Shown: positions 1 through 35,867 of the stretch, in pieces
Layout: each line of letters starts with the position of its first letter
Position numbering within the stretch: position 1 is the first letter of the stretch
NCBI GenBank assembly: GCA_030041495.1
Contig: JASHNT010000112.1
Location: forward strand, 1-35,867
DNA: 35,867 nt
Origin: Bryobacteraceae bacterium
GTDB taxonomy: Bacteria > Acidobacteriota > Terriglobia > Bryobacterales > Bryobacteraceae
Reading direction: 5' to 3'
Position numbers and translations under genes: made by a program
Notes under the pieces: model-generated
What the model was told of the DNA's origin: nothing
Seen by the model: the letters and a program-made list of their open reading frames with translations, nothing else
Databases searched by the model: none

Positions 1-2
1 CG

Positions 3-170
3 GCTCATGACAAGGTCGTGGACGCGATTTTGACGATTTTGGCTGTCCTGAAGGCCGTCGAAGGCACTTTCACAGCCCCGCGGCCAACTCTTTATCGCAA
101 GCTTCGATTTTCCCGCCGTTCAGATCGACCCCACTTGCATTTCTCGGCTGGCCGAAAACGCCCGGTTTAG
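3..170 (+). other. Open frame at the window edge, doubtful
   Basis: A frame open from the left edge ends at TAG 168-170 and would give the last 55 residues of a protein. The first part, AHDKVVDAILTILAVLKAVE, looks helical and protein-like. The rest is arginine- and histidine-rich and looks like out-of-frame GC-rich DNA. I do not recognise it. The rest of the stretch up to 197 holds only the leader of the next gene, with an AAAGGA ribosome site just before its start. Confidence 0.15.
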
Positions 171-197
171 GCACGGGCTGCTAAGAAAGGACTCGCC

Positions 198-1058
198 ATG
201 TCACTGACCGATTTTCTTCCCACTCCGAAATTCGAGGAGTACAAGGAGCGCTTCAAGAACCACTACAAGCTCGATCGCCGTGAAGACGGAGTCCTTCTCG
301 TTCAGGCCCACACCAACGGCGGACCGATTCAGTTGAGTGTGGAAAATCACCGCTCCGTGGGCCAGTTGTTCAAGACCATCGGCGCGGACCCGGATAACGA
401 GATCATGATCTTCACCGGCTCCGGCAAGGATTTCATGATGGATTCAGACCGGGAGGGATTCAAGCTCGAAGAGGAGAATTTGGATTATTGGGCCTACGAA
501 TATGCGTACAAAGACGGCCGCATCAACGTCAGCTCGCTTGTAAACGACCTGGAAATCCCCACCATCGGCGCGCTGAACGGCCCCGGCTTTCACACCGAGC
601 TATGCCTGATGTGCGACATCTCCATCTGCACCGAAGACACGGTAATCTTCGATCTTCACTACGACATTGGCTCCGTGCCCGGTGACGGCATTCATAGCTG
701 CTTCCAGGAATTGCTCGGCGTCAAGCGCGCCGCTTATGCGCTACTCACGGGACAGGCCATCGACGCGAAGACGGCGCTCGAATACGGCATGGTGAATGAA
801 ATCGTGCCGCGCGAAAAATTGATCGAGCGCGCCTATCAGATCGCCGACCACATCATGACCCAGCCCCGGACCACGCGCCGCCTCACCACGCAGATCGTGC
901 GCAGGCCCTGGCGGCAGAGGATCACCAATGACCTCGACGGCGGCTTCGGCATCCAGATGTTCGGGCACCTCGCCAAGAAACGCGCTATGCACGGGCGCAA
1001 GCACATCAGCTCCACGGTGGATTACGTGCGCGAGGGGCGCAAGAACAACTTCGATTAA
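198..1058 (+). CDS. Crotonase (enoyl-CoA hydratase/isomerase) family protein, 6-oxocamphor hydrolase-like
   Basis: A 286-residue crotonase-fold protein without a signal peptide, so cytoplasmic. The core resembles Rhodococcus 6-oxocamphor hydrolase, a crotonase that cleaves a C-C bond of a cyclic beta-diketone by a retro-Claisen reaction without CoA. Shared features are the NGP segment at 127-129 followed by H132, then H154, the SVPGDG segment holding D163, and LLTGQAIDAKTALEYGMVNE at 182-201. H132, H154 and D163 match that enzyme's catalytic His122, His145 and Asp154. Seeing all three favours a diketone hydrolase-like reaction over ordinary enoyl-CoA hydration; the substrate is unknown. ATG 198 follows an AAAGGA site. 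The gene converges on the MetE-like gene and their stop codons overlap in TTAA. Family assignment is firm; the reaction is inferred from recalled family residues. Confidence 0.85.
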   Translation: MSLTDFLPTPKFEEYKERFKNHYKLDRREDGVLLVQAHTNGGPIQLSVENHRSVGQLFKTIGADPDNEIMIFTGSGKDFMMDSDREGFKLEEENLDYWAYEYAYKDGRINVSSLVNDLEIPTIGALNGPGFHTELCLMCDISICTEDTVIFDLHYDIGSVPGDGIHSCFQELLGVKRAAYALLTGQAIDAKTALEYGMVNEIVPREKLIERAYQIADHIMTQPRTTRRLTTQIVRRPWRQRITNDLDGGFGIQMFGHLAKKRAMHGRKHISSTVDYVREGRKNNFD

Positions 1059-2212
1059 AACAACTCCTTGCTCGCGATCGCCGCGCCTTCGACCAGCGAT
1101 TCCAGCTTGGCCCACATGACTGAGGCCGGCACGCGCTCAATCACGTCGAGCTGCGCGAAGCCGCAATCCGTTCCCGCGATGACGTTCTGCGGGCCGACCG
1201 TTTGCGCGTAGCGGACAATCCGGTCGGCCACCACGCGCGGATGCTCCACCGTAATCGTGTGATGCGTAATGACGCCGGGGATCAGGATCTTGCCCTTGGG
1301 CAGGCGGCCATCTTTCCACACGCGCCATTCGTGCTCATGGCGCGGATTGGCGGCCTCGATCGAATAAGCTCCCGCGTGCACCTGAGTGATGAACTCGACC
1401 ACTTCTTCCAGCGGCGCGTCCGCTACGTGCGGCACGTGCCAGCTTCCGAAGCACACGTGATAGCGGACTCGGTCCTCGGGAATGCCGCGCAATGCGTGAT
1501 TGACGGCATCCACGCGCAGTTGCGCCCATTCGCGATACCGCTCCGGACTTTGCTGCACGAGGTGGTCGTACATGTTGGCGAGCACGGCGTCGTCCACCTG
1601 CAACAGCAGCCCGGAGTTGTGAATCTCCAAATACTCCTGGCGCAGAGCCTCCGCCAACGCGAAGACGTATTCTTTGTCCGTCTTGTAATATTCGTTGACG
1701 CCGTCGTAAGCGGTGCTGGCCGGAGCAACGGCGGTCAGGAACGCCTCCTCCACCTTCACGCCGCGCAGCGCCGACTGAAAATTTTCAATCGCGCGGCGGA
1801 TGGGCTCGTGACCCTTATATTCGATGGGACCGACGCAGGCTTCCGTCGGGCGGCCCATGAGCGCGGCGGGCATCTCCCGGCCGATAGCTTCGCGAAACCG
1901 CTCCAGGTCCCGCCCCAGCCAGTCCACCGGGCGCAACTGGTCCGGCCGCAGCTCGAAGCCGGTCACGCGGCTCAAAACATAATTGGACCAACTTGATTTG
2001 CCGTACTCGCCGTCGCTGACGATGTCGACGCCGGCGGCGGCCTGCTTCTTCACCACTTCATCGGTTGCGCGCTTGACAGCGTCCCGGTAGCGATCGTCGG
2101 AGATAGGCTCCTTCGGCTCGTCGATCTTCGACTGGGCCAGAGCCTTCAGCTCCGGAGTTCGGACCAAGCTTCCGACGTGCGTGGTCAGGATTCGTTTTTC
2201 GCTGCGTTTCAT
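1055..2212 (-). CDS. MetE C-terminal-like cobalamin-independent methyltransferase (UROD/MetE-like fold)
   Basis: A 385-residue protein matching only the catalytic, C-terminal barrel of cobalamin-independent methionine synthase. It starts with TTHVGSLVR at 10-18, a phrase typical of this superfamily. The zinc ligands of MetE can be placed: H252 and C254 in YHVCFGSWH, E286 in SIEAANPRHEHEW, and C350 in AGTDCGF. The full set implies an active zinc-thiolate alkyl transferase. True MetE is about twice as long because of an N-terminal duplicated domain, absent here. Stand-alone cores include archaeal-type methionine synthases and epoxyalkane:coenzyme M transferases, so the acceptor thiol cannot be named. 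No export signal. ATG 2212 lacks a clear Shine-Dalgarno and sits beside a 6-bp inverted repeat. It lies 52 nt downstream of the exported two-domain gene on the same strand and may be co-transcribed. Confidence 0.85.
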   Translation of the reverse strand: MKRSEKRILTTHVGSLVRTPELKALAQSKIDEPKEPISDDRYRDAVKRATDEVVKKQAAAGVDIVSDGEYGKSSWSNYVLSRVTGFELRPDQLRPVDWLGRDLERFREAIGREMPAALMGRPTEACVGPIEYKGHEPIRRAIENFQSALRGVKVEEAFLTAVAPASTAYDGVNEYYKTDKEYVFALAEALRQEYLEIHNSGLLLQVDDAVLANMYDHLVQQSPERYREWAQLRVDAVNHALRGIPEDRVRYHVCFGSWHVPHVADAPLEEVVEFITQVHAGAYSIEAANPRHEHEWRVWKDGRLPKGKILIPGVITHHTITVEHPRVVADRIVRYAQTVGPQNVIAGTDCGFAQLDVIERVPASVMWAKLESLVEGAAIASKELF

Positions 2213-2213
2213 A

Positions 2214-2231
2214 AGGCGTCTTGGAACGCCT
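2214..2231 (-). promoter_or_regulatory. Hairpin abutting the start of the MetE-like gene
   Basis: AGGCGT (2214-2219) and ACGCCT (2226-2231) form a perfect 6-bp inverted repeat with a 6-nt loop, one base before ATG 2212 on the minus strand. It takes the place where a ribosome site should be and no T-run follows. It could be a translational control hairpin or a weak processing site between this gene and the exported gene upstream. Confidence 0.25.
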
Positions 2232-2264
2232 AAGATACCACGCCGCGAGCCTGCGCCGAAAAGG

Positions 2265-3722
2265 CTACAGGATGCCGTCCAAGATGGCCTGGCAGACGTA
2301 TTCTTGCAACTCCATCTTCGGAGCCAGCGTGAAGGTGCGCGTGAACGAATACGCCTTGGTCAAAGCCTTGGGATCTTCGATCGTGATGTCGACGGCGAGA
2401 TGGCCCAGGTCCGGCCGGCGGTAGCGCTCAGTCAAGTGCATGCCGGAGCTGTGCGGCTTGCCGGTGGAATCGAGCCAGGTTTTGTCGTTGAACCCGATGG
2501 TATCGACTACCAAGTTGTCCCCATCCCATTTGCCGATCGACTGGCCGGTCCAGCTCTCGGGCTCCAGATCGAGATTATGCTGGCGGCCGTCCAGGAAGAA
2601 TCGGCGATAGCTGTGCGTCGAGCCTTCCCACAACTCCACGATCATGTTCTCCCGCTGCACGATTTTGTACGGCAGCGGATTAACGCGCACCGCGCCGTCC
2701 GGCAGGCAGATGCGCTCCGGATCGCCCTCGCCCTTTTGCGCTTTGCGCGCGTCATAGATGGCTTTGTAGGCGGGTTGATAAGAAGGATCGCTGGGAAGCA
2801 CAGTGCTGGTGGGAACCCAGACTCCCGAAAAATCGACCTTGCCGTAATCGGTGTGCGGCGTGGGGCCGGAGGGCGGAGCAGGAGCCTTGCGCGCCTGCAT
2901 CGGCGGGACCTGCTTCAAAATCTTTTTATCCAAGTCTTCGCTTCCGGTGGCGTGATTGGCGATAGTCGCATCCAGGTGGCCGGGGTCTTGATTGTTTTCG
3001 TTGCACACGTATTCGGTCATCTCGATACCGGTCTCGAGAGTCGTAGTCCGATGAATGACGTAGGGCTTCGTGAAGACGCCCGGGTCGTCGATGGTGTCTT
3101 CCATCTCCATGTCGCCGTAATCGGTGCGATGGAATTTCTCGGTCAAGTGCATGGCCTTGGTGTGCGGAGTGCCGGCGAAATCGAACCAGGATTTCTCAAA
3201 GAAACTGGTAGTGTCCACCACCAGCCAATCGCCTTCCCAGTGCGCGCGCGAATCGCCATAGAAGGTGGGTTTCAGATTGGCGGGGTGGTCCGATCCATCC
3301 ACGAAAAACTGGCGGTACATGTGCGTGTTGCCCTCAAAGAGCATCAGCACCAGCTTGGGCGTGGCAAACAAAGCCGTGTGATAGGGAGCCGCGCGGGGAG
3401 GTCCGCCGGGAAGGCAACGAGCCTCATAATCCTCCGCTCCGCCATTGGCGCGGTGATCGGCGACGATCTTCGCGGCCCATGGCTGCATGTTCGGCGCGTC
3501 GTTGCCGCTGCCGCCGAAACCGTTCCAGATTCCGGTGAGGTCGGGATGCCCATCCGAAAGATGGGGCACCGGTCCCGGAGGGCCTTTCTTCGCCGCGCCG
3601 CGCCCTTTGCCAGCGCCGGCGACACGGAGCCCAGTCCCGTTATCTTGAGACACGCCGTTCGCAGCAAAGAACGCCGCGACTGCCGCGGCGGTGACAAACA
3701 GCATGGTTCGATTCGTTTTCAC
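2265..3722 (-). CDS. Exported two-domain member of an uncharacterised Cys-pair family
   Basis: Start chosen at GTG 3722, preceded by GGGAGGTAAC and followed by a typical signal peptide (VKTNRTMLFVTAAAVAAFFA). An upstream start would put 39 charged residues before the signal. The 485-residue product holds two copies of one domain, about 55-250 and 292-480. Each opens with a box ending D[LF][TS]G[IV]W, then has C-L-P-x-G (C103, C339), a YR[QR]FF-DG stretch, W[ED]GD-LVVDT, an H[LT]TE[KR][FY] region, [IV][DE]DP and a late cysteine (C240, C477). These four are its only cysteines. The same domain occurs in the genes at 4310, 7834, 12878 and 18826. I know no function for the family. Copy 2 ends soon after its last cysteine. 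It lies 67 nt downstream of the DUF6152 gene, probably in one transcript. Confidence 0.8.
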   Translation of the reverse strand: MKTNRTMLFVTAAAVAAFFAANGVSQDNGTGLRVAGAGKGRGAAKKGPPGPVPHLSDGHPDLTGIWNGFGGSGNDAPNMQPWAAKIVADHRANGGAEDYEARCLPGGPPRAAPYHTALFATPKLVLMLFEGNTHMYRQFFVDGSDHPANLKPTFYGDSRAHWEGDWLVVDTTSFFEKSWFDFAGTPHTKAMHLTEKFHRTDYGDMEMEDTIDDPGVFTKPYVIHRTTTLETGIEMTEYVCNENNQDPGHLDATIANHATGSEDLDKKILKQVPPMQARKAPAPPSGPTPHTDYGKVDFSGVWVPTSTVLPSDPSYQPAYKAIYDARKAQKGEGDPERICLPDGAVRVNPLPYKIVQRENMIVELWEGSTHSYRRFFLDGRQHNLDLEPESWTGQSIGKWDGDNLVVDTIGFNDKTWLDSTGKPHSSGMHLTERYRRPDLGHLAVDITIEDPKALTKAYSFTRTFTLAPKMELQEYVCQAILDGIL

Positions 3723-3789
3723 GTTACCTCCCTTGAAGGGACAATACTCCCTCGATCGGTCAGAGCTGCCGGAATCTTGTTGATTCAGC

Positions 3790-4206
3790 CTACTGATCCT
3801 GGGCGCCGCCCGGTGCGTTCGGCTGCGACGATCCGCCAAAGACTCTTCGGCCGTCGGCCAGCTTCACCACTCGCGCGTTCGCGCTGTGGGAACCATCCTT
3901 GGCGCCGGAGCCTTCCACCGTCACCTGATCTCCCTCTTTCAGCGAGTTCTTGGTCCAGCCCTGCTTCAGGAGAACGGGGATCGCGCCGAGCTCGAAATTC
4001 CAATTCGTCACTTTGCCATCGGCGTCTTTCACGTCGACGTAGAAGCGCGCGTGCGGATTCATCCACTCCACCTTGGTGACGACCCCGGTGATGTTCACGG
4101 GCTTGTTGACGTCGTACTCGGCCGCGAACGAGTGGTGCGCCAGCAGCGGAGCCGACGCGCATACCAGACCCAGACCAGCGAGAAGAACAGTGGCTTTCGT
4201 TGTCAT
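3790..4206 (-). CDS. DUF6152 family exported protein
   Basis: A 138-residue protein with signal peptide 1-23 (ending APLLA) and a mature start of HHSFAAEYDVNKP, the hallmark of DUF6152. The body (VNITGVVTKVEWMNPHARF, then DVKDADGKVTNWNFE, KEGDQVTVEGSGAKDG and SANARVV) reads as a small all-beta domain, plausibly OB-like, located in the periplasm or anchored outside. ATG 4206 follows AAGGAG at a 9-nt spacing. The tail (GGSSQPNAPGGAQDQ) is low-complexity and probably disordered. Function is unknown. It shares a divergent control region with the single-domain exported gene at 4310 and precedes the two-domain member, so DUF6152 and the Cys-pair family probably work together. This pairing is what is seen here; I infer that it is meaningful. 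Confidence 0.85.
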   Translation of the reverse strand: MTTKATVLLAGLGLVCASAPLLAHHSFAAEYDVNKPVNITGVVTKVEWMNPHARFYVDVKDADGKVTNWNFELGAIPVLLKQGWTKNSLKEGDQVTVEGSGAKDGSHSANARVVKLADGRRVFGGSSQPNAPGGAQDQ

Positions 4207-4231
4207 CTATCGAACTCCTTCGATTTGGCGA

Positions 4232-4260
4232 TGGACTACTCTCGCCGACTCCACTACAAT
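4232..4260 (+). promoter_or_regulatory. Predicted promoter of the exported gene at 4310
   Basis: TGGACT (4232-4237, 4 of 6 to TTGACA) and TACAAT (4255-4260, 5 of 6 to TATAAT) are 17 nt apart. This places transcription start near 4267, just before the inverted repeat at 4271-4289. Found by eye; no experimental support. Confidence 0.4.
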
Positions 4261-4267
4261 AGCCCGC

Positions 4268-4296
4268 ATACTATCATTCAGATTGATAGGGGTCAA
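4268..4296 (-). promoter_or_regulatory. Predicted promoter of the DUF6152 gene
   Basis: On the minus strand TTGACC (4296-4291, 5 of 6) and TAGTAT (4273-4268, 4 of 6) are 17 nt apart, giving a transcript start near 4261 and a leader of about 55 nt to ATG 4206. The spacer holds most of the inverted repeat at 4271-4289. Confidence 0.45.
4271..4289. promoter_or_regulatory. Candidate operator shared by divergent promoters
   Basis: CTATCA (4271-4276) and TGATAG (4284-4289) form a perfect 6-bp inverted repeat with a 7-nt centre. It lies between the -35 and -10 of the leftward promoter and just after the expected start of the rightward one, so one bound dimer could block both. No regulator gene is adjacent. 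Confidence 0.4.
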
Positions 4297-4309
4297 GGAG
4301 CCCGACGCC

Positions 4310-5038
4310 ATGAGCAAACATTTCCGGCCGGTTTTGTTAACAACAGCCCTGTTGGCTGGTTCGATCTTCGCGTGGGGCCAATCCGCGCCTGACATCCCGC
4401 GCATGCCCAACGGCAAGCCGAACCTGCAAGGCGTGTGGCAGCATCCTTATGTGCCGGACATGACGCAGGACAAGCTGCCGGATCAGAAGGGCGCGGGTCC
4501 GCTGCCGTTTTCCGCGTGGGGCGCGGATAACTTCAAGAACTACGATCCTGCCAAGTTCGATTACACCGGCCACTGCCTGCCCTTCGGCTTGCTGCGGTCG
4601 ATGAACGTGGGCGGGTATCCGATTCAGATCATGCAGAACGACACCTACCTGGCCGAGTTGTTCGAGCAGAACACCTGGTTCCACGTGGTCTACATCGATG
4701 GACGCGACCACCCCAAGGATCTCGACCCGACCTGGTTCGGCAACTCCGTGGGCAAATGGGACGGCGACACGATGGTGGTGGACACGATCGGATTCAACGG
4801 CAAGACCAGGCTCGATACCATCGGGCATCCGCACACCGACCAGCTACACGTGATCGAGAGGTTCACGCTGACCGACCGGAATCACATAGCGTACGAAGTC
4901 ACTATCGACGATCCCAAAGCTTACACGCGGCCCTTCAACAACAAACGTATCTTCACGCGCATGAAGCCCGGCGAGGAGCTGATCGAGTACTCCTGCGAAG
5001 AGAATAATCGCGACCTCACTCAGGGTCACATCAAGTAG
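4310..5038 (+). CDS. Exported single-domain member of the uncharacterised Cys-pair family
   Basis: Start chosen at ATG 4310, nine bases after CAAGGAG, giving 242 residues with signal peptide 1-24 (LLTTALLAGSIFAWGQ). One copy of the domain follows: NGKPNLQGVW at 34-43, C89 in HCLPFG, YIDGRDHPKDLDPTWFGN at 128-145, GKWDGDTMVVDTIGF at 148-162, HPHTDQLHVIERF at 173-185, VTIDDPKAYTRPF at 197-209 and C229 in EYSCEEN. C89 and C229 are the only cysteines in the protein and are 140 apart; in an exported protein a disulfide is the simplest reading. It lacks the doubled DGKPDL box found in the copies at 7834, 12878 and 18826. It is transcribed away from the DUF6152 gene from a control region with overlapping predicted promoters. 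Function unknown. Confidence 0.82.
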   Translation: MSKHFRPVLLTTALLAGSIFAWGQSAPDIPRMPNGKPNLQGVWQHPYVPDMTQDKLPDQKGAGPLPFSAWGADNFKNYDPAKFDYTGHCLPFGLLRSMNVGGYPIQIMQNDTYLAELFEQNTWFHVVYIDGRDHPKDLDPTWFGNSVGKWDGDTMVVDTIGFNGKTRLDTIGHPHTDQLHVIERFTLTDRNHIAYEVTIDDPKAYTRPFNNKRIFTRMKPGEELIEYSCEENNRDLTQGHIK

Positions 5039-5780
5039 ACGCCGCCGTTCCTGTATCGTCCAAGCTGTCGCCAAGGGATCTCCAGCCCCGCCGCCGGTGT
5101 CCTCATTGCTAGGCGGTTTCATCTGTGAAAAGTCGCCTTTGCGGTGTTAGCGCTCGGCATCATTGGCAATGGTGGTTTCAACGGGCCTAACCCTGCCCCA
5201 TCCAGCGCCTATGATCGTACATGGAGTCACCGCGGACTTGCGTATCGCTCATGTGGAGAAGCGCGGGCTAACCGTCTCCGAGTCCGGCGGGCGGTTTTTA
5301 AGAACGGAGAAGCCTTCATCGGTCGCGATAAGAGACGGTTATTGGAGTGCCGCTTCAGGACGTCAATTGCGGTCGCCAGGCTTTCGCTCGCCGAAGTGGA
5401 GCGCATGCGCACAATCCTAACCCGGGAGCTAGAGCAGAACCGCGGCGGGCCGCAGCACGCGCCGCGGCCGTGGAACCCGGAGGAGTGGTACTTCGCGGTC
5501 GGTGGCTCACGCGGGTGGATTGCCGGCCCCTCCGGCCAAATCCGCGAGATCTTCCAGGTGATTGTGAAGCTTCCGGGAAGAAGAGCAGAGCACGCAGATT
5601 CTTGAGGACTCCTGTCTCGGGTTCTGCTATTCGTCTTCGCGTGGTAGTTCAATTACCGCCCGGTCGATTCGCTCGCGCACTACTGAACAGCCCGGCGGCG
5701 CTGCCGATTTCGTCGCGATCCAGCATCGATTCCAGCAGCCCGGCGACGGCGGCCGTTCGCGCTAGCGAAGAAGTGAACGC
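5039..5780. other. Gene-poor stretch with a possible decayed reading frame
   Basis: No gene here can be supported. A plus-strand frame at 5144-5605 is open for 153 codons. Its last part (about 5385-5605, with SLAEVERMRTILTRELEQ and WNPEEWYFAVGG) looks protein-like, while its first part does not. Another frame (5163-5420) looks better upstream, so a frameshifted remnant is possible. I found no clear terminator, RNA gene or mobile element. Confidence 0.25.
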
Positions 5781-7763
5781 CTACCGCGGGCCGTAGTGGA
5801 ACGCCGGGCGTCCGGATTCGAAGGCGCCGAGGTCTGGGGCGCGGCCGGTGAAGCCATCGGTGATGGTCGGCAGTTCCACGCCGGCATCGATCGCCGCTGA
5901 ACCGGGGCGCAGGCTGAAGTCGAACCCTTCCGGCGTGTAGACGCGCTGCGGATCGCTGCGGTCCGGCATCGGGACGTGGGTGAAAACGTCGTAATCGACC
6001 AGCACGCTGTGCTGCTCCTCGCCGGTGGCTTCACGATAGGCTTCGAGCGACGGAAAGCGGCGCTGAACGGGAGGTTTGCCGAAATCCGCCGCGACTCCGA
6101 ATGCCGGCGAATTCCATTCGAACGAATCCGCCTTGCCGGGATTGGGCCGGAAGCCGTTATAGTCCGAGCTTGAATAATTGGTGTACGTGGTCACGGCTAG
6201 AACCGGGTCGAAGGCTCCCTGCGCCAGAAACAAATTGTTCCGGTATTGTTGGTTCGAAGCCGGGCCCGCGCGGCCTTCGCCGATGAAGGTGTTGTTATAG
6301 GTCAGGACGCCGGAGGAGCCTTCGATGTACTTGAGCGAACCGGTGGGAGCGTTGTAGATCAGGTTTTGATAAAAGTACACAGGCCCACCGAAGACCGGCT
6401 GCACGCTAAGCGCTCCGGAAGCCGAATCGAAGCAGCGGTTGCGGAAGACACGAACATTGCGCGCGCTGCCGTCGGTCTCGAAGCAGTTGTCCCCCATGTT
6501 CTGGAGATCGTTGCCATAGAAGTCGATGGCCAGAGGGACTCGGTCAGGGATGTCGTTGGGCGCGCCGTCAGGTGTGCCGTAAGTCGCGACGTCGATCCCA
6601 TCGTGCCAGTTCATCACGCGGTTGTACGCGACCACATGACCTTGTCCATATACTTTAATCGCGTATTCCGATTTCAATACTTCCGGGAATCCGGGGAATT
6701 TATTCCACGGCGCTCCGATCCACCCCATCATTTTGTCGGGATCATGCCGGCCGACGAATGTATTGTCGGCGATATAAAAGCTCTTAGAGCCCGACCAATC
6801 ATCTTGTACCACGCGGCCAACGTCGTAGATCTTCGAATGCTTCAGCGTGAACCCGCTGGCGCCCGCGATGCCCTTGATGCCGAGCAGAAATGCGACGTTG
6901 GTGTTGCGCACGGTGATGCCTTCGAAGTAGTTATAGTTGGCTCCCATCAGGTTGGACAGATTCTGGCAGCCATCGCCATCGAAGATCACTTCGCCGTCGC
7001 CCGCGCCTTTGATGACGATGGGTTTATCGGGCGTGCCGCTCTGAGTCAAGTAATACGTGCCGTCGAAATAATTTCCCATGGCGAGATAACCCGCCCGCGG
7101 AGCGCCGTTCATGTAATGGAAGCGGTCGCCCACGTAGAGGCCCGCGTGAACCAGGATCGTATCGCCGGGCTGAACGCGAGGAGGGTAGGCGTTTTCGTAA
7201 TCGTAATGCGCGAGGCCCATGTAATAAGCTGCCATCAGGCCGGTGAACGCGGGCTCCTGCTTGGGGCCGGTCCAGTCGACGGGATACACGTGATAGACGT
7301 GGCCGCCCGGGGCCGGCTCCGGCTCCTTGCGCGTGCGGATCGTGACCGTCTTTTCGCGCGCTCCGCTCACGCCGTCCGGATCGGATAAAACGAAGCGGCA
7401 TTCGTATTCAGTATCGGGGTCGAGATTGAGAATGCTGCCGGAGAACATATTCGCCGCGGTGTAGCGGAACAGCGGGTAACGGCCCGGGTCGTTGGCGGCG
7501 TTGGGACCCGGCGCGACCCCGATTTGTTCGCGCTGGACTCGCATCAGCGGCAGAGCGGGCCGCCAGTTCGTTTCGCCCATCTTGCGGTAAGACACATCGA
7601 CCTTGGCGTTGCGGTTGTCATCGCCGCTGATGCGCCATTCGAAGCCGAGCGAGACTAGAGTTGCGGGTTCGGTAGTGAACTCGCCGGCGGTGGTTGTGTT
7701 CTGCGCCGGCGCGATACCTGCGCACAAGATCAACGGGAGCGCGATCGAAGCGGCCTTGGTCAT
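5781..7763 (-). CDS. Secreted right-handed parallel beta-helix protein with N-terminal fibronectin III-like domain
   Basis: About 660 residues. Start set at ATG 7763; an in-frame GTG at 7769 adds two residues. A signal peptide ends near APAQ. Residues about 25-145 look like a fibronectin III-type domain (LNLDPDTEYECRFVLSDPDG, then VTIRTR). The centre is a pectate-lyase-like beta-helix, with repeated short turns such as NYNYFEGITVRNTNV, FTLKHSKIYDVGR, VVAYNRVMNWHDGID, VRVFRNRCFD and LTYNNTFIG. PGDTILVHAGLYVG just before it is the usual helix entry phrase. The C-terminal phrase SAAIDAGV with APDLGAFE is common in secreted beta-helix proteins. A polysaccharide lyase or glycan-binding role is likely; no catalytic residues can be assigned. 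It is divergent from the exported gene at 7834, 70 nt away. Start choice is uncertain because no good ribosome site is visible. Confidence 0.8.
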   Translation of the reverse strand: MTKAASIALPLILCAGIAPAQNTTTAGEFTTEPATLVSLGFEWRISGDDNRNAKVDVSYRKMGETNWRPALPLMRVQREQIGVAPGPNAANDPGRYPLFRYTAANMFSGSILNLDPDTEYECRFVLSDPDGVSGAREKTVTIRTRKEPEPAPGGHVYHVYPVDWTGPKQEPAFTGLMAAYYMGLAHYDYENAYPPRVQPGDTILVHAGLYVGDRFHYMNGAPRAGYLAMGNYFDGTYYLTQSGTPDKPIVIKGAGDGEVIFDGDGCQNLSNLMGANYNYFEGITVRNTNVAFLLGIKGIAGASGFTLKHSKIYDVGRVVQDDWSGSKSFYIADNTFVGRHDPDKMMGWIGAPWNKFPGFPEVLKSEYAIKVYGQGHVVAYNRVMNWHDGIDVATYGTPDGAPNDIPDRVPLAIDFYGNDLQNMGDNCFETDGSARNVRVFRNRCFDSASGALSVQPVFGGPVYFYQNLIYNAPTGSLKYIEGSSGVLTYNNTFIGEGRAGPASNQQYRNNLFLAQGAFDPVLAVTTYTNYSSSDYNGFRPNPGKADSFEWNSPAFGVAADFGKPPVQRRFPSLEAYREATGEEQHSVLVDYDVFTHVPMPDRSDPQRVYTPEGFDFSLRPGSAAIDAGVELPTITDGFTGRAPDLGAFESGRPAFHYGPR

Positions 7764-7833
7764 TCCCACATTCTATGCCCGATACATTGACAGGGATGAA
7801 ATCGGTGGATAGGATACGTGCGATGGAGGCTGC

Positions 7834-8619
7834 TTGAAACTTCGCACTGCTGCGCTAGCCCTGTTTGCCGTGGTTGCTTCGGCGCAGTGGATTCACCATC
7901 CGACACCCGGAATTCCCCGCACGCCGGATGGCAAGCCGGATCTGAACGCTCCCGCTCCGAAGCTTGCCGATGGCAAAGCCGACCTGACAGGCATCTGGGT
8001 TCGCGTGCCGCCGCCGGGCAATCCGGGAGGGGCGAATTTCGGAAACACAGTGACGTATTACATGACGCCGCCCGGTGCGGAGGTTCCTTTGCTGCCTTGG
8101 GCAGCAGAGCTGCTGCGCCATCGGCGTTACGACGATCTTGGCGGAGGAAGACCGTCAGAGCGCTGCCTGCCTCATGGCGTGATCGGCGCGATGCTGCCGA
8201 ATACTCCGTTCAAGATCGCGCACACTCCGGGCGTGACGCTCTTGCTGTATGAGCAATTCAATCAATACCGGCAGATTTTCACCGACGGGCGCACGTTTCC
8301 CGAAGATCCGAACCCGGCCTGGTGGGGTTACTCGATCGGACATTGGGATCGCGATGTGTTCGTGGTGGAGACGCAGGGCTTCAACGACAAGACCTGGCTC
8401 GACGACAGCGGCTATCCGCACACGGAGGCGATGCGGTCGATTGAGCGATTCCATCGCACCAGCTTCGGCCACATGGATCTGGACGTGACCATCGACGATC
8501 CGAAGGCGTATGCGAAGCCGTGGTCGGTGCGGATTCAGTTGGCGCTGATGGCGGATACGGAGATGATCGAAGACGTCTGCGATAACGAGCAAGACGCCCG
8601 GCACATCACGGCGAAGTAA
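7834..8619 (+). CDS. Exported member of the uncharacterised Cys-pair family, TTG start
   Basis: TTG 7834 is the likely start: GGAGG lies four bases before it and the reading begins directly with a signal peptide (MKLRTAALALFAVVASAQ). The product has 261 residues. After cleavage comes QWIHHPTPGIPRTPDGKPDL, then a second DGKADLTGIW at 46-55, so the entry box is doubled as in the 12878 and 18826 copies. C111 lies in RCLPHG and C249 in EDVCDNE; they are the only cysteines, 138 apart. Between them are YRQIFTDGR, WWGYSIGHWDRDVFVVET, GFNDKTWLDDSG, ERFHRTSFGH and VTIDDPKAY. The usual WDGD is WDRD here. Function unknown. It starts a rightward run: 58 nt separate it from the ADOP permease, so it may be co-transcribed with it. 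Confidence 0.8.
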   Translation: MKLRTAALALFAVVASAQWIHHPTPGIPRTPDGKPDLNAPAPKLADGKADLTGIWVRVPPPGNPGGANFGNTVTYYMTPPGAEVPLLPWAAELLRHRRYDDLGGGRPSERCLPHGVIGAMLPNTPFKIAHTPGVTLLLYEQFNQYRQIFTDGRTFPEDPNPAWWGYSIGHWDRDVFVVETQGFNDKTWLDDSGYPHTEAMRSIERFHRTSFGHMDLDVTIDDPKAYAKPWSVRIQLALMADTEMIEDVCDNEQDARHITAK

Positions 8620-8677
8620 TATTCTTCGCAACTTTTCCGCCGTAGCTCCGTATTAGTTTTGAAGGGGGAAAAGGGCC

Positions 8678-9979
8678 ATGGAGAACTTTTGGCAGGACCT
8701 CAAGCATTCGTTACGGATGTTCCTGCGCAGTCCCGGCTTCACGCTGACGGCCATCGCGGCGATTGCGCTGGGTGTCGGCGCTAACACGGCCATTTTCTCG
8801 CTCATCGACCGTGTTCTTTTGCGGCCGATGCCTTATCCGAACGCGGACCGGATCGTGTTCTTCATGAACGTGTACCCGGGAGGCTCCGGGCAAGGCGCAT
8901 CGCCGGCCAAGTTCAACTTCTGGAAAGCGCAGACGCAGTCGATCCAGGACGCCGCGGCGTGGCGCTTCGGAGTCGCGAACTACAATCCGGGTGACCGGCC
9001 GGAGCAGATCCAGGAAACCCAGGTTACCTCCGACTTTTTCCGCCTGTTTGGATCTTCGGCGCTGTTTGGCCGCACCTTCACCTTCGATGAGGCCCTCCCA
9101 GGAGGGCCTAATGTAGTCGACCTGAGCTACGAATTCTGGCAGAGACGTTTTGGCTCCGACCCCGCGGTGGTCGGCAAGACCATCGAGCTGAGCGGCGAAC
9201 CGGCGCAGATTATCGGCGTGCTCCGGCCTGGATTGAAGATCGAAATCGATCAGCCTCCGGACGTCTACGCGCCTTTCCGCATCGCACCCAACAGCACGGA
9301 GCAGGGGAACTACTTCAATTCAGGCGCGCGGCTGAAGCCGGGAATCACACTCGAGGCCGCCAACGCGCAAATTCGAGTTGCCAGCGAAGAATTCCGCCGC
9401 AACTACCCCAACTTCATGGATCCGAAGCAGACCTTCGGCGTGGAGCCGTTGCGGGAGGTGCTGGTGCGCGGGACCAGGACGCTGTTGCTGGTGCTGATGG
9501 GCGCGGTCGGCCTGGTGCTTCTGATCGCCTGCGCGAACGTCGCGAATTTATTGCTGGCGCGCGCCACCGGACGCAAGCGCGAGATTTCGATCCGTGCGGC
9601 CGTGGGCGCGGGGCGAGGTAGGATTATCCGGCAATTGCTTACGGAAAGCGTGGTGCTTTCGATGATCGGCGGCGTGTTCGGCCTGGCGCTGGGGTTCGTG
9701 GGGATTCGCGCCATTCTTACCATCAGCGCCGGCAACATCCCGCGCATCGGCTCACAGCCCACGGAAGTTTCCATGGACCTGACGGTGGTGCTGTTCACGC
9801 TGGGGCTCTCCTTCGCGACGGGCATTTTATTCGGCCTGATTCCGGCGCTGCAAAGCTCGCGGGCGGATTTGAGCAGCACGCTGAAGGAGTCGGCCGGACG
9901 CGGCGGCAGCAGCTTCCGGCATAATAAGTCCGTTCCATGCTGGTGGTGGTGGAAATGGCGCTGGCTTTGGTGCTGCTGA
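8678..9979 (+). CDS. ADOP-type duplicated ABC permease, N-terminal half (frameshifted)
   Basis: The first 433 codons of an acidobacterial duplicated orphan permease (TIGR03434; MacB periplasmic-core plus FtsX domains, twice). It opens with the family signature FWQDLKHSLRMFLRSPGFTL and a membrane segment at about 20-42. A periplasmic core runs to about 260. The FtsX half follows, with membrane segments near 270-295, 325-350 and 368-390 and the typical CANVANLLLARATGRKREIS. The frame then runs into a tryptophan-rich nonsense tail after HNK. Reading on in the next frame restores a normal ADOP sequence, so one base is missing near 9928. ATG 8678 follows GAAGGGGGAAAAGG. ADOP proteins lack their own ATPase, and their substrate is unknown. 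Confidence 0.85.
   Translation: MENFWQDLKHSLRMFLRSPGFTLTAIAAIALGVGANTAIFSLIDRVLLRPMPYPNADRIVFFMNVYPGGSGQGASPAKFNFWKAQTQSIQDAAAWRFGVANYNPGDRPEQIQETQVTSDFFRLFGSSALFGRTFTFDEALPGGPNVVDLSYEFWQRRFGSDPAVVGKTIELSGEPAQIIGVLRPGLKIEIDQPPDVYAPFRIAPNSTEQGNYFNSGARLKPGITLEAANAQIRVASEEFRRNYPNFMDPKQTFGVEPLREVLVRGTRTLLLVLMGAVGLVLLIACANVANLLLARATGRKREISIRAAVGAGRGRIIRQLLTESVVLSMIGGVFGLALGFVGIRAILTISAGNIPRIGSQPTEVSMDLTVVLFTLGLSFATGILFGLIPALQSSRADLSSTLKESAGRGGSSFRHNKSVPCWWWWKWRWLWCC
9090..9109. repeat. Perfect 9-bp inverted repeat inside the permease gene
   Basis: AGGCCCTCC (9090-9098) and GGAGGGCCT (9101-9109) are separated by two bases. The repeat encodes the EALPGGP segment. It is probably a by-product of GC-rich coding sequence, but could form a cruciform. 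Confidence 0.4.
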
Positions 9980-11130
9980 TCGGCGCGGGGCTGTTGCTGC
10001 GGACCTTCACAGCTTTGCGGCAGGTGAATCCGGGATTCAATCCGCACAATGTGCTGACGTTGCGCATGCTGCTGGCCGGGCCGAAATTTCAGAAGACCGC
10101 CGACGTGGCGCTGCTGGCGAGGCTCGGAACCGAGCGGTTGAAGGCCGTGCCCGGAGTCGAGTCCGCATCCCTCTCCTGTTGTGTGCCGCTGGAAGGGGGT
10201 TACGGGTTGCCGTTCATCATTTCCGGACGCCCGCTGCAGGGGGCATCCAGCGGCGGCGGGCGCTACCAGATCGTCTCTCCCGGCTACTTCGGTGTGTTCA
10301 AGGTCCCTCTGATTCGAGGGCGCGAATTTACCGATCAAGATGCCTTCGGGGCGCAGCAAGTGGTGATCATCAACCAGACCCTGGCCAAGCAATATTGGAA
10401 AGACGGCGATCCGCTGGGCGCGCAAATCTTCATCGGCAAAGGCTTCGGCGAGTTTGAGGACGGGCTGCGCCAGATTGTGGGCATCGTCGGCGATGAGCGC
10501 GATAACGGGTTGAACAACAATCCGCCGCCGACCATGTACGTTCCGCAGGCGCAGCTTCCGGATCATTTCAACGCTGGCGTCGTAGGGTTGGGGCCGTTGG
10601 CGTGGGTGGTGCGGACCAAGATGGAGCCAAAGCTGTTGCAGAGGGAGATTGAAAAGGAGCTCACCGAGGTGAGCGGTGGGCTGGCGCTGACGCCGATCCG
10701 CACGATGGATGAGATCGTCTCGCGGTCGACTGCGGAAACGGATTTCAACGCGCTGGTCTTGACCATATTCGCCGGCCTCGCGCTGGTGCTTGCCGCGATC
10801 GGCATTTATGGGTTGATGGCGTACTCGGTGGAGCAGCGTACGCAGGAGATCGGCATCCGGCTGGCTCTGGGCGCAGGGCCTGGATCGGTGCGGAACATGG
10901 TGGTATGGCACGGCATGCGGCTGGCGGTTGCGGGGGTGATCGTCGGCGTGGCGTCGGCTCTCGCGCTGACCAAGATCATCGCGAGTTTTCTTTATGGAGT
11001 GCAAGCTCGCGATCCGATGGTGTTCATCGCAGTGCCCATCGTGCTTTGCGCTGTGGCGCTGTTCGCGGTGTGGCTGCCGGCGCAGCGCGCGACCCGGGTA
11101 AGTCCGGTAGACGCGCTGCGATGCGAATAA
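9937..11130 (+). CDS. ADOP-type duplicated ABC permease, C-terminal half (frameshifted)
   Basis: The second half of the permease, in the frame one base off the first half. The frame is open before ATG 9937, and GTC at 9928-9930 would give ...HNK-V-R-S-MLVVVEMALALVLLIGAG, exactly the expected junction. Joined with one restored G the protein would be about 817 residues, a normal ADOP length. Membrane segments lie at about 3-24, 272-295, 322-347 and 365-385 of this half. IYGLMAYSVEQRTQEIGIRLALGA and the closing ATRVSPVDALRCE are standard family endings. The good state of both halves suggests a sequencing error or a very recent mutation rather than an old pseudogene. ATG 9937 has no ribosome site of its own. 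The next gene follows after 32 nt. Confidence 0.8.
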   Translation: MLVVVEMALALVLLIGAGLLLRTFTALRQVNPGFNPHNVLTLRMLLAGPKFQKTADVALLARLGTERLKAVPGVESASLSCCVPLEGGYGLPFIISGRPLQGASSGGGRYQIVSPGYFGVFKVPLIRGREFTDQDAFGAQQVVIINQTLAKQYWKDGDPLGAQIFIGKGFGEFEDGLRQIVGIVGDERDNGLNNNPPPTMYVPQAQLPDHFNAGVVGLGPLAWVVRTKMEPKLLQREIEKELTEVSGGLALTPIRTMDEIVSRSTAETDFNALVLTIFAGLALVLAAIGIYGLMAYSVEQRTQEIGIRLALGAGPGSVRNMVVWHGMRLAVAGVIVGVASALALTKIIASFLYGVQARDPMVFIAVPIVLCAVALFAVWLPAQRATRVSPVDALRCE

Positions 11131-11162
11131 ATAAGAGATGATAGGCGGGTGGAGATCATCTC

Positions 11163-12041
11163 ATGAAAATCGGCATCACCGGCGCGGGCGGTCAAATGGG
11201 CACGGCGCTGTTGCGCTACGCGCTGGCAAGAACTTCGGCATCGGATATCGTCGCGATAACGCGGAATCCAGGAAAGCTGGAGCAGTTTTCGCAACAGGGC
11301 GTCGAAGTCCGCGCGGGAGACTTCGGCAAACCGGCGGAGTTGGCTGCGGCCTGTAGAGGCATCGAGCGGCTGGTCATCATCCCCGGAACGGATTTGCAAC
11401 CGGGTGTCCGTACCCGGCAGCAAACTGACGCGGTCAAGGCAGCGGTTCAAGGCGGAGTTCAACACGTGATCTATATCTCGACAGCAAGCCCGCGGCCGGA
11501 TCCGAATAACAGCCTCTTCGATTCGCATTGGGCCACGGAGCAGACTCTCATCGCGTCGGGCGCGGCGTGGACGATTCTGCGCATGTGCATCTACACCGAC
11601 ACTCTGCTGGACGCGGCCAAGCGCGCGATTGCTTCGGGCATTTACCCGGCGGTTCCTGGTGCTCCGGCGGCTTACGTGACTCGCGACGATATTGCCGCCA
11701 CGGCCGCCGGCATTTTGTGCACGCCGGGACATGCGGGCATCACCTATCACGCGACCGGGCCGGCGTCGGTATCGCAGGAGGAAATCGCGGATGCGATCGC
11801 AAAGGCCAGCGGCAAGCCGGTGGCGTTTTCGAAGATGACCGAAGAGCAACAGCGCGCGGGTCTGGAAGCCGCGGGGCTGCCGCCGTTCGTGGTCAGCGCG
11901 ATCATCGGATTTCAGGCGGCTCTGCGCGCGGGAGCTTTCGATCTGGTCACGGGCGACGTGGCGCGGCTCTCCGGAAGACCGGCTGTTTCTGTGCCCCAAT
12001 TCCTGAGCCGGGCTTTAGCGTCGGCTGCACACGCTTCGTAG
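11163..12041 (+). CDS. NmrA/QorB-like NAD(P)-binding protein (atypical short-chain dehydrogenase)
   Basis: A 292-residue cytoplasmic protein with an N-terminal Rossmann motif GAGGQMG at 7-13 and the NmrA/QorB plan: beta2 ending in TRNPGKLEQF, GDFGKPAEL, then HVIYISTASP, and AWTILRMCIYTDTLLD. QorB (quinone oxidoreductase 2) is the nearest characterised relative I recognise. The catalytic Tyr-x-x-x-Lys of classical short-chain dehydrogenases is not apparent, as usual in the NmrA group, so it may be a reductase or a redox sensor. TRNP after beta2 suggests NADPH preference (inference). ATG 11163 follows GGAG at an 8-nt spacing. It lies 32 nt after the permease and 6 nt before the PEP mutase-like gene, so these are probably one operon. 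Confidence 0.82.
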   Translation: MKIGITGAGGQMGTALLRYALARTSASDIVAITRNPGKLEQFSQQGVEVRAGDFGKPAELAAACRGIERLVIIPGTDLQPGVRTRQQTDAVKAAVQGGVQHVIYISTASPRPDPNNSLFDSHWATEQTLIASGAAWTILRMCIYTDTLLDAAKRAIASGIYPAVPGAPAAYVTRDDIAATAAGILCTPGHAGITYHATGPASVSQEEIADAIAKASGKPVAFSKMTEEQQRAGLEAAGLPPFVVSAIIGFQAALRAGAFDLVTGDVARLSGRPAVSVPQFLSRALASAAHAS

Positions 12042-12047
12042 CAAGTC

Positions 12048-12866
12048 ATGCCTTCCAGCCGGCACGAAAAAGCAGTGCGTTTTCGCGCGCTGCACCAGGA
12101 AGCGTTCATCATTCCGAACCCTTGGGATATCGGGTCCGCACGCATTTTGGCAGGACTGGGGTTCAAGGCGCTGGCGACATCCAGCGCCGCTGCCGCAAAT
12201 GCCGTGGGCCGCAGGGATCACGGGCTCTCCCGAACCGATTCGTTAGCGCACTCGCGGCTCATTGTCGGTGCCACGGACCTGCCCGTCTCCGCGGACCTGG
12301 GAAAAGGATTCGGCGACGCGCCGGAAGTGGTCGCAGAAACGGTACAGCTCGCGGCGGAAGCGGGGTTGGTGGGATGCACGATTGAGGATTCGACCGGCGA
12401 TGCGGACCATCCTCTTTATGAGGAGGCTCTGGCGGTGGAGAGGATCGCGGCTGCGGCGGAGGCGGCGCGGGCCCTTCCCTTCCCTTTCATGTTGACGGCG
12501 CGCGCTCACAATTTGCTGTACGCCAATCCGAACCTGGACGACACGATCCGCCGCCTGCAGGCTTTCGAGAAGGCCGGCGCGGACGTGTTGTTCGCTCCCG
12601 GATTGCCCGATATCGTGGCGGTGCGCGCGGTGTGCGCGGCCACTTCCAAGCCGTTTAACTTCATGGCCGGGATCAAGGGAAAATCGTTTCCGGTGCCGGA
12701 ACTGGTGGCGGCGGGAGTCAAGCGGATCAGCCTGGCGGGCTCGCTCTATCGCGCGGCGATGTCGGGGTTGCTCGATGCAGCGCGTGAGGTGAAGGACACC
12801 GGCGCATTCAGCTACCTCGACCGCTGCGTGACCACGCCGGAACTGCACGAGATAATGGGCATCTGA
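12048..12866 (+). CDS. Isocitrate lyase/phosphoenolpyruvate mutase family protein
   Basis: A 272-residue alpha/beta barrel of the ICL/PEPM superfamily, which makes or breaks C-C or C-P bonds next to a 2-oxo acid carboxylate using Mg2+. Family marks are FIIPNPWDIGSAR at 20-32, LPVSADLGKGFGD at 78-90 with metal-site D83, GCTIEDSTGD at 109-118 with E113, and the LTARAHNLL region at 149-157. The lyase cysteine motif KKCGH of isocitrate and methylisocitrate lyases is missing: the loop here reads TARAHNLLYANPNLDDTIRR. It is therefore not a classical isocitrate lyase, and an oxaloacetate-hydrolase-like or other 2-oxo acid activity is more likely. No signal peptide. It starts 6 nt after the QorB-like gene and ends 11 nt before the next exported protein, strongly suggesting co-transcription. 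Confidence 0.85.
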   Translation: MPSSRHEKAVRFRALHQEAFIIPNPWDIGSARILAGLGFKALATSSAAAANAVGRRDHGLSRTDSLAHSRLIVGATDLPVSADLGKGFGDAPEVVAETVQLAAEAGLVGCTIEDSTGDADHPLYEEALAVERIAAAAEAARALPFPFMLTARAHNLLYANPNLDDTIRRLQAFEKAGADVLFAPGLPDIVAVRAVCAATSKPFNFMAGIKGKSFPVPELVAAGVKRISLAGSLYRAAMSGLLDAAREVKDTGAFSYLDRCVTTPELHEIMGI

Positions 12867-12877
12867 TGAGGTGATGT

Positions 12878-13687
12878 ATGCGGCTTCGGATTGTGGCTCC
12901 GCTGGCGCTTTTTCTCGGGCTTTTCTGCCCGCTCTCAGGGCAGTGGTTGAAGTATCCGACGGCGGGTGTGCCGCAAACGGCGGACGGAAAACCGAACCTC
13001 GCGGCGGCTTGCCCGCGCACGCCGGACGGCAAGCCGGACCTTTCGGGTTTGTGGATCATGCCCACCAAACGCCCCGGCAATCCGGATTTTCCAGGCTGCC
13101 AGCCGGTGTCCGACGAATTCATCAATATCGCGGCGAGCCTCCCGGGCGGTTTGCCGTATCGGAGCTGGGCCGCCGACCTGGTGAAGACTCGGCGGACGGA
13201 GCAGCGCGTGAACGATCCGATGTCGCATTGCAAGCCCATCGGGCCGGTCCGTTTGTACACGTGGAACGGGCCGGAAAAAATGGCGCAGACGCCGGGGCTG
13301 CTGATCGTCATGAATGAGCTGGATTCCAGTTTCCGGCAGATCTTCACGGACGGCCGCGCGCTGCCGGCCGATCCGAATCCGACCTGGAACGGCTACTCCG
13401 CGGGGAAATGGGATGGCGATACGTTGGTGGTCCAGACCACCGGCTTCCGCGACGGCCTGTGGCTGGATGCAACCGGCAATCCGCTGACGGACGCGGCCAA
13501 GCTCACCGAGCGCTTCCATCGCCCGGACTTCGGGCACCTGGATATCGAGATCACGGTGGACGATCCCAAGGCGTACACGAAGCCTTGGTCGGTGACGCTG
13601 CACCAGGTGATCGACCTGAACACGGATCTATTAGATTTTTATTGCGCCGAGGATGAGAAGGACGCCGGGCACCTGTCGAGCAAGTAG
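12878..13687 (+). CDS. Exported member of the uncharacterised Cys-pair family
   Basis: ATG 12878 follows GAGGTGATGT and starts a signal peptide (MRLRIVAPLALFLGLFCPLS). The mature 269-residue product begins QWLKYPTAGVPQTADGKPNL and then repeats the box as RTPDGKPDLSGLW at 47-59. The conserved cysteines are C118 (SHCKPIG) and C256 (DFYCAED), 138 apart. Two more, C45 and C74, are private to this copy and could form their own disulfide. Conserved blocks are FRQIFTDGRALPADPNPTW, GYSAGKWDGDTLVV, ERFHRPDFGHLDIEI and VDDPKAYTKPWSV. The PHT element of the 2265, 4310 and 7834 copies is PLT here, as VLT in the 18826 copy. Function unknown. It ends the rightward run with the permease, QorB-like and PEP mutase-like genes and converges on the ankyrin fusion gene 10 nt away. 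Confidence 0.82.
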   Translation: MRLRIVAPLALFLGLFCPLSGQWLKYPTAGVPQTADGKPNLAAACPRTPDGKPDLSGLWIMPTKRPGNPDFPGCQPVSDEFINIAASLPGGLPYRSWAADLVKTRRTEQRVNDPMSHCKPIGPVRLYTWNGPEKMAQTPGLLIVMNELDSSFRQIFTDGRALPADPNPTWNGYSAGKWDGDTLVVQTTGFRDGLWLDATGNPLTDAAKLTERFHRPDFGHLDIEITVDDPKAYTKPWSVTLHQVIDLNTDLLDFYCAEDEKDAGHLSSK

Positions 13688-13697
13688 GCGGGATCAG

Positions 13698-15617
13698 TTA
13701 GCGCTCGATCGACAATGCCAGGGCGTCGGCGGCCCAGCCGGTGGCCATGGTCGAGATCCACTGATCGTGCTTGTAGGGGAAGCCGCTCTCGAAATATTGC
13801 TGGAATTTGGTGGCGCGGCTGGTGACGTGCCAGGAGCCATCCTCGCTCTGCGTGCCGAGCAGAAACTTTACAGCCTTGGGATCGGGCCGAGACACGCCGG
13901 CCTCATTCAGAGCCCAGATGGTCATGCCGGTGGCGTAGGCGTCGCTTGAAAAACCTTGGCGCTGCGCCCAGCCTCCATCGGCGCGCTGGAGTTTGACGAT
14001 GGGCTCGGCGAGTTTGCGAAGCTCGGATGCGTTCGCTCCCGCGGCGGCGACACCCACCAGACGCATGTCCATATCTTCCAGGATCACCGGCTCGGCGTGC
14101 AGCAGCCATTGTTTGCCGCGATCCAAGCGCTGCTTGAACTCGCTCGCGCGGCCAGGAGCGCCGAAGGTTTTGATAGCGCGCATGGCCATGGCGGTGCGCG
14201 AAAAATCGCTGTCCTGCAAAGGCGAGCGTGAATAGCCGGGAAGATGCCAGCCGCCATCGCCGCCCTGGGCCTCCGCCAGGCTGGCAACCAGATAATCCGT
14301 AGTGCGGTCGTGAGAGTAGCCGCCGCGCACCAGCGCTTCGGCCGAATACAGATTGTTGTCCGCGCCGCCCAGCGCGGCTGCGCCCTCCAATAAAACAGGA
14401 TTGATCGTGGATGTTATTTGCGTGACGCGATCGTGCGCCGCGGTTTCGTCCACCGCGATGCCCTTGGCGCGAGCCGCGGAAGTGGCGAACTCGGCCGGAG
14501 GCTGCTCATGGCAGGCGAAGCACCGGGTCTGGCGATAGAAGCGCGTATCGGTGGATTCGAGCAAATGCACGCTGCGTGAGACCGCCGTGCGGGCGTCGGC
14601 GGGATCGCCGGAAAATTGGGCAAGCTTGGCAGGATCTTTAGGAGTCCCACCCAAGGCGCGGATCACTTCCGGATCGTCGAATTTATACGCCCAATCGAGC
14701 GCGGTTTCTCCGGCGTGATTGGTCGGGCGAAGGTCTGCTTTGTGGTCTAGCAGGATATTAATGGTCCGGCGATCATAACGGTCGGTGCCGGCGGCGAGCA
14801 TCAACGGCGTGAAGCCGCGGTAATCCTGAGCGTCAATGTGCGCGCCGGCATCGAGCAAGGTTTGGACCGAGGCGGGCGGACCGAAGGCCGCGGCCATCAA
14901 CAGAGGAGTCCAGCCGCCGAATTCCACCGTGCCGGTTTGAATCTTGGGCAAGCCTTCGGTCTTGGAAACGGCGTTGACCTTGGCTCCCTTGGCCAGAAGG
15001 AGCTTCACGGCGTCCAGGTTCCGATTGCCCGCGGCATTCATCAGAGGCGTCAGACCGATGAAGGTGTCGGGCGTGTCGATATCGGCGCCGGCATCGAGCA
15101 GCAGCCGGATGGCCGCCGTATCGTTTCCAAATGTGGCGGCGTTCAGCGGAGTGACGTGCCGCGAATCCATTACCGGCACTTTTGCTCCCTTGTCGAGCAG
15201 CATCCGCACGACTTCGGCGGATGGATTCGTGAATCCCGCGATGATCAGCGCGGTGCGCCCGCTCTTGGCGATTGCGTTGACTTCAGCGCCGTGATCCAGC
15301 AGCAAACGAACTTTGGCGGGATCGTAGACGGACCACATCAGGGCCGTGGCCCCGTACGCGTTCTGCGCATTCACGTCGGCTCCGCGATCGATCAGCAGGC
15401 GCATCGCTTCAAGGGAGCCGGCCGCGGCGGCATACATGAGAGGCGTGACCTGGCGCTCGTCGGTGAGGTTGGCGCTGCCGGCGCGATCCAGCAGCGACTT
15501 CAATTGCGTGAGGTTGTTTTCGCGGATGGCGGTGTAGAACTGTTCCGGGTCCCCGTTGTCCCGGGTTTGGGCCATCGCCGCTACGGCCAGAATCGCGAGG
15601 ACACACGCTTTCTGCAT
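13698..15617 (-). CDS. Exported ankyrin-repeat / CxxCH / alpha-alpha-barrel fusion protein
   Basis: ATG 15617 is preferred because it starts a signal peptide (MQKACVLAILAVAAMAQ); an in-frame TTG at 15635 adds six residues. The 639-residue protein has three parts. Residues about 35-325 are eight or so ankyrin repeats (TPLMYAAAAGSLEAMRLLID, ADVNAQNAYGATALMW, TPLLMAAAF). A linker then carries C366-F-A-C369-H370, a c-type haem attachment motif, in TRCFACHEQPPAEF. Residues about 395-639 resemble the alpha/alpha barrel of terpene cyclases and prenyltransferases: QGGDGGWHLPG, QRADGGWAQR and QSEDGSWHV are the repeated QxxDGGW element. No DxDD acid motif was seen, so cyclase activity is unlikely. Haem attachment would need periplasmic export, which the signal peptide supplies. 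It probably senses or binds something in the periplasm; function unknown. Confidence 0.8.
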   Translation of the reverse strand: MQKACVLAILAVAAMAQTRDNGDPEQFYTAIRENNLTQLKSLLDRAGSANLTDERQVTPLMYAAAAGSLEAMRLLIDRGADVNAQNAYGATALMWSVYDPAKVRLLLDHGAEVNAIAKSGRTALIIAGFTNPSAEVVRMLLDKGAKVPVMDSRHVTPLNAATFGNDTAAIRLLLDAGADIDTPDTFIGLTPLMNAAGNRNLDAVKLLLAKGAKVNAVSKTEGLPKIQTGTVEFGGWTPLLMAAAFGPPASVQTLLDAGAHIDAQDYRGFTPLMLAAGTDRYDRRTINILLDHKADLRPTNHAGETALDWAYKFDDPEVIRALGGTPKDPAKLAQFSGDPADARTAVSRSVHLLESTDTRFYRQTRCFACHEQPPAEFATSAARAKGIAVDETAAHDRVTQITSTINPVLLEGAAALGGADNNLYSAEALVRGGYSHDRTTDYLVASLAEAQGGDGGWHLPGYSRSPLQDSDFSRTAMAMRAIKTFGAPGRASEFKQRLDRGKQWLLHAEPVILEDMDMRLVGVAAAGANASELRKLAEPIVKLQRADGGWAQRQGFSSDAYATGMTIWALNEAGVSRPDPKAVKFLLGTQSEDGSWHVTSRATKFQQYFESGFPYKHDQWISTMATGWAADALALSIER

Positions 15618-15660
15618 GGGTGGAATTATATCCAACTTGTCTGAGGGGTTCGAGCAGGAG

Positions 15661-16962
15661 TCAGCGATTGAAGGGTAATTCCTGGATCCAATGAAAGTCG
15701 CGGGTGATCAAGGGAAAGGTCATCGCGCGGAGCTTGATGGAAAGAGTGTTTCCGTTCGAGCCGCCGGCGAGGGTCAGATGTTGATCGTCGGGCTGCCACC
15801 ATTGGAAGGTTCCGGCTCCGCCCAGGCGGACGGTATGTTGGTTCGTATCATAAGCCGCGCGGAAGCCGAGCGCCGAATCATCCATTTTCCGGATCATAAC
15901 GTATTGCGGCCCGAATTCTACAAAATGCCAGCGCGAGGGATCCGCGGACTGGTCCCGGCCGTTGCTCAAGAAGCTTTCGACCTCATAATCTCCGTGCAAG
16001 AGGCCGCTGGGTGAATGGTACCTCTGCTGATATTGCTGCCAGCCTCCCCGGATTTGACCGAACAGATCCAGGCCAACGAATGCGACCCATAGGACGGTGA
16101 CGGCGATGCGGACCCAGCGTCGCGTGAAATGCGGAGCGCTTAAATCGGCCGCCGGAGCGGGACGGTTGAGCACCAGAATATTCGCCAGGCGCATGATATC
16201 CGGAGCGGCGAGGAACGCGGCCATCAGCAAGAGATTGGTCGAGAACAGTTTCACTGGGACGTCGTAGCAGAAATTGAGTGCGACGATATTCGCCAACACG
16301 GCGAAGGAGACCAACGCGCCCAGGCTTGCGGTGCGGCGGAAGATGAGCAGCAATCCTCCGGTTGCTTCGGCCGCGCCGGCGAAGATGGTGTAGGCCATCG
16401 ATGCGCCCATGAAGCTCCACAGCACGCCCATGGGAGAGAAATCGCCGAAGCGTTCCGTGAGGCGGCTCAGGTTCGGAGGCCCGAATTGCAGCGGGAAAAC
16501 CTTGGCGAATCCGTAGCCGAACAGCGTGAAGGCCAGCGTATAGCGAACCAGCAAGCGCAGCCAAGCGTGCAGCGCGGTGTAGTTGGGCCGCTTGCGGTCG
16601 AGGATCGACCAGAGGGCCGCGGCGGCCACGGAGAGAATCGCGATGAGAAGATTTTGAATGTAGGCGAGCGTGGTGTCTCCGCTGCCCGTCAGGAAGATGG
16701 TGATCCTTTGGCCGCTAAGGTGAAACACGTGGATCGCGACCCAGGGGCAAATTGCGTTCCACGCGTTAATGATTGGTCGAGCCGGCCAGTAGCCGCCCGG
16801 GATCGCATATATCAGGCTGGTGCGGCCGGTGCTGGGCAGGGCGTAGAGGAAAAAGTAGACGCAGAAGAACCGGAAGGCGATTCGTTGGATCAACGGCCAG
16901 CGCGTCAGCGGCGCTTCTGCGAGCGCCGGTTCCATCGAGACGGAAGTAGCAACGTCGGCCAC
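15661..16962 (-). CDS. DoxX-like integral membrane protein with C-terminal soluble domain
   Basis: GTG 16962 follows GGAGGTAATCTGCC. The 433-residue product has about seven hydrophobic segments, roughly at 27-47, 95-120, 135-155, 185-208, 213-235, 240-262 and 288-306. The central part (FGYGFAKVFPLQFG, later MAYTIFAGAAEATGGLLLIFRR) resembles DoxX/DoxD-type membrane proteins. From about 310 on, the chain is soluble and beta-rich (VRLGGAGTFQWWQPDD, LTLAGGSNGNTLSIKLRAM), perhaps lipocalin-like and outside the membrane. The role is unknown; related proteins are linked to redox or electron-transfer functions, but nothing here proves this. It lies 43 nt upstream of the ankyrin fusion gene on the same strand. 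A good -10 (TATAAT on the minus strand, 16994-16989) lies 27 nt before its start. Confidence 0.65.
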   Translation of the reverse strand: MADVATSVSMEPALAEAPLTRWPLIQRIAFRFFCVYFFLYALPSTGRTSLIYAIPGGYWPARPIINAWNAICPWVAIHVFHLSGQRITIFLTGSGDTTLAYIQNLLIAILSVAAAALWSILDRKRPNYTALHAWLRLLVRYTLAFTLFGYGFAKVFPLQFGPPNLSRLTERFGDFSPMGVLWSFMGASMAYTIFAGAAEATGGLLLIFRRTASLGALVSFAVLANIVALNFCYDVPVKLFSTNLLLMAAFLAAPDIMRLANILVLNRPAPAADLSAPHFTRRWVRIAVTVLWVAFVGLDLFGQIRGGWQQYQQRYHSPSGLLHGDYEVESFLSNGRDQSADPSRWHFVEFGPQYVMIRKMDDSALGFRAAYDTNQHTVRLGGAGTFQWWQPDDQHLTLAGGSNGNTLSIKLRAMTFPLITRDFHWIQELPFNR

Positions 16963-16988
16963 GGCAGATTACCTCCGGAGCGGGCAAC

Positions 16989-16994
16989 ATTATA
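16989..16994 (-). promoter_or_regulatory. Perfect -10 box before the DoxX-like gene
   Basis: TATAAT on the minus strand (16994-16989), 27 nt from the GTG start at 16962. No good -35 lies at 16-18 nt, so activator dependence or a chance match are both possible. Confidence 0.3.
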
Positions 16995-17096
16995 TCGAAC
17001 GGGCGTGCTGACGGATATCGGATGGATGCCCTGGCGGGCGCGGAATCAGGTACTCTAGTCCGTGGTGCGCACACGAAAACTCGAGGAGGGGCTTCG

Positions 17097-17969
17097 ATGA
17101 ATTATTCCAGTTTTAAATGGATCGCGTTGGCAGGCGCGCTGCTTGCCCCGGCGTTCAGCTACGCGGAAATTTCCTGTACGCGCGACGGACTAAGGGCTGC
17201 TACGGAACTCTACATCGCCGCACAAACCAAGGGCGACATTTCCGGCTTGCCGCTGGCCAAGGGGCTGGGTTACGTGGAGAACTTCAAGCCGGTGAGCATC
17301 GGCGAAGGCGTGATCGGGAAGCCGATGAAAATCGACCACCAGCGCAGCCTTCTGGATACGGCGACGTGCCAGACGTACACGGAAGTGGTGGTTTCGGACA
17401 AAACCAACCCGTACGTGCTGGGCACGCGAATGCGCGTGAATCACGGGCTGATCGCGGAGATTGAGATGCTGTGGACCACGACGGGTTATTGGGGATTTAA
17501 CGCCGATAATTACCTGAAATATACGTCCGCCGAGAATTGGGACACCATCCCGGCCGGCCAGCGCGACACGCGCGATTCGCTGGTGGGAGCGGCCAGCGCT
17601 TACCTGGACGCGTTCCTGGAACAGAAGAAAGACCTGGTGCCGTGGGGCCATCCCTGCGAGCGCACCGAAGGCGGCATGCACATCGGCACGGGAGCTCCGA
17701 CCGATTCCTGCGACGTCGGCGTGCCCAGCGGCGTGAACATCGCCAACCGGCATTTTGTGGTGGATGAGACCATCGGGGCCGTGGTGGCTTTCTGCACGTT
17801 CGGCGCCGGTGGACCGAACGGCGGCAGCGGAGCGCCGGATACTCACCTGTTCCGCGTGGAGAACGGCAAGCTGCGTTACGTCCACACCATGACGCATCTG
17901 TTGCAGGCGAACGGCCCGGGCCGCGGGCGAGGGAACGCTAAGGGCGGCCCGCCGGATACCAAGAAGTAA
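17097..17969 (+). CDS. Secreted hypothetical protein, DUF8021-like
   Basis: ATG 17097 follows GAGGAGGGG and begins a clean signal peptide (MNYSSFKWIALAGALLAPAFSYA). A start 25 codons earlier would spoil it. The 290-residue product opens CTRDGLRAATELYIAAQTKG, then SGLPLAKGLGYVEN and IGEGVIGKP. That layout of an N-terminal Cys, a helix and an EN strand is like DUF8021 proteins known mostly from fungi. The pattern suggests an NTF2/SnoaL-like fold, possibly two copies (about 25-140 and 155-265); both readings are inference. Six cysteines remain after export (in SCTR, TCQT, HPCER, DSCDV and FCTF among others). The tail GPGRGRGNAKGGPPDTKK is basic and disordered. It stands alone on the plus strand and converges on the exported Cys-pair gene with 8 nt between stops. 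Confidence 0.65.
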   Translation: MNYSSFKWIALAGALLAPAFSYAEISCTRDGLRAATELYIAAQTKGDISGLPLAKGLGYVENFKPVSIGEGVIGKPMKIDHQRSLLDTATCQTYTEVVVSDKTNPYVLGTRMRVNHGLIAEIEMLWTTTGYWGFNADNYLKYTSAENWDTIPAGQRDTRDSLVGAASAYLDAFLEQKKDLVPWGHPCERTEGGMHIGTGAPTDSCDVGVPSGVNIANRHFVVDETIGAVVAFCTFGAGGPNGGSGAPDTHLFRVENGKLRYVHTMTHLLQANGPGRGRGNAKGGPPDTKK

Positions 17970-17977
17970 CCCGCCAA

Positions 17978-18826
17978 TCACTTCAGGTGTTTGAGGGATT
18001 GCTCATTTTCGAGGCAGATCTCGTCGATGAGATCCGTGTCGACCACGATGCGTTCTTTTAGCGTGACGGTCCACGGCTTGGTGTAAGCCTTGGGATCGTC
18101 GACGGTGACCTGAACCATGAGATGCCCGAAGTCGGGGCGCCGCATCTGCTCTTCGACTCTGGCGGCTTGAGTCAGCACGCTTCCATTCCAATCGATCCAG
18201 GTATCGTCTCGGAATCCGATAGTGTCGATGATGAGGGTATCGCCCGACCATTTCGCCGAGGAATATCCATTGAAGGATGGATTCGGGTCTTTGGGCAATG
18301 GCCGCGCGTCGGTGAAAACCTGGCGGTAGATTGCGTTCATTTCGTCGAGCACGACCAGAAGATTCGGCGTCTGGACGAACCTCAGCAAATGCGGCAGCCC
18401 GTAGGCGCGCAGAAAATTATCGGGGTAGCAGCGGATGTGCGGATCGTCGATGGCCAGATTGTCGGTGCGCTCCTTGACGATCGGAACCAGCCAAGGTTGA
18501 TAGGGCAACCCGCCCGGCAGATCCACGCCGAGGTTGGCCATTTGACGTGAGGCGGTAATGTCGGCGGGATCGCCGGGGGCGTCGGCGGAGTTCTTCGAAC
18601 CCTTCCGGTTGGGCTCAGCCGTGGTCCAGATGCCGGAAAGGTCGGGCTTGCCATCGGCGGTGCGGGGCGCGGGGGCGGACATGTCCACGTTGCCGTCGGC
18701 TTTGCGAGGCACCCCCGCGGTGGGATAGTGCAGCCACTGAGCTGCCAACGGGGTCGAGGCCGGCAGGGCGCTCAGAATGAGGAGAGCCGCGATGCGGACG
18801 ACATACGACTTTGTTTGGAGGTTCAT
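17978..18826 (-). CDS. Exported member of the uncharacterised Cys-pair family, downstream of a Tat dehydrogenase
   Basis: Start set at ATG 18826, where a signal peptide begins (MNLQTKSYVVRIAALLILSA, ending near LAAQ). The frame stays open upstream inside the dehydrogenase gene, but that part is antisense-like noise. The 282-residue product carries QWLHYPTAGVPRKADGNVDM and a second box TADGKPDLSGIW at 57-68, then C133 (RCYPDN) and C271 (EICLENE), its only cysteines, 138 apart. Other family blocks are YRQVFTDARPLPKDPNPSF, AKWSGDTLIIDTIGF, RRPDFGHL and VDDPKAYTKPWTV. WDGD is changed to WSGD. It lies 14 nt after the alcohol dehydrogenase stop with no ribosome site of its own, so translation is probably coupled. 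This is the tightest link of the family to an enzyme in the window. Confidence 0.82.
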   Translation of the reverse strand: MNLQTKSYVVRIAALLILSALPASTPLAAQWLHYPTAGVPRKADGNVDMSAPAPRTADGKPDLSGIWTTAEPNRKGSKNSADAPGDPADITASRQMANLGVDLPGGLPYQPWLVPIVKERTDNLAIDDPHIRCYPDNFLRAYGLPHLLRFVQTPNLLVVLDEMNAIYRQVFTDARPLPKDPNPSFNGYSSAKWSGDTLIIDTIGFRDDTWIDWNGSVLTQAARVEEQMRRPDFGHLMVQVTVDDPKAYTKPWTVTLKERIVVDTDLIDEICLENEQSLKHLK

Positions 18827-18840
18827 GAAGACGACTCGAC

Positions 18841-20181
18841 TCAGCTCATCAGGATCACGGTGGCGAGTTTCGTCCGGTCGGCGGCGTCCTGATAAGCCTG
18901 GCCGGCTTGGTCCAGCGGGTAGGTGCCTTGAATCATGCTCTTGGCATCGATGAGGCCGCGCTCGATCAGCTTCACGATGCGTGGAATGTCGCGCATCATG
19001 TGGAAGCCGCCCTGCTGGCCGGGATGGATGGTGCGGCCGAGCAGCGCCAGGCTGGTGCCGTTGAGCGAGAAATTGCCCTGTACAGCCCCCATGTACATAA
19101 CGTGGCCGCCCATCCGCGTGCACTCCCAGGCCTGCTGCATGGGCAGGATGCCGGTGGGATCGGGGCCGCGCTCCACTTTCGGCGTCGCGTTGTCCTTGCC
19201 GCAAGCGTCGATGGTGAAGTCCGCGCCGCGGGCACTGCTGGCCTGACCGGTAGCGGTCCACGCTTCTCCTCCGGCGAACTTGCGGTCCGTGGGTCCTTTA
19301 CACAGGTCGCGAATCTTTTCGACCAGACCCGCGCCTTCCGCATTCGGGTCGAGGGCGACGGTCGCTCCCAGCTTCAGGGCGAGTTCGCGGCGATAGCGGA
19401 TGGGCTCGACCACGACGACTTGGGTTGCTCCCATCACGCGGCCGGCCTGGACCGCGCCGAGCCCGACCGGTCCAGCGCCGAAAACGACAACATTGGAGCC
19501 GGCTTCGATTTTCATGCGGCACATGCCTGCGGCGAAGCCTGAGGTGAGCTGATCGCCGAGCAGGGACAGCTCGACTGCGGGCACGCTGGTGAACACGGGG
19601 CAGAGGTACTCTTCGGTCACCACCGCGAGTTCACTGGAACCGCCGACGCCCGCCTGCGCCACGACGGCAGCGCCATCCGAGGCGGTTGCGAACGGCGGAA
19701 ATATATCGCCGCCGAAGGTGAACTGGCAGAAGTCGGGATCGCCGTGGAGGCACTGGTAGCACTGGCCGCACTGAGATGTGCCCGCGACTATCACTCTGTC
19801 GCCCTTTTCGACGCGCTTGACCAGCGCGCCGATTTCTTCGACGATGCCGACAGCGGCATGATTGGGAATCTCCACGCGGCCGCGGTTGGCGTTGGGACCA
19901 GTGAGAGGTTGCGGGAGCGCGCGGGGGATGGTGGTGTAACAAGGGGCGCAGGCCTCGATGCGGACCAGCACCTGGCGCGGCTGAATGGGAAGCAAAGTAA
20001 GCTCCTCGACGGAACTTCCTGCCCCGGGCCGCGTGACGTAGGCGCGGAACTTGCGGCCAGCGTTTGAGCCGCGCAGCACGCCGGGGGTCTGCGCTTGCAG
20101 AGCCACGCCGCCGAGGGCCGCGCCGGCCGCTACGGTTTGTCTCACCAACTTCCTGCGGGAGATCGAGGATTTGGATTCCAT
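18841..20181 (-). CDS. Tat-signal zinc-dependent alcohol dehydrogenase (MDR superfamily)
   Basis: A 446-residue medium-chain dehydrogenase. The N-terminus carries a twin-arginine motif S8-R-R-K-L-V followed by a hydrophobic stretch (TVAAGAALGGVALQAQ), so Tat export is predicted; that is rare for an NAD-dependent family. The structural zinc lobe is intact (C138, C141, C144, C152). Catalytic zinc ligands appear to be C81, H108 and, in place of the usual third cysteine, D210 in LLGDQLTSGF, as in some formaldehyde dehydrogenase-like members. The Rossmann motif is GAGPVG at 235-240, and E259 at the end of beta2 predicts NAD over NADP. The H108 box reads NHAAVG rather than GHE. An insert around 290-330 lengthens it past the family norm of about 350-390. 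It is followed after 14 nt by an exported Cys-pair protein. Substrate unknown. Confidence 0.85.
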   Translation of the reverse strand: MESKSSISRRKLVRQTVAAGAALGGVALQAQTPGVLRGSNAGRKFRAYVTRPGAGSSVEELTLLPIQPRQVLVRIEACAPCYTTIPRALPQPLTGPNANRGRVEIPNHAAVGIVEEIGALVKRVEKGDRVIVAGTSQCGQCYQCLHGDPDFCQFTFGGDIFPPFATASDGAAVVAQAGVGGSSELAVVTEEYLCPVFTSVPAVELSLLGDQLTSGFAAGMCRMKIEAGSNVVVFGAGPVGLGAVQAGRVMGATQVVVVEPIRYRRELALKLGATVALDPNAEGAGLVEKIRDLCKGPTDRKFAGGEAWTATGQASSARGADFTIDACGKDNATPKVERGPDPTGILPMQQAWECTRMGGHVMYMGAVQGNFSLNGTSLALLGRTIHPGQQGGFHMMRDIPRIVKLIERGLIDAKSMIQGTYPLDQAGQAYQDAADRTKLATVILMS

Positions 20182-20249
20182 GGGGATTACTATACTTCGC
20201 CGGGACGAGGTGTGTGGCTCGGGGCTAGGCGATAATATCCGGAGAGCGG

Positions 20250-21164
20250 ATGATCTCTTATCGGGGGCTTACATTACGGGAATGGTTGCGCCTGTTTCGC
20301 TGGTGGATGATCCACTTGGGTCCACGGCATGACGTGACGGTTGAAACGTTCAACGGGTTGCTCAGTTTCAGCAACAAGAATTGGCTGATCGGCAAATATC
20401 TGTACGTCAAGAAGCAGCACGAGGAGCATGAGCTGCGCGCGGCCGGCGATCTGCTGATCGAACAGGGTTGGCTGGATAGGTCGCCGGGTGGCAGGACGGT
20501 GGTCAATGCCGGAGCAAATATCGGCATGACTTGTATTGGGTTGATTAAAGCGGGTTATTTCGATGAAGCAATCGCGTTTGAGCCGGATCCGGAAAATTTC
20601 CGGCTTTTGATCACAAATATAGATCGGAACGGCCTCAAAGATCGGATTCAGGCATACCGGCTGGCGTTATCTTCGGCTACCGGCGAGCTGACCTTTGAAC
20701 TCTCTGAGGATAATCCGGGCGATCATAGAGTTCGCGTGCCGGATCGGCCGGCGAACGGGTTTTATGGCGAAGAAAAACGGCGGACCATTGAGGTGCCTGG
20801 TGAAACATTCGACCACTTTTTTCAGGAACACGCTCACCGGGTGGATGCAATCTGGGTCGATATCCAGGGGCATGAAGGGCATTTCTTCCGTGGCGCACAA
20901 GGGGCGTTGAAGAGAGGCATACCCGTTATCACTGAATTGTGGCCATACGGGCTTGCGCGCGCGGGGACGACCCGCGAGGAATTGGTTGAGATTCTCTCTC
21001 AGTTCTTCAGCCACTTCTGGGTCATTGGGAATGAACAGTTCAGGCGGTCTGAGATAGGCCAGCTAGCACAGCTCTTCGATGTGTATTCGGGGCCGCGAAG
21101 TTTTGGGCTTGTATTTTTGGAGCCGCGTCGCCGGCACAGCCCCAGCGGGCCGTCCTTCCAATAG
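20250..21164 (+). CDS. FkbM family methyltransferase
   Basis: A 304-residue SAM-dependent methyltransferase of the FkbM family, which often O-methylates sugars in glycans or natural products. Motif I is VVNAGANIGMT at 84-94, with the acidic E111 in AFEPDPENF. The family box WVDIQGHEGHFFRGA spans 202-216, followed by PVITELWPYG. The N-terminal 60 residues hold an amphipathic and aromatic stretch (LREWLRLFRWWMIH) that may touch the membrane; no signal peptide. ATG 20250 follows GGAGAG. Codon choice looks more AT-rich than in its neighbours (many ATT, GAT and TTT codons), which may mark later acquisition; this was judged by eye only. It stands alone between two minus-strand genes, with 68 nt to the divergent dehydrogenase. 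Confidence 0.88.
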   Translation: MISYRGLTLREWLRLFRWWMIHLGPRHDVTVETFNGLLSFSNKNWLIGKYLYVKKQHEEHELRAAGDLLIEQGWLDRSPGGRTVVNAGANIGMTCIGLIKAGYFDEAIAFEPDPENFRLLITNIDRNGLKDRIQAYRLALSSATGELTFELSEDNPGDHRVRVPDRPANGFYGEEKRRTIEVPGETFDHFFQEHAHRVDAIWVDIQGHEGHFFRGAQGALKRGIPVITELWPYGLARAGTTREELVEILSQFFSHFWVIGNEQFRRSEIGQLAQLFDVYSGPRSFGLVFLEPRRRHSPSGPSFQ

Positions 21165-21189
21165 CTCTTCCTTTTTGCCGCGCCGTCTG

Positions 21190-23319
21190 TCACTTCGGCC
21201 AGTTGCTGACCAGGTTGTTGACGTCCACGCTGCCGATGCCGTTGGCGAAGCTCCAGGTGGTTCCGGCAGCGTAGGCGGGCGTGAAGGTGGTGTCGGAAAC
21301 GGAGAGCGCGCCGCCCCAGGTCGTTCCGAACACGCGTCCGTTGCGCCCGTAATCGACAGTTCCCAGGATGCCGTAACAGTTCTCGATTCCATCGCAGGGC
21401 ATGTCGATGTCTCCTTGCGGGACGGTATGAAACGCGCTGGGTGTGCTGGCCGCCAGAGAGTAGTAGACGTAGTTGGGATTACCTTGCGCTCCGCCCACGT
21501 TCTGGTTCACCAGAGCCTGAACGCCGGCCATCACGGGCGCGGCCAGGGAAGTGCCGCCCACCCCTGTCCAGCCGTAGGGCGGGCCAACGCACGGTTCTCC
21601 GCCGTTCGCCTCATCGCTGAAACACATAATCGAATCGTGCCCCCATATAATTCCCTCGGAGGAGAACATGGAAACGTCGGGGATGTCGCGCACGCCGTCG
21701 CTGGGGATTCCGGCAAGTCCTTTCTGCCAGGGAGGCTTTGGGTAACCTTGGCAGTTACCGCTGGCCACTCCGAAAATAGAGGGCACGCCGGTGGCGCAGT
21801 TGCTGGGGCCCCCGCTTCCTCCGGCGACCTCCACCAGCCCGAAGGTTAGCGCCGTGGAGCTGTTGCAGAAACCGTTGGCGCCATATCCGGTCTGGTAGCC
21901 AAAGTAGCCGGCGACGAAGCTGGAGGCACAAGTATCGTTCCACGGAATTTCGGGAATGTAAGAAAGGGCGGAGCCGTAGGTGGGGCTATTCTGAGAACTC
22001 CAATATTGGCCGGTAGTGCCCGACGCCACATCGCTGAAATCGGTCCCGCCGACGGCGACGTTGTTGGGGGTCGAGGCAAACGCGCTGACGCCGATGCCGT
22101 GGCTGGCTTGAATCCCGCCCGCGTCGCAACTGGCCGCGCCCTCGTCTCCGGCGGCTACGAACACGGAAGCGCCCTCGCTCACCGACTGTTGGTACAGCGC
22201 GTTGATGGCGGCATTCGACGCGGTTCCATTGAACGCCTCACAAATGCCATAGCTAAGGCTCATGACGGCGGGAGGATTGCTCGAGTTCACCAGATTCTGC
22301 ATGGCAATGGTCAGACCGTCGGTGACCGTGTTCACATCAGAACAGGACGTCACAACGATGGCGGCTCCCGGCGCGGCGGCAGTAGCCCATTCGGCATCGG
22401 CGATGGCTTCGATATCGTCCGAGTTGACTCCGGGATCCGTGCAGTTGGAGCTTCCGCTGGGCGGCTGAGGGTGATCCGAGGTAACAGTTCCGCCGTATTG
22501 GGTCAAGCCGAACTCGCGCTGGAAGGTGGTCCAGTCCGAGGTGCGGTACAGGTCGGTGTCTTCGATGACGTAGATGGTCTGCCCTTTACCGGTGATGCCG
22601 CGGCTGAACAGAGGATTGAAGTCGTAGATGGTGGCCAGGTCGGCAGGCACTACCGCCTGGAAGATGGCGCCCGCATAAGGGTAGGTGTACTGGGCGATGC
22701 GGCTCATTTTATGCGGCCGGAAATCGTGCAGCGACACGATGCCGGCGACCGCGGGCGCGAGCGCAGCCGGGATCTGGGGGTCGCTCATGTTGGCATAATG
22801 CCGCACACCGGCGACATCCAGCGCGTGAATCGACGTGTGAAATGCGCGCCGCACCTGGCCGGCATTGCCCGAAAAATCGATAACCATGCCGCTGGGATAA
22901 ATGGAATTGATCTGGAAACCGTGGGATTCGAGCCATTGGGAAATCGTATCCAGATCGGATTTCGCGGAGCCGAACCTCCGGCCGAATTCAGCCGGGCTCA
23001 GCCAGTGATGGTAAAGGGGCGAGTACGGGTCATGCAGCGCGTCCAGGAACACCTGCAGCGCTTGCTCCTGGCGGGCGGAACGCTTGAGCTGAAGCATCAT
23101 GTGATTCATGACCATGCCATCGGAAACTGCGCCGAGATCGTTGGCCTGCGTGGCTTCCGGGCGCGTGTTGCCGGCGAGGGTGATCAGCTTTGACTCGTCC
23201 ACTGGCTCGCGGATCAGGGCTTGCGGGGCTTCCTCGGTTTGAGGCTTCAGGGCAAGTGCGCCCGCCATCAACAGCAGCACGGCCGCAACGGTTCGATGAG
23301 GAAGGCGGATTCGGGACAT
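21190..23319 (-). CDS. S53 family serine-carboxyl peptidase (sedolisin) with pro-domain
   Basis: ATG 23319, five bases after GAGG, begins a signal peptide (SRIRLPHRTVAAVLLLMAG); the frame continues upstream but without a credible start. The 709-residue protein is an exported protease precursor. Residues about 40-195 are a pro-kumamolisin activation domain (HDPYSPLYHHWLSPAEFGRR at 96-115). The catalytic domain runs from about 225 to 705. The Glu-Asp-Ser triad can be placed: E304 and D308 in DIEAIADAEWATAAAPGA, S591 in GGTSLAAPVMAG, with oxyanion D392 in AAGDEGA. Sedolisins are usually active at acid pH. The end (TPAYAAGTTWSFANGIGSVD) is the usual calcium-site region, but the expected calcium-binding Asp residues are only partly recognisable. 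It is divergent from the TIGR03437 protein with only 40 nt between starts. Confidence 0.9.
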   Translation of the reverse strand: MSRIRLPHRTVAAVLLLMAGALALKPQTEEAPQALIREPVDESKLITLAGNTRPEATQANDLGAVSDGMVMNHMMLQLKRSARQEQALQVFLDALHDPYSPLYHHWLSPAEFGRRFGSAKSDLDTISQWLESHGFQINSIYPSGMVIDFSGNAGQVRRAFHTSIHALDVAGVRHYANMSDPQIPAALAPAVAGIVSLHDFRPHKMSRIAQYTYPYAGAIFQAVVPADLATIYDFNPLFSRGITGKGQTIYVIEDTDLYRTSDWTTFQREFGLTQYGGTVTSDHPQPPSGSSNCTDPGVNSDDIEAIADAEWATAAAPGAAIVVTSCSDVNTVTDGLTIAMQNLVNSSNPPAVMSLSYGICEAFNGTASNAAINALYQQSVSEGASVFVAAGDEGAASCDAGGIQASHGIGVSAFASTPNNVAVGGTDFSDVASGTTGQYWSSQNSPTYGSALSYIPEIPWNDTCASSFVAGYFGYQTGYGANGFCNSSTALTFGLVEVAGGSGGPSNCATGVPSIFGVASGNCQGYPKPPWQKGLAGIPSDGVRDIPDVSMFSSEGIIWGHDSIMCFSDEANGGEPCVGPPYGWTGVGGTSLAAPVMAGVQALVNQNVGGAQGNPNYVYYSLAASTPSAFHTVPQGDIDMPCDGIENCYGILGTVDYGRNGRVFGTTWGGALSVSDTTFTPAYAAGTTWSFANGIGSVDVNNLVSNWPK

Positions 23320-23351
23320 GGATGCCTCGCATTTCCACGCGGGCTTCAAAG

Positions 23352-23363
23352 GCATTATAATGC
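23352..23363. promoter_or_regulatory. Palindrome GCATTATAATGC in the divergent S53 / TIGR03437 gap
   Basis: A perfect 12-bp palindrome contains TATAAT on both strands. On the minus strand it suits a -10 for the protease gene (start 23319). On the plus strand it would start transcription near 23368, inside the predicted gene at 23360. It also holds that gene's ATG. Confidence 0.3.
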
Positions 23364-25459
23364 TTTCGACGGTGAAGATTTTACTCCCGCTGGTCACCCT
23401 CCTATTCTCCGGCGCCGTCGCCGCTGTCGCGCAGACGCAGGACTCGAGCCAGGATGGGCTCCTCAATGGAGCTTACAAGTTCCGCCATGTCGCCGTTCTG
23501 AATGTCGACGAATCGGGAAACCCCAGCGAAGTGGATGCGATCTACGGTTCCATCACGTTCGACGGGAAGGGAAATTACACGATTTCCGCGACGTCGGTGG
23601 ATAACACGGTTTCGAGCGGCGCTCCGCAGGCCCTGAACGAGACCGGCACCTACGCGATCGGCTCCAGCGGAGCCGGCTACATCGCCAATCCTATTTCCCC
23701 CACCGATCCGAACGCGTATATTTACGGTGCGGTCGCGCAGGGCGTCTATACGGGCAGCTCCACCGAGGTTGGCCAGGAAGGTTTGATTTTGAACGATATT
23801 TTCATCGCCATCCCGGTGGGGGCGGCGCCGGCCAACGCGAGCTTCACTTCTGCGTATCAGACCGGCCTGCTGGATTTTACCGGCGGTGGCAGCAGCGCGA
23901 TCAAGAACGCGCTGTTCGAGCTGACTCCGAACGGGCAGGGGAAGTTCGGGACGATCACATTGACCGGGCAGGCATCGGACTCGATCGAGAGCATCGTGAC
24001 CGAAACGGTCACCGGCGCTACTTACAACTTCAACAGTGATGGAAGCGCCACGGTGACCATTCCGCAAGGCGGCGCATTGGAGCAGCCGCTGTTCAGCGGC
24101 TCGAAAACGCTGTTTGAGTCCGCCGACGGCAAATTCATTCTGGGTTGGACGGCGGGCGGCTACGACATTTTCTTCGGCGTGGTCGCGCTCAATATTTCCG
24201 GGACAAATGCCGCAACGGCCGGACTGTACTTCACGTCGGCGCTGGAGGATTCGAGTTTCGGCGCGGATTCGTATTACGGAGGAACCAGCAATTTTGGGGA
24301 CAACCCCGGTGACGCGGTGGTGCATCAGCGCATCAACATTCCTGGCGTTCCGTCTTACGACTACGGGGCCAGCGATCAGATTGCGGTTAGCACGAATGGA
24401 GCGGGCGGCACAGATTCCCTGGGATACAATTACCTGTTCGGCGACACGAGCGTTTGCCAGTCCGGCACGACGACGTTTCCGTGTGCGGCTGCGTTTGTGG
24501 CCATTGGCACTGGTGGAAACTATTCCTTGCTGGTGGGTATGCACGCGCCGGTGTTTTCCGGATCGGGCGTGTATTTGTATCCGACGGGCGTGGTGAACGC
24601 CGCCAGTTACCAGCCGGTTACCGCAAGCCTCGCCCCGGGAGAATTGATCACGCTGTTTGGAACCGGATTCACCACGGCGACCCAGTTCATCCAAGGAGGG
24701 CAACCCTTTCCGCCGTCACTGGGAGGGGTTTCCGTGACCATCAATGGCATCGCTTGTCCCATATACTACGTGAGTCCAACGCAGCTTTCGGTGATCGTTC
24801 CGTACGCGGTTGCTTCCAACCAGACCGGCCTGGCCAATATTCAGGTGACCAACGGAAGTTCGGTTTCCAACGTCGTCCAGATCTATTTGACCGACGCCGC
24901 TCCAGGAGCCTTCTCGCAGGAGACCACCCCGGTGCTTACCACGCTGTCGGGCCAGCCGAGCATCGACGGCATCGGTTATGCCGCGGCTCGACATGCAGCG
25001 ACGGGGGAGCTGGTCACGCCCAGCAATCCCGCGCAGGACAACGAATACATCTCCGTGTATCTGACGGGACTGGGTCCGGTGTCGCCGTCCATCAGCGACG
25101 GCGATGTGGGACCGTCGAACCCGCTGAGCTGGGCCGATGTGTACCAGGCGTTCAACCTGACGGTGTTGTTCAACGATTACGCGATCGATTCGGTGGAGAA
25201 TGTGGGCGTGGTTGAATTCGCGGGGCTGGCGCCGGGGTTCGCCGGTCTGTACCAAATCAATGTGCAGATCCCCGCGGGTGTGCTGGGGGCCACTGACGAT
25301 GTGTTCCTGGAGTTCGCCACGGACGCCGCGGACGTAAACCAGATCGAGATTCCCTATGGAGGATCAGGGGCTAACCCGTTCAAGAAGGGTCGGTCTTCCG
25401 CTCAAGCCGCGCGCGCCGCGACAATGCGTGAGCGAAAGGGCAAATTCACCCGCCGCTAG
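23360..25459 (+). CDS. Exported protein with C-terminal TIGR03437 domain
   Basis: Start placed at ATG 23360, directly before a signal peptide (LSTVKILLPLVTLLFSGAVA); an ATG 14 codons earlier (23318) overlaps the opposite gene's start codon and is less likely. GTG 23372 is also possible. The 699-residue product has an N-terminal beta-rich region (about 28-385) with YGSITFDGKGNYTISATSVD and ETGTYAIGSSGAGYI, a pattern of secreted acidobacterial proteins. A TIGR03437 domain follows at about 395-665: VVNAASYQPVTASLAPGELI, LFGTGFT, CPIYYVSPTQLSVIVPYAV, YISVYLTGLGPVSPSISDGD and AGLYQINVQIPAGV. This domain is typical of Solibacter surface proteins and has no known biochemical role. The basic tail (AQAARAATMRERKGKFTRR) is unusual for an exported protein. 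Paired with the divergent S53 protease. Confidence 0.82.
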   Translation: MLSTVKILLPLVTLLFSGAVAAVAQTQDSSQDGLLNGAYKFRHVAVLNVDESGNPSEVDAIYGSITFDGKGNYTISATSVDNTVSSGAPQALNETGTYAIGSSGAGYIANPISPTDPNAYIYGAVAQGVYTGSSTEVGQEGLILNDIFIAIPVGAAPANASFTSAYQTGLLDFTGGGSSAIKNALFELTPNGQGKFGTITLTGQASDSIESIVTETVTGATYNFNSDGSATVTIPQGGALEQPLFSGSKTLFESADGKFILGWTAGGYDIFFGVVALNISGTNAATAGLYFTSALEDSSFGADSYYGGTSNFGDNPGDAVVHQRINIPGVPSYDYGASDQIAVSTNGAGGTDSLGYNYLFGDTSVCQSGTTTFPCAAAFVAIGTGGNYSLLVGMHAPVFSGSGVYLYPTGVVNAASYQPVTASLAPGELITLFGTGFTTATQFIQGGQPFPPSLGGVSVTINGIACPIYYVSPTQLSVIVPYAVASNQTGLANIQVTNGSSVSNVVQIYLTDAAPGAFSQETTPVLTTLSGQPSIDGIGYAAARHAATGELVTPSNPAQDNEYISVYLTGLGPVSPSISDGDVGPSNPLSWADVYQAFNLTVLFNDYAIDSVENVGVVEFAGLAPGFAGLYQINVQIPAGVLGATDDVFLEFATDAADVNQIEIPYGGSGANPFKKGRSSAQAARAATMRERKGKFTRR

Positions 25460-25528
25460 CTTCTTGGCGTAAGCGGAGCTAACCAGTTACGGAAGATCGG
25501 CTGGGGTGGTAGTATGCCAAAAAAGTTC

Positions 25529-25557
25529 TTGTGCCGTGCCCGAGTTTGGGCTATATT
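25529..25557 (+). promoter_or_regulatory. Predicted promoter of the peptide-PqqD-kinase operon
   Basis: TTGTGC (25529-25534) and TATATT (25552-25557, 5 of 6) are 17 nt apart. Transcription would start near 25564, just before the AAGGTAGGT ribosome site of ATG 25578. This excludes the in-frame GTG at 25506 as the peptide start. Confidence 0.45.
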
Positions 25558-25577
25558 CAAACCCTAAGGTAGGTACT

Positions 25578-25739
25578 ATGATCCCAGATCCCAAGGTCCC
25601 AAACCCGAAAGCGGAGGATGTCTCGAGGCGCACCGTTGCGAAGAAGGTCGCCTACATCGCTCCTGCTGTGCTTGCGGCCATTGCCGCAGCAGAACGTCCG
25701 GCGCTTGCGCAAAGCGGTGGGGGGCAAGCCCCACAGTAA
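25578..25739 (+). CDS. Short peptide with twin-arginine-like leader, candidate modified-peptide precursor
   Basis: A 53-residue peptide from ATG 25578, with AAGGTAGGT before it. Residues 1-15 are hydrophilic and proline-rich (IPDPKVPNPKAEDV). S16-R17-R18-T-V-A-K-K looks like a weak twin-arginine motif, and Y26 to A38 (YIAPAVLAAIAAA) is hydrophobic. A signal-peptidase-like P-A-L-A at 41-44 is followed by only QSGGGQAPQ. Cutting there would leave nine residues with one serine and no cysteine. Being first in an operon with a PqqD-like protein, a kinase and a nucleotidyltransferase, it is the natural precursor or substrate candidate. Similar short proteins (RR, AYxAP, small tail) occur beside PqqD-type genes elsewhere, from memory. 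It could instead be a small membrane peptide. The precursor role is inference. Confidence 0.6.
   Translation: MIPDPKVPNPKAEDVSRRTVAKKVAYIAPAVLAAIAAAERPALAQSGGGQAPQ
25717..25734 (+). other. GC-rich hairpin at the 3' end of the peptide gene
   Basis: GTGGGG (25717-25722) and CCCCAC (25729-25734) pair across a 6-nt loop; an alternative GGGGC/GCCCC pairing overlaps it. It codes for the GGGQAP tail and precedes the 58-nt gap to the PqqD-like gene. No T-run follows, so it is not a standard terminator; it could stabilise the peptide message or lower read-through. Confidence 0.35.
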
Positions 25740-25797
25740 ACGGGCACGCTGTCCGGCCAATTTCGGGCCAAGTTTTCAAGTTGCAGGGGGAGTTGGT

Positions 25798-26088
25798 GTG
25801 GTGGGGAACTCCGGGATATACATGCGCCAGGGTTGCGTCGATGCGCATGCGTTACCCGACCACAGTCTCTTGCTTTACCACACGGGCAGCGAGGTAGCGT
25901 TTCCACTCAATGAATCCGGGGCCTTCATTTGGGAAATGTGCGATGGCGCGCATACGCTCGACCAAATCGTTGACGCTGTCGCTTCCAAGTATGAGGCGCA
26001 ACGCGAGCAAATCGATAAGGACACGAGAGCTTTCCTGGATGTGTTGATCCACCACGACCTAGTCCGCCCACAGGTTCCGGTAGCGTGA
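25798..26088 (+). CDS. PqqD family peptide-binding protein (RRE fold)
   Basis: GTG 25798 is chosen because GCAGGGGGAG lies six bases upstream and the product is then 96 residues, normal for PqqD. Starting at 25618 would read the peptide gene out of frame. Family marks are the N-terminal beta strands (ALPDHSLLLYHTGSEVAFPL at 18-37), N38-x-S-G-x-x-I-W45, and a winged-helix second half (HTLDQIVDAVASKY at 52-65, TRAFLDVLIHHDLV at 76-89). PqqD-like proteins bind leader peptides and present them to modifying enzymes, so it is the likely recognition partner of the 53-residue peptide. Its stop overlaps the kinase start (GTGA), indicating coupled translation. No lasso-type protease or cyclase is fused or adjacent. 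Confidence 0.85.
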   Translation: MVGNSGIYMRQGCVDAHALPDHSLLLYHTGSEVAFPLNESGAFIWEMCDGAHTLDQIVDAVASKYEAQREQIDKDTRAFLDVLIHHDLVRPQVPVA

Positions 26089-26966
26089 CCGCAGTTTTGC
26101 ACGCGGAGACAGCGCGCCAAGATGTCTTCGGAGTTTACGATTTTTCGTTCCGGTTCCTTTCCAGCAGTGACGATGCTCGCCGCTCGATGCGGAAGCTGTA
26201 CGCCCCGTTCGGTCGACCCGCATCCGGGAAACCTGCGCTGAACGCTGTCATCGAAGTAGAGGCCGGCGGTAAGTATCGTTGGCAGTTGGGACTAGCTGGC
26301 GGTACGGCGCCAGATCTACATGCGGCCCTATGGAGCCTGGAAGCCGCGCTTTGCGAAACGGTCATTCGTTCCCAACGAAGCCGGATCGCAGTTCATGGCG
26401 CCGCAGTTTATGCAGGGCAGACGCTGGCACTCATTGCGGGATGTTCGGGCGCGGGCAAGAGCACTCTGAGCTTGGCCTTGGCCAAGCGGGGCTTGGCTGT
26501 AGCGACCGATGACGTGGCGTTGGTGGATGCGGGCACGCTGGACGTGCTACCGATCCCAAGATATGTTCATCTCGATGAGAACAGCGTGAGTCTCCTGCAT
26601 GCGGATGGCTTCCAATTTGCCCAGGCTCGGGAGCATCACCGTCACATTACGCCGGCTGATCTGGGCGGTGCGGCGACGCAGCTCCTACCGGCTTCCGTGC
26701 TCATTTTCATGGCCGGCGCACGCCGGGAGCGTCCACGGATCGCGCCGATCTCCCAAGCGCAGGTGGCCGCACACTTGCTAAGTCAGACCGGCCAAGGTCC
26801 ACTCACAAACCTCGAAACAGTCGCGGTGCTCACAAGCATGGTGAGCGGGGCCGCTTGTTATGCTCTGACCGCGGGACCGCTGACCGCAACTGCCGACCTG
26901 GTGGCGGACGTGGTCCTCGGCGGTAACAAAGGCAACTGTACCGTTCGTCGAGAGTACCAGCAATGA
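26085..26966 (+). CDS. HprK-related kinase (HPr kinase/phosphorylase-like)
   Basis: A 293-residue protein from GTG 26085, overlapping the PqqD stop by 4 nt. The P-loop is G119-C-S-G-A-G-K-S-T127, preceded by IAVHGAAVYAGQTLALI at 101-117 and followed by ATDDVALVD at 140-148 (D142, D143), the arrangement of HPr serine kinase C-terminal domains. The N-terminal regulatory domain of true HprK is replaced by a short beta-rich part, and the HPr kinase signature loop is not evident, so the substrate is not HPr. Relatives next to PqqD-like genes are called HprK-related kinase A. In lasso peptide systems such as paeninodin an HprK-like enzyme phosphorylates the C-terminal serine of the precursor. By analogy it may act on the 53-residue peptide, perhaps Ser46 (inference). 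Confidence 0.85.
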   Translation: MTAVLHAETARQDVFGVYDFSFRFLSSSDDARRSMRKLYAPFGRPASGKPALNAVIEVEAGGKYRWQLGLAGGTAPDLHAALWSLEAALCETVIRSQRSRIAVHGAAVYAGQTLALIAGCSGAGKSTLSLALAKRGLAVATDDVALVDAGTLDVLPIPRYVHLDENSVSLLHADGFQFAQAREHHRHITPADLGGAATQLLPASVLIFMAGARRERPRIAPISQAQVAAHLLSQTGQGPLTNLETVAVLTSMVSGAACYALTAGPLTATADLVADVVLGGNKGNCTVRREYQQ

Positions 26967-28225
26967 CTCCTGTCGCCGAGAACGTACGACTCCTACTTGA
27001 CGTGTTGCGGGAACCGGCTCCGCGGGAGATTCGTTGGCCGTCGAACCCTGAGTGGGACTGGCACGATTTCACGACCTTGTGTGACCGGCACGCGGTGTCG
27101 TCTTTTATTTATTGCCGCCTCCGTGACCTCAATGCGCCGTCCGGGCTCCTGCATCAGCTTCGGTTGCGATTCTATGAGATCTCGGGTCGCAATTATCACT
27201 TAGCGAAGAAGCTGATCGAGCTGACGTCGCTGCTTGAAAGAGAGCGCATTCCCGCACTGGCTTACAAGGGGCCGGCGGTCGCGATGATGGCATACGGGGA
27301 TCTGGTATCGCGGGAGCATCAAGATATCGACGTCATGGTGCGCGAAGAAGACGTCATCAAATCGGTAGCCCTGATGAAGCGTCTTGGGTTCGAGCACCAG
27401 CCGTTAGGAGGAGGGAGGCCCTATCTTGCACCGTACTTTTGCCGTCCGGAGAATCCCCGGCATATCGCGCGCGCCGAGGAGATTCCCTTCCACTCACCCG
27501 ACAGGAATTACTTCGTCGATCTGCACTGGAATCTTGGCCCGGGCTGGCGCACGCTCTTTCCCGACATCCGGAAGGTTTGGGACCGAGTCCAGAAAATCGA
27601 CCTGCTTCAGGCGCAGGTGTCTACGTTCTGCCGTGAAGACTTGTTCTTGATTCTCTGTTCGCACGGAACCAAGCATCGCTGGAGCTCTCTCAAGTGGCTG
27701 GTTGACATCGCCCGCCTCCTTCACGGGTGCGATTCGTGGGACTGGTCGCGGGTGGAAGAGATGGTCGCGCTTCGCCCGAAGGCCGGCATGTGCGCAAGTC
27801 TCGGGCTCCTGCTTGCTCAGGAGTTCCTGGCATTGACGATCCCTCAAGAGGCGGCTCGGGTATTACCGGTCACGAAACCAGTTGGTGAGATGGCGTCGGG
27901 AATACGCGACCAAATCATGCGGGAGGGGCAATCGAGCGGCGACTACTTCACAACGGTGCTCGAGTTGGAAGAGCGTCCACTAGCTCGCATGAAATACCGT
28001 GCCAGCATTGCAATCCGGTATCCCGCTGGACTGTTCAGCGAAGTAGTTGTCCAGGTTTGTGAGAAAGACCGGGCACTCATTTTCTTGCCCAAGCCGCTCA
28101 ATTTTCTGTACCACCTCATTCGACCAGCGCGGCTGATGGGGAAGCATTTATTTGTGAAGCCGTGGCTTCGCATCGTCCGCCGGAAGTCGCAGGCTGCCGG
28201 GGCTCACGTGGCTGACCTATCTTAG
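26963..28225 (+). CDS. Nucleotidyltransferase family protein (NTP_transf_5-like)
   Basis: A 420-residue protein whose ATG overlaps the kinase stop (ATGA). The nucleotidyltransferase core is at about 85-150: LLERERIPALAYKGPAVAMM at 90-109, then S116-R-E-H-Q-D-I-D123, with D121 and D123 as the metal-binding pair, and VALMKRLGFE. A later FVDLHWNLGPGW and the long helical C-terminal half are typical of this uncharacterised family. In some lasso peptide clusters a homologue beside the kinase gene is linked to sugar addition on the phosphorylated C-terminus, so it may further decorate the kinase product (analogy only). The tail is basic, with a possible amphipathic helix (LNFLYHLIRPARLMGKHLF). It is the last gene of the operon; its stop overlaps that of the convergent nuclease-like gene. 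Confidence 0.85.
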   Translation: MTPVAENVRLLLDVLREPAPREIRWPSNPEWDWHDFTTLCDRHAVSSFIYCRLRDLNAPSGLLHQLRLRFYEISGRNYHLAKKLIELTSLLERERIPALAYKGPAVAMMAYGDLVSREHQDIDVMVREEDVIKSVALMKRLGFEHQPLGGGRPYLAPYFCRPENPRHIARAEEIPFHSPDRNYFVDLHWNLGPGWRTLFPDIRKVWDRVQKIDLLQAQVSTFCREDLFLILCSHGTKHRWSSLKWLVDIARLLHGCDSWDWSRVEEMVALRPKAGMCASLGLLLAQEFLALTIPQEAARVLPVTKPVGEMASGIRDQIMREGQSSGDYFTTVLELEERPLARMKYRASIAIRYPAGLFSEVVVQVCEKDRALIFLPKPLNFLYHLIRPARLMGKHLFVKPWLRIVRRKSQAAGAHVADLS

Positions 28226-28788
28226 GCCGATGGCGATGCGGTGAGGGCGGGCGCGTCAATCCCAGCGCGGCGCCGCGTGAGCTCCGCTTGGCGAATCGGT
28301 TGATGCCGGTTGGGCGGTATGCCTCGTTTGGCCTCAAGACGATTCTCTCCTCGCAGCCATTCCGAGAGCGGCCGGGAACCGATCCGGATCTGCGCGCGTC
28401 TCAGCATCGCGGTGAGGAACCGGACTTCGGCCACGAGGTTCCTGGCCGCGTGACCGCGCGCCTCGCGTTGCACGACCACCTGCCCATTGGCGACCCACAG
28501 AAGGCCCCACTTGGGCGGCAGATCCGCCACCCGGATCACGTTCGGCGGGCACAGATAGTAGCGGCGCTGACCCATTCCGGCGCGCGGATTCCTCCGCACG
28601 CTCTTGCCGGCATCCTTCAGAAAATCGGAACGGCTCAGTTTGCATTCGATCAGAACCGAACCCGCGCCGGAAGCCCAGCCGATCATGTCCGGATTCTCAC
28701 CTGCTGAAGCGTCGAATTCGTACAGCACGACGGAGCACTTTCTGCTCAACCACCGCACACCGGTCGCAACCAAGGTCGAGTGCTGCAT
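28222..28788 (-). CDS. PD-(D/E)xK nuclease-like protein
   Basis: A 188-residue cytoplasmic protein. E24, NPD at 32-34 and I47-E48-C-K50 give the D-(x)n-E-x-K core of the restriction endonuclease-like fold (D34, E48, K50). The strip GMGQRRYYLCPPNVIRVADL with PPKWGLLWV is familiar from small proteins of phages and mobile regions, often left as hypothetical. It may be a nuclease of a defence or repair system, or an inactive relative; no methyltransferase or partner lies beside it. The last 50 residues are basic and probably disordered. ATG 28788 follows GGAG at a 9-nt spacing inside a 19-bp palindrome, pointing to tight control. It converges on the nucleotidyltransferase with 4 nt of overlap. 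Confidence 0.7.
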   Translation of the reverse strand: MQHSTLVATGVRWLSRKCSVVLYEFDASAGENPDMIGWASGAGSVLIECKLSRSDFLKDAGKSVRRNPRAGMGQRRYYLCPPNVIRVADLPPKWGLLWVANGQVVVQREARGHAARNLVAEVRFLTAMLRRAQIRIGSRPLSEWLRGENRLEAKRGIPPNRHQPIRQAELTRRRAGIDAPALTASPSA

Positions 28789-28805
28789 GTTTGGACTCCA
28801 AACAT
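28787..28805. promoter_or_regulatory. 19-bp palindromic operator candidate over the nuclease-like gene's start
   Basis: Nine-base arms (ATGTTTGGA and TCCAAACAT) flank one central base. On the minus strand the site runs from the edge of a TACAAT -10 box (28809-28804) across the ribosome site into the start codon. A third ATGTTT half-site lies at 28818-28823. A bound repressor would block both transcription and translation. Confidence 0.45.
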
Positions 28806-28910
28806 TGTAACGCCCAAATGTTTTGATTGGGGAAGCGAATATGCGTGGCTCCGGAGAGCTGCCCGGCGGTCAAGGCCCCGCCTCTGTGCTGCTATATGCG
28901 CGGCTCAGCG
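28789..28910. other. Intergenic region between two minus-strand genes
   Basis: Beyond the palindrome and half-sites at 28787-28823, I see no further clear signal up to the stop of the secreted gene at 28911. No T-rich terminator is visible after that gene. Confidence 0.4.
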
Positions 28911-29426
28911 TCACTGCCGGTCATAGATGCGCACCTGTGGAGAGCCGTCCACCGTAACCGTCAGCGTCTTCCCGTCCCGTGAGACGATCTTCTTCCCATG
29001 CGAAGTAACCTTGCCATCCACCTTGTCGGTCCAATCCGTGGTGTACCGGTCGACGATCGTCTCCGCGTAAGTGCGCGGCGTCTGCTTGCCGGCTGCAATC
29101 ATGTCGGCTACGAAAACTTCCGTGTACTCCGGGTAATCGTTACCATCGCTCTTGGCCGTGAATTGGAGATAATGATAGCCGCCCTGAGCGTCGGTTGTAA
29201 TCAGCAGACCCACAAGGAATCCATCCGGGCGCAGCCGGTACTGTCGAATCTCTACGCGATTGGGAGCGACGGTCAAATTGGACTTCTCCGGATTCAACTT
29301 CCAGCTGCCTACGATGAGAGGCAAAGGCTGGTTGCTAGGCGTTTGCGCCTCGAGCGCGCAGACCATCACCTGGGACAGAGCGGAAAACGCGATACCACAA
29401 GCAGTGAGAAACCACAGCCATTTCAC
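28911..29426 (-). CDS. Secreted small beta-barrel-like protein (GSWKLNPEKS motif)
   Basis: GTG 29426 is the best start: GGGAGGTGC lies six bases before it and the product opens directly with a signal peptide (KWLWFLTACGIAFSALSQV). An ATG at 29453 is in frame but has a poor ribosome site. The 171-residue product carries GSWKLNPEKSNL, a phrase common to exported lipocalin-like proteins of Acidobacteriota, followed by alternating strands (VEIRQYRLRPDGFLVGLLIT, YHYLQFTAKSDGNDYPEY) and a closing GKKIVSRDGKTLTVTVDGSP. It probably folds as an up-and-down barrel in the periplasm. Ligand and role are unknown. It is divergent from the TIGR03435 gene, with 195 nt between starts. Confidence 0.72.
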   Translation of the reverse strand: MKWLWFLTACGIAFSALSQVMVCALEAQTPSNQPLPLIVGSWKLNPEKSNLTVAPNRVEIRQYRLRPDGFLVGLLITTDAQGGYHYLQFTAKSDGNDYPEYTEVFVADMIAAGKQTPRTYAETIVDRYTTDWTDKVDGKVTSHGKKIVSRDGKTLTVTVDGSPQVRIYDRQ

Positions 29427-29621
29427 GCCGCACCTCCCAACCTTTCGCTTCATATTCTCGACGGCTACTTCTGGTCCCAAGCAACGCCAGGGTATCCATT
29501 ACTATACCGGCGCCGGGCGCCCACGGTTTCGGGCCGCTCCGCGGTCTGCGGGCGTAGTCAACGGCGAAACGAATCCCGAGCTGGATCGTCTATCAACGAA
29601 GAATCAAGGAGGAGCTAGAGC

Positions 29622-31274
29622 ATGAAGAAGATTGCGATCTTTGTCCCGCTGGCGCTCTTGCCCGTTCTGGCCCAGCAAACCACCCAACAACGGTCCGCCC
29701 AGCAACCCAAATTCGAGCTGGCCGATGTTCATGCTAGCCCGACCGCCTTCTGGTTCGCGCAGAATACCGGCGGCCAGATCCGGCCCGGCCTGATCGTTGA
29801 CGGTCTTTACATTTACCGCGACGCAACGCTGCTCAGTCTGATTCAGGCGGCCTACGGCGTTACCGAAGACATGGTTTCCGGCGGCCCCAGTTGGCTGAAA
29901 TCCGATCTATTTGACGTCGTCGCCCGAGTCCCCGATGGCACCACTCCCGCGAACCTGAAGCTGATGCTGCAGTCCCTGCTGGCGGATCGTTTTGCGCTGG
30001 TGGTCCAGACCGAATCCCGGCCCACTCCCCGTTACGTGCTCGGGTTAGGCAAAGGGAAACCGAAATTGAGGCCGGCCGCGGAGCCGGTGGGCGATCCCGG
30101 CTGCAAGCAGGAGCGCGGTCCCATCGCCGCCGGTCCGGATGGCCAGATTGCGACGCCCAACCTCAAAGCGTCCTGCCACAACATGACCTCGAAAGATATC
30201 GCCGATACGCTGAAGCAGTTGGCTGGCGGGTATACCACCTATCTCGATCACGATGTGATCGATTCCACGAATCTGGCAGGCGCGTGGGACTTCGATCTGG
30301 AATGGTCCCCACCGATCTCCCAGAAAGGCCCCGACCACGTCACCATCTTCGACGCCGTAAGCAAACAATTGGGACTGACGCTGGAACTGCACGATGTCCC
30401 CTTACCCGGGATGGTCATTAAAAGCGTCAATCGCACGCCGACGCCCAACGCACCCGAGGTCGCGACCGCGCTGGTGGTTCCTCCTCCGCGCTTCGAAGTG
30501 GCCATCGTCAAGCCGATGGATCCGTCCCAACGTGTTTTCACCGGCGCCAACACCGCCAGCCAGTTCAAAGCCGTAGCCCCACTGCGGCTCCTGATCGCAG
30601 CGGCGTACCAGATTCAGCCCAATGCTGCCACCGATAAAATCATCGGTCTTCCCAAGTTCGCCGACACCCAAATCTGGGACATCACCGCCAAATACCCCAG
30701 CACCGGCGAAGGGGCTCCCATCGTGACCGGAGGGCGCACCGTGCCGCCAACCGAGAGCGTCCTGCTCAAAATGATCCAAGGCCTTTTAGCCGACGAATTC
30801 GAATTGAAGACGCACACCGAGAATCGCGAGATAACCGTTTATGCGCTCACGGTGGACGGAAAACACAAACTCACCAGAGCCGACCCTTCCGAGCGATCCG
30901 ATTGCCGTCCCGACCCCGGCGCGCCTAGGCCCTTCCCCAACATTCGCGCCATGGCGAACTGTAAGAACATCACGATGGACGAGTTTGCCCGCAATCTGGA
31001 ACAGGCCACCGGTTTTTTCGATCACCCCATCGTCAATGAAACCGGTCTCGAAGGGGGCTGGGACTTCTTGCTCGGCTTCAGCAATCCCAGTCAGCCGCGA
31101 GCTGCGGCTCCGAGCCCGGCGTCCCCGAACCAGCAAGGTGCGCTTCCCGATGCTCCAGAAGGTCTTTCCTCTTATGACGCGGTTCAAAAGGAACTGGGCA
31201 TAAAGATGGTTAAAACCAAGCGATCCGTCCCGGTGATCGTGGTCGATCACGTGGACGAAAAGCCGGTCGAGTAA
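29622..31274 (+). CDS. TIGR03435 family exported protein with two domain copies
   Basis: A 550-residue protein with signal peptide 1-17 (KKIAIFVPLALLPVLAQ) and strong ribosome site CAAGGAGGAGC before ATG 29622. It holds two copies of the acidobacterial TIGR03435 domain, about 29-270 and 286-545. Each copy runs FE(L/V)A-V/I, a leucine-rich helix before AAY (LLSLIQAAYGV; PLRLLIAAAYQI), L(M/I)Q-LLAD-F-L plus T(E)-R (MLQSLLADRFALVVQTESRP; MIQGLLADEFELKTHTENRE), a C-rich loop with a CHN/CKN motif, and GAWDF/GGWDF near the end. The function is not known; the family is greatly expanded in Solibacter. A proline/alanine linker (ASPNQQGALPDAPE) interrupts copy 2. It converges on the VWFA protein with 21 nt between stops. 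Confidence 0.88.
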   Translation: MKKIAIFVPLALLPVLAQQTTQQRSAQQPKFELADVHASPTAFWFAQNTGGQIRPGLIVDGLYIYRDATLLSLIQAAYGVTEDMVSGGPSWLKSDLFDVVARVPDGTTPANLKLMLQSLLADRFALVVQTESRPTPRYVLGLGKGKPKLRPAAEPVGDPGCKQERGPIAAGPDGQIATPNLKASCHNMTSKDIADTLKQLAGGYTTYLDHDVIDSTNLAGAWDFDLEWSPPISQKGPDHVTIFDAVSKQLGLTLELHDVPLPGMVIKSVNRTPTPNAPEVATALVVPPPRFEVAIVKPMDPSQRVFTGANTASQFKAVAPLRLLIAAAYQIQPNAATDKIIGLPKFADTQIWDITAKYPSTGEGAPIVTGGRTVPPTESVLLKMIQGLLADEFELKTHTENREITVYALTVDGKHKLTRADPSERSDCRPDPGAPRPFPNIRAMANCKNITMDEFARNLEQATGFFDHPIVNETGLEGGWDFLLGFSNPSQPRAAAPSPASPNQQGALPDAPEGLSSYDAVQKELGIKMVKTKRSVPVIVVDHVDEKPVE

Positions 31275-31295
31275 CCGGCAGAGATTGGGAGCGCG

Positions 31296-33440
31296 CTACT
31301 GCGTGACTACCACTTGGGCGCGTGGAAAAGCGAACTTGCGCCCGACTTCATCCACCACGTTGATCTGGCAGGTGTACTCGCCGGGAGCCAGGTCCTTGAG
31401 CGGAACCTGCAGCTTCACGGGGACGGCGCCGGGGCGCGTATCCGCCAGGTGCGTGGCTTCGAGTGGCGCAACTTCGAAGGCTTTTACGCCGGATTTATTG
31501 AAGAAGCTCATGCTCACCAGGACATGGCGGAGCATCGCGTCCTTCGGATCGGGCATCGCGTCGTAAACGTCGAAGGTCACGAACAGATTCTGCCTGCGCC
31601 GGAAGACGTGCGTGATGTTGGGCATGATTTTCTGATCGCCGTCGATGAGCGGATTCGCCGCGACATCCTTTTTGATGGGTTTTCCGGCTTCGCCCACGGC
31701 GGCCTTTAGAGGCTCGCGCTGGTTGCTCCAGACGACGGTGCTGAGCTTCAGGCCGGAGGTGTCCGCGCTCAAATCGGGGACTGTAAAACGGGTCTCGAAG
31801 GTGCCCATCTTGCCGCTGACGTTTTCGCGCACCAGAAACTTCATGTGGTAGCGGCCGGGCTCCAGAGTGAAGCCGGCATCGTATTGAAAGATGCGCCGGG
31901 CGGCGCGCTCCTTGTTCTCCTGATCCAGGGAGATCTTGATGAAATCGCGGACGTTGCCAACCACCTGGCGGGTCTCGTCCTGAATCTGTCCGAGGAAGTC
32001 AATCTGGGTCGTTCCGCCGGTGCCCTTGGCCGCGAGCTCGATCACGGACCCGGGAACGCGCACGGAAACCGGCACGAAATAGGTAGTCGGAGCGATGCGG
32101 AAATAATCGACCTGGAGCGCCAGCGGAATATCGGTGATGGGATCGCCGGCGGAGATCGCCTCTTTCAACTGTTGCTCCTTGTCCTCGCCGTTCATTCTGT
32201 GCCAATCTTTATCGGCGTAGTAGCCGGGGCGATGCTCCAGCCGCGCCGAGGTGTCCCCGTTAGTGAGCTTGACGGAAATCTTGCGGTACTTGCCGTCCTG
32301 TTTCGTGTTGGAGGTGTAGTAGCCGAGGATGTAATAGCTGCTCATGGACTGCTGAGCCATCTGAATGCCCGCGGCCAGATCGTTGCTATCGAGAAAAGCT
32401 TTGCCGCCGGTGTCGGCGGCAAGCGTGGTGAGGGTCTCCTGAGAATCGTTGATGGTCTGGCGCTGGGAATTATAGGCCGCGCCGTTGAAGGCTCCGGTTC
32501 CGCGCGTGGCCGCGCTGCTGGCCGCGCCTCCGGGAGGATCGGCCATCAGGCCGCGCACGTCCACAGCGTACAGAGTGACGTTGCTCTTCATCATCGCGTT
32601 GATCGAGGCTTCGAGCTGGGCCTGATTGTCGATGCCGGTTTTATTGACGCCGCCGGAGAAGTATACCAGCACCTTCTTCTCCGGCAGATTCGCCAGCATC
32701 TTGGAGGCGTTCTCGAGGGCCGCGAGCTTTTGATCCGTGTTCAGAATATTGAACTCGGTTTCATCGGCGACGAAAGCCGCGCCGGTGTCTTCGCCGCCGC
32801 AACCGCCGGTGTCGGCCAGGCCGGCCAGCTCAGTGGCTTCGCCGATGGGCAGGCCCTTGATCACGTCCGTGAGGATGTCGCGATCTTGGGTGAAATCCGT
32901 GAGGATATTGATGGTGCTGGTATACAGCATCACCGCCACGGTGTCGTCCTTAGTAATCTTCTTATTGAGAAAGTCCAGCGCGGCGTCCTGCGCGCGCAAC
33001 TGATCCGGCACGGCCATCGAGGAGAAATCGAAGAAGAACACCATGAGACGCTTGTCGTGGTACTGCACTTTTCCGGGCGCCTCGAAGGTGATGGTGGTGT
33101 TGGGCACTTCCGGCAGCTTGAGCTGATCGGCCAACTTTAGCTCCGGCGGAGGCTCCGGCTGCATGGTCAGCGTCTGCGGCTCGAAGACCTCGACCTTCTG
33201 CTTGGCTCCATCCTCGTATACGGCGAAATCGGAAGCCTTGAGGCCCGCGATAGCGTTTCCGGATTTATCCTTCACGGTTACGTCCACGATCACCAGGCGC
33301 GCTCCGGTGGTGAACGTCAGAGGTTTGCTTTCGTTTTTGGCCGGCGCAGCGCTTTTGGCGGGCGCGGGCGGCTGCTGTGCACGGGAAGGAAGGAGCATGC
33401 TGAACAGGAGGAGGCTGGAGCAGGTGAGAAGGCGTGTCAT
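31296..33440 (-). CDS. Acidobacterial VWFA-related exported protein (TIGR03436)
   Basis: ATG 33440 starts a good signal peptide (MTRLLTCSSLLLFSMLLPSRAQ). ATG 33461, seven codons earlier, overlaps the TonB receptor stop as TAATG and may be used by coupling. The 714-residue product has an N-terminal VDVTVKDKSGNAIAGLKASD section, a von Willebrand A-type domain at about 130-370 (RLMVFFFDFSSM, DTVAVMLYTSTINILTDFT, LVYFSGGVN), and a beta-rich C-terminal half. The metal site that should read DxSxS is D138-F-S-S-M, so the third ligand is missing and metal binding may be weak. The family is known mainly from Acidobacteriota, and its role is unknown. Its position directly after a TonB receptor gene suggests an outer-membrane or surface complex (inference). 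Confidence 0.87.
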   Translation of the reverse strand: MTRLLTCSSLLLFSMLLPSRAQQPPAPAKSAAPAKNESKPLTFTTGARLVIVDVTVKDKSGNAIAGLKASDFAVYEDGAKQKVEVFEPQTLTMQPEPPPELKLADQLKLPEVPNTTITFEAPGKVQYHDKRLMVFFFDFSSMAVPDQLRAQDAALDFLNKKITKDDTVAVMLYTSTINILTDFTQDRDILTDVIKGLPIGEATELAGLADTGGCGGEDTGAAFVADETEFNILNTDQKLAALENASKMLANLPEKKVLVYFSGGVNKTGIDNQAQLEASINAMMKSNVTLYAVDVRGLMADPPGGAASSAATRGTGAFNGAAYNSQRQTINDSQETLTTLAADTGGKAFLDSNDLAAGIQMAQQSMSSYYILGYYTSNTKQDGKYRKISVKLTNGDTSARLEHRPGYYADKDWHRMNGEDKEQQLKEAISAGDPITDIPLALQVDYFRIAPTTYFVPVSVRVPGSVIELAAKGTGGTTQIDFLGQIQDETRQVVGNVRDFIKISLDQENKERAARRIFQYDAGFTLEPGRYHMKFLVRENVSGKMGTFETRFTVPDLSADTSGLKLSTVVWSNQREPLKAAVGEAGKPIKKDVAANPLIDGDQKIMPNITHVFRRRQNLFVTFDVYDAMPDPKDAMLRHVLVSMSFFNKSGVKAFEVAPLEATHLADTRPGAVPVKLQVPLKDLAPGEYTCQINVVDEVGRKFAFPRAQVVVTQ

Positions 33441-33460
33441 GGCATTACTTGTGCATAGCA

Positions 33461-35867
33461 TTAGAAGTTGAAGCGGAACATAGTGGTGACGGTGCGTGTA
33501 GCCGCAGCCGCGGTCGCCAGATCGTAATTCGTGGCCCCGACTGCGGTGCCGAAGCCTGTGATATAGACGTGATTCAGTGGATTGGTTGCGGTGAGCCGGA
33601 ATTGCAATTGTCGGCGGCTCTCGCCCATGCGCCAGGCTCGATTGAGCGACGCATTCATCGAGAACTGGTTGGGTCCGGTGATGACGCCGATTCCCGCATT
33701 GCCGAATTGTCCCGCCGGCGGAGTGGTGAAAGCCAGGGGATTGAAAAACTGACCCGGGCCGCCCTGAATGGGCAGACCAGTGGCCTCAGCCCGCGGCGCC
33801 GCTCCCAACGCGCCCAGACCGCCGATGTTCGATTGCGCGCCGGAAACCGTGGGCGTAAGAGGCAAGCCGGTGGCGACGTTCACGGTTCCGTTCAAGGTCC
33901 ATCCGGCCAAGGCGTGCGTCTTCCATCCGCCGTTGCGCATGAAACCGCGCACACCAACAGGCGACGACAAAGTGTAGGTAAAAGAAAGGCGGTGGCGTTG
34001 ATCGAAGCTCGAAAGGCCGCGCTCCAGCTTCCAATCGTCCGGGAATTGCACGGCAGGACCGTTGGCACCGGTGAAACTGGTGGCGTCATCGATGGCCTTG
34101 GAGTAGGTGTATAGCAGGACACCGGACATTCCCGTGGCGAAGCGGCGGGTCAGGCGCACCTGGCCGGCATTGTAGGTGGAGTTAGCGCCGTAGGTGTAGT
34201 ATTCGAATCCGCTGGCGTTGCTGATAATCGCTGTTCCCGTTGCGGTTACCGTCGGCGCTTCGGTCACGCCCAGATCCGTTCCCTTGGTGCCGATGTACTC
34301 CACCTCCAGCAGTAACTGGTGCGGCATCGTCTGCTGGATGGTGAAGGTCCAGTTTTGCGCGTAGGGCAGTTTGTAGTTGGGGTTGATGGCAAAGGTGTTG
34401 GTGAGTTGGTTGACGCCCTGGGTTCCGAAACCGTTTTCGAGCGTCAGCGGAGTGACGGGCGAGCTGGTGTAAATCAGGTTCTCCGTGAATGGGGGTTGAC
34501 CGGCCATGTTGTTGACGATTCCAGAGTACGCCCCGCCGCTATAGAAGATGCTGTAGCCGCTGCGCAGCACGGTGCTGTGCTTGGCCCACGGCCGCCATGC
34601 GATGCCGATGCGCGGCGAGAACATGGTCCGCTCCGGACGCACCAGGCTGGAAGGAACGGAGCCGGAGAACGGGCCCGTCTCGCCTGGGGTAACCAGCGCG
34701 ACCTCGGTCTTCTCCGGATTCAAGTCGAGATTGGCGATCCGGTTATACAGTTCCGTGTAGGGCGCGAAGTACTCGTAACGCAGACCTAGATTCAGCGTGA
34801 GCCCACGGGAGACCCGGTAGTCGTCCTGCGCGAACCCAGCGGTAGCCCAGGCGCGGAAATAATCGTTGGTGCCGAGTTGGATGGAGCTGGTGTAGGGTAG
34901 ACCCAGCAGGAAATCCGCGAAGGAGAATCCGGTGTCGGGGACAGGCTTGCCCGTGGTGGGATCGATCTCGCTGGTGGCGGATCCGTTGAAGCCGAACGTT
35001 CCGCGCGCGGTCTGCTCATTGTTGGGGTTGAGCTGCATCTTGCGGAACATATAGCCGAATTGAAAATTGTGCTTGCGCTTCCAGACGTAGGTGACGTTGT
35101 CGGTGAAGCTGATGGTCTGGTTGCGATTGAGCGAATAGGGCGAATCGGATAGCGAGCCAAAGCTGGTGATGGAGATGTTGGGCGGACCGTAGTCGATCGG
35201 CAATTGGGAGGTGCCGGTGATGCCCAACTGTTGCGCCACGTTAATGCCCGCCGCCGCGAAGTAGGGATTGGTCTGGCTGACACTGCGGCTGAAGTTGACG
35301 GCGGCGCTATTGTTGAAGCGCGGCGCAAAACTGTGATTCCAGGTGACGCCGGCGCTGTTGCCGAAAGTCGTCAGTGTGTCCTCGAATCCGTAGAGCTGGT
35401 AGGAGGACGAATTCTGGTTCTGAAATTGGATGTTGAAGTTCAGCCGGTCCTTGTTGTTGAGCGGCGCATTCAGGCGCACGCCTACGCTCTGGGTGTTACT
35501 TGGGGGAGAAACCACCAGGCGGTAGTTCTGGACCACATTCTGATAGGTCGGCTGCGGGAAATACGCGAGCAGGCCGAGCGCAGCTTGATCGATCCGCGTT
35601 AATGGAATCGTGTTATTGGGGAAAGGCTGCCCGCTGAGGGGGTCGTAAATCGTGACGGGGTTGTTCGCCACGGTGAGGCCGGAGAAGTCGCCGGTTCGCT
35701 CCGCTGGAGTGGGCACGGAAGATAACATGCTGGTGCCCTGGTTGCTGTTGCGGCCTTGGTAGTTGATCTGGAATTGGGCGCGCTGCCAGTTGAACAGCTT
35801 GGGCACGATCATGGGTCCGCCAAGATTCACGACGTAGTTTTCGGAGTTCGAAGACGGCTTGGGCGCG
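33461..35867 (-). CDS. TonB-dependent receptor, Oar-like, N-terminus beyond the window
   Basis: The frame is open to the right edge, where it reads APKPSSNSENYVVNLGGP; the start lies outside the window. About 800 residues are visible: the end of the plug (NLGGPMIVPKLFNWQRAQ) and the whole beta-barrel. Barrel strands alternate with loops rich in Asn, Gly, Thr and Pro (RLNFNIQFQNQNSSSY, FQFGYMFRKMQL, YRVSRGLTLNLGLRYEYFAP, HSTVLRSGYSIFYSGG, FTIQQTMPHQLLLEVEYIG). The last strand ends MFRFNF, the aromatic C-terminus that guides outer-membrane barrel assembly. Such large receptors in Acidobacteriota normally start with a carboxypeptidase regulatory-like domain, outside this window. The substrate is probably an oligosaccharide or peptide but cannot be read. 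The stop codon overlaps an upstream start of the VWFA gene (TAATG). Confidence 0.88.
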   Translation of the reverse strand, partial: APKPSSNSENYVVNLGGPMIVPKLFNWQRAQFQINYQGRNSNQGTSMLSSVPTPAERTGDFSGLTVANNPVTIYDPLSGQPFPNNTIPLTRIDQAALGLLAYFPQPTYQNVVQNYRLVVSPPSNTQSVGVRLNAPLNNKDRLNFNIQFQNQNSSSYQLYGFEDTLTTFGNSAGVTWNHSFAPRFNNSAAVNFSRSVSQTNPYFAAAGINVAQQLGITGTSQLPIDYGPPNISITSFGSLSDSPYSLNRNQTISFTDNVTYVWKRKHNFQFGYMFRKMQLNPNNEQTARGTFGFNGSATSEIDPTTGKPVPDTGFSFADFLLGLPYTSSIQLGTNDYFRAWATAGFAQDDYRVSRGLTLNLGLRYEYFAPYTELYNRIANLDLNPEKTEVALVTPGETGPFSGSVPSSLVRPERTMFSPRIGIAWRPWAKHSTVLRSGYSIFYSGGAYSGIVNNMAGQPPFTENLIYTSSPVTPLTLENGFGTQGVNQLTNTFAINPNYKLPYAQNWTFTIQQTMPHQLLLEVEYIGTKGTDLGVTEAPTVTATGTAIISNASGFEYYTYGANSTYNAGQVRLTRRFATGMSGVLLYTYSKAIDDATSFTGANGPAVQFPDDWKLERGLSSFDQRHRLSFTYTLSSPVGVRGFMRNGGWKTHALAGWTLNGTVNVATGLPLTPTVSGAQSNIGGLGALGAAPRAEATGLPIQGGPGQFFNPLAFTTPPAGQFGNAGIGVITGPNQFSMNASLNRAWRMGESRRQLQFRLTATNPLNHVYITGFGTAVGATNYDLATAAAATRTVTTMFRFNF

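Follow-up and report, generated by a model that had tools for sequence, protein, structure and literature searches.

The window, by which we mean the whole 35,867-nucleotide stretch of Bryobacteraceae DNA analysed here, harbors a plus-strand operon that appears to tailor a small peptide. Our preferred reading, to which we give a probability of about 0.55, is that a PqqD-family protein guides the phosphorylation of a peptide with a Tat-type signal, and that a second transfer, export and trimming follow. The product of the operon would be a small, exported, linear peptide tailored with phosphate. In the open-licence literature, no description was found of such a combination of PqqD, HprK-like kinase, nucleotidyltransferase and Tat-type-signal peptide.

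The four genes

The operon encodes, in order, a 53-residue peptide, a PqqD-family protein, an HprK-like kinase and an NTP_transf_5 nucleotidyltransferase (Table 1), and all four reading frames run without interruption. The gene calls of an earlier, sequence-only reading of this DNA held. The peptide frame is present with AAGGTAGG 5' of its start, the PqqD-like gene matches PF05402 (69.3 bits, E 3.6e-19) and the nucleotidyltransferase gene matches PF14907 (164 bits, E 5.2e-48). Both of the 4-nt overlaps are also there, GTGA joining PqqD to HprK and ATGA joining HprK to the nucleotidyltransferase. The HprK-like gene scores below the Hpr_kinase_C cut-off (21.6 against 33.3 bits), yet its predicted structure (pLDDT 78.6) has the HprK/PEPCK fold, and the assignment is retained. 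The single promoter that had been predicted was not reproduced by a simple sigma-70 scan of 25380-28400, which found 0 sites against 0.7 in shuffled sequences and fits only E. coli-type promoters.

Table 1. Features of the operon, with positions in the window
Feature	Positions	Strand	Basis
Shine-Dalgarno-like AAGGTAGG, just 5' of the peptide gene	25566..25573	+	sequence
53-aa precursor-like peptide MIPDPKVPNPKAEDVSRRTVAKKVAYIAPAVLAAIAAAERPALAQSGGGQAPQ	25578..25739	+	ORF, ATG 25578, stop ends 25739
Twin Arg in Tat-like motif SRRTVAK	25626..25631	+	sequence
Y-I-A-P, lasso-leader-like Y-x-x-P, possible PqqD contact	25653..25664	+	sequence
Ala-Leu-Ala, predicted signal-peptidase-type cleavage site	25701..25709	+	sequence, comparison with fused-tail AxA
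Ser46, candidate phospho-acceptor, sole hydroxyl past the predicted cleavage site	25713..25715	+	sequence
PqqD-family protein, 88 aa counted from ATG	25822..26088	+	PF05402
HprK-like kinase, 293 aa, GTG start	26085..26966	+	TIGR04352, predicted fold
Kinase His104, invariant among 13 aligned kinases	26394..26396	+	alignment
Kinase P-loop GCSGAGKST	26439..26465	+	kinase alignment
Kinase Asp142-Asp143, first invariant, second D or E	26508..26513	+	kinase alignment, n=13
NTP_transf_5 nucleotidyltransferase, 420 aa	26963..28225	+	PF14907, predicted fold
D-x-D (Asp121, Asp123), invariant in 11 aligned nucleotidyltransferases, putative catalytic residues by analogy	27323..27331	+	alignment

The residues named for BsfK in PMC10368454, a His, a P-loop and an Asp-Asp pair, are retained in the window kinase; in these and in its predicted HprK/PEPCK fold, the protein resembles a peptide kinase of the lasso type. 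The nucleotidyltransferase model (pLDDT 79.9) shows the fold expected from its name. These enzyme families are the same as those of the HPr-rel-A system (TIGR04352 kinase, TIGR04353 PqqD), but here the scores lie under the curated cut-offs: the window kinase, whose top NCBIfam hit is TIGR04352, reaches 50.7 bits there against 200, and TIGR04353 gives 23.9 and 28.8 bits against 35 on two PqqD domains of the fused relatives described below.

The peptide and its split and fused relatives

The peptide has the layout of a Tat substrate, namely a twin-Arg, a hydrophobic stretch and an AxA (SRRTVAK..PALA), and its own genome contains two matches to TatC. The Tat signal profile TIGR01409 gave no match to it (E<=10), and matches just 1 of 34 fused relatives, which weighs against the preferred reading. 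When the leader motif Y-x-x-P-x-L was sought, the window peptide was found to read YIAPAV, in which Y-x-x-P is present with Val in the place of Leu. Ser46 lies 20 residues past Tyr26, and the C-terminal residue is Gln. No Pfam family was matched by the peptide, nor anything meaningful in NCBIfam. A lipobox at the tail 'SC' was dismissed by eye, there being no Leu at -3 and no Cys in the window peptide.

A proposed check, conservation of the peptide among relatives, came out positive, with homologues at 53% identity in G049 and 39% in G516 as well as profile matches; together with the profile hits near PqqD given below, these mark the peptide as no mere chance frame. Against the preferred reading, tblastn of the window PqqD and HprK against 14.9 kb of the locus of the closest peptide, that of G049 (L041), found neither. 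The searches brought up five further stand-alone peptides, four of them next to PqqD/HprK genes. RR is common to all six, and Y-x-x-P occurs in five of the six versus 1/67 fused tails. The window peptide is 39% identical to that of L125, where a second peptide 'copy' spans an N run with duplicated flanks, and a single peptide was counted. A profile built on the stand-alone peptides, which also picked up the L270 peptide, gave 31 hits across the order, made up of 4 query places, 4 beside PqqD and 23 set aside; a PqqD domain lies within 3 kb of 4/27 non-query hits. HprK, nucleotidyltransferase and PqqD profiles matched none of nine set-aside hits (L259, L261, L262, L263, L265, L269, L277, L283, L285), and a two-peptide query of 396 genomes across the phylum returned no convincing homologue besides the window itself.

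The peptide appears to have fused counterparts as well. In all, 68 distinct proteins were read that join a PqqD domain to a [ST]RR...AxA export-signal-like tail and a core that is short, hypervariable and mostly Cys-rich. As far as sequence can tell, fused and split relatives occur in many Acidobacteria and a few other phyla, and the peptide is often fused to its recognition domain. When sequences are ranked with a profile made from 67 of the fused tails, the stand-alone peptides of L125, L183 and L189 (20.4, 15.1 and 14.0 bits), all of them beside PqqD/HprK genes, come directly under the fused ones, and the window peptide stands at rank 86 with 10.1 bits and E 0.44, a score that alone is not significant and that one unrelated ORF exceeds. 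The window peptide looks like a split form of the tail of this PqqD-signal-core family. The peptide gene is separate here, but the system is not alone.

Adjacency, defined as the same strand and at most 400 nt, was scored for 67 fused proteins, next to which an HprK-like gene was found in 42 cases, a nucleotidyltransferase gene in 38 and both in 32. By this measure HprK is missing at 25/67 and the nucleotidyltransferase at 29/67, counts that include some loci with flanks of just ~1.4 kb; HprK is also missing at loci of 7.5-17.5 kb (L237, L238, L239, L241, L242, L245, L248) and of 10 kb (L197, L200), and these gaps count against the preferred reading. Of the 58 tails with Cys, 54 have a Ser or Thr no more than three residues ahead of their first Cys, and a Ser or Thr lies at +1 to +3 of a strict AxA in 48/54 tails, compared with 22/59 other signal-like N-termini. 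One fused member, L204 from Acidobacteriaceae bacterium KBS 96, has a tail free of Cys and may stem from a cultured strain.

The proposed pathway

We infer that the leader has two jobs. Its Y-x-x-P region would dock the PqqD protein, a domain of the RRE type, and its SRR-hydrophobic-AxA layout would act as a Tat-type export signal. Presented by PqqD, the peptide would be phosphorylated by the HprK-like kinase at Ser46, just past the predicted cleavage site. The NTP_transf_5 enzyme would attach a further group, on the phosphate or beside it, possibly a hexose by analogy with pseudomycoidin or else a nucleotidyl group. Once modified, the peptide would leave via Tat and be trimmed by signal peptidase. 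Export and trimming of this kind would make a lasso leader peptidase, a cyclase and a dedicated transporter unnecessary. In most of the relatives read, PqqD is joined to the signal and to a core rich in Cys or Pro, both of which follow it, and recognition would occur in cis.

The sequence-only reading had likewise envisaged phosphorylation of a linear or Tat-targeted peptide with a second transfer, which fits the comparative evidence; two details change, the site of phosphorylation and the standing of the system, which is not alone. Phosphorylation of a C-terminal Ser, as in paeninodin, does not fit because the peptide ends in Gln, and the candidate is instead Ser46 near the start of the core. 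This position resembles Ser3 of BsfA, which according to PMC10368454 is phosphorylated near its core start, and the spacing from Tyr to Ser is 20 in the window peptide against 19 computed from the BsfA positions given there. The same source describes the BsfA kinase as far more active with its PqqD-like partner. It also describes Ala changes in the YxxPxL motif of BsfA that left phosphorylation unreduced, a result that counts against the preferred reading.

A broader proposal, which we hold tentatively and at somewhat under even odds, is that of a widespread RiPP class with a Tat-type signal as leader. PqqD, mostly in cis or otherwise in trans on Y-x-x-P, would guide the HprK-like kinase and nucleotidyltransferase to a Ser or Thr at the mature N-terminus of Cys-, Pro- or Gly-rich mini-peptides, which the general Tat and signal-peptidase machinery would export and trim. 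If true, RiPP modification could take place without a dedicated protease and transporter, with an ordinary export signal serving as leader, and PqqD-HprK-NTP cassettes would be tied to a large collection of mini-proteins rich in Cys. MNIO-modified RiPPs such as the bufferins differ in having MNIO oxidases and Sec signals, where the window has a kinase, a nucleotidyltransferase, PqqD and a Tat-like motif; no MNIO maturase was seen among the operon proteins or six scanned flanking proteins.

Other possible roles for the enzymes

The substrate of the enzymes might instead be an envelope glycan or a lipid carrier, with the peptide or Tat-like tail merely anchoring or exporting PqqD at the membrane, a role that we regard as unlikely. 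Several gene neighborhoods point that way: a second HprK-NTP pair in the same genome (L088) lies with genes for a MurJ-type flippase, a glycosyltransferase and a sugar transferase, a polysaccharide deacetylase is directly upstream of the fused cassettes L176 and L182, with an Asn_synthase end ~5.2 kb away at L176 as well, and an alpha-L-rhamnosidase adjoins the L180 kinase. The closest peptide (G049, L041) adjoins a GT2 glycosyltransferase; the predicted nucleotidyltransferase fold also weakly resembles FKRP. Against this, the six scanned flanking proteins of the window match other families or none and are not, by these matches, glycan enzymes, and the hypervariable, mostly Cys-rich parts beyond AxA fit products rather than anchors. 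In the cases known to us, what PqqD domains bind is a precursor peptide, which we also count against a glycan role.

It is less probable still that the peptide stays unphosphorylated, with PqqD holding the signal for folding or another modification and the kinase and nucleotidyltransferase having PqqD itself or a partner protein as substrate. The fused proteins without a nearby HprK or nucleotidyltransferase gene would suit this, as would L189, where a similar peptide is paired with an MNIO-family maturase. The conserved Ser or Thr at the core start, the tight overlap of the window kinase and nucleotidyltransferase genes with PqqD and the BsfK precedent, as given in PMC10368454, all speak for phosphorylation.

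Relation to lasso peptides

Phosphorylated lasso clusters (paeninodin, bsf of Bradymonas sediminis and pseudomycoidin), as described in PMC10368454 and PMC8498205, share with the window a PqqD-type protein, an HprK-like kinase, the Y-x-x-P leader motif and, in some clusters, a nucleotidyltransferase. They differ from the window in their C-terminal Ser, where the window peptide has Gln, and the leader of the window peptide looks Tat-type; no leader peptidase, cyclase, transporter or ring acceptor was found for it. The absence of cyclase and radical SAM genes that had been claimed agrees with our searches, in which no window ORF of at least 100 aa had an SGGxDS (cyclase-type) or CxxxCxxC (radical-SAM-type) motif. 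The claim also stands for the leader peptidase PF13471, for which a search of the peptide's own genome (98.22% complete) at E<=0.001 gave 0 matches. The window core and the five other stand-alone cores, as cut by the author after AxA or its equivalent, hold 0 acidic residues; having no Asp/Glu ring acceptor, the product seems not to be a lasso peptide.

The weakest alternative, a decayed lasso cluster that kept its leader-like peptide, PqqD, kinase and nucleotidyltransferase after loss of the cyclase, leader peptidase and transporter, draws on the Y-x-x-P of the window peptide, on the presence of PqqD, HprK and nucleotidyltransferase genes at lasso-type loci within the order and on an AsnS-motif ORF within 5 kb of PqqD in 30/100 fetched PqqD loci (at least one of which, L176, is a chance hit). 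It appears improbable given that none of the six cores, as cut, has an acidic residue, that leaders are polar in the order's candidate lasso precursors, with RR before Y..P in only 1/14, and that the AsnS motif is missing in L125, L183 and L189 (12-13 kb each) and in L270 (3 kb only) and occurs in 1/65 loci from L192 to L256, there inside an AMP-ligase ORF. The uninterrupted state of the four frames also argues against decay. An AU test did not reject placement of the window kinase among the lasso-type kinases (p 0.44), a point for this alternative and against the preferred reading. In a tree of 104 kinases, however, the window kinase forms a pair with the L125 kinase (support 100/98) and groups with the kinases of fused and stand-alone loci (85/85), apart from a lasso-type group (99/99), which favors the preferred reading over decay.

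The operon and its proposed function

The peptide gene is separated by 82 nt from the PqqD gene of the operon, which resides in a genome of 6.12 Mb in 144 contigs. Family scans gave no useful match for the peptide, and the kinase is matched weakly (21.6 bits against a Pfam cut-off of 33.3, and 50.7 against 200 for TIGR04352). A scan of the operon region, of a kind that suits E. coli-type promoters, gave no sigma-70-like promoter. Among the six flanking proteins scanned, two are without any family match; the rest comprise an FkbM methyltransferase, a pro-kumamolisin-type peptidase, a TIG-domain protein and a DUF3738 protein. A pro-kumamolisin/subtilase-type peptidase gene (21193-23466, minus strand), separated from the operon by a single gene, is oriented away from it.

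Genes of the operon within the window
Feature	Position	Strand	Remarks
Peptide ORF	25578-25739	+	AAGGTAGG a short way 5' of start
PqqD	25822-26088	+	69.3 bits in family scan
HprK-like kinase	26085-26966	+	GTGA overlap with PqqD
NTP_transf_5 nucleotidyltransferase	26963-28225	+	ATGA overlap with kinase; 164 bits

The simplest account is of a peptide whose leader would double as an export signal and be recognized by PqqD, with the kinase and nucleotidyltransferase tailoring the peptide ahead of export. We infer phosphorylation, addition of a second group, Tat export and cleavage; the genome has two matches to TatC. Signal-type leaders are termed rare among bacterial RiPPs in one account, in which bufferins have them, with Sec (PMC12452194). 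For pseudomycoidin, a nucleotidyltransferase is reported to glycosylate the phosphorylated peptide with one or two hexoses (PMC8498205).

The strongest rival is that the kinase and nucleotidyltransferase act in a glycan role. Elsewhere in the same genome (locus L088, C17:68000-87000), HprK-like and nucleotidyltransferase genes adjoin genes for a MurJ-type flippase, a glycosyltransferase and a sugar transferase; a search of the genome found no PqqD at that locus.

Lasso features and kinase kinship

By the features tested, the operon does not appear to be a lasso system. The lasso-cyclase-type SGGxDS motif and the radical-SAM-type CxxxCxxC motif are absent from all window ORFs of at least 100 aa, a profile search found no PF13471 leader peptidase in the genome (98.22% complete), and none of the six stand-alone cores, as cut by us, has an acidic residue. 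Lasso-like candidate precursors of the order, drawn from 12 of 30 loci and some of them doubtful, differ in having a polar leader, with RR in 1 of 14.

The kinase tree encompasses 104 rows with a matched stretch of at least about 130 residues. The window kinase pairs (100/98) with that of L125, the locus of genome G516, and a branch (85/85) has on one side 53 rows, made up of the window, other stand-alone and fused kinases plus two unassigned rows. The lasso-type group (35 rows, 99/99) consists of 19 rows with a nearby AsnS motif and 16 interspersed rows without it that were added after the tree was seen. Constraining the window kinase to this group is not rejected (p-AU 0.44).

Stand-alone peptides

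The window peptide shares 53% identity with the G049 peptide and 39% with that of G516. Searched against 200 of the order's genomes, a profile of these three returned 31 places, four of them queries; in 4 of the other 27 (G542, G486, G500 and G590) a PqqD domain is no more than 3 kb away, the G590 place being a fused form, in which PqqD domain, signal-like tail and short core make up one protein. A second profile, of 67 fused tails, was run on 33,778 ORFs of the collected loci. Immediately below the fused proteins it ranked L125, L044 (a profile member), L183 and L189, followed by one unrelated ORF and then the window peptide (10.1 bits, E 0.44), whose own score is therefore not significant; the G049 peptide (9.4 bits) came three places later. 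The window peptide's link to the fused family passes through L125.

From these profile searches, the stand-alone peptides beside PqqD/HprK are therefore those of the window, L125, L183, L189 and L270. The G049 peptide is without a PqqD/HprK cassette in the stretch examined. One open frame covers PqqD and HprK in L183, L189 and L270. In L189 (5428-7892) an RR-type Gly/Ser-rich peptide, an MNIO bufferin-maturase-like enzyme and the PqqD-HprK protein adjoin, possibly a hybrid of two RiPP chemistries. An ORF with a signal-like start and no Pfam match (L183 4386-5102, L270 683-1420) stands immediately upstream of the stand-alone peptide in both loci; in L270 it has a C-terminal tail judged by eye to be PEP-CTERM-like.

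The fused family

Five tailed PqqD proteins, used as queries against named genomes, returned 15 loci, comprising the five query loci and 10 new ones that include MAGs labelled Gemmatimonadetes, Chloroflexi, Abditibacteriaceae and Pyrinomonadaceae; tails in loci from named genomes are frequently Cys-rich. Among 396 genomes from the phylum, 112 matched a 14-protein profile at E 1e-4, many of them partially, and full-length matches (E 4e-28 or better) occupy 53 places in 39 genomes. Together with earlier loci, the phylum search gave 74 proteins read, 68 of them distinct fused proteins. Of 67 of these, HprK adjoins 42, the nucleotidyltransferase 38 and both 32, counts in which several flanks span only about 1.4 kb; some long loci likewise showed no HprK. 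In a chosen subset, Pfam matched PqqD in 34 of 34, and the small Cys-rich families UPF0506 and PF06357 in three and two, respectively. Fused PqqD::signal::Cys-rich genes with differing cores stand in tandem in L242 (three genes, G256:C5) and L240 (two, G440:C1).

Motifs and the candidate phospho-acceptor

Among stand-alone peptides 5 of 6 have Y-x-x-P, versus 1 of 67 fused tails in the signal region (Fisher p 2e-6, uncorrected for kinship). The motif's Tyr lies 17-22 residues from a Ser/Thr close to where cleavage is predicted, 20 in the window peptide against a computed Tyr-to-Ser spacing of 19 in BsfA, the lasso precursor of the Bradymonas sediminis bsf cluster. Core Ser3 of BsfA is phosphorylated by the HprK-like kinase weakly alone and strongly with a PqqD-like partner, and Ala changes in YxxPxL did not reduce phosphorylation (PMC10368454). 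The predicted mature part of the window peptide is QSGGGQAPQ, with Ser46 as its sole hydroxyl.

In 54 of 58 fused tails the first Cys is preceded within three residues by a Ser/Thr, and Ser/Thr stands at +1 to +3 past a strict AxA in 48 of 54, a site not in range for 14 of 68 tails and sometimes set too early or late by the script; other signal-like N-termini of the same loci have it at +1 to +3 in 22 of 59. The Ser/Thr counts are not independent because many fused proteins belong to one genus.

PqqD neighborhoods in the order

PF14907 is present in 106 of 200 genomes of the order and PF05402 in 82. PqqD places noted numbered 114, with 20 weaker ones omitted, and 108 were read, including the window's own. 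Five of these 108 proteins have a C-terminal SRR/TRR...AxA tail (L176, L180, L182, L184 and L185), each adjoined by HprK and the nucleotidyltransferase; L044, located via its kinase, is a sixth. A polysaccharide deacetylase is immediately upstream of the kinase in L176 and L182, an alpha-L-rhamnosidase adjoins it in L180, and scanned neighbors in L184, L185 and L044 are varied in kind. The nearby AsnS-motif match in L176 falls within an AMP-binding/NAD-synthase ORF, and at the locus edge, some 5.2 kb from the kinase, there is a true Asn_synthase end (74 bits).

Another PqqD class (L144, L152, L174, L175, L178, L181, L186, L187, L188 and L190) has a C-terminal tail ending in a LLLLDPIHDVDETGWP-like motif and looks like a precursor joined to its own recognition domain. 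HprK is near 9 of 10, often with the nucleotidyltransferase, which is found alone in L187. PqqD adjoins the nucleotidyltransferase, with no HprK match, in L145, L148, L149, L153 and L162; nearby in L148, L153 and L162 is an ORF of 350-701 aa with a TRR-type signal. Finally, in L135, L143, L147, L150, L155 and L166, HprK-PqqD adjoins a CxxxCxxC ORF, possibly a radical SAM enzyme.
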